DNA of 64,000 nt, from the NCBI RefSeq assembly GCF_000686845.1, contig NZ_JMLS01000003.1, positions 310,001-374,000 of the forward strand, read 5' to 3'. Shown one piece after another: positions 1 to 64,000 of the stretch; position 1 is the first letter of the stretch, and every line of letters starts with the position of its first letter. Source of the stretch: Paenibacillus sp. UNC451MF (GTDB taxonomy: Bacteria; Bacillota; Bacilli; Paenibacillales; NBRC-103111). Under the pieces are notes generated by a model. The model searched no databases. It saw only the letters and a list, made by a program, of their open reading frames with translations, and was not told the origin of the DNA. The position numbers and the translations under genes were made by a program.

Positions 1-1
1 C

Positions 2-565
2 TACCATTCTGCAAGCCTCCGCTGGCAGACAGCGAACGATAATGTAGGTGTCCAAGGTTATCGTATTTACCGCAATGGGACAATGATCGATACGATTCAA
101 GCAGTCATGTGTACAGAACAATGCACGTATTCGGTGGATGGTCTGATAAGCTATACTCCATATTCCTTTGAGATTGAAGCCTTTGATGCTGCTGGAAATA
201 CGAGACGCAGCAATGCTTTGCAAATGTATTCAGGTAAGGACCAGCTTTCACCGGGGGTCCCCGTGACCGTAAATGTCTATGGTAAAGGACACGATGTGCA
301 AGTAAGCTTCACCCCTCCACTGGATTTGGATTATGCAGGAATGAAGGTGTTCATTTCGCCTAAAGGTGGAAATAACGGACATAAGGATGGAAGGGAAGCG
401 GAGTTGTTTGCTCCGCCGGGAGTTTACACTGTTCAAGCCACAGGTTTAAAGCACGGATTCTATGAAGTGGTCGTTCAAGCCCTAGATTCGAGCGGAAATG
501 TATCGTTACCTGTAGTAAAGCAAGTGAAACTAAATGAAGGAAATGGAAACGGAAAGGACCAGTAG
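2..565 (+). CDS. Fibronectin type III domain protein, C-terminal end (5' partial)
   Basis: The reading frame is open to the left edge of the window, so the gene starts outside it. About 187 residues are visible. They hold two fibronectin-III-like beta-sandwich modules: one with the motif VQGYRIYRNG and ending FEIEAFDAAGN, the second ending VVQALDSSGNVS. Such modules usually sit as spacers in secreted glycan-binding or glycan-cleaving enzymes or cell-wall proteins of Firmicutes. No catalytic domain or anchor is visible, and the protein ends with a short Gly/Asn/Lys-rich tail. The next gene begins about 100 bp downstream. The fibronectin fold is fairly sure; the activity of the whole protein cannot be judged. 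Confidence 0.75.
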   Translation, partial: YHSASLRWQTANDNVGVQGYRIYRNGTMIDTIQAVMCTEQCTYSVDGLISYTPYSFEIEAFDAAGNTRRSNALQMYSGKDQLSPGVPVTVNVYGKGHDVQVSFTPPLDLDYAGMKVFISPKGGNNGHKDGREAELFAPPGVYTVQATGLKHGFYEVVVQALDSSGNVSLPVVKQVKLNEGNGNGKDQ

Positions 566-671
566 ATTGAAACTTGGGATTGTAAGATAGGTTGTAATAT
601 CGTATTATATATTTAATCAAATTGATTTATAATCATTTGGAGCTATTTTATTTTTGGAAAGGAACAGCAGA

Positions 672-1304
672 ATGTGGGAACTAGCACTAATTGTATCGCT
701 GAGCATCATTGCCGCTGTACCTTTAACGTACTTCGTATGGATGCATAGCTGCCAGAGAAAAAAAGCAAATGCAGATGCTTTGATTGTTCTGGGCTATCGA
801 TGCGACGGCAATCAAATCCATCCTCTACTGAAGGAACGGTTGGACACTGCATTGCATTTATTTAGGAAGTATGATTACCGCCTCATCATTTTATCTGGAG
901 GAGCCGTTAAATCCAATCTGACGGAAGCTGAAATTATGCGTGACTATTTACTCGCTCAAGGTGTACCAGGGAACAGGATGCTGCTGGAATCCCGTTCCCG
1001 GAACACTGTACAAAATCTGGTGAACTGTAATCTGGTACTGCAAGAGAACGGATTGAGCACGTTTTTGTTAGTTTCCAATTCTTTTCATTTGAGGCGAATG
1101 AGGTATATAATGAAGACGCTTGGATTAACGGCTTCACTGTATGCAGAGCGGAATTGGAAAAGCATTCTACTGTATCAGTGGAGATTGACTTTTCAGGAAA
1201 TCCGGGCATTTCGCCTTACACTCCCCTGGTTGGAGAAGGCGGTGAATATGAAGTCTCCCCAGATGATGGGAGGCAAGAAAGGTGCTGCTTCCCGTGAAGC
1301 CTGA
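672..1304 (+). CDS. DUF218 / YdcF-like membrane-anchored protein
   Basis: A 210-residue protein with one N-terminal membrane helix (residues about 4-24) followed by a DUF218 (YdcF/SanA-type) domain. The family hallmarks are visible: the ADALIVLGYR opening strand, the LSGG loop, the EAEIMRDYL helix, the ESRSRNT segment and the VSNSFHLRR segment. The family is linked to envelope functions but its reaction is poorly defined. ATG at 672 was chosen over an in-frame TTG at 654 because a GGAAAGGA ribosome site at 656-663 sits 8 bases before the ATG. The end overlaps the start of the ROK gene by 23 bases, which suggests co-translation. Confidence 0.8.
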   Translation: MWELALIVSLSIIAAVPLTYFVWMHSCQRKKANADALIVLGYRCDGNQIHPLLKERLDTALHLFRKYDYRLIILSGGAVKSNLTEAEIMRDYLLAQGVPGNRMLLESRSRNTVQNLVNCNLVLQENGLSTFLLVSNSFHLRRMRYIMKTLGLTASLYAERNWKSILLYQWRLTFQEIRAFRLTLPWLEKAVNMKSPQMMGGKKGAASREA

Positions 1305-2460
1305 AAGAACGACTAGCAATAAACTACTCAAATCGATAAACCAGCAAAAAGTGCTGCGTTTGATTTATACGGAGGGACCTATATCTCGTGTTGAGCTTGC
1401 CGATAAAACAGGTCTTACCCAACAAACCATTACCAATATCGTAAACCGGTTGCTTGATGACGATTACCTGTTGGAGACAGATCCAATAGCCGGCAACAGC
1501 GGAAGGAAGCCTATCCCTTTAGTTGTGAAAACGGGGGATATGTATGCCATTGGTATCGAATTGGCCATTAAGTACGTCAGAGGTACCCTGATTGATTTTC
1601 AACACAATACAATTCACGAAATCAAAGAGCAGGTTCATTCCTACGACGATGTAGAGCATCCACTTCATTACATAACACAAATAGTCGATGAGCTGATGAA
1701 ATGGGTATCGAAGCCACAGCAGCTCAAAGGGATCGGCTGTAGTATTCAAGGCCTGGTCGATTCCAAACAGGGCGTCGTTATCTATTCGCCTGGACTTCGT
1801 TGGAGGAAGTTTCCGCTTAAAGAGAGGCTGGAAGCCCGCTACAATCTGCCTATTTATTTGGAGAATGACGCCAATCTCCTCGCCATTGTTGAGAACTTAA
1901 AAGGGCATTTAGCGGAATCCACCAACAATGTTACGATCAAATTAGATTATGGGATCGGCGGAGCGCTTGTTTTGAATAAACAGCTATGTACTGGTTCGTC
2001 TCATGTTGCTGGAGAATTCGGCCATTATAAAGCGTTTTCTCCGGATGATACGCCGGTTTGTCACTGCGGTGCGAGAGGTTGTCTAACAACACTTGCTTCG
2101 GTAAGCGGATTAAAGCGCAACGCAGGTCTTACTCCAGAAAGCTTCGCTGAGCTGCTTGATGCCGAAGATGATCGTGCTTTAGCGCTGCTACATCGTATTG
2201 AGCCTGCTATCGGTTTGGCGATCAGCAATGTGATTACTTTTTTCAACCCGGATCATGTTCTTTTAACTGGTAAGCTTATAGACGTATTGGGACAACGACT
2301 TATTGCACCGTTAGAAAAGCGGATTTATTCAACGATTCCGGAATCATGTCGAGGAGTTAAGCTGGTATATCTACGGCAAACCCCTAACGAATCTACATCT
2401 GCCGGCGGACTAGTCGTGAATCATTTTTTTGATGTGCCATTGGAAAGCTTATCTCTGTAG
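1282..2460 (+). CDS. ROK-family transcriptional regulator (XylR/NagC type)
   Basis: A 392-residue ROK repressor. Residues about 15-75 form a winged helix-turn-helix (QKVLRLIYTEGPISRVELAD then QQTITNIVNRLL). Residues about 85-385 form the sugar-kinase-like ROK fold, with the zinc-binding signature CHCGARGC after the FGH motif. Kinase-like ROK regulators bind a sugar or sugar phosphate and release an operator. The start is GTG with a GGGAGG ribosome site 8 bases upstream, inside the end of the previous gene. The HAD phosphatase follows after 42 bp, so the two may form a sugar-phosphate sensing and removal pair. The effector sugar cannot be read from the sequence. Confidence 0.88.
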   Translation: MLLPVKPERTTSNKLLKSINQQKVLRLIYTEGPISRVELADKTGLTQQTITNIVNRLLDDDYLLETDPIAGNSGRKPIPLVVKTGDMYAIGIELAIKYVRGTLIDFQHNTIHEIKEQVHSYDDVEHPLHYITQIVDELMKWVSKPQQLKGIGCSIQGLVDSKQGVVIYSPGLRWRKFPLKERLEARYNLPIYLENDANLLAIVENLKGHLAESTNNVTIKLDYGIGGALVLNKQLCTGSSHVAGEFGHYKAFSPDDTPVCHCGARGCLTTLASVSGLKRNAGLTPESFAELLDAEDDRALALLHRIEPAIGLAISNVITFFNPDHVLLTGKLIDVLGQRLIAPLEKRIYSTIPESCRGVKLVYLRQTPNESTSAGGLVVNHFFDVPLESLSL

Positions 2461-2502
2461 TATTGCCAGTCACTAATTGAATTGGAAAGAGAGGGAGCCA
2501 TA

Positions 2503-3249
2503 ATGCCGCAGTATCGCTTATTAGCTCTAGATTTGGATGGTACGACACTGACGGAAGACAAGGTTATTACAGAAGTGACACGCACGTGGATTCACAAGGC
2601 GGAGCAAGCAGGAGTAAAGGTTATTTTCGCAACGGGCCGCGGCACGCAGACAACGAAGTCGTTCTGGGAGGAGCTGGAGCTCCAGTCTCCGATGGTTCTT
2701 GTTAACGGCGCGGAGGTATGGGAGAGTCCTGATGTATTATGGAAGCGTCAATACATAGACAGGGAGCATCTTCTCCAACTTCACCAGCTGGCTGTTGAGT
2801 GGAATGCCCATTACTGGGGTTATAGTGTGGAGAGCTTAACAAGCAAGCGAAACTGGACAGAGCAAATGTTTGATCGTGATTGGATGAAATTCGGTATTCG
2901 TCATGATGATCTCGACAAAATCCAGGAGCTGCGCAGCATTATAGCAGGATGGGGGACTTTGGAAATTACTCGTTCCGCCGCGGTGAATATTGAAATATCG
3001 CCACTAGGCATATCGAAGGAATCCGGAGTTCAAATGGTGTGCGATCAACTCGGTATAGGAATGGATCAAGTTATGGCGATTGGCGATAATATGAATGACC
3101 TTCGATTAATTAGGGCAGCAGGTCTAGGTGTTGCAATGGGCAATGCGGATGATGAGTTAAAGAGGGAAGCGAATGCTATCACCGATACGAATGAACAGGA
3201 CGGCGTGGCCAAAGCGATTCAAAAATATATTTTTGATTTAGCGGTCTAA
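2503..3249 (+). CDS. HAD-superfamily hydrolase, Cof-type (sugar phosphatase)
   Basis: A 248-residue cytoplasmic phosphatase of the Cof/YkrA branch with a C2 cap. Motif I is LDLDGT with the nucleophilic aspartate, motif II is FATGRG, motif III is the lysine in GISKESG, and motif IV is GDNMNDL, which binds magnesium. Members dephosphorylate sugar phosphates, nucleotides or flavin phosphates. ATG at 2503 was preferred to a TTG at 2482 because GAGAGGGAG ends 6 bases before it. It follows the ROK regulator by 42 bp and a hairpin terminator lies 30 bp downstream. The substrate is unknown. Confidence 0.85.
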   Translation: MPQYRLLALDLDGTTLTEDKVITEVTRTWIHKAEQAGVKVIFATGRGTQTTKSFWEELELQSPMVLVNGAEVWESPDVLWKRQYIDREHLLQLHQLAVEWNAHYWGYSVESLTSKRNWTEQMFDRDWMKFGIRHDDLDKIQELRSIIAGWGTLEITRSAAVNIEISPLGISKESGVQMVCDQLGIGMDQVMAIGDNMNDLRLIRAAGLGVAMGNADDELKREANAITDTNEQDGVAKAIQKYIFDLAV

Positions 3250-3279
3250 TCGATTTTTAATAACTTGGGTGAAATTGGA

Positions 3280-3333
3280 AAACGTCAAATGAAGACTAGA
3301 GCTGCAAAGCAATTGTTCATTTGGCGTTTCTTC
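3280..3333 (+). terminator. Hairpin terminator after the HAD gene
   Basis: Arms of 13-14 bases (3280-3293 and 3316-3329, AAACGTCAAATGAA against TTCATTTGGCGTTT with one G-T pair) enclose a 22-base loop. The T-run is short (TTTCTT), so efficiency is uncertain. Confidence 0.55.
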
Positions 3334-3344
3334 GTAGAACATAA

Positions 3345-3370
3345 GTTTACATAACAATAAATATGTAAAC
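3345..3370. repeat. Dyad GTTTACATA-N8-TATGTAAAC
   Basis: A perfect 9-bp inverted repeat with an 8-base AT-rich centre, upstream of the lysK leader. The same core (ACATA-N8-TATGT) recurs at 5430-5447 and 19157-19180, always between genes. It may be a protein-binding site; no known regulator is assigned. Confidence 0.4.
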
Positions 3371-3477
3371 AATTTAAATCTCTCTTCTGAAATTGTATAG
3401 AGACTCATCGAAAGTTTGGGTTTGACATATTCATTTTTTCAGACTAATATTACATAAAATAGCAGATACAGCAAAAG

Positions 3478-3762
3478 CAATGAAGAGAAGAGTAATTAGG
3501 AAGCATAGTTCCCAGAGAGCTCCAGAATGGTGAAATGGAGTAACGATGCTCTTAACGAAAAAAGTCTCGGAGCTTCATATGGAATTGAGCAAAGCGCTCA
3601 AGGATGTTATGACGGGCTCTCCCGTTACAGAGATAGGGTATAAGCGTAATGGCCGTACCCGAAAGGTGAACATGGCAACATGTTAACAAACTAAGGTGGT
3701 ACCACGACGCTAATATAGCCCTCGTCCTTAAGATGAAAATCTTGATGACGAGGGCTTTTTTA
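3478..3762 (+). promoter_or_regulatory. T-box riboswitch, lysine specifier (AAA)
   Basis: A complete T-box leader. Stem I opens with TGAAG (3481-3485) paired to CTTCA (3573-3577). The GAAGAGTAA specifier-loop strand faces CGAAAAAAG at 3556-3564. Read as GAA-N-codon-purine, this gives codon AAA (lysine); AAG is possible by a shifted register. The conserved T-box (AAGGTGGTACCACG, 3693-3706) precedes a strong terminator with arms 3717-3726 and 3747-3756 and a T-run. Uncharged cognate tRNA should favour the antiterminator and switch on the synthetase gene that starts 32 bases later. Confidence 0.93.
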
Positions 3763-3793
3763 TTTTTAAAAATCAAATTTGAGGTGATATTTT

Positions 3794-5353
3794 ATGCATT
3801 GGGCAGAACAAATAGCATGCCAGCTCATTCAAAACCATCCTGAACGTCATACATTTGTATGTTCATCAGGGATCAGCCCGTCAGGTTCGGTACACATCGG
3901 GAATTTCAGAGAAATTGTAACGACTTATTTTGTAACAAAAGCGCTTATGAAATCCGGAAAAAACGTACGTTTTATTTTTTCATGGGATGACTTCGATCGA
4001 TTCCGGAAGGTTCCTCGTAATGTAGATCCCTCCTTTGAGAAATATATTGGAATGCCTTACTCAGAAGTTCCATGCCCATTCGACTGCCATGCTTCCTATG
4101 CAGAACATTTTGAGAAAGAGTTTGAACAAGCTTTGACTGCATTTGATATAAAACCCGAGTTTATTTATCAGAGCAAGGAATATCAATCCAGAAGATACAT
4201 TCCTGCCATCTTGCATGCGTTAAAAAACAGGAAAGAAATTTACGATTTAATAATGGCTTTTAAAACAGGTGACGCCAAGGAAGAAGAAAGAGCTTCATTT
4301 TATCCTATTCAAGTATATTGTGAGGTTTGTCGAAAGGACACGACCACGATTCAATCTTTTGATGAACAAATGGAGACGCTGACCTACTCCTGTAAATGCG
4401 CTCATCAAGCACAACTTACAATACCCTATGCAACGAATATAAAATTGCAATGGAAAGTGGATTGGCCCATGCGCTGGAGTATGGAGGATGTCCTGTTTGA
4501 ACCTGGCGGACGAGACCATTCGTCAGAAACGGGGAGCTATAATGTATCCAAAATGATATCGGAAAAAATTTTCGGCAATTCGCCGCCATTATATGTGCCT
4601 TATGAGTTTATCAGCATTAAAGGCAGCCATGCTAAAATGTCCAGTTCTTCTGGGAACCATTATACACCTGATGATCTACTGAACGTATATTCACCTGAGA
4701 TTATTAAATTCTTGTTTGCAAAATATCATCCTAATGCTGCTTTTCATATCGGGATGGATGAAGATGTACTTCGGAACTATACGGAATATGAAAGATACCG
4801 GGAAGCTTACTTGGCCCAAACTCTCACCAATGAAATAAAAGAAGCTATGGATCTTTCCATTATGTCGGACAAAGGGATGAAAACTCCTAAATTCAGTCAG
4901 ATAGCAAGTTTATTGCCATTAGTCAACTTCGATTTCAAATTAGTAAAAGAGATCCTAGCTCGGAACCGTGAAGACTACTCTGATGAACAGCTTGAAACAC
5001 TAACCACACGAGCGGAATACTGGATCAAACATTGGTTTCCCCAAAAGCTAATAACCGTGAATACAAACAGAGATACTGCTTTTTACGAAACGTTAAGTAC
5101 AGCCGAACGTGAATGGATTATAGCATTTTGCAATTTGCTGAAAATAGAACGCATGAATGATGAAGAACTGATGGAACAAATTTATACCATTTGTCACGAT
5201 GCGGATAAAAAAATTATGAAGACTAATCAAAAACGTTTGTTTTATATGATCTATAAACTAGTTCTCAATCATCATGAAGGCCCTCGCATCCCTTTATTGA
5301 TTCAAACGTTAGGGGTGAATAGGTTATTAAATTTGTTGGATGGGTACCGTTGA
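3794..5353 (+). CDS. lysK: Class I lysyl-tRNA synthetase (LysRS1)
   Basis: A 519-residue class I synthetase that charges tRNA with lysine. The ATP-binding HIGH motif appears as HIGN (residues 34-37) after SPSGS, and the KMSKS loop as KMSSSSG near residue 280. Most bacteria use the unrelated class II LysRS. Class I LysRS is typical of archaea and spirochaetes and occurs as a second copy in some bacilli, where T-box control has been described. A cysteine pair region (CEVCRK...CKC, about residues 177-203) resembles a zinc-binding insert. The ribosome site GAGGTGAT lies just upstream. It is preceded by a lysine T-box, so expression should respond to tRNA charging. Whether a class II lysS exists elsewhere cannot be seen here. 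Confidence 0.95.
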   Translation: MHWAEQIACQLIQNHPERHTFVCSSGISPSGSVHIGNFREIVTTYFVTKALMKSGKNVRFIFSWDDFDRFRKVPRNVDPSFEKYIGMPYSEVPCPFDCHASYAEHFEKEFEQALTAFDIKPEFIYQSKEYQSRRYIPAILHALKNRKEIYDLIMAFKTGDAKEEERASFYPIQVYCEVCRKDTTTIQSFDEQMETLTYSCKCAHQAQLTIPYATNIKLQWKVDWPMRWSMEDVLFEPGGRDHSSETGSYNVSKMISEKIFGNSPPLYVPYEFISIKGSHAKMSSSSGNHYTPDDLLNVYSPEIIKFLFAKYHPNAAFHIGMDEDVLRNYTEYERYREAYLAQTLTNEIKEAMDLSIMSDKGMKTPKFSQIASLLPLVNFDFKLVKEILARNREDYSDEQLETLTTRAEYWIKHWFPQKLITVNTNRDTAFYETLSTAEREWIIAFCNLLKIERMNDEELMEQIYTICHDADKKIMKTNQKRLFYMIYKLVLNHHEGPRIPLLIQTLGVNRLLNLLDGYR

Positions 5354-5696
5354 TTGTGCAGACTGGTATATAGTATTTCCTGAAAACGACAAGAATACAA
5401 TGAAAGCTCGAAAAGAAGCGTAGAACTAGACATAATATATATTATGTAAATAAATAATGTGCTTAATGGTGTAAATTATTAATTCAAGATTAAAATGAAG
5501 AATGCATAGGAAGTCAAACGATACAAAACCAGCCCAATGAATCGGGCTTTCTCTTAACACTGGCGCGGGTTTGTAGGCTTTTAACTCCCATTTATATTAT
5601 TTTAAAGTGCGCTTAAGGTACGGATTCTATTATTAATTCATAGCCAACAGCTACTGCAAGAATCCAACTTAACATTATAAATGGGAGGTTTTCAAT
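5354..5696. other. Gene-free stretch between lysK and htrA
   Basis: AT-rich. It holds a dyad ACATA-N8-TATGT (5430-5447) of the type also seen at 3345 and 19157. A small hairpin (AGCCC at 5531-5535 against GGGCT at 5543-5547) followed by TTCTCTT may be a weak terminator. No credible ORF was seen. The htrA ribosome site is at the right end. Confidence 0.5.
5430..5447. repeat. Dyad ACATA-N8-TATGT
   Basis: Second member of the three-copy dyad family, with an alternating AT centre of 8 bases and arms weaker than the other two. It lies 250 bp upstream of htrA. Confidence 0.35.
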
Positions 5697-7139
5697 ATGG
5701 AGAACAACAATTACAATAACGACAATAATGAATATAAACTACAACACGAATTAGAGCAGCCTGAAACGCACACGATAGAATCATCGCAAGAGCCAATTGA
5801 AGAACGGAAGTTTAGACGCAACGGTGCATTTTTTAAATATTCCGGTAAAGTATCGCTCAATTCTCCGGATAACTATGAGATGAAGAAGCGTAATTCTTTG
5901 AGAAGCACCTTTGCCGCCTTTATGGCTGGAGCACTTGTCGTAGGAAGCCTTATGTTCGCAGCAGACAAATATAACCTTTTCACGCACAGTAACGTTACGG
6001 CGTCAGGCGGATCGGCATCATCCGCAGCCGCGAACGGTACAGCTCAAACCGCTTCCTATAACAATACTACGACCGGCGGCAGTGTAGCTGATATTGCCAA
6101 AACAGCAAGCCCAGCCGTAGTTAAGATTCAAACGAAAGTAAAGGTGAACAACTCCCGTAGCAACTCCATGTATAACGATCCATTGTTCCGGCAGTTCTTC
6201 GGTAATAATGGGGGAGGGGGGAGCAATGGCAATGGCAGTGGCAACCAATCCGATTCGAAAGATGGAGAGCTTCAGTCCAGCGGAATGGGGTCCGGCTTTA
6301 TATTTCAATCTTCGGGCTATATATTAACGAATGAACATGTCATCGACGGCGCAGACGAAATTGAGGTGACCGTACAAGGCTACGATACGCCGTTCAAGGC
6401 GAAGCTGCTTGGGAACAGCTATGATCTTGACTTAGCCGTGCTTAAGATTGAAGGGGACAAAGAGTTCGCTACACTGCCAATTGGCGATTCGAATACAACC
6501 CGAGTAGGTGATTCCGTTGTCGCTATTGGTAACCCTTATGATTTTGACTACACGGTAACATCAGGAGTAATTAGTGCTAAAGAGCGTCCGATCAGCATTC
6601 CGGATGAAAAAGGAACACGCGAATATAAGCATTTGTTCCAAACGGATACAGCAATCAACCCAGGTAATTCCGGCGGTCCATTGTTGAACATGAACGGTGA
6701 GGTTATCGGGATTAATACAGCGGTTAGCTCTGAAGCTCAAGGTATCGGTTTCGCTATTCCTACAAGTACCATTAGTTCCGTGCTTGAGAATTTGAAAAAT
6801 AATGTCGAGATTCCAAAGGAACCAGCTCCATATCTAGGCGTTAGCGTGCAAAACATTACACAAGATATGCTTTCTGATTTTAATCTCAGCAGCACGAAAG
6901 GGGCTCTAATTGCGGACGTACAACCCAAAACACCAGGCTTCGAAGCGGGTTTGAGACCTTATGATGCTATTATTGCCGTAAATGGAACAGAGGTTGCAAC
7001 CTCGGATGATCTCACCAAACTTATCCAAGCAACAAAAGTCGGCGATAAAGTTAAAGTAACCATTATGCGTAATGGAAACAAGCAAGATATTACAGTAACC
7101 ATTGGCGATAAGAATGCTGCTACAACTCAAAATAAATAG
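5697..7139 (+). CDS. htrA: HtrA/DegP-like membrane-anchored serine protease
   Basis: A 480-residue quality-control protease. A cytoplasmic N-terminal tail rich in Asn/Glu (1-68) precedes one membrane helix (about 70-88), which orients the catalytic part outside. A low-complexity Ser/Ala/Gly/Asn linker follows. The trypsin-like domain has His214 (TNEHV), Asp245 (DLDLAVLK) and Ser325 (NPGNSGGPL). A single PDZ domain spans about 375-470. This architecture matches the Bacillus HtrA/HtrB/YyxA group, which degrades misfolded secreted proteins and is often under CssRS or WalRK control; no such site was recognised here. GGGAGG lies before the ATG. A strong terminator follows directly. Confidence 0.93.
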   Translation: MENNNYNNDNNEYKLQHELEQPETHTIESSQEPIEERKFRRNGAFFKYSGKVSLNSPDNYEMKKRNSLRSTFAAFMAGALVVGSLMFAADKYNLFTHSNVTASGGSASSAAANGTAQTASYNNTTTGGSVADIAKTASPAVVKIQTKVKVNNSRSNSMYNDPLFRQFFGNNGGGGSNGNGSGNQSDSKDGELQSSGMGSGFIFQSSGYILTNEHVIDGADEIEVTVQGYDTPFKAKLLGNSYDLDLAVLKIEGDKEFATLPIGDSNTTRVGDSVVAIGNPYDFDYTVTSGVISAKERPISIPDEKGTREYKHLFQTDTAINPGNSGGPLLNMNGEVIGINTAVSSEAQGIGFAIPTSTISSVLENLKNNVEIPKEPAPYLGVSVQNITQDMLSDFNLSSTKGALIADVQPKTPGFEAGLRPYDAIIAVNGTEVATSDDLTKLIQATKVGDKVKVTIMRNGNKQDITVTIGDKNAATTQNK

Positions 7140-7158
7140 TTCTAATGATGATTAACGC

Positions 7159-7186
7159 AAAAAGCCCTCTGAAGGGCTTTTTGTTT
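7159..7186. terminator. Bidirectional terminator between htrA and the ger operon
   Basis: AAAAGCCCT paired with AGGGCTTTT around a short loop, flanked by A and T runs. It serves htrA on the plus strand and, lying 50 bp past the gerC stop, probably the minus-strand ger operon too. Confidence 0.8.
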
Positions 7187-7235
7187 TGTTAATTTAATTA
7201 GCATCATTTATTGTTAACGTAATTAATTAAAATCA

Positions 7236-8384
7236 TTAATCAACTCTGCCTTTGTATTTTCCCGTATGAAGCAGTTTCACTTTAACTTCGATATTATTCA
7301 ACGATTTCTCATCAAAAATGAAATCCTGATTTTGATGAAGCTCGTGCCATTTTTGGGGATAATCCCTGTATAATGCTTGATCCAATTTGAGCACATCCAG
7401 TTTTTTTTCTAAGCCTTTCTTGTAAGTATTTCGAATTTCGTTCTTTATTACTTTAGCAGCTTGTTCTTCCATCGTTTTCTCAGGAATATTAGCGTTTAAT
7501 TCGTCCAAATAGGCTTGAATTTTTATAGTTATATTAAACAAAGCTTTTCCGTCTTGAAACACGGAGGTGATTTTGGAACTTGGGTGCAGCAACACGATGG
7601 CTGCTGTTGGATTTTTATCGTTAGGGATGTTGATGGGTGAACGCTCCAATTTTTTTTGAATCCAGCGGTAGCCTATAAGATCTCCTTCGGAGAGCCAACC
7701 GGTCATTTTACCCTTATTAAAAAAATAGGCACCATCAATTTTTAACAGAGACTTAGGCTTAGTGTCTTCATGCCAGTTTGCTTTGTCAAGCGTCAATGAA
7801 GGTAGCATTGCCGGATCACCGGGTTCATTTATTTGAGCTAAAAGCTTGAAACCATATACAGGTACGATATACGATCGCTGTGAAAAGGTCTGCGTAGGTG
7901 TATCCAGGATAGAATCCAAGGGTGAAAAATTAAGTATAGATTTCGTATGTAGCACCTCCTGAAGAGGTTCTTTAGTACCGTAAAGTAAAATATTGTACCG
8001 AACCTCTCTATAGCGGTTAAGCATATCATAGGCTTCTTTTATTTTATCACCATGCTTTAACATATTCTCAGATATGACAATGGATTTGAGATGGCCCCAG
8101 AATACGCGAATCTGCGATGTGGCATAGATAGAGTTAAACGATTCGGTAAGGGTAGTGCCTTCTCCTTTACCAATCCATATCGGAATGTTTTTACCGAGTT
8201 CAGTCGATTCCACCTTAGCCACACTTGAAAAGTTTAACACTTGCACATAGCTGATATATTTCCCATCCTTGTAATCGATTCCTAGCGCCGTGACATAAGC
8301 CATCCTTTGTATATCCTTGGAATTCCAACAGCCCGGAAGCAGCAGGAGTGCCAATGATATGAGCAAGATTTTCATGAGATTCAT
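7236..8384 (-). CDS. gerAC: Spore germinant receptor C subunit (Ger(x)C lipoprotein)
   Basis: A 382-residue lipoprotein of a GerA-type nutrient receptor. The signal peptide ends in the lipobox LLPGC with Cys19 as the lipidation site, followed by the family opening WNSKDIQRMAYVTALGIDY. The fold matches the three-domain GerBC family. It should sit on the outer face of the spore inner membrane, attached to the A and B subunits. Its ATG overlaps the gerA stop as ATGA, so the three genes are translationally coupled. It is last in a B-A-C operon. The nutrient sensed cannot be inferred. Confidence 0.92.
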   Translation of the reverse strand: MNLMKILLISLALLLLPGCWNSKDIQRMAYVTALGIDYKDGKYISYVQVLNFSSVAKVESTELGKNIPIWIGKGEGTTLTESFNSIYATSQIRVFWGHLKSIVISENMLKHGDKIKEAYDMLNRYREVRYNILLYGTKEPLQEVLHTKSILNFSPLDSILDTPTQTFSQRSYIVPVYGFKLLAQINEPGDPAMLPSLTLDKANWHEDTKPKSLLKIDGAYFFNKGKMTGWLSEGDLIGYRWIQKKLERSPINIPNDKNPTAAIVLLHPSSKITSVFQDGKALFNITIKIQAYLDELNANIPEKTMEEQAAKVIKNEIRNTYKKGLEKKLDVLKLDQALYRDYPQKWHELHQNQDFIFDEKSLNNIEVKVKLLHTGKYKGRVD

Positions 8385-9859
8385 GATTTATCTTCTCCTT
8401 GATGATCCGAATCCATCGTATTGAGCACACGAGGCCTGCTTCTCATCTTACTCCATGGGCCTCTCAAGAAGGATTTTAATATGTCCTTAGGGATAGGAGG
8501 GGAGAGGGGTGATAAATAAGGAACACCAAAGGATTGCAGCTTCGACATGTAAAAGACAAGCAAAATGATACTAAGAATCAACCCGTACAATCCTAAGATG
8601 GAACAGATGATAAATACGCTCAGCCGGATAACGCTAAGTACTGTGCTTAAGGTCTGATTGACTAAAGTAACCCCTGAAACGGCGGTAATTGCGCCTACCA
8701 CAACAACAGAGGGAGAAACCAGTCCCGCTCTAATCGATGCATCCCCAATAATGAGACCCCCAACAACAGTCAACGTTTGACCGATAGAGCTTGGGAGCCT
8801 GACACCCGCTTCGCGGAATATTTCAAGCAGAAGCAATAAGAGCAGCATCTCTATTTGAGCAGTGAAAGGAAGCCCTAAACGAGCTACCGCTATCGTCGCC
8901 ATTAATCGAAACGGAATTTGATCCTGATGAAACGCCGCAATAGACACCCAAAAGCCCGGTAGAAAGCCCGATAGCCAAAAGCTGGCTAAGCGAATCAATC
9001 TGGCGAAAGAAACATATTGAAAATTAAAGTGAATATCTTCAGGTGATTTCAATATCAGCGAAAAGCCAGCTGGCGCAATAAGAGCAAACGGATTCCCGTC
9101 GACAATGAGAACGAACCTGCCTGCCAATAGGGCAGCTACGGCATAATCAGGCCGTCCAGTAAAATCGATCAATGGAAATAATGAATACTTTACGTCACCC
9201 AGAAGCTCCTCAAGCTGTCCAATACTGTAAAGGCCATCGATATCGACCTTTTTCAGCCTTTTGCGGATTTCACCGAGTACTTGTGGAGAAATGATATCGT
9301 CTATAAAGAGCAGGCCCACTTTGGTTCGGGTTCTTCTTCCTATAATAGTCGTTTCATAGCACAAGCTATTACTTCGTATTCGTTTGCGGATAAGGGCAAT
9401 ATTCGTTACAATTTCTTCGGTAAACCCGTCTTTCGGCCCCTTTATCGATATCTCGGTAGATGATTCTTGAGGGGTACGCCCCGGTAAATTGCAAATGTTC
9501 ATTTTGAATAAAGAGTTCGTTTGAGGGAAAAAAAGAAGCAGATCGCCTTGAAATACAGATTCGACAATAAAGTCCTCTGAAGAATCGTCAGGTAGAGGAA
9601 TCAGCGGTAAGGTTCCAAAATATTGTTCTGAATTATACTGACCGAATCCGCTGGAATCGTAGACCTTCTTTAAATCCGGAAGAATATCTTTACCGATTTG
9701 CTTGGAATCGCATAAACCTTCCGCATAAATAAGTAAAATTTCGGATGATTCGATTTCTGCAAAACGATGCTCCTGAAGCTGTACGTCGGAGGAATTCACG
9801 AACAGCTTCTTTAACTTTTGCAAATTCCACAAAGGTGCTTGGGATCCATTCTTGTTCAT
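8381..9859 (-). CDS. gerAA: Spore germinant receptor A subunit (GerA family)
   Basis: A 492-residue GerA-family protein. The soluble N-terminal half carries the conserved segments IKGPKDGFTE and NIALIRKRI; the C-terminal half has several membrane helices, including the conserved FREAGVRLPSSIGQTLTVVG region. GerA-family A subunits form the oligomeric ion channel of the receptor. ATG at 9859 was chosen over an upstream TTG because AAAAAGGAGG sits 7 bases before it, and because it gives an ATGA overlap with gerB. It is the middle gene of the operon. Confidence 0.93.
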   Translation of the reverse strand: MNKNGSQAPLWNLQKLKKLFVNSSDVQLQEHRFAEIESSEILLIYAEGLCDSKQIGKDILPDLKKVYDSSGFGQYNSEQYFGTLPLIPLPDDSSEDFIVESVFQGDLLLFFPQTNSLFKMNICNLPGRTPQESSTEISIKGPKDGFTEEIVTNIALIRKRIRSNSLCYETTIIGRRTRTKVGLLFIDDIISPQVLGEIRKRLKKVDIDGLYSIGQLEELLGDVKYSLFPLIDFTGRPDYAVAALLAGRFVLIVDGNPFALIAPAGFSLILKSPEDIHFNFQYVSFARLIRLASFWLSGFLPGFWVSIAAFHQDQIPFRLMATIAVARLGLPFTAQIEMLLLLLLLEIFREAGVRLPSSIGQTLTVVGGLIIGDASIRAGLVSPSVVVVGAITAVSGVTLVNQTLSTVLSVIRLSVFIICSILGLYGLILSIILLVFYMSKLQSFGVPYLSPLSPPIPKDILKSFLRGPWSKMRSRPRVLNTMDSDHQGEDKS

Positions 9860-10950
9860 GTTGCTTCCTCCTTTTTGGATCTTTTGATCAGAGACACGCC
9901 TCCCCAAACTACGGATGTGATTACAGTAACGATCAAAAACATAGGAAAATAATCGTGATACATCCATAAGTAGTATTCATTTTGATTGATAGGGAAGAAC
10001 GAGGTGACGACATAACTAAGTGAAACAATGAAATTGAACAGATTTCGTACTTTAGAGCTCTTTGTAGGAATAATGTCCGCAAGCAAAAACAAGCTCAGAC
10101 TGATTCGGATACATGCTCCCGAAAGCCATTGAAATACGGACAAAAAATCGACATGCTCTACATAATCTCCCAAGCGCACCAGACGCCATTGTTCATAGGG
10201 GGAGATCATTTGTTTGGCTGCTTCTTCGGGTCCGAACTCTACGATCCCGCCAATAAGGGGGCCAATGGTTATATAAACCATAAGAGCGGCGAATATGAGC
10301 AGCTTCCAGACTTTGATCTTGTTCTTTATGTGATGCTGCATGAGAAGAATGGTGATCAATTCAACAAACCCCCCTCCAGCAAAGACCATACCGTTAATCG
10401 CAGGCTGCAATCCGTTTTCTAGAAAAGGTTTTAATAGTCGATAGTCTTTCTCAGGAGAATTGGCAATAGCTACGAATATTCCTAAGGCTATAACAGCAGG
10501 AAGAAGAATACCAGAGCAGATGGCAATCGCGCGAACTCCCATAATTGCAGAGTAGAAGCATACGAAGGTCAAGGCTCCAGTTAAAATGAACTTAGGTGTT
10601 GCAGGCAAGTAGTTCGTTACAGTCCAAATCGAAGTATGAATAACAGTAGTGCTTCCGATCATATACAGCTGTAAAATAACCGGTGAAATAAGAATCCATG
10701 AAATGACCGTATTGGTTTGAGAGGCTAACCATGGCTGCAGCTTTTGCTGTCCGGACCTCTTCATAATAAAAAACAATATGAGGCACCACGGAAGAAATAA
10801 TGCTGCCGCCATGATGGCTGAAATCCACGAATCCCTGCCAGATGCATCCAGGATCATTGGGTTTACGATGACATGATTGGTCAAGCCGTTCATAAGCATT
10901 AAAATCATAAAAGCCTGAAGAAGGCTAATTTTTCCATTGGTCGTATCCAT
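9856..10950 (-). CDS. gerAB: Spore germinant receptor B subunit (GerB, APC-type permease)
   Basis: A 364-residue integral membrane protein with about ten helices, of the spore-permease (GerB/endospore permease) branch of the amino-acid/polyamine/organocation superfamily. B subunits bind the nutrient germinant, often an amino acid. Here it is the first gene of the operon, an unusual order compared with the common A-B-C. It overlaps gerA by 4 bases. The ribosome site is weak (GAGAATC). A sporulation-type (sigma G) promoter would be expected just upstream, but I could not pick one with confidence. Confidence 0.92.
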   Translation of the reverse strand: MDTTNGKISLLQAFMILMLMNGLTNHVIVNPMILDASGRDSWISAIMAAALFLPWCLILFFIMKRSGQQKLQPWLASQTNTVISWILISPVILQLYMIGSTTVIHTSIWTVTNYLPATPKFILTGALTFVCFYSAIMGVRAIAICSGILLPAVIALGIFVAIANSPEKDYRLLKPFLENGLQPAINGMVFAGGGFVELITILLMQHHIKNKIKVWKLLIFAALMVYITIGPLIGGIVEFGPEEAAKQMISPYEQWRLVRLGDYVEHVDFLSVFQWLSGACIRISLSLFLLADIIPTKSSKVRNLFNFIVSLSYVVTSFFPINQNEYYLWMYHDYFPMFLIVTVITSVVWGGVSLIKRSKKEEAT

Positions 10951-11080
10951 AGCTGATTCTCATTTCATTTTTAACTTTGTGGTCTGCTGGAATATGTTCC
11001 TTATAATGTCCATTCGTGGGATGAGCTATGCAGCTAGTAAAGAATGTGGGCGGAATAGTGGCATGCTGGGTATTCACCCA

Positions 11081-11117
11081 TTTACTTTTCATTTGTTACA
11101 GATTATAATAATTCTAA
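11081..11117 (+). promoter_or_regulatory. Sigma A promoter with PerR-like box
   Basis: The -35 is TTTACT (11081-11086) and the -10 is TATAAT (11104-11109), spaced 17 bases. The -10 lies inside TTATAATAATTCTAA (11103-11117), which matches the Bacillus PerR box TTATAATNATTATAA at 13 of 14 defined positions. PerR binding here would block RNA polymerase and be relieved by peroxide or excess iron. The match fits the downstream gene, since B. subtilis pfeT is a PerR target. Confidence 0.75.
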
Positions 11118-11178
11118 ATAATAAATTTTTGATTGATCAAAACTGAATAGTGCCAAACCGAGAATAGGTTTCTCGATT

Positions 11179-11211
11179 CACATGCTGCTCCCTCAAAAGG
11201 AGCAGCATGTG
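11179..11211 (+). other. 13-bp perfect stem-loop in the ATPase leader
   Basis: CACATGCTGCTCC pairs exactly with its complement at 11199-11211 around a 7-base loop. It lies between the promoter and the start codon. The following bases (GCCATTTTAA) make only a weak T-run, so it may be a terminator-like attenuator, an mRNA stabiliser or an operator. Confidence 0.5.
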
Positions 11212-11241
11212 CCATTTTAAGGGGAGTAATAATGGAATTCA

Positions 11242-11254
11242 TTCTCAATGAGAA
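11242..11254. promoter_or_regulatory. Palindrome TTCTCA-A-TGAGAA beside the ribosome site
   Basis: Perfect 6-1-6 inverted repeat that overlaps the AGAAGGAG ribosome site of the ATPase. Its position suggests a repressor site or an RNA hairpin masking translation; the binding factor is unknown. Confidence 0.35.
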
Positions 11255-11266
11255 GGAGTGACTCAA

Positions 11267-13219
11267 ATGATTACAGCTTATTCATCTGCAAAAACCGAAG
11301 CAAAAGAACAGGAAGTATCGCAACTGCAAACTGAACACTCTAATCAGGAGCAGAACTGGTTAAGCCGATACGGAGAGGCAATTGCCGCATTAGCAAGCGG
11401 GATTTTCATAGCAGCAGCTTGGGGAATTGACGGAATGTCGCATACAGCTGCGATTGTTCTTTACTCTATGGCTTTTGTTGTCGGAGGCTATGTTAAGGCT
11501 AAGGAAGGCTTGCATACTCTGTTTGTTGAACGTGATTTGGATGTCAATTTATTGATGCTCGTAGCAGCATTAGGCGCAGCAGGCATCGGTTACTGGGCAG
11601 AGGGAGCTGTGCTTATCTTTATATTCTCGCTTAGCGGCGTGTTGGAAAGCTATACGATGGATCGGAGCCGACGCGATATATCTTCACTGATGGATCTTAA
11701 GCCCGAAATGGCTGTATTGTATCGAGATGGGGAAGAAGTGGCGGTTTCCATAGAGGACTTGAAGATAGGAGATCTCATAGTCGTCAAGCCTGGAGAACGG
11801 ATTCCTTCCGATGGCGTTGTAACAGAAGGGGCTTCCTCCGTTAATCAAGCATCCATTACAGGAGAATCCATCCCTGTGGACAAAGTAATAGGCGACGAGG
11901 TATTTGCAGGAACCTTGAACGGTCAGGGAGCTTTATTTATCGAAGTAAGTCAACCAAGCGAATCGACATTGTTCTCTAAAATTATTAGGCTAGTGCAAGA
12001 AGCTCAAAGCGAAAAGCCTGCTTCGCAGCGGTTTATCGAAAAGTTCGAACGCATTTACGCCAGAGCTATTATTGGGGTGTCCGCACTGCTGATTGTCGTG
12101 CCGCCTCTCGTTCTTCAATGGTCCTGGAATCAGTCGTTATACAAAGCCATGGTATTTCTAGTTGTGGCTTCTCCATGTGCATTGGTTGCTTCCATCATGC
12201 CGGCCATGCTATCCGCAATATCGAACAGTGCACGTAAAGGGGTACTGTTTAAAGGTGGAGCGCATCTTGAGAACCTTGCACGTACTAAAGTCATCGCATT
12301 CGATAAAACAGGAACATTAACCGCTGGCCGGCCCATTGTAACGGATATGATCCCTCTGCAAGGGTACACAGAGAATGAGATGTTGAACATCGCGGCAAGT
12401 CTAGAAAGCTTATCCGAGCATCCGTTAGCCAAGGCTATCGTGATGGAAGCTCAAGAACGCGGGTTATTGATTAAGCGACCTGCTGAGTTCACAGCCCGAA
12501 CAGGGTGGGGGATTCAAGCTTTGTGGAAAGGCGACACATGGAAAATCGGAAAGCCGGCTTTACTCGATGCAAGCTTCATGACCCGTTCCTTGTCAGAGAC
12601 GATTGACCGATTGGAGAGAGAGGGTAAGACGGTAACGATCATGCACAATTCCAGTGGGGCTGTAGGGATCATCGCGCTTCGTGATACACTTCGTCCGAAT
12701 GTGAAGCAAGCCATTGCAGCTCTGAAGAAACAAGGAATTCAAGTCGTCATGCTGACTGGCGACCAACGGCAAACCGCCCAAGCTATTGCTCAAGAAGCGG
12801 GAATCGATAAGGTATACGCCGAGCTGCTTCCGGAGAATAAAGTGAGCTTGGTTAAAGAATTGAGGGAGACTTATGGGTCTGTTGCTATGGTGGGAGACGG
12901 AGTTAATGATGCACCTGCACTGGCAACGGCGACCGTAGGTATTGCAATGGGGGCAACTGGGAGTGACGCAGCTCTTGAGACAGCGAATATAGTACTATTG
13001 AGCGATGATATCGAGAAGCTTGCAAGCACCATTACATTAGGAAAAAGGACACTTGCTATCGTCAAACAAAATATCACATTTGCGTTAACGGTCATATGTG
13101 TATTAATAGCTGCTAATTTCTTACAAGGCATTGCGTTACCTTTGGGGGTCGTCGGACATGAAGGAAGTACGATACTCGTTATTTTGAATGGCCTTCGTTT
13201 GTTACGTTCCCAATCTTAA
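11267..13219 (+). CDS. pfeT: P1B-4-type heavy-metal efflux ATPase (PfeT/ZosA-like)
   Basis: A 650-residue P-type ATPase. It shows the actuator motif TGES, the phosphorylation motif DKTGT (Asp346) and the hinge GDGVNDAP. The ion-selectivity marks identify subclass P1B-4: SPC instead of CPC in the fourth core helix (about residue 302) and HEGST in the last helices. P1B-4 pumps export Fe(II) or Co(II); the B. subtilis relative PfeT protects against iron overload and peroxide. No N-terminal CxxC metal-binding domain is present. ATG at 11267 was chosen over GTG 11258 because AGAAGGAG then lies 8 bases upstream. The PerR-like promoter supports an iron-efflux role. Confidence 0.9.
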   Translation: MITAYSSAKTEAKEQEVSQLQTEHSNQEQNWLSRYGEAIAALASGIFIAAAWGIDGMSHTAAIVLYSMAFVVGGYVKAKEGLHTLFVERDLDVNLLMLVAALGAAGIGYWAEGAVLIFIFSLSGVLESYTMDRSRRDISSLMDLKPEMAVLYRDGEEVAVSIEDLKIGDLIVVKPGERIPSDGVVTEGASSVNQASITGESIPVDKVIGDEVFAGTLNGQGALFIEVSQPSESTLFSKIIRLVQEAQSEKPASQRFIEKFERIYARAIIGVSALLIVVPPLVLQWSWNQSLYKAMVFLVVASPCALVASIMPAMLSAISNSARKGVLFKGGAHLENLARTKVIAFDKTGTLTAGRPIVTDMIPLQGYTENEMLNIAASLESLSEHPLAKAIVMEAQERGLLIKRPAEFTARTGWGIQALWKGDTWKIGKPALLDASFMTRSLSETIDRLEREGKTVTIMHNSSGAVGIIALRDTLRPNVKQAIAALKKQGIQVVMLTGDQRQTAQAIAQEAGIDKVYAELLPENKVSLVKELRETYGSVAMVGDGVNDAPALATATVGIAMGATGSDAALETANIVLLSDDIEKLASTITLGKRTLAIVKQNITFALTVICVLIAANFLQGIALPLGVVGHEGSTILVILNGLRLLRSQS

Positions 13220-13241
13220 TAACTAGAAGGGCATGATGCAC

Positions 13242-13276
13242 AAAAAAATTGACCCTGCTTATTAGATAGCGGGGTC
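13242..13276 (-). terminator. Terminator of the minus-strand 55-residue gene
   Basis: Arms GCGGGGTC (13269-13276) and GACCCTGC (13251-13258), followed on the minus strand by a run of seven U (A-run at 13242-13248). It lies just past the stop at 13280. Confidence 0.7.
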
Positions 13277-13279
13277 AGG

Positions 13280-13447
13280 TTATGGATCTGTTCTTTTGCT
13301 GAAGGATACAGTCGGAGCTGCAGGAAGAATGGGGATAGGCTTTCTTCGGGTCGCTCGAATAACACGGTCATTTTCTATGGACATAAATAAACAGAACGCA
13401 CCGAGTACTATAAGAACGAATGTTGTAATCGGAAGCAAAAGACTCAT
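13280..13447 (-). CDS. Small membrane protein (55 aa), Fur-box associated
   Basis: A 55-residue ORF starting MSLLLPITTFVLIVLGAFCL: one N-terminal membrane helix (about 3-23), then a basic tail with RATRRK. AAGGAGTCGTGACA immediately before the ATG is a full ribosome site, and a terminator follows the stop. It diverges from another 55-residue gene across a perfect Fur-type dyad. The minus-strand promoter reads TTGATC-16-TATAAT, with the dyad just after the -10. I do not recognise a family. Iron control is inference from the site. Confidence 0.65.
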   Translation of the reverse strand: MSLLLPITTFVLIVLGAFCLFMSIENDRVIRATRRKPIPILPAAPTVSFSKRTDP

Positions 13448-13473
13448 TGTCACGACTCCTTAAGTAAAGTTAA

Positions 13474-13488
13474 TGATAATCATTATCA
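13474..13488. promoter_or_regulatory. Fur-type operator in a divergent promoter
   Basis: TGATAATCATTATCA is a perfect 7-1-7 inverted repeat matching the Bacillus Fur box core. To its right TTATAAT/TATAAC serves as a -10 in both directions: on the minus strand with TTGATC 16 bases upstream, on the plus strand TATAAC (13493-13498) with TTAATG (13470-13475) 17 bases upstream. One bound regulator could therefore repress both small genes. Zur and PerR boxes are similar, so the factor needs testing. Confidence 0.8.
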
Positions 13489-13543
13489 TTATTATAACCT
13501 ATTTAGGAGAATGATCAAGATCATTTTTTAGGGAGGATATAAA

Positions 13544-13711
13544 ATGAATACCGTTCATGACGTTTTAGAGGAAATAGAAACCAGGATCAAAGAGCTTCAA
13601 TCGATAGAAGATGAGTGCAGGAGAAAGATGAATGTCAATGGCAGAATGAATGCCAGAACGAAACGAGAAGAGCTGGAACGCTTAAAAAGCGTGATTTTAG
13701 GTGTTCAATAA
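13544..13711 (+). CDS. Small charged protein (55 aa), Fur-box associated
   Basis: A 55-residue ORF with a strong GGGAGGAT ribosome site. It is highly charged and predicted all-helical (LEEIETRIKELQSIEDEC then RTKREELERLK), with one cysteine and no membrane segment. It lies 55 bp from the Fur-type dyad and diverges from the membrane microprotein. A terminator follows within 20 bp, so it is a single-gene unit. No family is recognised; it could be an iron-sparing or regulatory microprotein, but that is a guess from the promoter. Confidence 0.65.
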   Translation: MNTVHDVLEEIETRIKELQSIEDECRRKMNVNGRMNARTKREELERLKSVILGVQ

Positions 13712-13730
13712 GGGTGTGCGGGAGAAGGAA

Positions 13731-13763
13731 AGAGCAGGCGCTATAGGGTCTGTTCTTTTTTTT
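13731..13763 (+). terminator. Terminator of the plus-strand 55-residue gene
   Basis: AGAGCAG (13731-13737) pairs with CTGTTCT (13750-13756) and is followed by a run of eight T. Confidence 0.7.
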
Positions 13764-13778
13764 GCTTGTAATAAAATG

Positions 13779-13816
13779 AAGAAGCATTGCGTACACATGT
13801 GCACACAATGCTTCTT
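13779..13816 (-). terminator. Terminator of the ABC exporter operon
   Basis: Perfect 11-bp arms AAGAAGCATTG and CAATGCTTCTT around a loop that is itself palindromic. It lies just past the minus-strand stop at 13825. Confidence 0.7.
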
Positions 13817-13824
13817 AAATTGAA

Positions 13825-15543
13825 TCAGGATGCTTCTGCCATAGAAACTACAAGCTGTCTGTAAATGACTCCGTTCACCATAAGCTCTTCGTGTGTTCCT
13901 TGTTCTGCGAGCTTTCCTTGATCCATAACGAAAATAACGTCTGCATTGCGGATGGTTGATAGTCTATGGGCAATGATGATGGTGGTGCGGCCCTGGCGCA
14001 GCCGGTCAAGCTCCTCCTGCATAATCCGTTCCGTTTCCATATCGAGTGCCGAGGTTGCTTCGTCGAGCAATAATATATCCGGGTCATTAATGATGGCTCT
14101 TGCGATAGCGATACGCTGTCGCTGGCCGCCTGATAACGTGTATCCGCGCTCTCCGATAACCGTATCATAGCCATCCTCCAGAGAGTCAATGAAATCGTGT
14201 ATCTGCGCAATACGGCAGGCTTCAATCAGATCGGCTTCGGATAAATGATCTCTGCCCAGCAGCAGATTGTTACGAATAGTGTCTGGGAGCAGAAACGGCT
14301 CTTGGAAAACGACAGATATTCTGCTCATCCATTGCTCCATCCGGATATCGGAGAGGACGGTTCCGTTGATTCTAATGCAGCCTTGGGTAGGATTGAAGAA
14401 CCGAAGCAGCAGCTGAGCTATGGTTGATTTGCCGCCTCCGCTAGTACCGACAATGGCGATCTTACGTCCTGTCTCCAGGACCATGTTTAATTGATTTAAT
14501 ACTTGACGTCCTTCCTCAGAATAGGCGAAGGATACTTGATCAAAACGAATGCTTCGCACCGAACCATTCAAATTTTTCGTTCCTTCCGCTGTTTCCTCCT
14601 GATCGAACAGTCCTTTGACACGATCTACAAATGCCAATCGACCGGACATATTCATGAAGAAATTGAATACGTTCTGAAAATTTTGGAACAGTTGATTGGA
14701 ATACTGATACACGATTACGAAGGTTCCGAGGGTGGTGTTTCCTTGAATAACCTCATAACCTCCTATGATGAGGACACCAAGTCTTCCCATCCACTGCACA
14801 GTATTACTCAGCAGGAGCTGTGAATTTGCCAATTTTCCGTTCTGCATGACTTTATCGTAATAGATCTGGAACGTGCTGCGGAAATTTCTTTCCTCCCATT
14901 CCAGACGATTGTAAGCAATAATTTCCCTAGTGGAGGAAATGCCTTCCTCAATCTTCACCAATAGATCGCCGCGACGCTCTTGCATCTCTTTGGTTTGACT
15001 CCTCATAATCGGGCCGTAATAACGTCCGAGACCGATATAGAGCGCACTGAAGACGAGAACGAGGATTAGAATCATCGGGCTGGCCCAAGCAATGACACCG
15101 ATCAGAAATATAGTTCCGGCTACCTGTTGGAAACCTTTCGCTAAGTCACGAGATACAAAATCGGAAACTTGTTGGATATCGCTAGTAAAATATTGCACCC
15201 ATTTGGCAGTCCGCTGGTTTTGCATTTCTGCAACCGGTTTCCGCTGTATGACGGCCATCAAGCTGGTTCCCATAAGACGGTGAAGATTCAGCTGATTCAC
15301 CCTGGTCAAATAATTGCCTAACCAATTGAGACTGTAGGCAACCAAGCTTGTAGCCGTTAAATAGAGAAGGACCCAGCGAAGCTTGTCGTAATTTTTGTTG
15401 ACAAGGATATCATCTATAAAAAATTTCTGGGAGCCCTGTGCCATAAGCTGCACCCACTGCTGCAAACCGAGAACAGCGATGCTGATTAAGATCATTTTCC
15501 GACTTTTGTACACGTAATTCCATATCCATTTGATAGTATTCAT
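13825..15543 (-). CDS. ABC exporter half-transporter (second subunit)
   Basis: A 572-residue fused membrane and ATPase half-transporter of the multidrug/lipid exporter type. Six helices occupy about residues 15-310. The nucleotide-binding domain has Walker A GTSGGGKST, signature LSGGQRQR, Walker B ILLLDEATSALD and the H-loop HR. It starts with ATG and a GAGGTAG ribosome site, 15 bp after the upstream partner. Pairs like this (for example BmrCD or YheHI) act as heterodimers that export drugs, peptides or lipids. The substrate cannot be judged. Confidence 0.9.
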   Translation of the reverse strand: MNTIKWIWNYVYKSRKMILISIAVLGLQQWVQLMAQGSQKFFIDDILVNKNYDKLRWVLLYLTATSLVAYSLNWLGNYLTRVNQLNLHRLMGTSLMAVIQRKPVAEMQNQRTAKWVQYFTSDIQQVSDFVSRDLAKGFQQVAGTIFLIGVIAWASPMILILVLVFSALYIGLGRYYGPIMRSQTKEMQERRGDLLVKIEEGISSTREIIAYNRLEWEERNFRSTFQIYYDKVMQNGKLANSQLLLSNTVQWMGRLGVLIIGGYEVIQGNTTLGTFVIVYQYSNQLFQNFQNVFNFFMNMSGRLAFVDRVKGLFDQEETAEGTKNLNGSVRSIRFDQVSFAYSEEGRQVLNQLNMVLETGRKIAIVGTSGGGKSTIAQLLLRFFNPTQGCIRINGTVLSDIRMEQWMSRISVVFQEPFLLPDTIRNNLLLGRDHLSEADLIEACRIAQIHDFIDSLEDGYDTVIGERGYTLSGGQRQRIAIARAIINDPDILLLDEATSALDMETERIMQEELDRLRQGRTTIIIAHRLSTIRNADVIFVMDQGKLAEQGTHEELMVNGVIYRQLVVSMAEAS

Positions 15544-15558
15544 CGGCTACCTCTTTCT

Positions 15559-17334
15559 CTATGGATTCCCGGCAACTGCTCGTGTCTCGAGCTCATAGAG
15601 CCAGCCTTTGTTATTTACAAGCTCGTGATAGCTGCCAGCTTCAGCGGCAACGCCATCCTTGATGACGACAATCCGATCATAATGACGGACGGTTGATAGG
15701 CGATGGGCTACGGCTATTGTCGTGCGTCCATGCATTAAAGTATCAAGCGCTTTCAAAACCTCAATTTCACTCACGTTATCTAAAGCGGAAGTAGCTTCGT
15801 CCAGTAAAATGATCTTTGGATCCTTAATGAACATTCTGGCGATAGAGATCCGCTGGCGTTGACCTCCTGACAGCTTGACACCACGTTCACCGACCAAAGT
15901 ATCGTAGCCGTCTTTCAGCTGCATAATGAAGTCATGCGCATTCGCGGCCTTCGCCGCTTCCACGACCTGATCGTCTGTTGCTTCGGGGAAGCCAAATCGG
16001 ATGTTCTCACGAATCGAAGAACCGAATAAATAAGTTTCCTGAAACACATAGCCAATCGAATCGCGAAGCTGTGAGAACGATAATTGTTTTAACGGAACTC
16101 CGTCCAGGTAAATATCGCCATAGGTGGGGTCATAGAACCGGCCGATTAGTTTAAGGATGGTGGATTTGCCATTCCCCGTAGGGCCGACCAATGCAAACCG
16201 CTCGCCTGCACGAATGTTAAGATAAAAGCCTTGAAGAATCTCACGTCTGTCATAGCCGAAATGGACGTCTCGAAAGGTTAATTCTCCACGGACCCTTGGC
16301 AAGACCACTGGCTCAGGCGACTCTTCAACATCGGGATGAAGCGCCATGAAATCTTTAATCTTCTCTCCTTGATGAAGTACAAGGCTCTGATCTACGAGAA
16401 TCTGCACGATTTGGGCAGAATTCTGATTCATCATTTGGTAATACATCACGAAGGCGACAAATTCGCCTACGGTTAGTGAGCCATTCCGGTTAAGATAAGC
16501 TCCGGCAATGAACATGACGAGCATACCTGCAAAGGAAGACAGCTGTCTGGAGAGGGCGCGGGCGCCGCGGAAAATAAACTGCTTTTTTTGGCTGACGTTG
16601 AAGTGCTCATGCTTAGCATCATAACGTTCTAATTCCCATTCCTCGCGCTGATATGCACGCATTTCAGTCAATCCAGAAATACTCTCATATATCTTACGAT
16701 TCCATTCGGTACGCCGATCTCTTGCGACTTTTCCCCAATAGGCAGTTTTCTTCTGTAATAACGGACCTACCAAATAATAAAGGAAAAAACAGGGCATGGT
16801 TGACAGCATAAGAATTGCGTTGGTATGAATCACGAAGCCAAATGCTACGAACATCATAATGCCATTGTTGACGAGACTCGGAAAATGCCGTTGATAAATC
16901 CCTTGCACAGAAGCGACATCTGTGTTCAGCAGGGACAAAGTTTCCCCAACACCGTGCTTCTCATAATAGGTAAAGCCGAGACGACGAAGCTGCTTCATAC
17001 ACGCGTACTGCAGATCCCGGGATGCTTTCTCACGTACAAGTCGGGAGAGCAGGTTGTTGGCAGCCATAGCACCAAACATACATACAAGCACACCGATCAG
17101 GATAATAACGATGAATCGGAATTTTTCTAAATCCTTGGCCATAATCACGTTGTCGATAATATACTGCAAGACACGAAATATGCCCATCTGCGAGAGGGAA
17201 ATAACCAGGCCGCAGACAATAAATAACGTCATTTGCCAAGCGTATGGCTTCATATAGGATAGGAGCCACATGTAAACGCCAAAATAATATTTCCCGTTCT
17301 TCTTAGCTTCTGTCTTATCCAGCAGTTCGTCCAA
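15559..17334 (-). CDS. ABC exporter half-transporter (first subunit)
   Basis: A 591-residue half-transporter, the first gene of the pair. About 35 cytoplasmic residues precede six membrane helices. The ATPase domain has Walker A GPTGNGKST, signature LSGGQRQR and Walker B IILLDEATSALD. The start is TTG at 17334, preceded by AGAGGGA 7 bases upstream; no better in-frame ATG is near. Both subunits keep full catalytic motifs, so neither is an obviously degenerate site as seen in some heterodimers. Confidence 0.9.
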   Translation of the reverse strand: MDELLDKTEAKKNGKYYFGVYMWLLSYMKPYAWQMTLFIVCGLVISLSQMGIFRVLQYIIDNVIMAKDLEKFRFIVIILIGVLVCMFGAMAANNLLSRLVREKASRDLQYACMKQLRRLGFTYYEKHGVGETLSLLNTDVASVQGIYQRHFPSLVNNGIMMFVAFGFVIHTNAILMLSTMPCFFLYYLVGPLLQKKTAYWGKVARDRRTEWNRKIYESISGLTEMRAYQREEWELERYDAKHEHFNVSQKKQFIFRGARALSRQLSSFAGMLVMFIAGAYLNRNGSLTVGEFVAFVMYYQMMNQNSAQIVQILVDQSLVLHQGEKIKDFMALHPDVEESPEPVVLPRVRGELTFRDVHFGYDRREILQGFYLNIRAGERFALVGPTGNGKSTILKLIGRFYDPTYGDIYLDGVPLKQLSFSQLRDSIGYVFQETYLFGSSIRENIRFGFPEATDDQVVEAAKAANAHDFIMQLKDGYDTLVGERGVKLSGGQRQRISIARMFIKDPKIILLDEATSALDNVSEIEVLKALDTLMHGRTTIAVAHRLSTVRHYDRIVVIKDGVAAEAGSYHELVNNKGWLYELETRAVAGNP

Positions 17335-17647
17335 TACAATTCCCTCTTTCTGTAAACTTCATCCTTCTATTATGGTCGGGTTTCCTTTTGTTGTCTATCT
17401 TCTAATTTAACACTAATTCCCTATAACAGCCTGTTTGAGACCGTTTACATTAATCTTTAGTATTATATAGTACATTAATTGGTTTTTTCTCAATAAGAAG
17501 GAAGAAAATGTCGATGGGGGAACGCTTCAGAACAAATAAACGAAATTTTACCCTGTTTTCAGCGGATTGTTCTAAAGATTCTTATCTTTATCAGTAGTAT
17601 AATGATAAAAATCTGAAGGCAGGACATTCCAAAGGGGGATTACTGAG
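17335..17647. other. Divergent intergenic region, ABC exporter / serine hydrolase
   Basis: AT-rich. TATAAT at 17598-17603 could be a -10 for the hydrolase, but no convincing -35 was found. A GGGGG-containing ribosome site precedes the hydrolase start. No ORF or strong dyad seen. Confidence 0.4.
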
Positions 17648-19078
17648 GTGAAAGAAAGACTTGAACTGGAGAGGGTACAGCCTGAGCGGGTTCGAATTTC
17701 TTCCAAAGGAATTATTGATTTTATTGAGGCAATAAAAGAGAAGAGGATTCACCTCCACAGCTTTGCACTTCTTCGTTACGGGAAGGTTGCTGCCGAGGGA
17801 TACTATAAGCCTTTTCATGAGAGTCAACTTCATCAAGCTTTTTCTGTAAGCAAAAGTGTGACATCCGCGGCTATCGGTATTGCGATTGGTGAAGGTCTGC
17901 TGTCTTTGGAAGATACTGTGGCCGAGTACTTCCCTGAAAAGCTATCAGGGGAAGTCCACCCTTATACCGGAATGATGCGAATCAAGCACTTGTTGGAGAT
18001 GGCAACGGTACATTCCAAATCTGCGAATACTCAGACAAATGATTGGGTAGCGTCATTCCTTAACACTATGCCAAGCCGCCCTCCAGGTACAAGCTTTGCC
18101 TATGATACAACCGGGACTCATGCATTATGTGCAATACTGCAAAAATTAACAGGGATGACAGTCCATGATTACTTAAGAACAAGGCTTTTCGACCCTATCG
18201 GCATAGGAGAGATCGAATGGGAGAGCTGCCCCATGGGCATCAACAAAGGGGGGAGCGGCATTAAATGTACCACAGAAGATATGGCAAGATTCGGACAGCT
18301 CTATTTACAAAAAGGAGTATGGGAAGGAAGGATAATTTTACCTGAGGGTTGGGTGGAACTCAGTACTTCAAAGCATAAAGATACTAATAATACCAGAATT
18401 CTTCTCGACGGAACACAAGGATACGGCTACCAATTTTGGCGAACCCGCTATGATTCCTATTGCGCCTTCGGGGCTGGCGGTCAGCTCATTGTTGTTATTC
18501 CTCACAAGGAGGCCGTATTCGTATCGACGGCAAACACGATGAACTATCGTGATGGACAACAGCAAATTCTCGATAGCTTATGGGAAACGTTGTATCCTGC
18601 AATGAACAGCGAAACTCTACCGGAAGAGGGAAATAGCTATGTTGAACTTCAAGAGCAGCTGAATCATTTATCACTAATCATGCCGGTTGGTGATAAGTGC
18701 TCCCCTGTCGCAGCACAATTACATGGCAAGCGTATATCTCTAGACAAGAATCAATTTGAATTTGATGCTTGCGAATTTCATTTTCATGAAAGTAGTGGCA
18801 GTTTGACTTTTTACAGGGAGGAGAACCAGAGCGAGCTTGTTTTCGGTATTATGGAGTGGAGAAGCGGAAGTGACCCGTTCCTCGGAATATCTTCTTTCAG
18901 CACAGGGTGTTGGGTCGATGAGAAAACTCTTGTCATTCAAACGACAATGTTCGAAATGACGCAAGAGTTTACTCTAACGTGCGGATGGGAACAGGGGCTG
19001 CTCAGTATACAAATTGTACCCGCAGGTTTTTACTTTAATGATCAAGTTGAGTATATCAATGAACAAATTACCAGATAA
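17648..19078 (+). CDS. Serine hydrolase of the beta-lactamase class C / PBP4 family
   Basis: A 476-residue serine hydrolase. The nucleophile motif SxxK is SVSK (in AFSVSKSVTSAAIG, near residue 67) and the YxN-type second motif is YDT (FAYDTTGTHAL). Members act as esterases, D-amino-acid peptidases or penicillin-recognising enzymes. There is no signal peptide, so the protein is probably cytoplasmic. The last 150 or so residues form a beta-rich domain after the catalytic part. The start is GTG with a purine-rich site upstream. A terminator follows at 19119. Confidence 0.85.
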   Translation: MKERLELERVQPERVRISSKGIIDFIEAIKEKRIHLHSFALLRYGKVAAEGYYKPFHESQLHQAFSVSKSVTSAAIGIAIGEGLLSLEDTVAEYFPEKLSGEVHPYTGMMRIKHLLEMATVHSKSANTQTNDWVASFLNTMPSRPPGTSFAYDTTGTHALCAILQKLTGMTVHDYLRTRLFDPIGIGEIEWESCPMGINKGGSGIKCTTEDMARFGQLYLQKGVWEGRIILPEGWVELSTSKHKDTNNTRILLDGTQGYGYQFWRTRYDSYCAFGAGGQLIVVIPHKEAVFVSTANTMNYRDGQQQILDSLWETLYPAMNSETLPEEGNSYVELQEQLNHLSLIMPVGDKCSPVAAQLHGKRISLDKNQFEFDACEFHFHESSGSLTFYREENQSELVFGIMEWRSGSDPFLGISSFSTGCWVDEKTLVIQTTMFEMTQEFTLTCGWEQGLLSIQIVPAGFYFNDQVEYINEQITR

Positions 19079-19118
19079 AGGTAGTGAGAAGTGAATGCTT
19101 CTTGCTGCCTGATGAGAG

Positions 19119-19153
19119 GACGCTGCTTGGTTAAGTTACAAGAGCGTCTTTTT
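19119..19153 (+). terminator. Terminator after the serine hydrolase
   Basis: GACGCT (19119-19124) pairs with AGCGTC (19143-19148), followed by TTTTTAT; an 18-base loop separates the arms. Confidence 0.6.
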
Positions 19154-19156
19154 ATA

Positions 19157-19180
19157 TTTACATATAATATATTATGTAAA
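19157..19180. repeat. Dyad TTTACATA-N8-TATGTAAA
   Basis: Third member of the dyad family: perfect 8-bp arms around an 8-base AT centre, 140 bp upstream of the response-regulator start. Confidence 0.4.
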
Positions 19181-19275
19181 CTAAATGAATTATTAGTATC
19201 ATTTGCCCCCCTATATGTAAATGGGAGCTCCTTGTAATCCATTCCCAGGAAGGGCTATAATATTTGTTACTTGAT

Positions 19276-19289
19276 TGTAAACGGTTACA
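19276..19289 (+). promoter_or_regulatory. CcpA-type cre site upstream of yesN-like gene
   Basis: TGTAAACGGTTACA matches the catabolite-responsive element consensus TGWAANCGNTNWCA at every position and sits in a longer dyad, ATTGTAA-ACGG-TTACAAT (19274-19291). It lies 33 bases before the ATG, where bound CcpA or another LacI-family repressor would block transcription. Confidence 0.7.
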
Positions 19290-19321
19290 ATTGTGAAGTG
19301 CATTTCTTGGGAGGACATATT

Positions 19322-20575
19322 ATGTACAGGCTGATTATTGTAGACGATGAAGAAGACATAAGAGAAGGTTTATGCGATATTGTAGATTGGATGAGTCTAG
19401 GCTTCCACGTAGTTGACAAGCTATCGGATGGAAGAGAGGCAATCCACTATCTTCAAGAGAACAAAGTGGATGTAATTCTTACCGACATTAAAATGACTTT
19501 CGTCAGCGGGATCGATCTGGCAAAGTACATCCACGATAAAAAGCTAAAAATTAAAATCGTTTTTTTAAGCGGTTTTAAGGAATTTACGCTAGCTCGAGAA
19601 GCGATTAATTACAATGTATCCAATTATTTACTCAAGCCAACGGATTTGGACGAACTAACAGACATATTCCGGAAGATACATAAGGAGCTGGAAGAGGAGA
19701 AGGCAGAGCATGAGCAAGTTATCCGGCAGCATCAGCATGTTAAGACACTCCGGCCGCTGCTAATGGAACAATTCTTCTACAACCTTCTATTTGGAAGTTC
19801 ATTAGATAAAGAAAAGGAAGAGCTTGGAGTAAAACTCAAGCAATTAGGTCTTCCTGTTGATCTGGAGAAAGGGATGTGCTGCATCCTGAGAGGTGCATGG
19901 TCCACAGAATCTAGCCCTAACCATCCGGCTGAACGGAACTTGGAGGACCGTCAAGTCCTGAGTTTAGCCATTACTAAAGAGAGGGATCAGATCCAATTTA
20001 CCTGTGTCAAGGCCGATAAAACCCATTTTCTTATCATTGGTAATGCGCTGGAGGATCTGTCCTCAGAAGTATTTGAGAAAAGGGTAGAGACGTACTTCAT
20101 GCACATTCAGACCTCCTTATCCGCATTAGTGGGTTTGTCCATTTGTTTAGAGAAGCTGGATTTATTCTCAAGTTTGGAAGCACTGTTTGCCTCGTTTCAC
20201 AAAGCTTCCTCGGTTCTTGAGGAAAAGAACGAAACGGCAAAGGAAGTTGAAGTACATGAGCGGTTGATCATCAAGCATGCTAAACAGTTTATATCCGGAC
20301 ACTACGAGAAGAATGTGACTTTAGCTGAGGTTTCTCACCATGTTGGACTCAATCCGGTCTATTTCAGCCGCTTGTTCAAGCAGGAGACAGGGATGACTTT
20401 TTCCGATTTTGTAATCGATGTTCGAATAAAGAAGGCGATGGAGTATTTGAGAAACCCTAAGTATAAGGTGTATGAGATTGGTTACCTTGTGGGGTACAAG
20501 GACATCAAGCATTTTCATCAGTTGTTTAAACGGCAGACAGGACTAACTCCCACTGAGTTTAGAGATAAGCTATGA
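19322..20575 (+). CDS. yesN: YesN-type response regulator (receiver + AraC HTH)
   Basis: A 417-residue response regulator. The receiver domain (1-120) has the acidic pair Asp8/Asp9 and phospho-acceptor Asp55 in ILTDIK. A variable middle follows. The C-terminal 100 residues form an AraC-type double helix-turn-helix (ISGHYEKNVTLAEVSHHVGL, then EIGYLVGYKDIKHFHQLFKR). Partners are YesM-type kinases, and the systems usually control a nearby carbohydrate transporter or enzyme. ATG 19322 was chosen because GGGAGGA lies 7 bases before it. The stop overlaps the kinase start by 4 bases. A cre-like site suggests glucose repression. Confidence 0.9.
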   Translation: MYRLIIVDDEEDIREGLCDIVDWMSLGFHVVDKLSDGREAIHYLQENKVDVILTDIKMTFVSGIDLAKYIHDKKLKIKIVFLSGFKEFTLAREAINYNVSNYLLKPTDLDELTDIFRKIHKELEEEKAEHEQVIRQHQHVKTLRPLLMEQFFYNLLFGSSLDKEKEELGVKLKQLGLPVDLEKGMCCILRGAWSTESSPNHPAERNLEDRQVLSLAITKERDQIQFTCVKADKTHFLIIGNALEDLSSEVFEKRVETYFMHIQTSLSALVGLSICLEKLDLFSSLEALFASFHKASSVLEEKNETAKEVEVHERLIIKHAKQFISGHYEKNVTLAEVSHHVGLNPVYFSRLFKQETGMTFSDFVIDVRIKKAMEYLRNPKYKVYEIGYLVGYKDIKHFHQLFKRQTGLTPTEFRDKL

Positions 20576-23500
20576 ATAACACAAATATGAAGCTATGGAG
20601 CTACATCCGGCATTATAAATTTAACAGTATTTTATTACGTAATTTCATATTAATTATGACTTTGATTAGTGTGCCGCTTGTAGGCATTAGCGTGTTTGTA
20701 TACATGCATAATGATGGGAATATGCGAGCGGAGATCGAACGATCTGCTGAGAATGAGCTGGCAAGGACACGAGATTCGGTGGATATGATTCTTTCCGATG
20801 CGGAACGTCTGTCGGTTAGGATGAAGTCGGACCCGGATGTGGTGTTGCTGATGTCCGAGAGATTATCTTCTCCTCTCGAGTATAACGAGGCATTAAGAAT
20901 CATCCGTATCCAACAGGTGCTGCAAACGGTGAATATGACGAGTACCTACATTGATTCTATCTTTATTTATTCCGAATTCAATGATTTTCTGTTGACAGCA
21001 GGTTCTGGCAGCAGCCAGAACAATGAATATTACCGATGGTGGCCCCATATTAACGTACAAAATAGGGATATCCCCCATTTGTGGATAACGGGGCTTGCTC
21101 CATCCTCTGAACCGCTTCTCAGTTTCGTCAATCGCGTACCTGCTTACACAGCGGATAGGAACAAAGGTGGCGTTGTAAGTATCAATATGAACCTGGAGGA
21201 TCTCGGCAGACGGATTGATCGCTCCAATCAGCAGCAAAGTATTTATATTGTAGATTCTCAAGGTAAAGTAATGTACAACCGGGATTCAAAGAAGCTTAAT
21301 CTTACAGTCGAAGAAACGGACCCTGAGCTTCATCGGCTTATAAGTGAAGGAATGACCTCCCGAATTGTTAAATTGAACGGGAAGAATCAAGTAGTGTCGT
21401 TACTGCCTTCACAGGTAAAAGATTGGAAATATATATCGATCGTCCCCTTACAACAGTATCAGTCCGAGCAATCACGTGTCATTAAGCTGATGGTGGTGCT
21501 TCTGACCGTCAGTGCCTGCACAGCCATTGTCCTGTCCTTTATGATTGCAGTAAGAAGCTACAGCCCGATACGCCAAATTCTCTTTATGATTGAGAATAAG
21601 GAGAATCCTTTTATTATGCTGCGCAAAGCTCCTACGAGTCAGTGGAACGAAACTGGATACATTCTATCTAATCTGACCGCTTCGTTTCACCAAAATCAGA
21701 GTGTCGAGGCTCAGCTTCAGGAAAAATACGAGCTGCTTCGGAAAGCTCAAGCTATAGCACTTCAGGCGCAAATCAACCCTCACTTTCTTTATAACACGTT
21801 AGAATCCATCAATTGGAAAGTCATGAGACTGACGAATGGGAAGAACGAAGCCTCTCAAATGCTGCAATCCTTGTCTGCTCTTCTCCGCCTAACATTGGAA
21901 ACGGAAGAGGATCTGGTTGATATCCGAAAAGAGCTGAAGCATGTCAATCTGTATGTGGAGATGCAAAAGCTGCGCTATAAGGACAAGTTTTCATTTGAAT
22001 GCAGTGTGGAGGAGCGACTCCTGGATTGCAAAATTGTCAAGCTTGTCCTACAGCCTCTCGTGGAAAACGCTATTTACTACGGGGTGAAGCAAAGTTCAAC
22101 TGATAAAACGATCACCATTCGCGTGTATGCAAGAAGAGAACATATAGTCGTACGGGTCATCGCAGCATCGGCGGGTGCTTCTTACACTATTGGAAGACCC
22201 TTCGACGGGGTATCCCATTCGTACTCGCTTACCCCACGTATTCTGGATGAGCATCCTAAGACAGGCAAGCCGCAGATTAGTTTGCGAAATTTTGACGCGG
22301 GTTGGGTTCATTCGATAAACGTGGACGATATCAGCTCAGCCTATAGGGAAGGTCGTGCCCATCTGCTGAGATTTTTGACTAAAGGCAATGGAGTCGGCAG
22401 ACATTTGATTTCCGTCGCGCCTAAATTAGGTGTAAGGGAGGGGCGCCATATTGTCGGGGACTACGTGGTCCATATAGATGATTACTTGTATGATTCGCAT
22501 TTTGATGATGTCGTTGCAAGAACTTGCTCGCATTACGATACCCATGCAAGAGATTTAGGTAATGAGTCGGATTTTGCACAGATATGGCTTGTGGTCCTAG
22601 ATATGTTCAAGAATGGATCTATATGGTGCGATATTCCGTATCGAAGCTTGCTCCCGCAAGGCGTAAATGGCCTGCTTGTAGCAAGTCGTGCACTTTCTGT
22701 CGATAGAGAGGTATCCATGGGAGTACGTATGCAGCGGGATATTCAGAAAATTGGTGAAGCAGCGGGGGTAGCGGCTGCTTTGAGCGCTGCTGATCTGCTA
22801 GAGCCCCGGCAGCTTTCAATTAAGAAGCTTCAGCGAAGATTAATAGAGCGTGGGGTACTCAAAGAGGAGGACTTAACGAGATCAACGACTACCAATTTGA
22901 TGTTCCAAGAAGGAATACTAAGCTCTAAGCAGCTTACTCCTACTTATATTCAAAGCCTTGTAGGTGAGGAGAGAACCGCTCTAGCCATACAATTGGCTGC
23001 TTATTTGGGTACAGAAGAGGAAGGGAGAGCTATCTGGTGGATGAGGCTCCTCGGGCAAGCTGCGGAAATGCCTCTGCTCGATATTATGAGAGGATCGAAG
23101 CGAATATATGCTATTAAACGGTCGGCAGCTCTCGCCCTCGGATTGCTGGGCTCCAAGGCTGCAATTCCGTTTTTGCTCAATATGATAAGAGCAAGAGAGA
23201 ACAATCGCCCCCAGCATGTTAAGGCGCTTCCGAAGTGGGTGTCAGCGGTAATTGTGCTTCGGCTGCTTCATTGCCGGGAAGCTTACAGTGAAATTTTAAC
23301 CTTATTGGAAGAAGATCATACCGCAGGAATTAATTCCATGCTTCTTCAATATTTATTCGAGATTTGCAGAGAATTGAATCACGGAGAAAGGGTTGATCTG
23401 AGAGAACGTCTGAAGCAGTGGTTAAGTTGCCCTGAGGTAGGAAACGGCTATATGTCCAAGGGAGAGAATTCGGTTTTATCTATCCGATGGAATATGGTTA

Positions 23501-23670
23501 TTTGGGTTGCCCTAATCCTGGCAAAGACCGGTGACGGGAGTGGTATCGATATGTGTAAAACTTATTTGAATGATTCAAGAACATTTGTGAAGTTGGCTGC
23601 AGCAAAAGGGCTCGATGAAATGGAGCGGTTACTCTCTATTAGGGAGCTGGAAGGAGGCGTTGCTCAATGA
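20572..23670 (+). CDS. In-frame chimera: YesM-type sensor kinase front joined to FAD-oxidoreductase back
   Basis: A continuous 1032-codon frame made of two unrelated halves. Residues 1-529 are a YesM-type kinase: helix about 22-45, extracellular sensor, second helix about 305-325, phospho-acceptor His in INPHFLYNTLE, and the N box LVENAIYYG. The kinase stops before its DxG and GxGxG ATP-binding boxes. From residue 531 (about nt 22159) the sequence is the back part of a PF12831-type FAD-dependent oxidoreductase (YTIGRPFDG, LGVREGRHIVGDYV, IPYRSLLPQGVNGLLVASRA), followed by HEAT-like repeats (about 840-1030). The FAD-binding N-terminus is missing. The likely cause is a deletion joining two genes of one locus; neither half should be catalytically complete. 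Confidence 0.85.
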   Translation: MNNTNMKLWSYIRHYKFNSILLRNFILIMTLISVPLVGISVFVYMHNDGNMRAEIERSAENELARTRDSVDMILSDAERLSVRMKSDPDVVLLMSERLSSPLEYNEALRIIRIQQVLQTVNMTSTYIDSIFIYSEFNDFLLTAGSGSSQNNEYYRWWPHINVQNRDIPHLWITGLAPSSEPLLSFVNRVPAYTADRNKGGVVSINMNLEDLGRRIDRSNQQQSIYIVDSQGKVMYNRDSKKLNLTVEETDPELHRLISEGMTSRIVKLNGKNQVVSLLPSQVKDWKYISIVPLQQYQSEQSRVIKLMVVLLTVSACTAIVLSFMIAVRSYSPIRQILFMIENKENPFIMLRKAPTSQWNETGYILSNLTASFHQNQSVEAQLQEKYELLRKAQAIALQAQINPHFLYNTLESINWKVMRLTNGKNEASQMLQSLSALLRLTLETEEDLVDIRKELKHVNLYVEMQKLRYKDKFSFECSVEERLLDCKIVKLVLQPLVENAIYYGVKQSSTDKTITIRVYARREHIVVRVIAASAGASYTIGRPFDGVSHSYSLTPRILDEHPKTGKPQISLRNFDAGWVHSINVDDISSAYREGRAHLLRFLTKGNGVGRHLISVAPKLGVREGRHIVGDYVVHIDDYLYDSHFDDVVARTCSHYDTHARDLGNESDFAQIWLVVLDMFKNGSIWCDIPYRSLLPQGVNGLLVASRALSVDREVSMGVRMQRDIQKIGEAAGVAAALSAADLLEPRQLSIKKLQRRLIERGVLKEEDLTRSTTTNLMFQEGILSSKQLTPTYIQSLVGEERTALAIQLAAYLGTEEEGRAIWWMRLLGQAAEMPLLDIMRGSKRIYAIKRSAALALGLLGSKAAIPFLLNMIRARENNRPQHVKALPKWVSAVIVLRLLHCREAYSEILTLLEEDHTAGINSMLLQYLFEICRELNHGERVDLRERLKQWLSCPEVGNGYMSKGENSVLSIRWNMVIWVALILAKTGDGSGIDMCKTYLNDSRTFVKLAAAKGLDEMERLLSIRELEGGVAQ

Positions 23671-24686
23671 GACAAGACGGATACGATGCTGCCGTTTTGG
23701 GAGGCGGAATAGCTGCAATGTTCCACGCATGTGCATTAGCTGAACAGGGGTACAAAGTGGCGATACTGACAAATAGCAGCTCACTTGTCCACGAAGTCGG
23801 GTTATCCCGTCATCCGATACAAGACTCATTGGGATTGTCGTCAAGTTACCCGCTATATCGAGCATGGGTTGAGCTTATGTCCGCCTATGGGGGGCTTAAT
23901 GGCGCAAGGCTTGAGCCGGTTCTGACTCAACTACTCGCAGACGTGTTTGTTCAAGAACGAAATATTGATGTGCTCTTCGAGGTTATTCCCATAGAGCTAT
24001 TATGGGATATAGAAGAAGATGAGATGATTGTAGCTGGTGTGCGGCTTGTGACTCGTGAAGGACTTATGAGCATAAAATGCAGAGCTGTCGTTGATTGCAC
24101 TGAAGAAGCTGTAATAGTAAGAAGCTTGATGAACAAAAAGCCTGTTGATGCTTCTTCTGTTTATTCTTTTTGGACACTCACCGCATTGAGTGATGGCAAT
24201 TGGAATCAGCCACAGGAATACAGCTTCACTTTCGATGAAACTCATTTTGATATCCGAATTGGTCCTTCCTATTGGGAAAAAGAAATATCCATAGAAGTGG
24301 CTGCTCGCTCCAGTGTTGCAGAAAACAGGGGAGAAATTCATTTCCTTGGAGTGCTGGAGATACTTCTGTCGGAGGTAAAAAACCGATCAAGTGTAGGGAT
24401 TGGTCCGCTGCTTCACGTCAGCGAAAAAAATTGGGAAACCCCTTCTTTTATCTTATCAGAGCAAGAAAACGGTGTAATAAAACAAAGGCCGGGAGGCTGG
24501 CTCAGTACGAAGGATGGTTCTATTGTAGGGATAGGCTGTTGGACTGAATCAGGCATAAGTGCAATTGATCAAGCGTCATTATGGGATAAAGGAGGGACTG
24601 CGCTAAAATTTCTCGTTGAAGGAGCAATGGAGGCATCACTACATCAAAAAAATCGGAAGCAAAGCGAAGACGCCTTTTGCAGATAA
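23667..24686 (+). CDS. FAD-dependent oxidoreductase-like protein
   Basis: A 339-residue protein whose N-terminus is a Rossmann dinucleotide-binding fold with GGGIAA (VLGGGIAAMFHACALAEQGY). The family usually has GxGxxG/A, and here Met-Phe replaces small residues after it. The rest is poorly conserved to my reading but keeps a second strand ending VVDCTEEA, comparable to the DATGD strand of FAD oxidoreductases. It overlaps the previous stop as ATGA, so translation is coupled. It probably works with the FAD oxidoreductase whose back half lies upstream, either as a second subunit or a diverged paralogue. Confidence 0.65.
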   Translation: MRQDGYDAAVLGGGIAAMFHACALAEQGYKVAILTNSSSLVHEVGLSRHPIQDSLGLSSSYPLYRAWVELMSAYGGLNGARLEPVLTQLLADVFVQERNIDVLFEVIPIELLWDIEEDEMIVAGVRLVTREGLMSIKCRAVVDCTEEAVIVRSLMNKKPVDASSVYSFWTLTALSDGNWNQPQEYSFTFDETHFDIRIGPSYWEKEISIEVAARSSVAENRGEIHFLGVLEILLSEVKNRSSVGIGPLLHVSEKNWETPSFILSEQENGVIKQRPGGWLSTKDGSIVGIGCWTESGISAIDQASLWDKGGTALKFLVEGAMEASLHQKNRKQSEDAFCR

Positions 24687-24719
24687 GCATGTTTACATGA
24701 TTCAGGAGGTGAGTGAGGA

Positions 24720-27700
24720 TTGAGCAATAAAAAGTTGATATGGATAGTGATTTGGAGCTTACTTATATCATTGTTTCCCCCAGCTCTTGTAGTTCGGGCA
24801 GAGGGTACGGTTTACACGAATATGCCTGAAATTCCAAATGAAGCGGGAGATCATCACAACTATTTTATCGTTCCGGAACAATTCCAAGCAAATGCCGGTT
24901 CCTGGAGTATTCAATCGCCATCTGGCGGATCATTACGCGATACCACATTGGTTGGCCGGAGCGACAGAAATGTGAAAGCGACAAGCCCAGCTAGTGCAAT
25001 TATTGATATATCGGCATCCGATATCTATTATGTATGGGCCCATACCCGTGACTTTACTGCATCGGCTGGACAAAGAAAATTTTCTATCGGCTTAAACGGG
25101 AAAATGCTCCCTTATACGTTCGGGGCCCATGAATATAATGGGTGGAAGTGGGAGTTGGGAGGAAGGGTAAAGCTGGGTGCAGGACAAACGACTATTACGT
25201 TACAGGACATTTCTGCCTACTACCCTCGTGTAGATGCCATATTGCTAACAACTAATCCCTTGTTCATTCCGGATTCGGGGTATTCAGCATTGAAGCTAAG
25301 TTTAAGCACCCCCATGGAAAAAGTACCCTTGTCTTCCTATGCTAATATGCCGGATATTGTTAATATTCCAGGCTATTTCGCGAGTTATTTTGTTGTACCC
25401 GAGCAGTTCGCCGCAAAAAGGGGAACTTGGACGCAGCAAGGTTCAGGGGCAGCGATACGAGGAACATATTTGCAAGGATTGACCAATGGTAATCCATCTT
25501 CCACGCAGCCAGCTGAAGCCAGCATTGATATTGATTCTGCCGGCATCTATAGGGTGTGGGCATACACGGAGGATGATGAAATAAGTACAGGCGGGTTCGA
25601 GCTGGACATAGGCGAATTTACTTCTCTTGAAACGCTAGGCGTTCATGGTAAATCCGGTTGGGCATGGGAAGATGCAGGTACAATCGATGTCCCGGCTGGT
25701 CAAGTAACATTAAAGCTGAATGATACACATGCATCCAATGCTAAAATTGCCGCCATATTAATCTCTGCTGATATCGGTTTCACGCCGACAAATGATTATG
25801 AGGTCTTAAAAGGAAATTTGGCTTTATCCCGTCCTATATCCGAGGGCTCTTCATCATCAGATGTCATATTCCTTCGTCCGGCAAGCTTTGAACAATTCGG
25901 ATCATGGATCTTAGAGGGCTATAACGAATCATTCGGTTCACTCAATCTGAAAGGACTGGAGTCAGGGGACAACTCGGTATTCGATCCATCCTTAGCACAA
26001 CCGGCTGTTGCCAGGTTTCAAGCATCCTCGGCCGGAACATATAAGGTATGGGTTCATAGCCGTGACTTCACATCGCGTCAGGGAACCCGCTTCTTTAACG
26101 TTAACATCAACGGAACTCAACTTCAGAAAACCTTTGGTACACATGGCGTCAACAGTTGGGCATGGGAGGACGGAGGAACCATCATACTGCAAGCGGGAGA
26201 GAATGTTCTGCAGTTGTTGGATACCTCAGGCTACTTTGCACGGACCGATGGCATTATTCTATCGAATGATATCAACTTTGTACCTCCGAATTCTTACAGT
26301 GAAATATTAAATATTGCTAACCCGAGCAATACATACAAGGACCGATTAGTTTATCCCGATTGGGCCAGGACCCATAACGCTCCTTTGAGGGAATTTACAC
26401 TGGAAAACGAGCATGTAAGAGTAAAGTTCTATGAAGTGTCCACTACACATGGTAATGTGATTCAGAAGCAGACCTATATCAAGAATGGCGAAAGCTTCGT
26501 TCAAGTTGAGGCAAGAACGGATGAGTTCGGTTATTTGCTGCTCTATGGGAATAGCAGCCATCCTATAGGAATGAGTCAGCAAACACCGATTTTTGATACG
26601 ACAGTCGAGGTTGATGGTCAAGACGTCAGGACGGTCACGGTGAATCCATTTGAAAGCGGGATGCCTAACTGGATGATTCCTGCTTCCGTTACGATGAGCG
26701 GGGCCCATACGGCATTACTAATAGCTGAGAATAACCTTGCCAGGCTGGAAGCGGAATGGAGCCTTCCGTCAGGTGCTGAGGAGCCAGTAGTCACACTGCG
26801 TCTTCATGCAAAGCAAGCAGGTATCTTCAGCATAGGGATGTTCAACGGAAGCGAACAATCACTGGACCGAGTTGATTTCCTGCTGAATCCATTCCGTTAT
26901 ATGGGTAAGCGAATGCCAGATGAGCCTGTTCTCGTTCCGGAACAAACGTCTTCAAGTGCCTATAGCTCTATGACTCTTTCCAATAAACCGGAAGTAGCGG
27001 GTGGTATGAAGGTGACCTATGCTATGGCTGTCGATCCAGACTCAATTTCTGATCGATGGGCTTATGAGAATAATTCGAACTTTGGTCTTGGCATTATGGG
27101 GAGAAACCGTGGTGTCCAGCCCTCCTTGTTTGCACCACTACCGGGGCTACCCGGTTCACAGTTGGCGCTAAATGATACGTATACCTTTAAATATCGGCCG
27201 ATTGTTAGGCTCGAAGACTGGTTTGACACGTATCGGCATGTGACACAAACGATTATGGGATTGAAGGATTACCGCAAGAATGTAGCCGCCTCATTAACGG
27301 ACACGATTCTGAATGTTCAGGATTTGATGATGGACGATAATTACGGCGGCTGGGACGAGAATATGAAGGCGCACTATAATATGGAAGCGCAAAATGTGGC
27401 CACACAGAGCAGTCCGATGGCTGTCATGCAGTCGTATTTATTGACGGAGGACAACGATATCTACGAATCTCGAGTTGTGCCCACTTTGGAAAATCTGCTC
27501 ACCCGAGAGAGCATGCATTTTACTTCGAAAGGTAATTCTGTAGCTATCTCGAATTTGTCATTTCCAAATCCTCTGCCTATTGGGACGCCGGTCGAGGGTT
27601 TTGGAACAAGTGTGTTCGGAGGCTTGAACGAAATGGCAAGGGGACTCACTCCTGCACTGCGTGAGGTAGGAGTGGATCAAGGTAAGAGATTATCATCCGG

Positions 27701-30128
27701 CAACGCCACGACATGGTCAGAAGATTTGTGGATGTATCGTTTTACGGGAGACCACACTTACCTTGAGCAGGCCATGATTGCAGCAGACGCGTATATGAAT
27801 GTATTTACTAAAGCACCTCCCCGAACCTTAAACAATTTTAACAGTTTCATTAACGTTAACTATTATCCTAGCTTGAATGGGCTTCTGGACTTGTATGAGA
27901 TCAGTGGGGAAGTAAGGTACCTAGAAGGTGCAAAAGAAACGGCGCGTAGACTGCTTACGACATTAAAGGTAAACCCGATTGTTCAAGGTGAAATGACCAT
28001 CGATGCTGACGAGATTCGGTCAAAGAGCTTCATGCCGAATGCACACTTCTGGTGGAAGGGAGAAAGTGTTGACCGCCTTGGTTTCCCTCAAGGACTTGCT
28101 GGTCTACAAGACGCTTCAACTCCAGCATGGGTTCCTTCGCCTGTAGGGCTTGGAATCGAGCAGGCCAGCTCCTTCATGGGCACAGAATCCGGATATATTA
28201 CGATGTCCAACTGGGCTCCGGATTTAATGCGACTAGCTAAGCTGACCGGGGATGAAACATTTGAAATGGCAGCCCGTAATGCAATTCTAGGAAGAGGGGC
28301 TAATTATCCTGGATACTATCAGAACCAATATATGGTCCATCAGAAGGAAGTAAATTATCCGTACACAGGGCCAGATTTGACGAACATCTATTACCATCAT
28401 ATTCCAGTATATTATGGTGTTTTGACAGACTTTCTGTTCGCACAGGCATGGAATTGGTCTAACGGTCAGATCCAGTTTCCGTTTCTTCGTCAGCAGGGAT
28501 ATTCCTATTTCAACAACCGTCAATTTGGTAGCGCACCAGGTAGTTTCTTTGGCGAAAATAATATGTGGCCATGGTTAAAGAAGGATTTGGTAAATACAGG
28601 TGATATCCAGATCGATTGGCTGGCTGCACGTAAGGACGGAATGCTGGGTGTAGCTCTCATGAATGAAGATTCTACCAATATTACAACAACGGTTACCTTC
28701 GGGCAGGAGCTAGGTGGAGCATCTTTGGAGGGTTCCGCTGCGTTAGTCGATGCTAACGGCAACAGAACTCAGGTTATCATATCTTCCGGGAAGCTTACCC
28801 TTACGATACCAGCAAAAGGGATTATAGGAATCATCATGGAGCATGCAGAGATGCGAAAGCCGGCCTTTGCAGATATCGACTCTACTGCCGGCATTAATCG
28901 ACCTATCGCTCAGACGGTTACCCATCCAGTAACTACAGGAGATTTCGGTCTAGGTTTTGTGATTCAGGTGGATCCGTCCTTTTATCATGCGTATACGCTC
29001 GTAACCGATATGCCGGATGCAACAGAAAAGGTCAGGCTCCACTATCGTATAGGTGACGGTGAATGGCAGCAGGTGGACCGAAACGTGTACCCTTATGAAT
29101 TTAGCATTAAAGTGGAGTCACCGGACGCTCCGACGGAGTTTTATATGGATGTGTTCGCGAAGAACAACACGGTCAAGACCTCTTCGTTGAAGCAGCTTCG
29201 TCCTTATTCTACTCGGGCAGATATTATTGGGTTCCATGCAATGGGGCAGAATGGCAATGCACTCATTGACCCGCAAGCTCACACAGTGACAGCTGCTGTT
29301 TACAATGGAACAGATGTAAGTCATCTGGAAGTCGATATAGATCTCTCAGAAGGCGCACATACTCTATCACCAGCTGTGATAATGGATTTCTCATCACCCG
29401 TTCAGGTTGTCGTGCAAGCAGAGAACGGGAGAAAACAAACATGGACGGTTGTTGTGACCAATATGGACCAGATACCTCCTATTACTACCGATAACGCACC
29501 GCAAGGTTGGACCAAACACGACATTGTAGTCACTCTGAACGCAGTTGACCAGGAATCGTCGGTCTTAGCCACATATTTCACTGTAAATGGCGGTGAACGA
29601 CAAAGCGGTCAATCAGTATCAATAAACACAGAAGGGACCCACAACATTGATTATTGGAGCGTTGATGCAGCAGGTAATTTGGAATCGGCTCATACGGTTG
29701 CTGTAAATATCGACAAGACTGCTCCAGTGACCACAGTGACGTATTCGCCATCTCCAGATAATGGCTGGCAAGTATACCCTGTGACCGTTAGCTTGAGTGT
29801 CTATGACAACTTGTCCGGTATGTCAGTCACAGAGTATAGTCTTGACGGAGGCAGCACATGGCTGAGCTATGTAGGACCTATAATAGTTGCTCAAGAGCAA
29901 CTTGATCATTTTAAGTACCGCTCACAAGATCAAGCTGGTAATGTGGAAATGGGGAGGAGATTGATAATCCGCGATATTCGCGGATTTTTGTTTTTAGCCT
30001 GCTCAGGATTTCATATCAATTCACCATACCATTACGAAGTGCAGCGACTACCACTTGTGTGCGATCTTCACAGCCGAATTTCTGCAAAATACGATGCACG
30101 TGAGACTTCACTGTGCCTTCGGTTATGA
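24720..30128 (+). CDS. Giant secreted multidomain glycan-type protein, C-terminus lost
   Basis: An 1802-codon frame from TTG with AGGAGGTGA 8 bases upstream. A signal peptide (1-28, ending VRAEG) is followed by three copies of a 150-residue beta-sandwich-like module (about 35-185, 205-350, 385-520), each containing GxHGxNSWAWEDGGTI-type sequence and each likely carbohydrate-binding. Residues about 560-1385 look like a catalytic region with an alpha/alpha-barrel part (WSEDLWMYRFTGDHTYLEQA). Two OmpL47/Ig-like repeats follow (about 1560-1743). After Glu1743 the frame runs through a terminator hairpin and into the antisense of the next gene, so the last 59 residues are not native and the original tail (perhaps an anchor) is missing. 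Enzyme family not identified. Confidence 0.75.
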   Translation: MSNKKLIWIVIWSLLISLFPPALVVRAEGTVYTNMPEIPNEAGDHHNYFIVPEQFQANAGSWSIQSPSGGSLRDTTLVGRSDRNVKATSPASAIIDISASDIYYVWAHTRDFTASAGQRKFSIGLNGKMLPYTFGAHEYNGWKWELGGRVKLGAGQTTITLQDISAYYPRVDAILLTTNPLFIPDSGYSALKLSLSTPMEKVPLSSYANMPDIVNIPGYFASYFVVPEQFAAKRGTWTQQGSGAAIRGTYLQGLTNGNPSSTQPAEASIDIDSAGIYRVWAYTEDDEISTGGFELDIGEFTSLETLGVHGKSGWAWEDAGTIDVPAGQVTLKLNDTHASNAKIAAILISADIGFTPTNDYEVLKGNLALSRPISEGSSSSDVIFLRPASFEQFGSWILEGYNESFGSLNLKGLESGDNSVFDPSLAQPAVARFQASSAGTYKVWVHSRDFTSRQGTRFFNVNINGTQLQKTFGTHGVNSWAWEDGGTIILQAGENVLQLLDTSGYFARTDGIILSNDINFVPPNSYSEILNIANPSNTYKDRLVYPDWARTHNAPLREFTLENEHVRVKFYEVSTTHGNVIQKQTYIKNGESFVQVEARTDEFGYLLLYGNSSHPIGMSQQTPIFDTTVEVDGQDVRTVTVNPFESGMPNWMIPASVTMSGAHTALLIAENNLARLEAEWSLPSGAEEPVVTLRLHAKQAGIFSIGMFNGSEQSLDRVDFLLNPFRYMGKRMPDEPVLVPEQTSSSAYSSMTLSNKPEVAGGMKVTYAMAVDPDSISDRWAYENNSNFGLGIMGRNRGVQPSLFAPLPGLPGSQLALNDTYTFKYRPIVRLEDWFDTYRHVTQTIMGLKDYRKNVAASLTDTILNVQDLMMDDNYGGWDENMKAHYNMEAQNVATQSSPMAVMQSYLLTEDNDIYESRVVPTLENLLTRESMHFTSKGNSVAISNLSFPNPLPIGTPVEGFGTSVFGGLNEMARGLTPALREVGVDQGKRLSSGNATTWSEDLWMYRFTGDHTYLEQAMIAADAYMNVFTKAPPRTLNNFNSFINVNYYPSLNGLLDLYEISGEVRYLEGAKETARRLLTTLKVNPIVQGEMTIDADEIRSKSFMPNAHFWWKGESVDRLGFPQGLAGLQDASTPAWVPSPVGLGIEQASSFMGTESGYITMSNWAPDLMRLAKLTGDETFEMAARNAILGRGANYPGYYQNQYMVHQKEVNYPYTGPDLTNIYYHHIPVYYGVLTDFLFAQAWNWSNGQIQFPFLRQQGYSYFNNRQFGSAPGSFFGENNMWPWLKKDLVNTGDIQIDWLAARKDGMLGVALMNEDSTNITTTVTFGQELGGASLEGSAALVDANGNRTQVIISSGKLTLTIPAKGIIGIIMEHAEMRKPAFADIDSTAGINRPIAQTVTHPVTTGDFGLGFVIQVDPSFYHAYTLVTDMPDATEKVRLHYRIGDGEWQQVDRNVYPYEFSIKVESPDAPTEFYMDVFAKNNTVKTSSLKQLRPYSTRADIIGFHAMGQNGNALIDPQAHTVTAAVYNGTDVSHLEVDIDLSEGAHTLSPAVIMDFSSPVQVVVQAENGRKQTWTVVVTNMDQIPPITTDNAPQGWTKHDIVVTLNAVDQESSVLATYFTVNGGERQSGQSVSINTEGTHNIDYWSVDAAGNLESAHTVAVNIDKTAPVTTVTYSPSPDNGWQVYPVTVSLSVYDNLSGMSVTEYSLDGGSTWLSYVGPIIVAQEQLDHFKYRSQDQAGNVEMGRRLIIRDIRGFLFLACSGFHINSPYHYEVQRLPLVCDLHSRISAKYDARETSLCLRL
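29966..29995 (+). terminator. Rho-independent terminator inside the end of the giant ORF
   Basis: AATCCGCGA (29966-29974) pairs perfectly with TCGCGGATT (29978-29986) around TAT, followed by TTTTTGTTTTT on the plus strand only. Its position inside an open frame indicates that the stop codon of the giant gene was lost upstream of it. Confidence 0.8.
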
Positions 30129-30687
30129 ATAGCTTTTGCGCAATTTGATCATTGCGAAGCCCATAGGCCATCTCTTGCAATATCTGCTGCTCGCGTTCAG
30201 TTAAAGAATCCAATAGGGGAGGCTTGTTCCCGATTTCTGCGATCGTAAAGCCGGTATTGGCCACCCTTAGAAGTGCGTTGGCTGCAAGCCCGGTCTTGTA
30301 TATCGCTTCGCCGCGGAAGGCGGAGCGGATAGCGTCCAGCATTTGCTCTACCTCTGCATCTTTAAGTAAGTATCCAACCGCTCCAGCACGAATGCCTTGA
30401 TAAATATACTCTTGATCGTCAAAAGTAGTCAGTATGACGGTCTTCGTCTCAGGCCAGCGTCTCATAATCTCTTGCATGGCCTCAATCCCAGACATGACTG
30501 GCATTTGTATATCCATTAGTATGACATCTGGCCGAAGCTCGGCGGTCAAATCGACCGCTTCTTGACCGTTCGAAGCTTCTCCAACAAGCTGCATATCGGC
30601 TTGCAAACCAATAATATAGCTGAATCCCTGCCGAATCATAGTCTGATCGTCAGCAAGCAGCACTTTGATTTTTTCATTAAGCAGCAT
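30016..30687 (-). CDS. NarL/LuxR-type response regulator
   Basis: A 223-residue response regulator. The receiver domain has Asp13/Asp14 and the phospho-acceptor Asp59 (ILMDIQMP). The C-terminal LuxR-type helix-turn-helix spans about 155-220 (LTEREQQILQEMAYGLRNDQ). It lies 2 bp downstream of its kinase gene on the same strand. The pair resembles LiaRS, DesKR or YxjML, which sense envelope or membrane state. Its 3' end is overlapped antisense by the read-through tail of the giant plus-strand ORF. Confidence 0.92.
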   Translation of the reverse strand: MLLNEKIKVLLADDQTMIRQGFSYIIGLQADMQLVGEASNGQEAVDLTAELRPDVILMDIQMPVMSGIEAMQEIMRRWPETKTVILTTFDDQEYIYQGIRAGAVGYLLKDAEVEQMLDAIRSAFRGEAIYKTGLAANALLRVANTGFTIAEIGNKPPLLDSLTEREQQILQEMAYGLRNDQIAQKLFITEGTVKSHVHRILQKFGCEDRTQVVVAALRNGMVN

Positions 30688-30689
30688 AT

Positions 30690-31859
30690 TCAGTCCTCCT
30701 GTTCATTATTATCTTGGCTGTACTCTTTTTGTGGAATGGTTGCAATAATTTCAAAGCCGCTCGGTTCAACAATCGCAAAGTTAAGGCTTCCTCCTTGCTC
30801 CTCAATTCGTGTCTTCATAACTCGTAAACCGTAGCCTTCTTTAAAATGGCTGTTTGAAGCCAAAATGCCGTTATCTCGAATAGACAATACGAGCTTATCT
30901 GACTGCTTAATAAGGCTAACCTCAACTTGTGTAGCTTGAGAATGTCGAATTACGTTCGTAATAGCTTCCTGCAATACTCTGAATAATGTCTCGTATGCTT
31001 CCGCACTCACTTCTCCATCATTCAATTCCGTATGAAATGTATATGGAATAGAGGCAGAAGCCTCCATACGTGCTAGCAGCGATTTCAAAGCTGTAATTCC
31101 CGGAGTGGAACGATTATCAGCGAGAGCGTGGACGGAAGTTCGGATATCCTGTAGTCCCTGACGGGCTACCGCAAGCATTCCATCCAATGATCGACCGGCC
31201 CGTTCAGGGTCTTCTTTCACCATATAACGCAGAGCTTGTATTTGAACGATTAACGATGTGAGGCTGTGCCCGACGGCATCGTGGATGTCTCTAGCAATCC
31301 GGGTTCTTTCTTCCAAGACGGCATACTGCATAGCGGTAGCCGATGCTTGATGAAGCTGGTCATAGGCATACTGAAGCTCCACCAAATGCTTCTTGTTCAG
31401 TTTATACATTTCATTTCTTTGTCTCCGACTGCGAATAAGAAAATAAAGAAAAGCAGCAAAGACGACGAAAGAAATAATATTAAAAATATCGCCATTTCCG
31501 AAACGTGCATAGAGCGCCGCGGTTAAAAATATGACCAAAATTTCAGGAGCTTGTGTTTTGGCAAAGGTCAACCGGATCGCTGCGACAAATAGAATGATGG
31601 CAATGATATAAACGAGATTTAGTTCTTGAAACCAGATCACGCCAAATGCAGCTTCCAGCAAAATAATGCTTATGGCAATAACGATCCGAGATCTTGTCCA
31701 GCGAGACTTCGGAATGAATAAGACAACCGAATAGGTCAACCAAAGGATAACATTGAGTCCTATCTTAAGAGGGGGACCATGAAACAAACGATTAATTTCC
31801 ATTAGAAAAAACAGCAACGCGGAACCAGCGACAGGTCTTCCGTAGAATTGGTAATTCAT
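30690..31859 (-). CDS. HisKA_3-type sensor histidine kinase
   Basis: A 389-residue kinase with five or six closely packed N-terminal membrane helices (about 10-143) and almost no extracellular loop, then a helical linker. His193 lies in RIARDIHDAVGHSL. The ATPase domain keeps the N box (QEAITNVIRHS), DNG and GYGLRVMKTR. Intramembrane-sensing kinases of this layout (LiaS, DesK) detect membrane stress or fluidity. A divergent CcdC-like membrane protein gene is a plausible target. GGGGGATCTCT precedes the ATG. Confidence 0.92.
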   Translation of the reverse strand: MNYQFYGRPVAGSALLFFLMEINRLFHGPPLKIGLNVILWLTYSVVLFIPKSRWTRSRIVIAISIILLEAAFGVIWFQELNLVYIIAIILFVAAIRLTFAKTQAPEILVIFLTAALYARFGNGDIFNIISFVVFAAFLYFLIRSRRQRNEMYKLNKKHLVELQYAYDQLHQASATAMQYAVLEERTRIARDIHDAVGHSLTSLIVQIQALRYMVKEDPERAGRSLDGMLAVARQGLQDIRTSVHALADNRSTPGITALKSLLARMEASASIPYTFHTELNDGEVSAEAYETLFRVLQEAITNVIRHSQATQVEVSLIKQSDKLVLSIRDNGILASNSHFKEGYGLRVMKTRIEEQGGSLNFAIVEPSGFEIIATIPQKEYSQDNNEQED

Positions 31860-31945
31860 AGAGATCCCCCTTTACCATGCAGGCCACTTCATTTTGCCTT
31901 GTTGGCTGGAAAATTTCAATCTGTATCGCTAATATTGACTCAATT

Positions 31946-31961
31946 TCTATCTGTAGATAGA
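31946..31961. promoter_or_regulatory. Inverted repeat TCTATCT-GT-AGATAGA in divergent promoter region
   Basis: A perfect 7-2-7 dyad between the kinase and the CcdC-like gene; a further half-like copy (TTCTATCTCC) lies 35 bp on. Position suits an autoregulatory site of the NarL-type regulator, which is inference. Confidence 0.4.
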
Positions 31962-32059
31962 GAAACGGGGAGATGAAGTTCTATCTCCAGCTAGTCGTTC
32001 CGTTTACGCGATGAAGGTACCATTATGCATGAAGCCGAAACAATTCAAGGAGGCACTTT

Positions 32060-32662
32060 ATGCAAATGCAATTATTAATCACGGTTATTGTGGGTATCTT
32101 CATTATGTACCGAATCTTTATGAGAATTCGTCGAAATTTAAGCTGGCAGCAGTTGAATCCAGGCAGGATGCAGGTAGTTACGGTTATTTTTACTCTCATT
32201 GGTCTGATCTTTCTTCTGGAAGGAACATTCCAGATAAGCAGTGTGATTTCAGATATTATTGGAATTCTCGCAGGCATTATCCTTGCCTATTTTGGAGCTC
32301 TACTAACTCAACTTGAGAAGCGCAATGGTCATTGGTTTTACCGCCCGAACCTATGGATAGGGGGCCTTGTTACGGTTATTTTCATCGGTCGTTTAATCTA
32401 CCGAATAGTTGGGATTTTTTCGACAGATCCTTTAGGGACGGCAACACCAGGAAACCACTTGGCTAGTAGCATGTTGAGTACAGGTTCTGGCTGGACTTCC
32501 GGATTAATGCTAATTATGTTCGCCTATTATGTTACTTACAATCTTATTTTGCTGCGCAAGCAAAAGTTTGTAAGGTCACAAAATGTGATTAGAACAGGAA
32601 GCTCCAGGATAAAAATATATAGGGATGAAAATACTTTAAAAAACGATGGAGGTTGTTTATGA
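32060..32662 (+). CDS. CcdC-like (DUF1453) membrane protein
   Basis: A 200-residue integral membrane protein with about five helices. The N-terminal helix plus FIMYRIFMRIRRN, and the paired helices that follow, match the CcdC/DUF1453 family, which is named from cytochrome c biogenesis loci but has no proven activity. AAGGAGG lies 7 bases before the ATG. The end overlaps the SDR gene by 4 bases (ATGA). It is divergent from a membrane-sensing two-component system, which may control it. Confidence 0.7.
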   Translation: MQMQLLITVIVGIFIMYRIFMRIRRNLSWQQLNPGRMQVVTVIFTLIGLIFLLEGTFQISSVISDIIGILAGIILAYFGALLTQLEKRNGHWFYRPNLWIGGLVTVIFIGRLIYRIVGIFSTDPLGTATPGNHLASSMLSTGSGWTSGLMLIMFAYYVTYNLILLRKQKFVRSQNVIRTGSSRIKIYRDENTLKNDGGCL

Positions 32663-33417
32663 GACTTTCCGGAAAAGTAGCCATAATAACTGGGGCAGCT
32701 TCAGGTATGGGAAAGGCCATTGCAGAACTTTTTGCAGCCGAAGGAGCAAAAGTAGTTGTCTCCGATCTTCGTGTTGAAGCCGCACAAACGGTTGTAACAG
32801 AGATTGAATCAAAAGGGGGCACCGGAATTGCTATCGCAGCTAACGTGGCAAAAGAAGAGGATGTCCAGCAATTAGTGGATACGACTGTAAAGCAATTCGG
32901 TATACTGGATATATTGGTTAACAATGCTGGTATCATGGATAATTTTGTTCCTGCTGCAGAGTTGACGGATGAACTGTGGGAGCGAATCTTTGCTATTAAT
33001 ACAACAGGTCCAATGAGAACTACACGGAAGGTGCTTCCTATTTTTATGGAGAAAAAAAAGGGTGTCATAGTAAACATCGCTTCCGCGGGTGGGCTGCAAG
33101 GCTCCAGAGCGGGTGCTGCTTATACCGCTTCTAAACATGCTGTAGTCGGATTCACGAAAAATGTCGGGTTTCAATATGCAACCCTTGGTATCCGCTGCAA
33201 CGCGATTGCTCCTGGGGGCGTGAATACTAATATTGGTACTACCATTAATTCGCCTAATCCCTTTGGCATGGAAAGAGCGATGGCCGGAATGAATTTAAAC
33301 CCTCGTTCAGGTGATCCCGAAGAAATCGCTAAGGTCGCTTTGTTCTTGGCATCAGATGATTCCAGCTTTGTCAATGGAACGGTAGTTGCAGCGGATGCGG
33401 GCTGGATGGCGTATTAA
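32659..33417 (+). CDS. Short-chain dehydrogenase/reductase
   Basis: A 252-residue classical SDR oxidoreductase. The cofactor motif TGAASGMG lies near residues 12-19, NNAG near 86-89, and the active site has Ser in NIASAGG and YxxxK in YTASK. The C-terminal NGTVVAADAGWMAY is typical of the family. An acidic Asp (SDLRVEA) after the second strand suggests NAD(H). ATG 32659 was chosen because GATGGAGG ends 6 bases before it, and it overlaps the CcdC-like gene. A terminator follows. The substrate is unknown. Confidence 0.92.
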   Translation: MRLSGKVAIITGAASGMGKAIAELFAAEGAKVVVSDLRVEAAQTVVTEIESKGGTGIAIAANVAKEEDVQQLVDTTVKQFGILDILVNNAGIMDNFVPAAELTDELWERIFAINTTGPMRTTRKVLPIFMEKKKGVIVNIASAGGLQGSRAGAAYTASKHAVVGFTKNVGFQYATLGIRCNAIAPGGVNTNIGTTINSPNPFGMERAMAGMNLNPRSGDPEEIAKVALFLASDDSSFVNGTVVAADAGWMAY

Positions 33418-33461
33418 TCAGATCAAAGAAATATGTAATATAACTAAATATTAACGCCATT

Positions 33462-33490
33462 AAACTCCTTCTTTATCGAGGAGTTTTTTT
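33462..33490 (+). terminator. Terminator after the SDR gene
   Basis: AAACTCCT (33462-33469) pairs with AGGAGTTT (33479-33486), followed by a T-run. Confidence 0.75.
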
Positions 33491-33607
33491 GTCTTATTAA
33501 AGTTTTTACATGGTTGATTTGTCAGTATAACAATTGTTAAATTAAAAAGAATACGACTAAAAAATAGGAGGTGCTTATAGCATTCATATAAAAAAACAGT
33601 TTCTCTT

Positions 33608-33991
33608 ATGATTGTTATAATCATCCTTGTATCTTGCTTGTTTCTTATTTATAACAAATATCTTCACGCGGAAAGTAACTGTGGTAGTGAAAAGGCTAAC
33701 ACCTTTAATTGGATTGGGAGGGCGTGCCTCTGGAATGGATATAAATTAAATAATCCTACTCAACTAACCATTTCAACACCATCTATCGATAGTGGGCCAG
33801 TTACTTATGATGTAACAACGAATGCTGAGCAAAATGTAACCATTCTTATTGACCACACTTTGGATATGTACAGTGAGCAAAATATCGAAACGATTAAATG
33901 TACGGTGATGGAAAAAGGTTTGTTTACGAACAAACTAATTTTTAAAAATTGTACTCAACAAGGATTCTATGGTAAATCCTTTAGTCTCTAA
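33608..33991 (+). CDS. Small secreted or membrane-anchored protein, start uncertain
   Basis: A 127-residue protein with an N-terminal hydrophobic segment (MIVIIILVSCLFLIY), which could be a signal anchor or a lipoprotein signal with Cys10. The rest is polar, with four further cysteines. No family is recognised. The only strong ribosome site (AGGAGGTG, 33567-33574) is 34 bases before this ATG. In-frame sequence between them (CAT TCA TAT AAA AAA ACA) reads like a natural N-terminus, but it is preceded by TAG at 33578 where a start codon would be expected. The original start may be mutated. Confidence 0.5.
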   Translation: MIVIIILVSCLFLIYNKYLHAESNCGSEKANTFNWIGRACLWNGYKLNNPTQLTISTPSIDSGPVTYDVTTNAEQNVTILIDHTLDMYSEQNIETIKCTVMEKGLFTNKLIFKNCTQQGFYGKSFSL

Positions 33992-34001
33992 GGAGTCGAC
34001 A

Positions 34002-34034
34002 ATGAATAGTAATGAGAGGCCGGTGCTACTGTGA
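34002..34034 (+). CDS. Possible 10-codon leader ORF before the GNAT gene
   Basis: ATG at 34002 with a strong AAGGAG site encodes MNSNERPVLL and stops at TGA, overlapping the GTG start of the acetyltransferase as GTGA. The GNAT gene lacks a good ribosome site of its own, so coupling through this mini-ORF is plausible. Confidence 0.3.
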   Translation: MNSNERPVLL

Positions 34035-34543
34035 AAATTAGAAAGGCCGTGTTGTCTGATGTACCAGGGATCGCAAAAGTGCATGTCGATAGTTGGAGAA
34101 CCACCTACACCAATATAATCCCGGACGACTATATACAAAAGCTATCTTATGAAAAAAGAGAGCAATTATGGAACGGAGTCATCCCTAAAGGAAATGTATT
34201 TGTTGCAGAGAATGATGCAGGAAAGATTGTCGGTTTTTCGGACGGGGGAGCAGAAAGAAGTGGAAAGTATAAGGAATTCGATGGGGAATTAAACTCGATT
34301 TATATTTTACAAGAATATCAAGGATTAGGGATTGGGACGTTACTTGTAAAATCAGTAGTAAATGAATTGAAGAAACTCGGAATGAAATCAATGATTGTTA
34401 TTGTGTTGGAAAATAATAGTTCCCGATTATTTTATGATAGGCTTGGCGGTAAGAAAATTGACACGTTAGAGATAGAATTTGCTGGCAAGAAATTAAAAGA
34501 GCTTGTGTATGGTTGGAAAGATATACATACTTTATTCCCTTAG
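34031..34543 (+). CDS. GNAT-family N-acetyltransferase
   Basis: A 170-residue acetyltransferase that moves an acetyl group from acetyl-CoA to an amine. The acetyl-CoA loop is YQGLGIGTLL (about residues 98-107), after a strand SIYIL; the C-terminal motif ENNSSRLFYDRLGG is also typical. The N-terminal IRKAVLSDVPGIAKVHVDSWRTTY pattern places it with general GNAT proteins of bacilli. The start is GTG, which overlaps a 10-codon upstream ORF. A hairpin terminator follows. Substrate unknown. Confidence 0.88.
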   Translation: MKIRKAVLSDVPGIAKVHVDSWRTTYTNIIPDDYIQKLSYEKREQLWNGVIPKGNVFVAENDAGKIVGFSDGGAERSGKYKEFDGELNSIYILQEYQGLGIGTLLVKSVVNELKKLGMKSMIVIVLENNSSRLFYDRLGGKKIDTLEIEFAGKKLKELVYGWKDIHTLFP

Positions 34544-34573
34544 AAACCGCGCTTAGCGCGGGTTTTCATTTTT
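34544..34573 (+). terminator. Terminator after the GNAT gene
   Basis: AAACCGCGC (34544-34552) pairs with GCGCGGGTTT (one bulged G) around a TTA loop, followed by a T-rich run. Confidence 0.75.
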
Positions 34574-34646
34574 GGCTACTTTTCTGTCACAGCTGAAAAC
34601 CTCTTTTCGTCTTATAGGTATCTTGCGAAAGAGGAGGTTGTTTATA

Positions 34647-35945
34647 ATGAGGAATTATGATGCAGCGGTGATTGGTGGAGGCATATCAGGACTTCTTGCG
34701 GCTATTGAAGTAGCGAAAGCAGGCAAGAAGGTTATCCTTTTGGAAAAATCATCGAATGTGGGTGGACGAGGGATCTCCGTTAGAAAGAATGGAGCTCTCC
34801 TCAACCTGGGTGGACATGCGATTTATCGAGGTGGGGCTGCTTATGCAGCTCTACAGCGTTTCGGCGTCGAGTTAGAAGGAGGCATCCCCTCAACTTCGGG
34901 GTCGATTATTTGGAAGAACGAGCTTATACCGCTCCCATCGGATCCGCTGAAGCTTTTAACCTCCAAGTTGTTCTCCTTTTCGGGTAAAATGGAGCTGGGT
35001 CGTTTGCTAATGCGTCTTGGTAAGATCAATGCCGCGGAGCTTGCTGACGTCAGTCTTCGAGAATGGGCTGAACAAGAAATAGTTGATCCCATGGTACGTC
35101 ATCTATTCTATACGTTGTGCCGTACTTCGACCTATAGCCGTGACCTCGATTACCAGACAGCCGCAACCGTCCTGCATCAGGTGCATTTGTCGATAAAAAG
35201 CGGTGTGCTTTATTTAGATGGTGGTTGGCAAAGCATCGTCGATCAGCTGCAGAAGATAGCCACAAACTGTGGCGTTACGATACAGATGGGCGCAAGTGTA
35301 AGTGCAATTAAGCATTCAGGAGGTGCCGTACAGGGAGTACATCTGGGAAGCGGGGAGCTGCTGGAAGTGGAGCGCGTTATTAGCACGCTCTCGCCGAGCG
35401 ATAATTTCCGATTGGTTCCAGGTGCAGAGCAGACCATCCTGCGCCACTGGAAGGAGGACTCTCGTCCTATCACGGCCGCATGTCTTGATTTGGCCCTGAA
35501 GCGATTACCTGTAGTAGGAAGGGATTTCGTCATGGGGATCGATCAGCCGATCTTTTTCTCAAATCATTCGCGCGCGGCTAAACTCAGCGATAATGGAACG
35601 ATTATTGTGCATATGATAAAATACAATGCGGTCGGTGAACATGACCCCAAAGCTGACGAGCAATTACTCACGGACATGATGAATTTACTTCATCCTGGCT
35701 GGCAGCAGGAAGTTACAGCTAAACAGTTTTTACCGAGCATTACTGTTGTGCATGACTACCCGCATAAGTCAAGAAGAGATCACAAGCCGGGACCGGCTGT
35801 ACCGGAGATTCGTGGACTTTATGTTGCTGGTGACTGGGCGAGCCATGGTGAAATGCTCCTTGACGCGGTAGCAGCAAGTGCGGGACGTGCCGCTTCCATG
35901 CTAATCCAAGAAGCTGAGGAAACTAGAGATGTAATCAACGTGTAA
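34647..35945 (+). CDS. FAD-dependent oxidoreductase, amine-oxidase/phytoene-desaturase type
   Basis: A 432-residue flavoprotein. The N-terminal Rossmann motif is GGGISGLLAA with the acidic LLEKS strand end, followed by the NVGGRG motif characteristic of amine oxidase-type enzymes. The C-terminal FAD-contact motif is LYVAGDWASHGEM. ATG 34647 has GAGGAGG just upstream, so an open frame back to 34572 is not used. The SigJ-like sigma gene follows after 36 bp on the same strand; this pairing of FAD oxidoreductase with a SigJ-like factor suggests a shared stress or redox role. The substrate is unknown. Confidence 0.87.
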   Translation: MRNYDAAVIGGGISGLLAAIEVAKAGKKVILLEKSSNVGGRGISVRKNGALLNLGGHAIYRGGAAYAALQRFGVELEGGIPSTSGSIIWKNELIPLPSDPLKLLTSKLFSFSGKMELGRLLMRLGKINAAELADVSLREWAEQEIVDPMVRHLFYTLCRTSTYSRDLDYQTAATVLHQVHLSIKSGVLYLDGGWQSIVDQLQKIATNCGVTIQMGASVSAIKHSGGAVQGVHLGSGELLEVERVISTLSPSDNFRLVPGAEQTILRHWKEDSRPITAACLDLALKRLPVVGRDFVMGIDQPIFFSNHSRAAKLSDNGTIIVHMIKYNAVGEHDPKADEQLLTDMMNLLHPGWQQEVTAKQFLPSITVVHDYPHKSRRDHKPGPAVPEIRGLYVAGDWASHGEMLLDAVAASAGRAASMLIQEAEETRDVINV

Positions 35946-35981
35946 TAAGAATGCAGCATAAGTCGATCAAGGAGGATATTC

Positions 35982-36863
35982 ATGGATAAGACTTTGATCA
36001 CGGAAGACATGTACGCTTCCTACAACATATTATTGTTTTCACTTGCCTATCGAATGATGGGGAGCGTCATGGATGCGGAGGACATCGTCCATGAGGCTTA
36101 CCTGTCCCTTCAAGGAACGGATCCGGGACAGATTACGAACCTTAAATCGTACTTGTGCAAAATCGTCACGAATCGTTGTATCGATAGGCTTCGTTCCGCC
36201 CAGAAGCAGCGTGAAATCTATGTTGGGCCGTGGTTGCCTGAACCACTTGTCACCGAACAACCTGTCAATGCCGATCCATCCCAAGCATATATACAGCATG
36301 AATCGCTCTCTACAGCTTATCTGCTCCTGCTGCAGCAGTTGTCTTGGGTGGAGCGTTCGGTCTTCCTCCTGCGTGAAGTACTGCAATACGACTATGATGA
36401 GATAGCAGACATCGTCGGAAAGAGTAGTACCAATTGCCGTCAAATCTTTCATCGCGCCAAGCGAAGCATTCATACTGATCATGAACATACAGCATTACCC
36501 GCTTCAACCAATCACCAGATGCTGGTTGAAAAGTTTATAGCTGCCCTATCAAGCGGTGATATGAGTAAACTAATGGCTGTTTTGTCGCTTGACGCCACCT
36601 TATACTCTGATGGTGGTGGTAAGGTGACTGCCGCCAGACGTCCGATTCTGGGCGCGGAGCGCATCGCAATCTTCTTCGAAGGACTGCTGAAAAAGCTCCA
36701 GCCCGGCTACTCCTATAAACTTGCGTTTGTAGGTGGCCTGCCTGGGCTTGTTACTTACTCTAATGGAATCACTGTCAGCGTATTTTCTTTCCGGATCGAT
36801 GATGGAAAGATCGCAGCCGTCTATATAGTAGTAAATCCAGATAAGCTGACCCTAGTTCATTAA
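35982..36863 (+). CDS. SigJ-like ECF sigma factor with SnoaL-type C-terminal domain
   Basis: A 293-residue extracytoplasmic-function sigma factor. Region 2 lies in residues about 8-75 (ILLFSLAYRMMGSVMDAEDIV) and region 4 in about 115-165 (LSWVERSVFLLREVLQYDYD, DEIADIVGKSSTNCRQIFHR). Residues about 180-290 form a SnoaL/NTF2-like domain, as in SigJ (ECF41-type) factors, where it modulates activity in place of a separate anti-sigma. The gene lies just after an FAD oxidoreductase, a usual type of ECF41 neighbour. A strong terminator follows. Confidence 0.9.
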   Translation: MDKTLITEDMYASYNILLFSLAYRMMGSVMDAEDIVHEAYLSLQGTDPGQITNLKSYLCKIVTNRCIDRLRSAQKQREIYVGPWLPEPLVTEQPVNADPSQAYIQHESLSTAYLLLLQQLSWVERSVFLLREVLQYDYDEIADIVGKSSTNCRQIFHRAKRSIHTDHEHTALPASTNHQMLVEKFIAALSSGDMSKLMAVLSLDATLYSDGGGKVTAARRPILGAERIAIFFEGLLKKLQPGYSYKLAFVGGLPGLVTYSNGITVSVFSFRIDDGKIAAVYIVVNPDKLTLVH

Positions 36864-36887
36864 GGGGCATTTCCTTTCCTGACACTA

Positions 36888-36930
36888 GAAAACCACAATG
36901 CAAATAACTTTTGCGTTGTGGTTTTTTTGC
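36888..36930 (+). terminator. Terminator after the sigma factor gene
   Basis: AAAACCACAATGCAAA pairs with TTTGCGTTGTGGTTTT with one mismatch, followed by a T-run; long and strong. Confidence 0.8.
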
Positions 36931-37034
36931 ATTGTTTTCTGTTTTTTGATGAAGAAAAATATTTCGAAATAACAGATCGTATGTTCTCTAATATTCAAAC
37001 AAGTCTTGGAGTCGGTTGTTTTTAATTTGATTTC

Positions 37035-37073
37035 CTTACAATTTCTTAACCTGGGCATTACACAGTATTTACC
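37035..37073 (+). promoter_or_regulatory. PhoP-type direct-repeat box of the phn locus
   Basis: Four hexamers, CTTACA, TTAACC, ATTACA and TTTACC, start at 37035, 37046, 37057 and 37068, an exact 11-bp period. Each matches the PhoP consensus TT(A/T)ACA at five of six positions. They lie just upstream of the -35, as in Pho-activated promoters of bacilli. This predicts induction under phosphate starvation. Confidence 0.7.
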
Positions 37074-37081
37074 CTTGTAAC

Positions 37082-37120
37082 TTGGCATCAAGTTAGACTT
37101 GTTCTATAGAACGACTAGAA
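37082..37120 (+). promoter_or_regulatory. phn promoter with GntR/PhnF-type operator
   Basis: The -35 TTGGCA (37082-37087) and -10 TATAGA (37105-37110) are 17 bases apart. A dyad from 37093 to 37120 covers the -10: TAGACTTGTTCTA on the left and an imperfect mirror (GAACGACTAG) on the right, with a central TTCTATAGAA palindrome. Its position and UTRA-type symmetry fit the PhnF-like repressor encoded by the third gene of the locus; the half-site TAGACTTGT recurs before phnD. Confidence 0.6.
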
Positions 37121-37182
37121 ACACTAAAAGTACATCCGAATCTCAATCGACCTTTCAATACCATTCTTTCAAGGAGGCATTT

Positions 37183-38043
37183 ATGAAAGTAGAACTGCAC
37201 TGCCATACCAGGTTGTCTGACGGCTCATTGACATTTGATGAAATAATGGAACAGGCCTTGGAAAACAGGGTCACTCATGTAGCTATAACAAATCATGATA
37301 CCACTCGTGAACTTGAGCAAATGGTCAAAACCGGACAAGAGCGAGGCATAGAGATCATCCCGGGTATTGAAGTATCGGGATTTGATTTTAAGAGAGAGCG
37401 TAGGGTTCATATCCTGGGATACTATATCGAGCCCGGGAATCCGGCGATTGAGTCGCTGTGCAGTCCGTTGCTGGAGAGGCGTCACCAAGGGTGTCGCCAT
37501 GCGGTAGACCGATTGATCCAAGCCGGATATTCCATTACATGGGATGATGTTTTGAAATATGCAGAAAGCGGAACAGGCGTTTATAAGCAGCACATTATGC
37601 ATGCTTTAATTGACCAAGGCTACACGACTACGATCTATGGCGAGTTATATAAAAAGTTGTTTTCCCGAGGCCAGAACGGCGAGCAGCCAGGTATTGCTTA
37701 TACTCCGACGGAGTATGTCGATGCGTGCGAGGCCGTTCGGGTTATATTGCAGGCTGGAGGTGTCCCCGTGTTGGCACATCCGGGACAATACAGAAGCTTC
37801 GAGGCTGTTCCGGAGCTAGTAGAAGCGGGTCTTCAAGGCATTGAAGTATGGCATCCGCTGCATGACCACGAAGATGAAATAAGAGCCCGTGAATTTGCAT
37901 TGGAGTTCGACCTCATTATGACCGGTGGCTCGGATTTTCATGGATTTTACGGTGAGAAAGAAGTGGAGCTAGGCAGCAAAAGTCCCGGCTTAACTGTAGT
38001 GAATGAGCTCAAAGCGCGGAAAGTAGCATTGTCCAGAAGATAG
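37183..38043 (+). CDS. PHP-domain phosphoesterase, likely PhnP substitute (PhnPP type)
   Basis: A 286-residue PHP-family metal-dependent phosphoesterase. Metal ligands are visible in ELHCHTRLSDGSL (residues about 3-15), NHDTT and the C-terminal GGSDFHG. No phnP (metallo-beta-lactamase fold) or phnN is present in the locus. A PHP protein acting on phosphoribosyl cyclic phosphate has been characterised from Eggerthella lenta, and its position as first gene here suggests the same step: opening the 1,2-cyclic ribose phosphate made by C-P lyase and releasing phosphate. ATG 37183 follows AAGGAGG. The role is inference from context plus family. Confidence 0.8.
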   Translation: MKVELHCHTRLSDGSLTFDEIMEQALENRVTHVAITNHDTTRELEQMVKTGQERGIEIIPGIEVSGFDFKRERRVHILGYYIEPGNPAIESLCSPLLERRHQGCRHAVDRLIQAGYSITWDDVLKYAESGTGVYKQHIMHALIDQGYTTTIYGELYKKLFSRGQNGEQPGIAYTPTEYVDACEAVRVILQAGGVPVLAHPGQYRSFEAVPELVEAGLQGIEVWHPLHDHEDEIRAREFALEFDLIMTGGSDFHGFYGEKEVELGSKSPGLTVVNELKARKVALSRR

Positions 38044-38073
38044 TCGAATTTAACTTAAAGGAGATGACTATGA

Positions 38074-38706
38074 GTGAAGCACATTCATCAAACCCATTCC
38101 AGTATTCCTTCGTCATCCGAGCCGGCTGTTCACGAAAGCAGTCATATATTGAACAGCTTTGCCGGTGAATGGTGTTCCATCGGTCCTAACAACAAGGTGA
38201 TCGATTCGAGAATTGGAGCCTATACCTACACGATGGACGATGTGACCATTAATTATACTGAGGTGGGTAAATTCACATCCATTGCTTCTCATGTCTGCAT
38301 CAATCCAGTCGATCATCCAATGGACAGGGTCACACAGCATCATATGACTTACCGACGAGCTGACTACGGATTTGCAGAAACGGACGACGAAGATATTTTT
38401 AACTGGAGAAAAAGCAATCGTGTCACTATCGGTCATGATGTTTGGATCGGACACGGAGCAATTGTCATGAAGGGAGTCCATATCGGTACAGGTGCGGTTG
38501 TCGGGTCGGGAGCCATCGTTACGAAGGATATCGAACCTTATACGGTTGTAGTAGGAGTTCCGGCCAAGCCTATCAAAACACGATTTCCTCAAGAAATTGT
38601 TGATGGTCTGCTGCAGATTGCTTGGTGGGATTGGCCACGCGAATTGTTGGAGGAAAGGTTCTATGAACTCAATAACATTAACGAATTCGTTAAAAAATAT
38701 GGCTAA
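38074..38706 (+). CDS. Hexapeptide-repeat acetyltransferase of phosphonate loci
   Basis: A 210-residue left-handed beta-helix transferase. Hexapeptide repeats run through HDVWIGHGAIVMKGVHIGTGAVVGSGAIVT-type sequence (about 125-160), and the HHMTYRR loop is typical of the xenobiotic-acetyltransferase branch. A subgroup of this family is regularly found in phosphonate operons, perhaps acetylating an aminophosphonate. The start is GTG at 38074, with AAAGGAG about 10 bases before it. An ATG at 38070 is better spaced but leads to a different, 32-codon frame, so I keep the GTG. Confidence 0.82.
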   Translation: MKHIHQTHSSIPSSSEPAVHESSHILNSFAGEWCSIGPNNKVIDSRIGAYTYTMDDVTINYTEVGKFTSIASHVCINPVDHPMDRVTQHHMTYRRADYGFAETDDEDIFNWRKSNRVTIGHDVWIGHGAIVMKGVHIGTGAVVGSGAIVTKDIEPYTVVVGVPAKPIKTRFPQEIVDGLLQIAWWDWPRELLEERFYELNNINEFVKKYG

Positions 38707-38726
38707 TCCATTCGGAGGTGACTGGC

Positions 38727-39428
38727 ATGTCAGAAGAAATGGATATTATGGATCATCTAATCGCATCGATCCAAGCTGGGAAATATGAGCCTGACGATAA
38801 ATTACCGTCCGAGAACGAGCTTGCCGACCGTTTTAAAGTGCCCCGTATGACGGCGCGCAAAGCCTACGAACGCCTTCAGGAGCTAGGCTATATTTACTCC
38901 AAGCAGGGTAAAGGCAGCTTTGTCCAGGACCGTAATCTTCGCATACCCCTGGTGCTCTCTGCAAACAAGAGCTTTAGTCAGAAAATGATCGAGCTCGGCT
39001 ATGAGTATCAATCAAGAAATATTTTTTGTGACCTTATCGAGTTTAATAACAAGATCTATGAGTCTCTTGGTGCGGAGGAAGACCAGCGCGTCTATAAAAT
39101 CGGCCGTCTGCGAATTATTGATGATAGGCCGATAGCGCTGCATATCTCTTATGTTGCCGAGTCGCTGTTTCCGGGTATCGGAAGCAATGGTCATGAGATT
39201 ACTTCGATGTTTCAATATTACCAAAGCCAAGGTTATTATCATTTTCAATCAAGTGAAACCATTCTTCGATTAACGTATCCTACCAAATATGAAAGAGAGC
39301 TTCTGGCCTGTTCCAGTCTGATTCCTTTGCTTGTGCTCGAATCCGAATGTATGGATGGCGAATCAGGCCGGACATTGGAATACAGCAAAATCATGTACCG
39401 TGGAGACTTGTTCACCTACGTCATATAG
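38727..39428 (+). CDS. phnF: GntR/HutC-type regulator of the phn operon (PhnF-like)
   Basis: A 233-residue regulator. The N-terminal winged helix (residues about 3-70) has DKLPSENELADRFKVPRMTARKAYERL-like sequence typical of GntR. The C-terminal UTRA effector domain (about 90-230) binds a small molecule. PhnF proteins repress phosphonate genes. A dyad over the locus promoter fits its site. ATG 38727 was chosen over GTG 38718, which lies inside the GGAGGTGA ribosome site. It sits between the transferase and phnG. Confidence 0.87.
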   Translation: MSEEMDIMDHLIASIQAGKYEPDDKLPSENELADRFKVPRMTARKAYERLQELGYIYSKQGKGSFVQDRNLRIPLVLSANKSFSQKMIELGYEYQSRNIFCDLIEFNNKIYESLGAEEDQRVYKIGRLRIIDDRPIALHISYVAESLFPGIGSNGHEITSMFQYYQSQGYYHFQSSETILRLTYPTKYERELLACSSLIPLLVLESECMDGESGRTLEYSKIMYRGDLFTYVI

Positions 39429-39438
39429 AAAAAAAGGA

Positions 39439-39455
39439 TTTACACAAACTTAACA
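39439..39455 (+). promoter_or_regulatory. Internal PhoP-type box upstream of phnG
   Basis: TTTACA-CAAAC-TTAACA: two hexamers that match the PhoP consensus TT(A/T)ACA at all six positions with the proper 11-bp period, 10 bases after the phnF stop. This suggests a second phosphate-responsive promoter for phnG onward. A small dyad (TGCCAG-C-CTGGCA) lies just downstream. Confidence 0.55.
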
Positions 39456-39526
39456 GCTGCCAGCCTGGCAACAAGATAAAGTGTGTTGTGGGAAGTTAAG
39501 CTTCTCAAGCGGAAGGAGGCATAAAC

Positions 39527-39952
39527 GTGAAACGAAAGCTAAGAACGGAAACGTTGATTAATGGTTCGCCTCATATAGCTGCGGCTTTGGCTAACGATAT
39601 TAAAAGTCGATATCAAGTAGATTTGATTGAAGAACCGAATCACGGTCTGGTGATGGTTAAGGTAAGAGAAACCGCACAAAAAAGCTTGTTTTACTTGGGG
39701 GAAGTGCTTGTAACGGAATGCAAGGTTCGGATCAATGGTGCGGTAGGTGTAGGTATTGTAAAAGGTGACGAACCGGAGAAAGCCTATGACCTAGCCGTCA
39801 TAGATGCGGCTTATGCAGCCCAATTGGAGGAAACGGCGGCTTGGTCTGCTGTTTTACAATCGGAAATCGAGCGAATCGAGACGGAACGGCACGCGTTCCA
39901 AGTGAAGGTGTTACGAACCAAGGTTGATTTTGAAACCATGGACACAGATTGA
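39527..39952 (+). CDS. phnG: C-P lyase subunit PhnG
   Basis: A 141-residue PhnG, a core subunit of the PhnGHIJ complex that attaches phosphonate to ribose of ATP, displacing adenine, with PhnI and PhnL. The segments VMVKVRETAQKSLFYLGEVLVTEC and GVGIVKGDEPEKAYDLAVID are typical, including the conserved ELD/ALVLGD-like region. The start is GTG with AAGGAGG 7 bases before it. A PhoP-type box and a short leader precede it, so transcription may also start here. It overlaps no neighbour but is only 14 bp from phnH. Confidence 0.92.
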   Translation: MKRKLRTETLINGSPHIAAALANDIKSRYQVDLIEEPNHGLVMVKVRETAQKSLFYLGEVLVTECKVRINGAVGVGIVKGDEPEKAYDLAVIDAAYAAQLEETAAWSAVLQSEIERIETERHAFQVKVLRTKVDFETMDTD

Positions 39953-39966
39953 AAGGAGTGTATCCC

Positions 39967-40560
39967 ATGAAGCTGGATATGGTACACGACATACAAACCG
40001 CCTATAGAAAATTGATTGACTCCATGTCAAGGCCAGGGACCATTTCTGACCTGTCCCTAGAAGCTGGAAAGCTCGACATGGTTCAAGGACTCCTGCCGGC
40101 AACCTTAATTATAGCTCAAATGCTGCTCGATACGGAGGTCACCTTCAAGGTGGTGTCGGAACGGGAAAGTCAGATTGCTCATTTGTTAAGCCAATGGACT
40201 TACGCTAAAGAAGCTGTCTTGGATACCGCAGATTTCATATTCGTGATGAGTGACGCTGCACAAGGGGAGCTGCTCCGCACACTGGAAACGGCAAAGATTG
40301 GGGATTTAATGGATCCGCACAGCTCTTCGACCATCATCATGGAAACCGAGAGCTTATTCGGAGGAATCAAGCTGAGTCTGGCTGGTCCTGGTATTCAAAC
40401 CAGCTCAAGAGCAGAGATGCTCATAAGTGATGAATGGACTGACGCTCGAGCTGTGCGAAATGCCGAGTTTCCGCTAGGGTTGGACATGATCTTTATAGAT
40501 AAGTTTCATCGTGTGCTTGCCCTGCCTAGGACGACTCAGGTAGTGAAGGAGGAAGTCTGA
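39967..40560 (+). CDS. phnH: C-P lyase subunit PhnH
   Basis: A 197-residue PhnH, structural subunit of the C-P lyase core complex. The opening AYRKLIDSMSRPGTI and the end FPLGLDMIFIDKFHRVLALPRTTQV are diagnostic. The start is ATG 39967 with AAAGGAG upstream (itself inside the end of phnG). The gene lies 2 bp before phnI. Confidence 0.93.
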   Translation: MKLDMVHDIQTAYRKLIDSMSRPGTISDLSLEAGKLDMVQGLLPATLIIAQMLLDTEVTFKVVSERESQIAHLLSQWTYAKEAVLDTADFIFVMSDAAQGELLRTLETAKIGDLMDPHSSSTIIMETESLFGGIKLSLAGPGIQTSSRAEMLISDEWTDARAVRNAEFPLGLDMIFIDKFHRVLALPRTTQVVKEEV

Positions 40561-40562
40561 TT

Positions 40563-41693
40563 ATGGGATATGTTGCCGTCAAAGGCGGAACGCGCGCAAT
40601 TGAAGAATCGTTACAACGAATTCAATACGAACGATTGCGGAAGGGCAAAGTATTGGATGTTGAGGCTGTTGAAGCCGGGATGAGAGGGCTTGTTGATCAA
40701 GTGATGTCGGAGAGCAGCCTGTACAACGAACAGCTTGCCGCATTAGCCATTAAACAAGCGGAAGGCAATCCGGAGGAAGCGGTCTTTCTGCTCCGGGCTT
40801 ACCGCTCAACACTTCCACGAAAGCATTACTCCAGAACAGTGCATTCTGAGGAAATGCGAGTGGAAAGACGGATTTCCGCTTCGTTCAAGGACATTCCAGG
40901 CGGGCAAATTCTTGGAGCCTCTACGGATTACTCCCACCGACTGCTTGACTTCGACCTCATCAATGAAACCGAAGAAACTATTGCTGATTGGTTGCAGGAA
41001 TATCACAAGGTGGAAGATACTACGAGCGATGAAAGCTCTGCAGAAGAGGACAGCCGTTTTCCCAAGGTTCTGGATTATTTGAGAAAAGAAGGCCTTATTA
41101 CTGATTGCGCCATCAATCCAGCCGAGCCGGACGATGTTACCCGAACAAGTCTTACATTTCCTGCGAGCCGTAGCGAAAAGCTTCAAATCTTGACAAGAGG
41201 ACAGACGGGTGCCGTTACCTCTCTAGCTTACGCCGTCATTCGCGGTTACGGGATGGTCCACCCGACAGTTGGAGAGCTGCGTGTCGGAGAAATTCCGGTT
41301 TATGTTGACAGTCCGCTGGTTCCCTCCAATGAAGAGGATGAATCATATTTTATCGGAGACATCAAAGTAACGGAAGTTGAGATGCTGGTTCCGGCAACGG
41401 TAGAGAAAGAGAACGGCAGAAAGGAGCTTCAGCTGGAGTTCGGTTACGGTCTCTGTTACGGGCAAAATGAGACCAAAGCGATTGCCATGAGCATTTTGGA
41501 TAAGAGTCTGGAAAGAGGAGATAAAACCATCCCGACGCAAAACGAGGAATTCGTCCTTTTTCATATCGATTCTGTGGAATCAACAGGGTTCATCTCCCAC
41601 TTGAAGATGCCGCATTACATTACTTTCCAGTCGAAGTTGAACGATGTTCGCAAGACGAGAAGAAGTACAAACGACATAAGCGAGGAGGTGTAA
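40563..41693 (+). CDS. phnI: C-P lyase subunit PhnI
   Basis: A 376-residue PhnI, which catalyses with PhnG, PhnH and PhnL the replacement of the purine base of ATP by a phosphonate. The N-terminus MGYVAVKGGTRAIEES and the segment RAYRSTLPRKHYS are diagnostic, as is the C-terminal LEFGYGLCYGQNETKAIAMSILD. It begins 2 bp after phnH and its stop overlaps the phnJ start by one base. Confidence 0.95.
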   Translation: MGYVAVKGGTRAIEESLQRIQYERLRKGKVLDVEAVEAGMRGLVDQVMSESSLYNEQLAALAIKQAEGNPEEAVFLLRAYRSTLPRKHYSRTVHSEEMRVERRISASFKDIPGGQILGASTDYSHRLLDFDLINETEETIADWLQEYHKVEDTTSDESSAEEDSRFPKVLDYLRKEGLITDCAINPAEPDDVTRTSLTFPASRSEKLQILTRGQTGAVTSLAYAVIRGYGMVHPTVGELRVGEIPVYVDSPLVPSNEEDESYFIGDIKVTEVEMLVPATVEKENGRKELQLEFGYGLCYGQNETKAIAMSILDKSLERGDKTIPTQNEEFVLFHIDSVESTGFISHLKMPHYITFQSKLNDVRKTRRSTNDISEEV

Positions 41694-42541
41694 TGTCAAT
41701 GCGAACACAATACAACTTTGCCTTTTTGGATGAAGGGTCCAAGAGAGAGATCCGCCGTGCTTCGTTAAAAGCCATTGCTATTCCAGGCTATCAGGTCCCT
41801 TTTGCCTCGCGCGAACTGCCCATTGGACGTGGATGGGGTACTGGGGGGCTGCAGCTCACTTTATCTTTAATCGGGAAAAGTGATGTGCTTAAAGTGATTG
41901 ACCAGGGCTCGGACGAGTCGGTCAATGCGGTTAGTATCAAGAAGCTGATTGACAAAACGACAGGTGTTCCTACTGTAGATGCTACTCAGGAAGCTACTCT
42001 AATCCAATCGCGGCATAGAATTCCGGAAATCCCGCTCAAGCCGGAGCAAATATTGGTCTTACAGGTTCCGATGCCGGAACCGCTGCGGATGTATGAATCC
42101 AGTGAGCTTGAGACTAAACGCCTGCATGGGGAAAAAGACTACAGCGGTGCATGGCTGATGCTGTTCGAGCAAATTATGAAATACCGCAGTGTCTCCACGG
42201 GGGCAGATCATCCAGTCATGGTGCATGATCGCTATGTTATGGCACCTAGCCCTATACCGAAGTTCGACAATCCGAAGATGAACTTCTCTGATGCATTAAT
42301 CTTGCTGGGAGCGGGAAGGGAGAAAAAGATTTATGCCGTTCCTCCCTATACACAGGTTGTTTCATTGGCCTTTGACGACGTTCCCTTCGAGCCCGAGTCT
42401 TTTCCAGGAAAAAGCTGTAAGCAATGCGGTGCTCGTGATGTGTTTATGGATGAGCTATACCATCAAGAGATGGACGAAACCTATTACCAATGCAACGATA
42501 CGAGCTATTGTCTGGCACGTATGAATCAGCAGTCTTTCTAA
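41693..42541 (+). CDS. phnJ: C-P lyase radical SAM enzyme PhnJ
   Basis: A 282-residue PhnJ, the radical SAM enzyme that cleaves the carbon-phosphorus bond of ribosyl phosphonate 5-phosphate. The cluster cysteines are Cys242, Cys245, Cys267 and Cys273, one position shifted from E. coli (241, 244, 266, 272). The glycyl radical site Gly32 is present in IPGYQVPFASRELP. All catalytic residues are intact. GGAGGTG overlaps the end of phnI. Confidence 0.96.
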   Translation: MSMRTQYNFAFLDEGSKREIRRASLKAIAIPGYQVPFASRELPIGRGWGTGGLQLTLSLIGKSDVLKVIDQGSDESVNAVSIKKLIDKTTGVPTVDATQEATLIQSRHRIPEIPLKPEQILVLQVPMPEPLRMYESSELETKRLHGEKDYSGAWLMLFEQIMKYRSVSTGADHPVMVHDRYVMAPSPIPKFDNPKMNFSDALILLGAGREKKIYAVPPYTQVVSLAFDDVPFEPESFPGKSCKQCGARDVFMDELYHQEMDETYYQCNDTSYCLARMNQQSF

Positions 42542-42561
42542 AGAAAAGAGGTGACGTAAAG

Positions 42562-43407
42562 ATGGGTTCATTCGCATCTCCCATTTTGAGTGTAAACCAT
42601 ATGAATAAGCAATTCGGTACAGGCTGTGATCAATGCAGCAGCCCGGAGAATCGACAACTTGAGAAAAATTACTGTCGTGCTTGCGGCACGGTCTATTCAT
42701 GCCAGGATATTACGTTCGATCTCTATCCTGGAGAGGTTCTAGGAATTGTAGGCGAAAGCGGAAGCGGCAAATCGACACTGATGAGGTGCCTCTATTTTGA
42801 CCAGGAAGTCACCGGAGGCGAGGCTTATTTGCAGCCTTACAAGGACGGCGATACCAATATGTTTCAGGAATCGTCACAGCAACAAAAATATATCCGAAAC
42901 CATCTGATGGGCAAAGTATATCAAAATCCGGTACTGGGCTTGAGAATGAATTTTTCCTCTATAGGTAATATTGCAGAAAAGATGATTGCAGCCGGAAACC
43001 GTCATGTTGCAGCCATGGAATCGCGCGGTAGTGAGCTGTTGGAGAGGGTTCATATACCGGTTTATCGGATGAAGGAAGCCCCAAAAAATTTTTCCGGTGG
43101 TATGCAGCAGCGGGTTCAGATTGCCAAAGCACTTTCCAACAATCCGCCCATTTTATTACTGGACGAAGTAACTACGGGTCTAGACTTATCCGTTCAAGCA
43201 AATGTTCTGGATTTGATCAAGCATCTCCAAAGAGAACTGAACATCAGCATGCTGCTTGTGTCACACGACCTTGGCGTAATACGGATGCTTGCGGATCGAA
43301 CGATGGTGATGCTGGATGGCCGAGTAGTCGAGCAGGGCTTGACGGATCAAATCCTTGAAGATCCACAGCACGCATATACCCAACAGCTGGTTCATTCCTT
43401 GTTGTAA
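42562..43407 (+). CDS. phnK: C-P lyase ATP-binding protein PhnK
   Basis: A 281-residue ABC-type ATPase that docks on the C-P lyase core. Walker A is GESGSGKST, signature FSGGMQQR, Walker B ILLLDEVTTGLD. Between the first strand and Walker A an insert holds five cysteines in a CxxC-N13-CxxC-x5-C pattern (CDQC, CRAC), which looks like a zinc knuckle and is absent from E. coli PhnK. ATG 42562 with AAAGAGGTGA upstream was preferred to an earlier frame-open TTG inside phnJ. phnM follows after 25 bp. Confidence 0.92.
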   Translation: MGSFASPILSVNHMNKQFGTGCDQCSSPENRQLEKNYCRACGTVYSCQDITFDLYPGEVLGIVGESGSGKSTLMRCLYFDQEVTGGEAYLQPYKDGDTNMFQESSQQQKYIRNHLMGKVYQNPVLGLRMNFSSIGNIAEKMIAAGNRHVAAMESRGSELLERVHIPVYRMKEAPKNFSGGMQQRVQIAKALSNNPPILLLDEVTTGLDLSVQANVLDLIKHLQRELNISMLLVSHDLGVIRMLADRTMVMLDGRVVEQGLTDQILEDPQHAYTQQLVHSLL

Positions 43408-43432
43408 CGAATCCACGATAGGAGGACATAGG

Positions 43433-44614
43433 ATGTATCTTATAACGAACGGCATCATTGTTACTGAAGAATCGCTTTTGGAAGGTTTTGATCTTCTCGT
43501 TGAAGAGGATCGTATTGCTCAGATCGCCCACCAAGGAGAGATTGTCCCACCTATCGGAACGGAAGTCATCGATGCGCGTGGAGGCTATGTGACACCGGGG
43601 ATGATTGATATCCATTCGGATTACATCGAGCATATGACGGCACCAAGACCGACTTCGCTAATCGATTTTCAGCTGGGTCTTCGTGAAACGGAGAGAGAGC
43701 TTGTGTCTCACGGGATTACGACGATGTATCATTCCTTGTCCATCTTCAAATCTGCGGATTACAAGTACCGTCCTATCCGTGAACCGGAGAATGTCCGTAA
43801 GCTGATCGATTTGATTGATCGGACACATTACAGCAAGCATTTAATCCGTCATCGGTTTCATGCCAGATTCGAGATTGACAATCTGGATCAAATCGACAAT
43901 TTGAAAAGCTATATTAACGAAGAAAAAGTACACCTGGTTTCGTTTATGGATCATACCCCTGGACAAGGACAGTACAGAGATTTGGAAGTGTATAAAAAGA
44001 CGGTCCGTGGTTACGACCATCTGACCGATGATAATATAGCCGTGCTCATAGCCAATCATCAGACGAAGGAGAAAATGACGGTTGACGCGATACGGGAAAT
44101 CGCCGAAATGGCAAGAGAAAGAAACATTGCAATAGCTTCACATGATGACGATTCATTAGAGAAGCTGGATTTGGTACAGAGCTTCGGCACTGTCATTAGT
44201 GAGTTCCCTATTACACTCGACATTGCGCGAAAAGCGAAAGAGAAGGGATTATTCACGGTAGCGGGTGCGCCGAACGTCATTCTGGGCGGCTCGCACAGCG
44301 GCAATCTTTGTGCAGCAGAAGCAATTCAAGATGGATGTATCGATATTTTGTGCAGCGATTACTATCCTGCAGCAATGCTTCACGCGGTATTCCAACTGGC
44401 GAGTTCATCTGGGCAGGAATTAGCAGAGTTGTTCAAGCTCGTCACACTACACCCTGCACAAGCGGTCAACATCGATGCGGAATACGGCTCTGTCCGGGAA
44501 GGGAAGAAAGCAGACCTGCTTATCATTGAGAGATTGGAGCCAGACGAGTTTCCGGTCGTGACTGCTGTGATCGTAGACGGGAAATTAATTCAAAAAATGA
44601 ATTACAGGAACTAA
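43433..44614 (+). CDS. phnM: Alpha-D-ribose 1-methylphosphonate 5-triphosphate diphosphatase PhnM
   Basis: A 393-residue amidohydrolase-fold protein that removes pyrophosphate from ribosyl phosphonate triphosphate. The N-terminal metal motif is GMIDIHSDYIEHM and other ligands lie in ASHDDDS and the GGSHSGNLCAAEA region; the end is typical of the amidohydrolase family (VREGKKADLLIIE). ATG 43433 follows GGAGGACATAG. It lies between phnK and phnL, an order different from the E. coli phnKLM. Confidence 0.94.
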   Translation: MYLITNGIIVTEESLLEGFDLLVEEDRIAQIAHQGEIVPPIGTEVIDARGGYVTPGMIDIHSDYIEHMTAPRPTSLIDFQLGLRETERELVSHGITTMYHSLSIFKSADYKYRPIREPENVRKLIDLIDRTHYSKHLIRHRFHARFEIDNLDQIDNLKSYINEEKVHLVSFMDHTPGQGQYRDLEVYKKTVRGYDHLTDDNIAVLIANHQTKEKMTVDAIREIAEMARERNIAIASHDDDSLEKLDLVQSFGTVISEFPITLDIARKAKEKGLFTVAGAPNVILGGSHSGNLCAAEAIQDGCIDILCSDYYPAAMLHAVFQLASSSGQELAELFKLVTLHPAQAVNIDAEYGSVREGKKADLLIIERLEPDEFPVVTAVIVDGKLIQKMNYRN

Positions 44615-44628
44615 CAGGAGGTGATGGC

Positions 44629-45357
44629 ATGGAGAACCTGCTGTCGATAGAACATTTGTCCAAATCATTTACGCTGCACAATCTAGATAAACATATTTCT
44701 GCGGTTGAAGATGTAAGTCTGCATCTTAAAGAAGGAGAATTTGTGGGAATAACGGGGAAGAGCGGAAGCGGCAAATCTACCGTTCTAAGATGCATCTACC
44801 GTACCTACCTGCCTCATTCAGGGAGCATCTGGTACAACTCGGAAAGGTTTGGCCGCATCGATTTGGCTTCTGCTACGGAACGGACCATCATTGAGCTTCG
44901 CAAGCTAGAAATCGGTTATGTATCCCAATTTCTGAACGTTATGCCCCGCACGACAGCAAGGGAGCTGGTACGAAATGCCATTGTGGAAATGGGGCATGAC
45001 ACGGACTACGCAGATATTGAAACGGTGAAGATGCTGGAGCATTTCGAATTGGATCGAAGCTTGTGGGACAGCTATCCGGCAACCTTCTCAGGAGGCGAGA
45101 AGCTTCGATTAAATATCGCGAGAGCGATGGTTAAACGTCCGAGGCTGCTGCTGCTGGATGAACCTACGGCAAGCCTTGATCATGGTTCTAAACTGAAAGT
45201 GAAGGTATTGATAGAGCAGCTAATGAAGGAGGGTGCCACAATGCTAGGCATCTTTCATGACTTGGAGTTTATGCAGCATTTATGCGATAGAGAGTATCAA
45301 ATCAGAGATGGGAACATATTTACATCCGAAAAAAAGGAAAAGCTTACAACATCTTAA
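44629..45357 (+). CDS. phnL: C-P lyase ATP-binding protein PhnL
   Basis: A 242-residue ABC-type ATPase required with PhnG, H and I for the phosphonate ribosylation. Walker A GKSGSGKST, signature FSGGEKLR and Walker B LLLLDEPTASLD are intact. It starts 14 bp after phnM with AGGAGGTGATGGC upstream. It is the last gene of the enzyme block; an 87-bp gap with a repressor-like half-site separates it from the transporter genes. Confidence 0.94.
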   Translation: MENLLSIEHLSKSFTLHNLDKHISAVEDVSLHLKEGEFVGITGKSGSGKSTVLRCIYRTYLPHSGSIWYNSERFGRIDLASATERTIIELRKLEIGYVSQFLNVMPRTTARELVRNAIVEMGHDTDYADIETVKMLEHFELDRSLWDSYPATFSGGEKLRLNIARAMVKRPRLLLLDEPTASLDHGSKLKVKVLIEQLMKEGATMLGIFHDLEFMQHLCDREYQIRDGNIFTSEKKEKLTTS

Positions 45358-45395
45358 AGTAGTCAAAACATTCAGATAATAGTTGGGAACTATAC

Positions 45396-45404
45396 TAGAC
45401 TTGT
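45396..45404 (+). promoter_or_regulatory. PhnF-type half-site upstream of phnD
   Basis: TAGACTTGT, identical to the left arm of the dyad over the locus promoter (37094-37102). TTGGGA (45383-45388) could be a -35, but no good -10 is seen, so promoter function is tentative. Confidence 0.35.
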
Positions 45405-45444
45405 CCAAAATAAAAACCATGGGTTCATCGGGAGGAGTTTAAAA

Positions 45445-46503
45445 GTGAAAAAGATTTTGACTCTTATTATTTCATTATCTCTGGTTGCAGTAGCATCAGG
45501 CTGCGGCTCCAAAGCCGGGGATGCACAGAATGCGGCAGCTTCCGTCAAAACAAAGGATACTATAACCATTGCCTGGTATCCTAATGAATCTGGCGCAGAT
45601 TTGAAGAACGCTCGCGATGAACTGGGAAAAGTCATAGAATCCGCAACAGGTAAAAAAGTAGAGCACAAGACAACGACCGACTATATTATCGCTATTGAAG
45701 CTATTGCCAACGGCAGTGCGGATCTAGCTTTTATGGGGCCGCAAGGATATGTTGAGGCCAATGCCAAAAATAAGAAAGTGCTGCCTCTGGTCGTATCGAG
45801 TGGGGAGTCGGGTACTTTGGACGATGCGGTATACTTCAGCTGGCTCAATGTAAGAAAAGGGGAGGAAGAGCCGTATAAAAGCGGAAACGGCTTTGCTATC
45901 GATAACATTGCCGGCAAAAAGTTTTCCTTCGTCTCCAATTCCTCTACTTCCGGATTTAAAGTTCCATCCGCAGGCATTGTTAGCTATTTTGCTAAAAAAG
46001 ACAAATATAAGAATCTAACAGTGGATGATCTGCTTCAAGGAGGCAAGGATAAATTTTTCGGTGAAGTGTTGTTTGGCGGTACCCACCAAGGAGCCGCAGT
46101 AAATCTATTAACAGGCAAAGCTGATGTTGCTGCGTTCTGTGATACTTGTGTTGCCAACTATGTAGAGCTGTCTACAGGTACGGCTAACAAGCCAGGAGCA
46201 GTCTACAAAGTGAAACAAGGTGCGGCCGAACCTTTTAACACATTAATCGGCAAAGAATTTACAGTTATTTCTGTTACTCCAGTTTTGAACTCGCCATTCG
46301 CGATCAACACTGGCACTATAAGTGCGGAAGACCAGAAGAAGCTGAAGGATGCCTTTACCTCTGATGCGGTAACCAAGAACCCTAAGGTTTTCCTGCCAAG
46401 TGATTCCAAAGAATCCGGGTTGTTCAAGCAGAAGACGGGCAAAGAAAAATTTCTTCCTGTAGAAGATGTGTGGTTCAATCCGGTCAGAGAGCTGTCTAAA
46501 TAA
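45445..46503 (+). CDS. phnD: Phosphonate ABC transporter substrate-binding lipoprotein PhnD
   Basis: A 352-residue lipoprotein. The signal peptide ends at VASGC with Cys20 as lipidation site. The mature part has the PhnD-family features ITIAWYPNESG, DLAFMGPQGY, FVSNSSTSGF and GTHQGAAVNLLTGKADVAA. It captures phosphonates (2-aminoethylphosphonate-type) or phosphite outside the cell and hands them to PhnE. GTG start with GGAGGAG upstream. It begins the transporter block after an 87-bp gap. Confidence 0.94.
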   Translation: MKKILTLIISLSLVAVASGCGSKAGDAQNAAASVKTKDTITIAWYPNESGADLKNARDELGKVIESATGKKVEHKTTTDYIIAIEAIANGSADLAFMGPQGYVEANAKNKKVLPLVVSSGESGTLDDAVYFSWLNVRKGEEEPYKSGNGFAIDNIAGKKFSFVSNSSTSGFKVPSAGIVSYFAKKDKYKNLTVDDLLQGGKDKFFGEVLFGGTHQGAAVNLLTGKADVAAFCDTCVANYVELSTGTANKPGAVYKVKQGAAEPFNTLIGKEFTVISVTPVLNSPFAINTGTISAEDQKKLKDAFTSDAVTKNPKVFLPSDSKESGLFKQKTGKEKFLPVEDVWFNPVRELSK

Positions 46504-46545
46504 TCAATTCCTTCAACAGTACAATACTTAGTAAGGGAGTTAACC

Positions 46546-47334
46546 ATGACAACGTTATTGGAATTCAAGCAGGTATCGAAGCAATACGGTACAGATACTA
46601 GAGCGTTATCGGATGTTAATTTCGCTGTGAGAGAAGGAGAGTTCGTTTCCATCATCGGTCCATCGGGGGCTGGCAAATCCACTCTCCTTCGCTGCATTAA
46701 CCGTATGATTGACGCAAGCAGTGGAGAGATCATTTTTGATGGCGCTAATGTAATGGGACTTAAGAAAATGGAATTGAAGAAATTCAGAACCCGGATCGGC
46801 ATGATATTTCAGCATTATAATTTGGTCAACCGGCTGACTGTGATCGAGAATGTCCTACATGGGCGTCTCGGTTACAAGTCTACCTTGGAGGGAGTCCTCG
46901 GGCTTTACTCTAAAGAGGAGAAGGATCAAGCCTGCGCCATTTTACAAATACTCGGACTTGAAGAGCACATGTACAAACGTTGTGACCAGCTAAGCGGCGG
47001 ACAAAAACAAAGGGTAGGGATTGCACGTGCCCTTATACAGGAACCCAAAATGCTGCTGTGCGACGAGCCGATCGCATCTTTAGACCCTAACGCTTCCAAA
47101 GTCATTATGGAGCACTTGCGCAGCATTTCTTCCACTATGGGGATTACGGTTGTAATCAACTTGCATCAGGTGGATGTAGCCCTCAAATATTCGGATCGGA
47201 TCATTGGAGTGAACAAGGGCTCCATCGTCTATGATGGGCCTCCGGCTAATATCAGGCGCGAACAGCTTGCAATAATCTACGGCTCAGAACTGGATGAGCA
47301 TGTAGAGGAGATGGACAATTCCTATGCAGTATAA
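46546..47334 (+). CDS. phnC: Phosphonate ABC transporter ATPase PhnC
   Basis: A 262-residue ABC ATPase that drives phosphonate import. Walker A GPSGAGKST, signature LSGGQKQR and Walker B MLLCDEPIASLD; Q-loop in IFQHYNLVNRL, typical of PhnC. It lies 42 bp after phnD and overlaps the first phnE by 11 bases. Confidence 0.95.
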   Translation: MTTLLEFKQVSKQYGTDTRALSDVNFAVREGEFVSIIGPSGAGKSTLLRCINRMIDASSGEIIFDGANVMGLKKMELKKFRTRIGMIFQHYNLVNRLTVIENVLHGRLGYKSTLEGVLGLYSKEEKDQACAILQILGLEEHMYKRCDQLSGGQKQRVGIARALIQEPKMLLCDEPIASLDPNASKVIMEHLRSISSTMGITVVINLHQVDVALKYSDRIIGVNKGSIVYDGPPANIRREQLAIIYGSELDEHVEEMDNSYAV

Positions 47335-48109
47335 CTTCTTCGCCAGAAAACGCATGAATTCGTTGCTCTTCTGTACCTTGCTGGTAACTGTAACGATTGT
47401 GGCCATAATCATTACGGATTATAACGTAATCAAAGGCTTTACCTCCGTACCGAAAGCGGTGGAGTGGGCTATTAGTAATTTTTATCCGAGTGAAAAAGCA
47501 ATGAAGCGTCTTCCTGCGATTTTGAGCAGTTTGTCTGAAACGGTACTCGTATCCATAGCCTCTACCACTGTTGCCGCTGTTTTCGCCTTGCTGTTTGCTA
47601 TCCTTGGATCCAACACGACCGGGGTGGGGGGAGTCGTCAGTTTTATAAGCAGATCGATTGCCACTTTGTTTCGTAATATTGATGTCGCTGCTTGGTCGAT
47701 GATTCTGCTTTTTTCGTTCGGTCAAAGCGTGCTGACAGGCTATTTTGCACTTTTCTTCGGCTCATTCGGGTTTTTGACACGTGCATTTATGGAGTCGATT
47801 GATGAAGTAAGCAACAGCTCCGTAGAGGCATTAAAGGCAACGGGAGCAAGCTACTTCTCTATCATTTTTCAATCCGTGATTCCTTCGAGCATTCCCCAAT
47901 TGCTCAGTTGGATCCTGTTTATGGTGGAAACCAACATCCGTCAAGCCACTCTGATTGGTATTTTGACCGGTACTGGCATCGGCTTCTTGTTTAGTCTGTA
48001 TTACAAAGGCTTGAATTACAGTTCCGCTTCTTTGGTCGTCATTGTCATTGTCATCGCCATCATGATCATTGAATCGGTTTCCAACTATGTAAGGAGGGTG
48101 ATTTTGTAA
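47324..48109 (+). CDS. phnE: Phosphonate ABC transporter permease PhnE (first copy)
   Basis: A 261-residue permease with about six helices. The ATPase-coupling loop is EALKATGASYFSIIFQSVIPSSIP. PhnE permeases work as a pair; the second copy follows after 1 bp. Its ATG overlaps the end of phnC, with GAGGAG about a dozen bases upstream. Confidence 0.93.
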   Translation: MQYNFFARKRMNSLLFCTLLVTVTIVAIIITDYNVIKGFTSVPKAVEWAISNFYPSEKAMKRLPAILSSLSETVLVSIASTTVAAVFALLFAILGSNTTGVGGVVSFISRSIATLFRNIDVAAWSMILLFSFGQSVLTGYFALFFGSFGFLTRAFMESIDEVSNSSVEALKATGASYFSIIFQSVIPSSIPQLLSWILFMVETNIRQATLIGILTGTGIGFLFSLYYKGLNYSSASLVVIVIVIAIMIIESVSNYVRRVIL

Positions 48110-48110
48110 T

Positions 48111-48980
48111 ATGGAAATTCAGGAATCCGTCAGAACCGCCTATAACAAAGGCAGCAGCCGGGACATTTCCAACGATGAACGGATAAAATCGAAGCCGTTT
48201 AATAAGCAAACTTTTCTTATCCGGCTTACTCTGGCAGCTCTAGCTATGTTGACAGTCTATGGATTTGTAACCTTTGATTATAAGGAAATTCACTTCTTAG
48301 ATGCCATCTATTCCACTGCGGGCACGATCAAAACAATGTTTTTCCAGCCGTTTCTTAATCACATATCTTTTGTCGAGGCGCTTATGCAGGTCGTTATTAC
48401 ACTGGGGCTTGCGTTTCTCACGACACTGTTCGGTGCCGTCATAGCGTTGTTCCTAAGCTTGTTAGCTGCACATAATTTATCTAATTACAGGCTTTCGATC
48501 TTTATTAAAGGTATCGTTGCTTTTATTAGAGCGGTTCCGACTGTATTATGGGTATTGATTTTTGCTGTTGCGGCAGGACTGGGAAGTGTTGCAGCGGTTA
48601 TTGGTATGACCTTTCATTCTATCAGCTACCTTGTAAAAGCGTATTCAGAATCATTCGAAGAGCTGGATAAAGGTATTATTGAAGCGCTTAAGGCAAGTGG
48701 CGCCAATTGGTGGCAGATTGTATTTCAGGCTGTTATTCCGTCATCCATCACCTATCTGATTTCATGGACGTTTATGCGATTTGAGATCAACTTTGCAGTT
48801 GCGGTTGCCATGGGTGCAGCAGCAGGAGCGGGCGGTATCGGCTACGATATGTTTATGGCCAGCGGCTATTACTATGATGTTCGGGAAATTGGTGCTATTA
48901 CCTATTTGATCCTTGCCTTCGCCGTCTTGCTTGAAGTGATTGCTTCGAGAATCAAGAAGAAATTAAGAGTTCAGGATTAA
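48111..48980 (+). CDS. phnE2: Phosphonate ABC transporter permease PhnE (second copy)
   Basis: A 289-residue permease with a longer cytoplasmic N-terminus (about 35 residues) before the first helix. The coupling loop EALKASGANWWQIVFQAVIPSSI matches that of the first PhnE. The two permeases probably form a heterodimer. It ends the locus; a terminator lies 26 bp beyond the stop. Confidence 0.93.
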   Translation: MEIQESVRTAYNKGSSRDISNDERIKSKPFNKQTFLIRLTLAALAMLTVYGFVTFDYKEIHFLDAIYSTAGTIKTMFFQPFLNHISFVEALMQVVITLGLAFLTTLFGAVIALFLSLLAAHNLSNYRLSIFIKGIVAFIRAVPTVLWVLIFAVAAGLGSVAAVIGMTFHSISYLVKAYSESFEELDKGIIEALKASGANWWQIVFQAVIPSSITYLISWTFMRFEINFAVAVAMGAAAGAGGIGYDMFMASGYYYDVREIGAITYLILAFAVLLEVIASRIKKKLRVQD

Positions 48981-49006
48981 ACCCAAATCTCAAATTGTAA
49001 AGATAA

Positions 49007-49045
49007 GAAACGCCGCACTCGGTTGATGCTGAGAGCGGCGTTTTA
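49007..49045 (+). terminator. Terminator of the phn locus
   Basis: AAACGCCGC (49008-49016) pairs with GCGGCGTTT (49035-49043), followed by T-rich bases. It also lies 40 bp past the end of the minus-strand pentapeptide gene. Confidence 0.75.
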
Positions 49046-49082
49046 GTTCAGATGTGAAGTACATTTGTGAAGTGTGATGAGC

Positions 49083-49967
49083 TCATTTCTTTTTATCGGG
49101 ATCGAACCAGTGCAACGGATGGGTGAGTGATGGAGGCAACTTGGTATCGGCATCGCCTAACGCGGAGTTGATCTGCGATTGGGTAAGAAAAATACTCTCC
49201 GTTAGATCAGCCCCTCTAAGATCAGCGTCTCGGAAATCCACACCGATGAGGTCAGCAGCTCTTAAGTCGGCTCCTCTTAGATCCGCAGCGATCAGATAGG
49301 CCCCTCTCAAATTAGCGCATCGAAAGTCGGCTCTTTTGAGATTGGCGCCAATAAGGTCAATTCCTCGGCCATGATTTTTCTTCCGCTTTAATGAATCCTT
49401 ATACCGCTGCCTGGCTTCATCACGTACGAGCTCACTAGTTTGAAGGAGCAGCTTATTAACTTCTGCCCGATGTTCTGGGATGTTTAGTTCTAAGAGTGAA
49501 TCAGGATTAAGGTATGTGAGTCGTTCCGTCTTGTCTAGCGCCAAGCTGAGTGCATCGTATATTGGATAAGCTTGCCTAAGTGTCAGTGCTTCGGATAAAT
49601 ACCAGATCAGTTCATGGAGTTGTCGCATGATAGGAAACACATAGAACATTTGTTCTCTGATGCCTGGAGCTCGTCTCCAATCACGACCTTCAAACGTAAC
49701 TTGTGAGACCTTTTGCCCAGCACCAAAGCAATCATAAACCGTGCAACCACGAAATCCGCTCTCCCTGAGCCTATTATGAATACCGCAGCGGAAGTCCGAT
49801 TGCAGGTTTTGACAGGCATGTCCTGCATCTTTATCCCTTGCAAAGTCTGAAGAGGCTGAGAATGGCAGCACGACACAGCATAAGCCGAAGCAATTCTCAC
49901 AGTCCGCTTTCATGCTTAGCTGGCTTTTGTTGGGAACAGAACTAAAATCATTGTGACTCTCAGTCAT
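49083..49967 (-). CDS. Pentapeptide-repeat protein with cysteine-rich N-terminus
   Basis: A 294-residue protein. The N-terminal 75 residues contain a cysteine cluster (CENCFGLCC, then CQNL, RCGIH, GCTVYDC), like YkgJ-type metal-binding proteins. A helical middle follows. Residues about 205-265 are pentapeptide repeats of A(D/N)LRx type forming a short right-handed beta-helix. ATG 49967 was chosen because GGAAGGAG lies 8 bases before it. The combination occurs in other bacilli, but its function is unknown. It is divergent from the second ger operon. Confidence 0.75.
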   Translation of the reverse strand: MTESHNDFSSVPNKSQLSMKADCENCFGLCCVVLPFSASSDFARDKDAGHACQNLQSDFRCGIHNRLRESGFRGCTVYDCFGAGQKVSQVTFEGRDWRRAPGIREQMFYVFPIMRQLHELIWYLSEALTLRQAYPIYDALSLALDKTERLTYLNPDSLLELNIPEHRAEVNKLLLQTSELVRDEARQRYKDSLKRKKNHGRGIDLIGANLKRADFRCANLRGAYLIAADLRGADLRAADLIGVDFRDADLRGADLTESIFLTQSQINSALGDADTKLPPSLTHPLHWFDPDKKK

Positions 49968-50171
49968 TACAATATCTCCTTCCGCTTCAACATGTTCTTT
50001 CACATAATCTAATTTTAAGGCAAGTTTAAAATAGAATAATAGATATTTTTTTATAGTAAAAATATAATCCTAATCTATTCTAATACTCCTCTAACAAAAG
50101 AATGTGCAGCGTTTATCTCCATTTCTGAATGGTCATAATGAGGAGTAGGAGACTTGGGAGGTAGCTTGCTT

Positions 50172-51728
50172 ATGTATCGAAAGTCATCAACAGATCGTCG
50201 TAATATAGATGAAACTTTCATCTCACCGGAGTATGCAAAGATTCCTATAGACCCTAAGGTTGAACATAATTTAGAACGTATTCTGAATGATTTCGGTGGA
50301 AGCGACGATGTGGTCATCCGCAAAATTCCTTATGAAGGGACGGAGTCGATTGCAGCAGCTGTTGTATATATAGACGGCATGTCGGACTCCTCAGCGATCA
50401 ACAGTTATATTAATGATGTATTAAGGCACTCCTTAAACATGGTTTCCCATTCAAATCCGACGGACGGTATGAAAACAGCGCTCCTAGCTAAAGAGCTTCT
50501 TATAGGGATAGGTTCGATTCACACAGAATCGGAAATGGCTTCCTTATACAAATATTTACTTTCGGGAGAAGCAATCATTTTCCTGGACGGCTTCGACGAA
50601 GCCTATCTCGCTTGTATTCGTGAATGGAAGGGTCGCGATGTGACGGAGTCGACGAACCAAACATCTGTTCGGGGTCCGAGGGAAAGCTTCACCGAGACAC
50701 TTCGTATTAATACGTCGTTAATAAGGCGTAAAATTAAAGATACTAGGCTCAGGCTTGAAACGATTTCGATTGGAAGGACGACGAAGACAGATGTCACAAT
50801 AATGTATATTAAGGAAGTGGCCAAGCCTTCAGTTATTGAATTGGCCCGCTCGCGATTGAGATCCATCGACATTGATAGCGTCCTTGATAGCGGCTTTCTC
50901 GAGGAATTGATTGAGGACAATAAACTATCCCTGTTTCCTACAATTTATAACTCTGAACTGCCGGATAACGTCGCAGCACAGCTGTTGGAAGGAAAAGTGG
51001 CCATTTTGGTGGACGGCACGCCAAACATATTGCTTGTGCCGACGCAGCTAGTTACATTTTTCCAATCAACAGAGGATTATTACCAACCTGCTATTTATGC
51101 GAGCTTACTGCGCCTATTGCGATTTGGCAGTGTCTTCATTTCGCTTCTGCTTCCTTCCCTTTACATTGCTATTACGACTTTTCATCGAGATATGCTCCCG
51201 GCATCGCTGTTGATCAGTTTGGCAGCACAGAGAGAGGGAGTACCCTTTCCGGCATTTGTTGAAGCTCTTGGCATGGAGGTAACCTTTGAGATTTTACGTG
51301 AAGCGGGTTTGCGCATGCCCCGTGCGATAGGTCAGGCGGTATCGGTTGTCGGTACGCTTGTTATTGGACAAGCTGCAGTTGAAGCGGGGATTGTATCTGC
51401 AGCGATGGTCATCGTCGTTTCCGTCACAGCCATTTCCACATTTACGCTTCCGTCGTATAGTATGTCAATCCCGATTCGGATTCTCCGTTTCACGTTTATG
51501 GGCGTGGCTGCTAGCTTCGGGTTATTCGGTATTATCATGGGTTTGTTTGTACTGCTACTTCATTTATGCGCACTGAAATCCTTTGGAGAACCGTACATGT
51601 CTCCGTTTTCACCATACAGAAAAACGGATTTAGAGGACACGATTGTACGCCTGCCAAGATGGTTGATGTTCAAACGGCCCGGCACTTCATTGGGAAACGG
51701 CGGCGGAAGGTTTCGTAAGCGTTGGTAA
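50172..51728 (+). CDS. gerAA: Spore germinant receptor A subunit, second operon
   Basis: A 518-residue GerA-family protein. The soluble N-terminal half has VRGPRESFTETLRINTSLIR and the membrane half has FEILREAGLRMPRAIGQAV. It is paralogous to the A subunit at 8.4-9.9 kb. ATG 50172 lies 10 bases after GGGAGG; a TTG at 50154 or 50166 is possible. It is the first gene of an A-C-D-B operon. Which nutrient it senses is unknown. Confidence 0.93.
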   Translation: MYRKSSTDRRNIDETFISPEYAKIPIDPKVEHNLERILNDFGGSDDVVIRKIPYEGTESIAAAVVYIDGMSDSSAINSYINDVLRHSLNMVSHSNPTDGMKTALLAKELLIGIGSIHTESEMASLYKYLLSGEAIIFLDGFDEAYLACIREWKGRDVTESTNQTSVRGPRESFTETLRINTSLIRRKIKDTRLRLETISIGRTTKTDVTIMYIKEVAKPSVIELARSRLRSIDIDSVLDSGFLEELIEDNKLSLFPTIYNSELPDNVAAQLLEGKVAILVDGTPNILLVPTQLVTFFQSTEDYYQPAIYASLLRLLRFGSVFISLLLPSLYIAITTFHRDMLPASLLISLAAQREGVPFPAFVEALGMEVTFEILREAGLRMPRAIGQAVSVVGTLVIGQAAVEAGIVSAAMVIVVSVTAISTFTLPSYSMSIPIRILRFTFMGVAASFGLFGIIMGLFVLLLHLCALKSFGEPYMSPFSPYRKTDLEDTIVRLPRWLMFKRPGTSLGNGGGRFRKRW

Positions 51729-51743
51729 GGAGTTGAAAGCATC

Positions 51744-52925
51744 ATGATGTACAGAATAGCGGTTATTGTGCTTTGCTTGCTCATGCTAACCGGCTGCTGG
51801 AGCAGACGAGAACTCAATGATTTGCTAATTGTACTTGGAGTCGGTATTGACTGGGAAGATGGTGAATATCTGGTATCGTTCCAGGTCGTCAATCCAAGCG
51901 AGATTTCGATGCAAAAAAAAAGCGGTGAACGTCCGCCCAGTACACTCTATCAGGGTAGAGGCAAAACACTGTTTGAGGCAGCAAGGTCTTTAACAGCTGA
52001 AGCACCACGGAAAGTATATATGGGACATCTTCAAATCTATGTAATCGGTGAAGAATTGGCTAGAAGGGGCATAAGTGAATTTATTGATAATGCTATGCGA
52101 GATAATGAATTGAGGATGGACTTCAACCTTGTTGTGGCAAAAGGAATGAAGGCGGAGAATGTTCTTAAGCTGTATACGCCGCTTGAGAAGCTGCCTAGCT
52201 ATAGCATGCAGCAATCACTCCGAACCTCTGCAAAGTCTTGGGCTCCAACCGTAGCTATCACATTGGACGAGGTTCTGAATAAGCTGTCCGGAGATGGTCA
52301 AGAGCTTGCATTAACCGGAATCAACATGATCGGCAGTCCCAAAGTGGGTGAAACCAAAAAAAACATAGAGCGGTTCTTGCCTCCAAGCCGTTTCCGTTAT
52401 ACGGGTATGGCTGCTTTTAAGGATGATAAACTGATTGGATGGTTGAATGAAAAAGAAAGCAAAGGGTATACAGATATTACAAACAATCTAGATAGCACCT
52501 CAATAGAGATAGCGTGCGGTGGTCAAAACTATATGGGGATTGAAGTTACATCATCGGATTCCAAATTGAAAACGAAGGTTCAAAATGGTGTACCGGAGGT
52601 TAACATTCACATTAGGGCTGAGGCGAATATCGTTGATAGGGCCTGCAAAGATGTCAACTTAACCGATCCCGAGACGATCAAGCGTCTTCAGGATGAGACG
52701 AAACAAATTATTCAATCCAATGCGGTAGCGGCCGTCAAGCGAGCCAAGAAGATGAAGTCCGATATTCTTGGTTTTGGGAGCCAGCTTGGGAAGGATTATC
52801 CCGATTTCTGGAGGCAAGCCAAGGACAATTGGAACGAAGATGGATTCCCTCGAACCAAAGTTCATTACGAGATCGATCTGTTTATTCGAAAGACGGGAAC
52901 GATAGGAAATTCGACTATGAAGTAA
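51744..52925 (+). CDS. gerAC: Spore germinant receptor C subunit, second operon
   Basis: A 393-residue Ger(x)C lipoprotein. The lipobox is MLTGC with Cys18, followed by WSRRELNDLLIVLGVGIDW. It is about as long as the C subunit in the first operon but clearly diverged. AAGGAG lies ahead of an ATG ATG pair. It lies between the A and D/B genes. Confidence 0.93.
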   Translation: MMYRIAVIVLCLLMLTGCWSRRELNDLLIVLGVGIDWEDGEYLVSFQVVNPSEISMQKKSGERPPSTLYQGRGKTLFEAARSLTAEAPRKVYMGHLQIYVIGEELARRGISEFIDNAMRDNELRMDFNLVVAKGMKAENVLKLYTPLEKLPSYSMQQSLRTSAKSWAPTVAITLDEVLNKLSGDGQELALTGINMIGSPKVGETKKNIERFLPPSRFRYTGMAAFKDDKLIGWLNEKESKGYTDITNNLDSTSIEIACGGQNYMGIEVTSSDSKLKTKVQNGVPEVNIHIRAEANIVDRACKDVNLTDPETIKRLQDETKQIIQSNAVAAVKRAKKMKSDILGFGSQLGKDYPDFWRQAKDNWNEDGFPRTKVHYEIDLFIRKTGTIGNSTMK

Positions 52926-52939
52926 AGAAGGTGCTCCGT

Positions 52940-53149
52940 TTGTCATCCATAATTGCAGTCATTGCATTGGCGGTCGGCACCTTCTGGCTGGAAGCACCAG
53001 GGCTTATTCGCCGAAAACACAGATTGGAGCTAGTTGTATTCATCATTCTGCTGCTTGTGGGGACAACACTTTACGCGGCATTGGCAATGGAAGTACGTCT
53101 TCCGAACCCGTTAAGTATTTTAAAGACTATGTATAGAGGAATGTCTTAA
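52940..53149 (+). CDS. Small two-helix germinant receptor D-type subunit
   Basis: A 69-residue membrane protein from TTG 52940 with AAGAAGG 8 bases upstream. Two membrane helices (about 2-18 and 28-50) flank a basic loop RRKHR. Small two-helix D proteins encoded in ger operons of Bacillus are known to modulate germination. Its place between C and B, 32 bp before gerB, fits that class. It is missing from the other ger operon in this window. Confidence 0.7.
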   Translation: MSSIIAVIALAVGTFWLEAPGLIRRKHRLELVVFIILLLVGTTLYAALAMEVRLPNPLSILKTMYRGMS

Positions 53150-53180
53150 GTAAAACTGACAGACGGACAAGGAGGAACAG

Positions 53181-54302
53181 ATGGACAGATACGACAATGC
53201 CAAAATATCCGTACGTCAGTTTTCAATCTTAATTATGATTGGGATTATTGGAGATTCGATTCTTGTTCTTCCTACCATTGTTGCTGCTTCGGCTAAACAG
53301 GATGCTTGGCTATCCATGCTGCTTGCTTTACTACTTGGATTGGCTTCAGGTATCCTTTTTGGGGCAATTGCAAATAAGCTCCAAGGGAAAAGCCTTATAA
53401 CAGGGGCACGAGAAAAGCTAGGGATATGGGGGGGGAGCTTTTTCGGTATTCTGTTTTTGGTTGAATTTTATATGTGCGATCTAACGCTGTTAAGTGAGAT
53501 GAGTCAATTTATGACCACACAGATGATGCCAGAGACCCCTGTCAATGCCATCATTTTGTTTTTTATTGCGGTTATTATTATTGCATACAGATATGGCTTA
53601 GAAGCTTTCGCGCGAATGGGTGAGCTGCTCTTTCCGATCATTATGATGCTGTTCGTGTTTCTTGTCGTCTTCTTGATTCCTCAAGCGGATACATCGAATT
53701 TGCTACCGATAGCTGGCCATGGAATGGGTCCGATAATGAATGGAATAGTACCTGCATTTACATTCGGATTTGCTGAAATGGTTGTTCTTCTAATGTTGGT
53801 TCCGCATGTTGTCGATAATACGAAGCTGACAAAACCGATTCTGACGAGTTTTGTACTGGGGGGCACCATATTGTTCTTGGTGGTTCTCTTTTGCGTATTG
53901 GTGCTCGGCTCTAACTTAATGGAAACGAAGTATTATCCAACGTTTGTCTTAGCGCAAAAAATTCAGGTCGGCAATTTCCTGGAACGCTTGGAAGCAATCA
54001 TCGCCTTTTTATGGATTATTACCGTGTTTTATAAAACGCTGCTTAATTACTTCGCGCTTACGACCGGAATTGCGCAGCTGCTACGGCTTAAGGAGAGCCA
54101 TATGCTGACGATCCCGATTGGTATGATTCTGCTTGTGAGTGCGATTGTCAGTACACCGAATATTACGGTATATAACGATATCCTAAATAACTATTATCCG
54201 TGGTTCGACATGAGCTTTTGTGTCGGGCTGCCCATTGTATTTCTTATCATGCTGTTCATTGCAGGTAAACGTAAAAAGGATGGCAAAATCAATTCCATTT
54301 AG
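53181..54302 (+). CDS. gerAB: Spore germinant receptor B subunit, second operon
   Basis: A 373-residue spore permease with about ten helices. The segments MIGIIGDSILVLPTIVA and IVPAFTFGFAEMVVLLML match the GerB family. It is the last gene of the operon. ACAAGGAGG lies before the ATG. No strong terminator is seen within 100 bp. Confidence 0.93.
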   Translation: MDRYDNAKISVRQFSILIMIGIIGDSILVLPTIVAASAKQDAWLSMLLALLLGLASGILFGAIANKLQGKSLITGAREKLGIWGGSFFGILFLVEFYMCDLTLLSEMSQFMTTQMMPETPVNAIILFFIAVIIIAYRYGLEAFARMGELLFPIIMMLFVFLVVFLIPQADTSNLLPIAGHGMGPIMNGIVPAFTFGFAEMVVLLMLVPHVVDNTKLTKPILTSFVLGGTILFLVVLFCVLVLGSNLMETKYYPTFVLAQKIQVGNFLERLEAIIAFLWIITVFYKTLLNYFALTTGIAQLLRLKESHMLTIPIGMILLVSAIVSTPNITVYNDILNNYYPWFDMSFCVGLPIVFLIMLFIAGKRKKDGKINSI

Positions 54303-54902
54303 CGCTTTTAATGAATGAAAATCTTTAAGTTTAAAGTTAATATTCGCCAAATGGTATGATAAATCGTCCATTTTCATCTCACTCTAGACGTTTCAAAAAT
54401 GAAGAATTATGGAAGGCACTGTCTGCGTGTCAACAATGGTTATAAGGAAGGGGTGGAAGAGTTTAAGAAATACTTTCATTACTATAGCGTAAAATGTGGA
54501 GCACTTAATTATTTATTTTAGGATTGGGAGTGTGAATCAGCTTTAAATAGAGAAAAAAAGTACGTTGGGATAATTTACCATTAAATGGATGGTGAATGAT
54601 ACGTAAAAGTTAAATGAAATTACAGAGAAACTAATTTGATAAAAATTTTGATTGTACAAAAATCCTGATTGATTATTTATAACGCAAAAAACAAATAAAT
54701 AACAAAACATGAAAAAAACAAATAAGTAGTAATAAAAAACAAAACAAAAAAAGGATTAAAAAACAAAAACAAGAATAGCAATTAGTGAATAGTAAAATGA
54801 AAAAATCGTAAAATGGCTTGTAAGAGCTTTGGCTGAATTAATTAAACTTTTAATTAAACTTATTACATTTACACAAAACCCGTATTTTGTACATATGTCA
54901 AT

Positions 54903-54975
54903 TCCTTTAGTTCAAGGATGCCTCGGCCCCCGATTCTTTCGTATTTGTGGGTCCTTTAGTTCAAGGATGCCTCGG
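54903..54975. repeat. Pair of 24-bp direct repeats
   Basis: Both copies begin TCCTTTAG, continue TTCAAGGATG and end CCTCGG (54903-54926 and 54952-54975). The unit contains a small dyad CCTT-N6-AAGG. The 25 bases between copies are unrelated. Confidence 0.6.
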
Positions 54976-55067
54976 TATTCTCTATGGATTTTCAATCTTT
55001 GTTTCTTTCTTATTTTATTAAACGAAACCAAAAAAAATAATTAAAGCAATAGCAGCTAAATAATATA

Positions 55068-55102
55068 AACCGTCAGACTGAGGAAGCCTGACGGTTTTTC
55101 TT
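55068..55102. terminator. Terminator beside the stalk-domain gene
   Basis: AAACCGTCAG (55068-55077) pairs with CTGACGGTTT (55088-55097). The T-run is on the plus side, but the hairpin lies 33 bp past the minus-strand stop and probably ends that gene. Confidence 0.7.
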
Positions 55103-55129
55103 CATATTACCTCGGCGCTCCATAAGAGT

Positions 55130-55888
55130 CTATTTCGAGCTATCCTTAGCGGCAGCATTTCCGTTATCAAAATAAGAAGTGTCTAGAATCCTGGCATAAA
55201 TATAAGGATTTAGGTTCGGACTTTGTACATGGATTTTGATTTTTTCCAGACCCTCTACATTAAATGTAAGCTGCTTAATACCGTCTTCTGGACTGATTGT
55301 ATGCTTTTCCAAAACAGTCGAGGCTGCGCTTCCTGCAGCGGTTCCCCAATTATAAAGCGAAAACTCCACCTCATGCTCCCCAGGGCTTATGACTGCTGCA
55401 TCCAGGAGGAGTCGCTTGAATTTACGGTCAATCGTAAACTCAACATCTCCATATTGGTCGATCTTTAATACTTCTTCGAACTGTTTCCCTTTCACCATTG
55501 TTTCATTGGGGTCTTTTGACTGCGTCACATAGATGTTATCAATCTCCATCGGAGTGGCAAAAATCGGTCTTTTCTCTCCTGGTTTTCCTCCAATGAAAAT
55601 GGTTTGGGAATCAGCATCATAATCGATCGGTATCTTTAGCGCTTCAGCCACAGCGCGTACCGGCAAATAGTTATTTCCGTTATAAAAAATTGGGGTCAGC
55701 GGTTTTCCTGACTCGTCCTTGGGCTGCCACAAATCTCCTTTCAGTACAAATGATACTCCTTTGTTAAAAAATGCATTGATCGGTTCCAGATTAACCGCCG
55801 CATAGGCGGACCCAAAGGAGCTGGCAACAATCGCAACGACAAATAAAGCAATCTTGACCATTTTCATTTTCCTAAAAAACATCTTCAA
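55130..55888 (-). CDS. Copper-amine-oxidase-N-like stalk domain protein
   Basis: A 252-residue secreted protein. A signal peptide (about 8-31, ending GSAYA) precedes a copper amine oxidase N-domain-like stalk (about 40-110), recognised by FYNGNNYLPVRAVAEALKI and the DSQTIFIG strand. The C-terminal 140 residues are beta-rich and unassigned. Stalk domains of this kind are numerous in Paenibacillus envelope proteins. The start is uncertain: TTG 55888 has AAGGGCGAG nearby, ATG 55882 or later codons are possible. Confidence 0.75.
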   Translation of the reverse strand: MKMFFRKMKMVKIALFVVAIVASSFGSAYAAVNLEPINAFFNKGVSFVLKGDLWQPKDESGKPLTPIFYNGNNYLPVRAVAEALKIPIDYDADSQTIFIGGKPGEKRPIFATPMEIDNIYVTQSKDPNETMVKGKQFEEVLKIDQYGDVEFTIDRKFKRLLLDAAVISPGEHEVEFSLYNWGTAAGSAASTVLEKHTISPEDGIKQLTFNVEGLEKIKIHVQSPNLNPYIYARILDTSYFDNGNAAAKDSSK

Positions 55889-55952
55889 TGTGAACTCGCC
55901 CTTCCTTAATATAATGGATTTTGACCTATTCGTAACATGGAGTATTTCAAAA

Positions 55953-58049
55953 TCACTTTTTGCCCAACATAGCCAAGATGGCCGTCACAGCTTCTGCCCT
56001 GGTCGTCTTATTATCCGCTGCAAAGCGGTTATCGCGCATAAAATCGGCAATGCCGGATTTTTTTGCTGCTGCTGCGGCACCCTTAGCCCATGCTGGAATA
56101 TCGGTGTCATCGGCAAACCCGGATTGTGCCTTTTCGTCGACAGGCAGACCGGATGCTCTGACGACCATGGCGATCATTTCCGCATGGGTGATATTAGAGT
56201 CTGGTTGGAAGGTGCCGTCCGGATAACCGCTAACTATTCCAAGCTGTACAGCCTGTGATACTGCCTTTACGGCCCATTCTCCTATCTTGTCTTGATCTGC
56301 AAAAGCGAGCTTTGCACCTTCTGCTGCCGGTTTCATCCCATTCATAAGCAAGACGGCAAACTCAGCGCGTGTAACGTTGCCATCCGGTCGGAACGTGAAG
56401 TCTGGGTAACCGTTAGCGATACGAAGCTCGACAGCTTTAATGATGTTCGCTTTTGCCCAATGATCCGCAATATCCGAAAATGGAAGATCCTGCGAAGCAG
56501 CCGGTTTTGATGATGGCGTAACCGTTACGGCGCATACGGCGATGAATCCTCCGTCCTCGGTAGAGACTGTAATTTTCGCCGTACCCGGTTCGATTCCGGT
56601 AACTTTTCCCTCATTATCCACCTTAGCAACCGTACTGTCACTGCTGGTCCACTTCACCTTCTTGTTCAATGCCGCGTCAGGGACAACCGCTGCCGTCAAC
56701 GTTTCGCTATCTCCTGATTGCAGGTTCATTGCTTTCTTGTTCAAATTGACGCTTGTGGCGTCGGTGCCAAGAGCGAATAATGACTTCTCCGATACCATAT
56801 AGACCGTGCCGTCGCTTCCGACGGATGGGCTTTGCAAACCAAAGCCTTTGGCGAAATATTGCCATTTTACTTTGCCGTCAGAGTCTATTGCGTAAAATAA
56901 ATTATTATTAGTGGAGCCTGGGATTTTCGTGCCATCCGCTCCTGCAGCGTATATCGTTTTATCCCTCCCAACCACTGGGGCTGGATAAAACGATTGTCTT
57001 GCAGACAAAAATGACATTTTCGATAGATACGGTTTTCCGGTTTCCATTCCCCATTTAATTGCTCCGTTCGGATGGATTGCAAGCAGCTTCATGTCGGACC
57101 AAATATATAGGATATCGTCTGTTCCGACGGTTGGTGTGGAATATGTTTGATAGTTTTTACTCCATTTTTCTGAACCAAATGTATTAATGGAAAAAATAGT
57201 ATCACCCGATGAACTGAACGATTCCACATATACGGTACCGTCGGCTCCTAACACGGGAGAATTAAATATTGTATTGAGTTGAGGTGTACGGAATAACCAT
57301 TTCAACTTTCCATTCGGTTTGATTGCATAAAGATCGCCCTTTTCGGTTCCGACATAAATCGTTCCATCGCTTCCGACAGTTGGGGAATATACTTCACCTC
57401 CCGTTGGGAATACCCACTGTTTCGTGCCATCCGGATTAAGTGCATACAGCTCAGTTGCTCCTCCTACATAGATCGTATCGTCAGCTCCAACTACCGGTGA
57501 TTTATATCTATACCGTTCAAAGCTCATGCAACAGTCGTATGCAGTTAAAGAACCTCCCCTGGCGAATTCCCACTTCTTATTCCCGGCTTGATCTATAGCA
57601 TACACGTTGCCATCAATACTAGCCGCATAGATCGTACCGTCGGAGCCGAAGGCGGCAGGGACATAGGTTGTACTTCCCAATGAAATCTCCCGACGTTTAG
57701 TTCCGTCAGGGTTAATTGCGTACAGCTTTTTATTTTCCGTTCCCACATAGATGGTACCGTCCGGAGATATTATCGGAGAAGTAGTTATGTTGGCATCAAA
57801 GTAGTTGTATTCCCACTTTGCTTTACCTATCGGAATACCGCTTAAGTACGGTGTGATGAACTCATAAGATTTGGAATCAATTGGAACTTTCAAATCAAGC
57901 TTTAGATGGGGTGTTTCCTCTGCTGTGGCAAGGGTGGGGAGCAATACCGAAATCGACAGCACGGCTGATAAGATGAGTGCTGTTATTCTCCATTCGATTA
58001 TTGATATATAGATCAAATCCTTTCGATGATAATGGTATCGTGCGAACAA
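55953..58049 (-). CDS. S-layer-anchored PQQ-repeat / Big2 protein
   Basis: A 698-residue surface protein. A hydrophobic signal segment (about 20-43, ending ATAEE) is followed by PQQ-type beta-propeller repeats (about 60-435), each with DGTIYVG-like sequence. A Big2 Ig-like domain (about 440-515) has VKWTSSDSTVAKVDNEGKVT. Three SLH motifs (about 525-698, with FRPDGNVTRAEFA and FQPDSNITHAEM) anchor it to secondary cell-wall polymer. The start is uncertain: the TTG at 58049 has no good ribosome site and lies in a region with another ORF fragment, so the 5' end may be rearranged. Confidence 0.85.
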   Translation of the reverse strand: MFARYHYHRKDLIYISIIEWRITALILSAVLSISVLLPTLATAEETPHLKLDLKVPIDSKSYEFITPYLSGIPIGKAKWEYNYFDANITTSPIISPDGTIYVGTENKKLYAINPDGTKRREISLGSTTYVPAAFGSDGTIYAASIDGNVYAIDQAGNKKWEFARGGSLTAYDCCMSFERYRYKSPVVGADDTIYVGGATELYALNPDGTKQWVFPTGGEVYSPTVGSDGTIYVGTEKGDLYAIKPNGKLKWLFRTPQLNTIFNSPVLGADGTVYVESFSSSGDTIFSINTFGSEKWSKNYQTYSTPTVGTDDILYIWSDMKLLAIHPNGAIKWGMETGKPYLSKMSFLSARQSFYPAPVVGRDKTIYAAGADGTKIPGSTNNNLFYAIDSDGKVKWQYFAKGFGLQSPSVGSDGTVYMVSEKSLFALGTDATSVNLNKKAMNLQSGDSETLTAAVVPDAALNKKVKWTSSDSTVAKVDNEGKVTGIEPGTAKITVSTEDGGFIAVCAVTVTPSSKPAASQDLPFSDIADHWAKANIIKAVELRIANGYPDFTFRPDGNVTRAEFAVLLMNGMKPAAEGAKLAFADQDKIGEWAVKAVSQAVQLGIVSGYPDGTFQPDSNITHAEMIAMVVRASGLPVDEKAQSGFADDTDIPAWAKGAAAAAKKSGIADFMRDNRFAADNKTTRAEAVTAILAMLGKK

Positions 58050-58637
58050 GCCCAGAACATGGAGGATTCACTCATTCTTTGGTGAAAAAAAACTACCATT
58101 CCATATTCCGTTATGGTAAAAGTTGGCGATTGGATAAGTGCCATGATATCATCGGTGACCTGATCGGGCAGATCGGCAATTCGGGTCAAAAGCTATGTGA
58201 GAGGATTGCCGAGGATCGTTAAGATGTGAATAATAGGCTGAAAGGAAGGCGGCAATATAGCCAGACGACGGGTCATCAAGTAGAGGATCGTATTGACGTA
58301 GCTGTTTCTTTATTTAAATTCTAATTGTTTGAAAAGAACACTTCAAGGGAAAAGATACCTACTTCCAATCAGTTACTAAAGTCCCTTTTTACGGAAGAAA
58401 ATCCCGCTTCAAGCGCTTTTAAACCAGATCTGACATTGAAGACTTAATGTTTTTTCAGTTGCCACAGGTACAATGAACGCTTTTTCATATTCGTTTTGTG
58501 GCGTAGATAAATGCTAAGTATTCTGGCCCAAATTGGTTGAAGTGACTAAACTTGTCCAGACTACTTCAAAAATAATAATCAAGTGTTCCTTGATCAAGTC
58601 TCCGTTGTTCGAGGATCCTTGCCAAGATTCGTAAATC

Positions 58638-58782
58638 TACAATGTAGGTAGTTTTGTGTCACAATACTACAATGTAGGGAAATTTGTGCATTTTGTACTG
58701 ACACAAATTCCCTACATAAAAATAATAAAAGCTTGAGTAATCAAGCTTTTTCGGATAGGTTTATGTAGGCACTTTTGTGTCA
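58638..58782. repeat. Cluster of four 20-24-bp repeats around a hairpin
   Basis: Units at 58638-58661, 58668-58690 and 58762-58782 share ATGTAGG-N4-TTTGTG(T)CA in the plus direction; 58699-58718 carries it inverted (TGACACAAATTCCCTACATA). Such multiple binding sites are typical of transposon ends (IS21- or Tn7-type), but no transposase is present. Confidence 0.6.
58727..58753 (+). terminator. Terminator-like hairpin within the repeat cluster
   Basis: AAAAGCTTGA (58727-58736) pairs perfectly with TCAAGCTTTT (58741-58750) around GTAA, followed by T. Symmetric enough to work in both directions. Confidence 0.6.
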
Positions 58783-58881
58783 TTGGACAAATTTCCTGTG
58801 AGCTTTTTCATGATGCCCTCTTCACTGTATGAATGGCAAGCAAGTATATTATTTATCCGGTACCCGGAGTTAATTTCGTAT

Positions 58882-59142
58882 TCAGCCAGCCTGTTGAATA
58901 GAGAGATGGCCCATGCTCCTAGTTACTTGGAACGTGGGCCAAAAAATTAGATAACACAGCCACAAAGAACAATGACTAACAAAATAAAAAGAACCAAAAT
59001 AGTTGCAGAGTTTGTAAATATTCCGCCTACTCCACCCATTTTTGAACCCTCCTACCAATTTGTCTTGAGGTTTTTACCCCAAAATCAAGTTATGCAGGAT
59101 ACATATCTAATGTTTGGACGTTTGACATGGGGTTACATTTAT
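58882..59142. repeat. 261-bp duplication, left copy
   Basis: Closely similar to 60630-60890 in the same orientation, same length, with scattered substitutions. It begins in the tail of an upstream frame ending SQPVE-stop and includes a whole minus-strand microprotein gene with its ribosome site and upstream region. Confidence 0.85.
58947..59039 (-). CDS. YjcZ-like sporulation microprotein, copy 1 (30 aa)
   Basis: A 30-residue ORF: MGGVGGIFTNSATILVLFIL, continuing LVIVLCGCVI. A glycine-rich start followed by one hydrophobic helix (ILVLFILLVIVL) and a terminal cysteine pair resembles the YjcZ family of small sporulation proteins. GGAGGGTTCAAAA gives an ideal ribosome site. About 60 bp upstream, AAC and CATAACTT lie 17 bp apart, which resembles a sigma K promoter. 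Twin of the gene at 60696-60788. Confidence 0.72.
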   Translation of the reverse strand: MGGVGGIFTNSATILVLFILLVIVLCGCVI

Positions 59143-59726
59143 CATAGAAATTAAAATCCTTAAGATAATTCCAACCCATTTTTTTCAGGTGTCCAGGCAC
59201 CTAATCTAAAGTAAATGGTTATAATATTTTGTAGCGAAGCCGCTCATTCGCTTTTTGATCCCCGTATTTGAAGTGAAATGAAGCATCCACCAGTACAAAC
59301 TGGTGGATGCTTCATTTTTATGAAACCCGAAAAGTACATATGACTAAGCATAAACGATTGTCGATTTCTTCCAATACCAAGTAATGTTTCATTTGTATTT
59401 TCCTCATCTTGGTTTTTCTCTCATTTTAACCTCAAGTTAGTATCCTGCCAATACATACCTCATGCTTAGTCTCATTTCATCGCTATCTATCATTGATTTT
59501 CATGTTCATTCACTTGAGACCATTAGTCCCTTATGTATCAGATCATTTTTTACCGTTATTTTCGTGACCCGATAGCTCACTCTGGTGCAAATGCCCATAA
59601 AATGGGTGTATGACTCAGTAACAAATGCGGATATGTTCCATACATTGGAATTATGTTTAGAAGTGATCGATTTTTCTATCATGCCCTTGTTTACTTACGG
59701 AAAACAATAATGGGAGGTTTTTTCAA
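59143..59726. other. Upstream region of the Cys-repeat peptide gene
   Basis: No credible ORF. It contains a perfect 15-bp hairpin terminator (59280-59320). CATACATT at 59639-59646 matches the sigma E -10 consensus, but no good -35 was found. The strong GGGAGG ribosome site of the peptide gene is at the right end. Confidence 0.45.
59280..59320. terminator. Perfect 15-bp hairpin terminator
   Basis: GAAGCATCCACCAGT (59280-59294) pairs with ACTGGTGGATGCTTC (59299-59313) around ACAA, followed by ATTTTTA. No intact gene ends directly before it on either strand, so it may close a lost gene or a small RNA. Confidence 0.75.
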
Positions 59727-60017
59727 ATGAATGAGTTTATAAACGATCTTCAACAGTTGGACGTTACCCAGTTTCAGGCGAGTGACATGACACCTTGGAT
59801 CGATGAAAGCCAGTATCAGGCAGGTCAATTCCCGATGGGTGTAAATCCGAATGATCCGTCAAGACTATGTGTTGGTTTTTGTGCGGGTTTTTGTGGAGGC
59901 TTTTGCGGTGTTTTCTGCAGCGGTTTTTGCAGTGGCTTTTGTGGGGGTTTCTGTGGCTTCCGCTGTGGCGGATTTCGTTGTGGTGGATTTCATTGTGGTG
60001 GATTTCGCTGCCGTTAA
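59727..60017 (+). CDS. Cys-Gly-Phe repeat peptide, heterocycloanthracin/sonorensin-like precursor
   Basis: A 96-residue peptide in two parts. The leader (1-47) is acidic and Gln/Asp-rich: MNEFINDLQQLDVTQFQASD then MTPWIDESQYQAGQFP. The core begins at Cys48 and has twelve cysteines: seven CxxF units (CVGF, CAGF, CGGF, CGVF, CSGF, CSGF, CGGF), then CGFR and CGGF(R/H) units, ending CR. This leader and Cys-repeat layout recalls the heterocycloanthracin/sonorensin bacteriocins, whose cysteines are cyclised to thiazoles by a SagBCD-type machinery often encoded far away. No such enzyme, exporter or immunity gene is visible nearby. GGGAGG precedes the ATG, and a terminator follows. Confidence 0.7.
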   Translation: MNEFINDLQQLDVTQFQASDMTPWIDESQYQAGQFPMGVNPNDPSRLCVGFCAGFCGGFCGVFCSGFCSGFCGGFCGFRCGGFRCGGFHCGGFRCR

Positions 60018-60066
60018 TTCCAAAGTTCTCAGCCAACCTCAATCACAGCTGCCAGCAGCTTAATTC

Positions 60067-60106
60067 ATGCCCCTTACAACTTGTCGTTGTGTAAGGGGCA
60101 TTGTTC
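60067..60106 (+). terminator. Terminator after the Cys-repeat peptide gene
   Basis: ATGCCCCTTACA pairs with TGTAAGGGGCAT, followed by T-rich sequence, 50 bp past the stop. Confidence 0.75.
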
Positions 60107-60629
60107 ATTTTGATCTACCTGAACTCCTGGATTCTTGGCATTTATGATTTAAAATGTTGTTCATGATCAAGACAGACTCGAGATACCTACCTGAATTTGG
60201 GCTAATCCATAAAATTATGAACCCCCAATAATAAACATTAGCATAACGAGGCTCCCGATCCACCTCGGAAGCCTCGCCCTATTTATTTTTATATTAGACT
60301 ATAATTCTTCATTATCTCAAATTTGATCTAAACACATTTCTTCTTCGTACCAAGGGGCAGTACTTGGTTTTCTCCCCTTCCAACCTGCTGTATGGTGCAG
60401 AGTTTTCGGACGATAAGATACTGCAGGGGCGCACAAAAATTTATTGGTATTCACAACGACGGCAGCTTGGCCCGGATTTCCGAAGATTCCGATTAATCAT
60501 CAGCAGAACTGGACGCCCGATTCCCTTGTGATCAGTTGTCAGATGAAAATAAACTGAAAAATAAAGTATTAGACCGTGAAAATAAAGTTGTAGACTGGCT
60601 GCATGCGTTATACGAACGAGCAGGATGCA
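60102..60629. other. Gene-poor stretch with ORF remnants
   Basis: A terminator-like hairpin (60247-60276, CGAGGCT and AGCCTCG arms, then ATTTATTTTTA) is followed by broken frames: 60340-60495 reads openly in more than one frame, and 60495-60650 encodes a charged tail (DENKLKNKVLDRENKVVDWL) ending SQPVE-stop with no start. This looks like the decayed 3' end of a gene. A short related tail also ends before the left duplication copy. Family not recognised. Confidence 0.4.
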
Positions 60630-60890
60630 TCAGCCAGCCGGTTGAATAGAGAGATGGCCCATGTTCCAAGTAATTAGGAGCAACGGCTAAAAAGATTAGA
60701 TAAAACAGCCGCAAAGGACAATGACTAACAAAATAAAAAGAACCAAAATAGTTGCAGAGTTTGTAAATATTCCGTCTACTCCACCCATTTTTGAGTCCTC
60801 CCTCCAATTTGTCTTGAGGTATTTACCCCAAAATCAAGTTATGCGGAATAATATATAATGTTTGGACGTTTGACATGGGGTTACATTTAT
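60630..60890. repeat. 261-bp duplication, right copy
   Basis: Same orientation as the copy at 58882-59142; the two are 1.75 kb apart and flank the Cys-repeat peptide gene. Direct copies could recombine and delete the gene between them. Confidence 0.85.
60696..60788 (-). CDS. YjcZ-like sporulation microprotein, copy 2 (30 aa)
   Basis: A 30-residue twin of the gene at 58947-59039, differing at residue 5 (Asp for Gly) and residue 29 (Phe for Val). The membrane helix, the CGC motif, the GGAGGACT ribosome region and the CATAACTT element upstream are retained. Most other changes in the repeat are silent or outside the frame, which suggests that both copies are kept by selection. Confidence 0.72.
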   Translation of the reverse strand: MGGVDGIFTNSATILVLFILLVIVLCGCFI

Positions 60891-60947
60891 AATCCCACTA
60901 ACTCCTAATACTTTATTTTCATCGAACACCAGTGGCAACGGAGATTC

Positions 60948-61199
60948 GTGGAAGGACGCCTCGTTCGGTCCGACGTTCCCAAGCAAGACGACTTCGCACA
61001 AGCCGGTCATAATCGTGCTCTTGCCCCCATTGCAGACATAAAGCAGAAGATATTAAAACAGAATGGGCTTTTAATTATTCCAAATTTCCACAAAATAGGA
61101 CTTTTTATTGTAAACAAACCGATTTTAGAAAAATACACTGGTAATATGGTTAACAATGGCTTTTGCGAAATATGTGTTCCTATAAAAGGTTATAAGTAA
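60948..61199 (+). CDS. Uncharacterised 83-codon ORF, possibly a remnant
   Basis: An open frame of 83 codons starting at a GTG without a clear ribosome site. The frame is also open upstream of the start. The end (VNNGFCEICVPIKG) faintly resembles the C-terminus of GyrI-like effector-binding domains. The first half is unlike it, so this may be two joined remnants. Not recognised as a known gene. Confidence 0.25.
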   Translation: MEGRLVRSDVPKQDDFAQAGHNRALAPIADIKQKILKQNGLLIIPNFHKIGLFIVNKPILEKYTGNMVNNGFCEICVPIKGYK

Positions 61200-61450
61200 C
61201 GATATCTTCCGTTTGTATGAAAAAGGTTGTCGCCCGCTTTGATCGGCTACCATGGTATCTTTCTTTGAGCTAGCTGTTCGCGTTTACCATGTAATCCTGC
61301 CCATTTAGCTTAATGACGAAGAGGACCTCTACAACACCTGCCCCTCCAGACATGATCTCCGTTAGTTCAACGTTTTTTACGTATAAAGGTTGTACTGAGA
61401 TAAAATAAATGCACGTTAAATGATGTGCGTACAGTTCAAACAAAGACAAA
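61200..61450. other. Intergenic stretch before the aroA leader
   Basis: No plus-strand gene. On the minus strand a frame ending LFVIKLNGQDYMVNANS (stop near 61278) starts at an ATG near 61356 with CGGAG upstream; 27 codons, perhaps a gene tail. The promoter of the T-box transcript should lie in 61380-61450 but was not pinned down. Confidence 0.3.
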
Positions 61451-61720
61451 AGCGATGAAGGAGAGAGTAAGCGGTTTAAGGTTCTTGACAGGGACGGTGT
61501 GCCGACTGACTGAGAGCACCCGAATGAATCTATCCGCCGAAGTTCACTCCTGAGTTGGTTTGCTGAACGAATCTCAATCTCTGAGATCGCTAGGTATACC
61601 CGTGGTTCTCTGCGTTAAAGAGGTTAAAGTGAGAAATGGGGCATGCCTCTGGGTAAGCGTCATTTCTAATAAGGGTGGTACCACGGCTCCTCGTCCCTTT
61701 CAGACAGGAGTCATTTTGTT
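61451..61720 (+). promoter_or_regulatory. T-box riboswitch, phenylalanine specifier (UUC)
   Basis: Stem I opens with GATGAAGGAGAGAGTAAGCGG; AGGAG pairs with CTCCT, and AGCGG with CCGCC. On the 3' strand of the specifier loop GAA-G-TTC-A (61539-61546) gives codon UUC at 61543-61545, phenylalanine. The T-box AGGGTGGTACCACGG (61672-61686) is perfect. The competing hairpin (GCTCCT and AGGAGT arms, 61686-61712) is followed by CATTTTGTTGTT, a modest terminator. Uncharged tRNA-Phe should allow expression of the downstream aromatic pathway gene. Confidence 0.92.
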
Positions 61721-61750
61721 GTTCTATTACGATCATAAGGGGAGATTTAA

Positions 61751-62821
61751 ATGAAAACATCCAGCTTGGAGCACTTAAGAGACAAACTAAACATCATCAA
61801 TCATAACCTTCTTGAGCTTTTATGCTATCGGGCTTGCATCGTCAAAGAAATCGGTGAAGTAAAGGAAAAACAAGGAACGCCTAAGTTCGATCCTCTTCGT
61901 GAGAGGGCAATGCTGGACGAATTGGTTGCCGCGAACAAGGGACCGTTCGATGATAAAACGATCCAACATTTATTCAAACAGATTTTTCAAGCCTCTTTAA
62001 ATCTTCAAGAATCCGAGCATAAGAAACATTTACTAGTCAGCCGCAAGAAGCAACAGGAAGACACTATCGTTCATATAGGCGATGTAGCCGTCGGGGGATC
62101 AAATCCATTAATAATCGCAGGTCCTTGCTCGGTCGAAAGCTATGAACAAGTTCGACTTGTGGCAAAAGCTTTAAAGGAGGCGGGCATTACAGTGATACGC
62201 GGAGGAGCGTTCAAACCTAGGACATCGCCATATGATTTCCAGGGTCTCGGGTTCGAAGGCCTGAAAATTTTGAAAGAGGCTGCAAGCGAATTCAGCCTGA
62301 AGACGATTAGTGAAATTGTAGACCCGAGACATATCGAACTTGCTTCTGAATATATAGATGTTATTCAAATCGGGGCTCGCAACATGCAGAATTTCGAATT
62401 ACTTAAAGCTGCAGGCGAAGCCCGGACACCAATACTCCTAAAGCGAGGGCTGGCAGCGACAATAGACGAGTTTTTACATGCAGCAGAGTATATCATATCC
62501 AGAGGCAACACCCAAGTTATGCTGATTGAGCGTGGAATCCGAACCTATGAGAAGGCGACTCGTAACACGCTGGACATCTCCGCAGTGCCAATACTGAAGC
62601 AAGAAAGTCATTTACCTGTCCTTGTGGATGTAACCCATTCAACTGGTAGAAAAGATATACTTGCGCCATGTGCAAAAGCGGCTCTCGCGGCTGGTGCTGA
62701 TGGTGTTATGGTAGAAGTCCACCCAGATCCTGAAACAGCTTTATCCGATGCTACACAACAACTTAACATTGATGAATTCAACCGTTTCTATGCCAATGTT
62801 AAAGAATCTGGATTGCTGTAA
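61751..62821 (+). CDS. aroA: Chorismate mutase / 3-deoxy-7-phosphoheptulonate synthase
   Basis: A 356-residue bifunctional enzyme of the B. subtilis AroA(G) type. Residues 1-90 form an AroQ-class chorismate mutase, which in this family also acts as the feedback-sensing domain for chorismate and prephenate. Residues about 105-350 form the type I-beta DAHP synthase, with [29 protein letters not shown] and the C-terminal [17 protein letters not shown]. It makes DAHP from phosphoenolpyruvate and erythrose 4-phosphate, the entry to aromatic amino acids. It stands alone behind a phenylalanine T-box. Confidence 0.95.
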
Positions 62822-62891
62822 AACAAAACAAAGAAACAGTAAAACCGATTGCTTCTGTTTTGGATGACGGTACTGACCAATGTCGCCTACC

Positions 62892-63722
62892 TCAGCGTAA
62901 AATAATCATTAGCAATGCAGCAATGATCGCTATGACGCTGCTTGTGCTAAAAGCCACCATAGGACCAAACGTCTGCCACAGGAATCCTGCCATTATACTG
63001 GCTGGTAATGCGGCTATTCCGATCATTGAATTATAAGTTCCCATCGCAGTTCCGCGTTGTCCTTCAGGTACAATATCGGCAATGTATGCCTTTTGTATAC
63101 CTTCTGTAAACGCATAATAAAGTCCATAAAATATGAACAATACCCAAATCCACATGACACTCTTTGCCATCCCAAAACCAAAATAAATCAATGCAAACAT
63201 AATAAATCCATAAATTAATACCGGTCGACGACCGATCCGGTCAGATAACATTCCTATAGGCATGGAAAAGATGCTGCTGCTCATATTTAATGCAAAAAAG
63301 GCTAGAGGAATCAGTGCAGGAAGCATTCCTACATCTTGTGCGCGTAAAGCCAAAAAAGCATCAGAAAAGTTCCCAACAGCAAATAAAGTAGATATTAAAG
63401 TGAATATAATAAAGCGGCGGTTTAAATTACGAAATCCTATCTTCGGAAGCGATGTTTTCTTTTGATTTTCGTCATGTCTTTTCTCTTTTAAGAAAAATAC
63501 AGTAAGAGCAACCGCAACGAGTCCTGGTATAACTGACAGCCAAAATACAAGGTGAAAATTGTTTGCATATATAGCAAGTATCCCAAATGCAACTAACGGT
63601 CCAAGTGCGGCTCCGAGAGCATCCATTACACGGCGAAATCCAAATGCTCTTCCACGCTCTTCTTTAGTTGTGGAATCTGCGACCAATGCGTCACGAGGTG
63701 AAGTGCGTATTCCTGCGAATTC
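62892..63722 (-). pseudogene. MFS transporter, N-terminally truncated
   Basis: An open frame of about 275 codons with no proper start. It holds the MFS segment GIRTSPRDALVADSTTKEER and the following eight helices to the C-terminus; the motif MLSDRIGRRPVLIYG is intact. The first four or so helices, about 130 residues, are missing. Homology begins near 63716, and a GAATTC sits at 63717-63722 beside a penicillin-binding-protein-like fragment. The family is the drug or sugar efflux type often annotated as YfmO or YxiO-like; substrate unknown. Confidence 0.75.
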
Positions 63723-64000
63723 ATGAGCTTGAGTGAGGAAACTGAATCGTTTCGAGGGAGCTGAACAGCCTGCAGGATCTCGCCGGCAGGCTGTTTAATT
63801 AACTGGGTTGTCGCGATCTGATCGAGAATGGCTTGCTGCGCGGTGAGCTGCACCTTGCGATTAATCGTTAGATACAGATTCTGCCCCTTGACCGGCTTGC
63901 TCAGCTTCATGTCGCCGACGATCCGGCTCATGCTGTCCGATTTGATAGGATTTATAACCGTTAAGGCCCCGCATCTCCTTCTGATACATCAACTCGATGC
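63723..64000 (-). pseudogene. Penicillin-binding-protein-like fragment, frameshifted and truncated
   Basis: The minus strand reads ELMYQKEMRGLNGYKSYQI at the window edge, then continues in another frame with SMSRIVGDMKLSKPVKGQNL and YLTINRKVQLTAQQAILDQI. This is the region before the catalytic domain of class B PBPs such as SpoVD. A frame change near 63930 joins the two parts. The catalytic part is absent: sequence runs into the truncated MFS gene at about 63717. A 10-bp inverted repeat with arms AACAGCCTGC and GCAGGCTGTT (63764-63795) lies in it. Confidence 0.6.

Follow-up and report, generated by a model that had tools for sequence, protein, structure and literature searches.

A Probable Precursor of a Heterocycloanthracin-Type Azole Peptide with a Cys-Xaa-Xaa-Phe Core in Paenibacillus sp. 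UNC451MF

Introduction

The DNA analysed here, called the window below, is a stretch of 64,000 nucleotides of Paenibacillus sp. UNC451MF (contig NZ_JMLS01000003.1, positions 310,001 to 374,000). It contains an open reading frame at 59727..60017 (+) that encodes a protein of 96 residues, in which a leader is followed by a core with 12 regularly spaced cysteines. The question raised by this locus is whether the protein is the precursor of an azole-containing peptide and, if so, which enzymes of the host would mature it. A first-pass annotation had placed these enzymes outside the window, and our genome searches with TIGR03604 and TIGR03693 indeed located no YcaO or F protein inside it.

Results and Discussion

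The frame starts with ATG at 59727, ends with TAA at 60015-60017 and has no internal stop. The leader (MNEFINDLQQLDVTQFQ...NDPSRL, 59727..59867, +), which can be followed through an alignment of 15 precursors (A1), comprises 47 residues ahead of the first cysteine, residue 48, and its residues 1-46 include seven Asp/Glu and a single Arg. In the core (59868..60014, +), which has ten CxxF units, the cysteines are spaced by 4,4,4,4,4,4,4,4,5,5,5 residues, that is, eight intervals of four are followed by three of five. The C-x-x-F tetrads thus give way to the pentads CGGFR, CGGFH and CGGFR, and a Phe precedes 7 of the 12 cysteines. The acidic leader and the twelve-cysteine CxxF core of the first-pass annotation are therefore correct, while its description of all pentads as CGGFR has to be amended.

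A ribosome-binding site, GGGAGG, can be read from the sequence at 59712..59717 (+), and GGAG is conserved at this position in the upstream alignment of the relatives. Downstream of the gene, a hairpin (ATGCCCCTTACA..TGTAAGGGGCAT) followed by a T-rich stretch forms a probable intrinsic terminator at 60067..60111 (+). The fold of 60018-60120 has an energy of -26.8 kcal/mol (z -3.47), which was reached by 0 of 200 shuffles, although the hairpin is absent from the list of the consensus terminator scanner.

The open reading frame is not a product of chance, because matching precursors are found at E <= 1e-3 in 12 of the 13 genomes of the genus (own genome included) and because its differences from the nearest relative follow the codon positions. 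This relative, L093, is the first gene of a complete cassette in Paenibacillus sp. 32352 and shares 88% identity with the window protein over 95 residues. Over the 96 codons, 8, 6 and 43 differences fall on codon positions 1, 2 and 3, respectively; the leader has a dN of 0.083 and a dS of 2.25, and the core has a dN of 0.039 with saturated dS. The coding sequence has been kept over most of the divergence from L093, with the reservation that dN/dS joins both lineages, which leaves room for a recent decay of the window copy. When positions 54000-64000 of the window are compared with the L093 locus, DNA likeness is confined to 59570-60020 (78.7%), that is, to the upstream region and the gene. The two loci share the upstream element described below and the same core grammar. 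However, L093 lies directly ahead of its F, YcaO and SagB genes, whereas the window copy is ca 8 kb away from the nearest F-YcaO pair, which has neither an RRE nor SagB.

We next consider the relation to the heterocycloanthracins, which the first-pass annotation had proposed together with sonorensin as the closest likeness. The full window protein matches TIGR03601 of NCBIfam with 28.9 bits (E 1.4e-6), below the curated cut-off of 35 bits, and the leader alone with 23.4 bits (E 7e-5). The cut-off is passed by the 88%-identical L093 (36.7 bits) and by a precursor of the same genome on contig 14 (44.2 bits). So that the Cys-rich core could not influence the result, a leader-only model was built from seven precursors of the CXX type, all from Bacillus relatives (L117, L118, L119, L120, L122, L124, L125). 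Among 2628 start sites in the window, this model finds the present frame with E 5.9e-10; the only other significant hit is an inner start of the same frame (E 0.0055), and the best unrelated start has E 0.88. The proposed likeness is hence borne out by both models, and the leader agrees with the heterocycloanthracin family rather than with an unrelated spore coat family; a Pfam search of the protein gave no match.

As to membership in TIGR03601 proper, the leader is homologous and the genome encodes F, fused YcaO and SagB proteins (contigs 13 and 14). The cassette is not located beside the precursor, an arrangement that is frequent but not required (PMC2674419). Since the score is below the curated cut-off and the core is not made of Cys-Xaa-Xaa triplets, we file the protein as a variant and not as a plain member. 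In the family, 57 of 104 genomes have a TIGR03601 match at E <= 1e-4, counted over all core types together, and 47 have one above the cut-off.

A scan of named genomes yielded 34 loci, of which 21 have at least three C-x-x-F units (20 from Paenibacillus, one from Cohnella) and 13 have at most one (four from Paenibacillus, nine from other Bacillus relatives). In 28 of the 34, an F match begins 143-257 nt 3' of the precursor and is followed by YcaO and SagB. Among the exceptions, L099 (Paenibacillus cremeus, 8001-8321) is a CxxF precursor with the upstream element but no F in the next 1174 nt, which are free of N, and L103 (Paenibacillus piri) is a free-standing precursor with no F within about 8 kb downstream. 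In L107 (Paenibacillus foliorum, 8001 onward), all that remains of F behind the precursor and its element is a stretch of its first 43 residues; this locus looks like a cassette caught in decay. The remaining exceptions are L119, without F, and L120 and L121, where F is ca 5 kb away.

Among 43 YcaO proteins placed in a tree, the 19 from cassettes with a CxxF-core precursor form one clade with a support of 100/100, apart from the 14 of the triplet cassettes (85/76) and from 10 that belong to F-YcaO pairs without an RRE (97/96). The tree leaves out the duplicate row L096, and L119-L121 contribute no row. It should be noted that the precursors of contig 14 and L110 mix CGGC with CxGF units; a script based on the majority spacing calls them triplet, and they were labelled tetrad by lineage, a label that is not fully independent of the tree itself.

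Upstream of the gene, there is a conserved element (consensus TTTGGTACAAAnGCCCATAAAATGGGCGTTTGACTCAGTAACAAATGCGGA..CCATAAATTGGAATCATGT, 59580..59660, +), identified by alignments and genome scans, with the pattern match of the window at 59617-59642. About 75 nt are conserved in the window, at the contig 14 precursor and at 20 of the 21 named CxxF loci, which together make up the 22 rows of alignment A2; L103, whose upstream region lacks the element in the upstream alignment, was left out. A strict pattern containing CAGTAACA is present at 13 of the 21 named CxxF loci and at none of the 13 triplet loci. A looser pattern, AGTAACANNNGCGGAN{4,9}CCATA, occurs 12 times in the 13 genomes of the genus and 26 times in the family (in 23 of 104 genomes), and a reversed control pattern has no match over the same 104 genomes. 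At 25 of the 26 matches, the start of a leader-bearing precursor with CxxF, CxxV or CxxP units follows at a distance of 41-86 nt, although 18 of the matches are expected by construction, the pattern having been made from those loci; of the eight new ones, seven have a precursor and only L174 (G075 contig 23, 115126-115151) does not.

The element is probably a promoter or operator. We prefer a DNA element over an RNA element, which was considered and rejected since Rfam gives no match on 59400-60250 up to E 1 and covariation in the aligned upstream regions is negligible (a term of 0.03, and a single pair for which one sequence is compensatory). Another option considered was an upstream open frame running over the element, but a one-base length difference between species, seen by eye, breaks the frame. 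No sigma-70 promoter was found on the + strand of 59300-60300. The arrangement AAC, 16-17 nt, CATA may be ECF-like. Together, the enzyme phylogeny and the private upstream element support the assignment of the CxxF-core precursors to a putative new subfamily, as the first-pass annotation had suggested.

The first-pass annotation had also proposed a search for YcaO and SagB enzymes as a check, and the outcome is positive. The host genome (7.49 Mb) has three YcaO genes above the TIGR03604 cut-off, two of which are part of complete F-YcaO-SagB cassettes with SagB-type dehydrogenases exceeding the TIGR03605 cut-off. On contig 14 the order is precursor, F (TIGR03693), YcaO and SagB, and the precursor is 74% identical to that of the window. 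The genes on contig 13 are arranged in the same way, and their precursor (L006 9994-10302, -), found by a pattern search, has 18 cysteines in a triplet core of the CHN type. A triplet-type and a tetrad-type system are accordingly present in one cell.

The third YcaO is part of a pair with F on contig 3 (378003-381496; L004 14003-17496), on the strand opposite to the window gene. This pair lies ca 8 kb to the right of the gene and begins 4 kb past the right end of the window. Its YcaO retains the full domain, above the cut-off, while its F matches the profile only from position 130 onward, and no SagB was found in 20 kb around the pair or the window precursor. An RRE model built from 24 complete F proteins recognises the F proteins of contig 13 (E 8.3e-49) and contig 14 (E 8.9e-59), and it finds nothing up to E 1 over the 20 kb with the contig 3 pair. 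Residues 10-90 of F match the solved PbtF chain 8T19, which we take to be an RRE.

In this class, the leader is bound by the F protein on behalf of a cyclodehydratase that has no such binding part of its own (PMC4603692, section 15), and a heterocycloanthracin precursor may be located far from its cassette, in one case at 1.27 Mb (PMC2674419). Because the nearest pair consists of an RRE-less F and a YcaO without SagB, the contig 14 cassette, acting in trans, is the likeliest candidate for maturing the window precursor, whose leader would pair with the contig 14 F protein. A point against this assignment is that the first 30 residues of the two leaders differ by eight substitutions and one gap (by eye), and homology does not prove that the contig 14 enzymes would accept the window leader.

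Pairs of an RRE-less F and a YcaO without SagB are found in 9 of the 13 genomes of the genus (L004, L071, L076, L078, L079, L083, L086, L089, L091), with the F match starting at profile position 126-131; a tenth pair (G001, L069) retains the second half of the RRE region. Their presence in nine genomes and their single YcaO clade led us to reject the idea that the RRE-less F is a decay product of one genome. The small Cys-rich open reading frames beside these pairs include no conserved TOMM-like precursor. A YjcZ-like mini membrane protein is encoded within 2.5 kb of 8 of the 10 RRE-less F genes (0.09 expected), for example at L004 19534-19650 (-), L071 9680-9793 (+) and L086 9281-9409 (-). 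The corresponding numbers are 2 of 12 for the tetrad cassettes (0.12 expected), 0 of 4 for the triplet cassettes and 0 of 3 for the free-standing precursors, a contrast that is smaller than it appears, as related loci are not independent, and from which the two copies in the window and those beside the G001 pair are excluded. Most of the YjcZ-like proteins upstream of the RRE-less pairs have SC or SCSC ahead of the membrane helix.

The two window copies are near-identical genes for 30 residues that flank the precursor (58947-59039 and 60696-60788, both -). They lie in a direct repeat, D1 (58941-59101 and 60690-60850, 93% identical), and the TIGR01732 match of the first one is weak (E 0.038). 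At 62892-63992, the window contains a truncated gene for an MFS transporter and a fragment of one for a penicillin-binding protein, both of which look broken.

With these observations at hand, the alternatives can be weighed. The window peptide could belong to the same class and be matured by the contig 3 pair, alone or with the F protein of contig 14, to an azoline-only product. The short distance of ca 8 kb in a 7.49-Mb genome would fit, as would the intact YcaO domain and the case of Paenibacillus piri (L079), in which a tetrad cassette with all its genes is immediately followed by an RRE-less pair. However, the contig 3 F lacks the leader-binding part, the RRE-less pairs form a YcaO clade of their own, and in 8 of the 10 genomes a pattern search found no such precursor in the 17-20 kb around the pair (the exceptions being G000 and G005). 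Moreover, in G011, the genome that contains L093, the search for F found a single one, which is complete. We consider this route improbable.

It is also conceivable that the gene is a relic from a lost cassette, readable but no longer made. The 43-residue F remnant of P. foliorum L107 represents such a state, other free-standing copies exist in P. piri (L103) and P. cremeus (L099), and the penicillin-binding-protein and MFS genes at the right edge of the window look broken. Yet the frame, the element, the ribosome-binding site and the terminator hairpin are all intact, and in comparison with the nearest relative synonymous sites are saturated or nearly so while replacements are few, which makes a relic unlikely. 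Finally, the low-complexity Cys/Gly/Phe core and the YjcZ-like genes on either side, which are sporulation-annotated with weak matches, could be taken to indicate a protein rich in Cys and Gly that serves in the spore coat or in metal binding and has no relation to azole peptides. The homology of the leader to the TIGR03601 precursors and the location of 28 of the 34 named relatives in YcaO cassettes speak strongly enough against this for us to regard it as very remote.

Conclusion

The best explanation, to which we assign a probability of about 0.85 on the basis of sequence comparisons, is that the open reading frame encodes the precursor of a linear TOMM containing thiazoles or thiazolines, of the heterocycloanthracin/sonorensin type, in a Paenibacillaceae branch with a C-x-x-F core. 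Transcription would start at the conserved upstream element, and the F protein of the contig 14 cassette, supplied in trans, would bind the leader through its RRE. By analogy with the family, the fused YcaO cyclodehydratase would then close the cysteines, mostly after Phe, to thiazolines, which the SagB-type enzyme would oxidise to thiazoles. Removal of the leader would release a peptide rich in Phe, Gly and azoles, which would probably inhibit competing bacteria.

One can further speculate that these Paenibacillaceae possess two azole-forming machines. One would be the CxxF cassette, whose private cis-element also drives free-standing precursors, such that one enzyme set gives several Phe-thiazole peptides. 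The other would be the F-YcaO pair that lacks both RRE and SagB and is inherited vertically. It would dispense with the usual recognition of a leader and might act on the adjoining small Cys-containing YjcZ-like membrane peptides or on leader-bound substrates passed on from the first machine. We offer this picture tentatively and consider it doubtful as a whole.

Heterocycloanthracin cores have been described as Cys-Xaa-Xaa repeats, and a Cys-Xaa-Xaa-Phe clade with matching enzymes would yield poly-azole peptides of a different chemical make-up. The triplet precursor of contig 13 and the mixed tetrad/triplet precursor of contig 14, occurring in one cell, are a natural pair for studying how cyclodehydratases read the repeat spacing. 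The private upstream element provides a handle on regulation and a pointer to free-standing precursors below the cut-off, such as the window gene. Among known peptides, sonorensin from Bacillus sonorensis has a core of CWSC-type repeats. In the part of the publication available to us, its authors class it as a predicted heterocycloanthracin subfamily and report that it kills Gram-positive and Gram-negative cells and raises membrane permeability, with no description of its azoles in that part (PMC4544038). A TOMM precursor of P. polymyxa is, from the available part of its description, of a different, NHLP type (PMC7343975). The main texts of the open-licence literature, as far as accessible, name no CxxF-core heterocycloanthracin from Paenibacillus, and an earlier description elsewhere is possible.

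Among the closest known systems is heterocycloanthracin (Haft 2009, PMC2674419; TIGR03601), with which the window precursor shares a homologous leader, a Cys-rich repetitive core, the presence of F (TIGR03693), fused YcaO and SagB in the genome, and a precursor that can be distant from them. It differs in that the C-x-x repeat is replaced by C-x-x-F with a period of four and then by a period of five, and in that it belongs to a branch with an upstream element of its own, a separate enzyme clade and, for the window protein, a score below the family cut-off.
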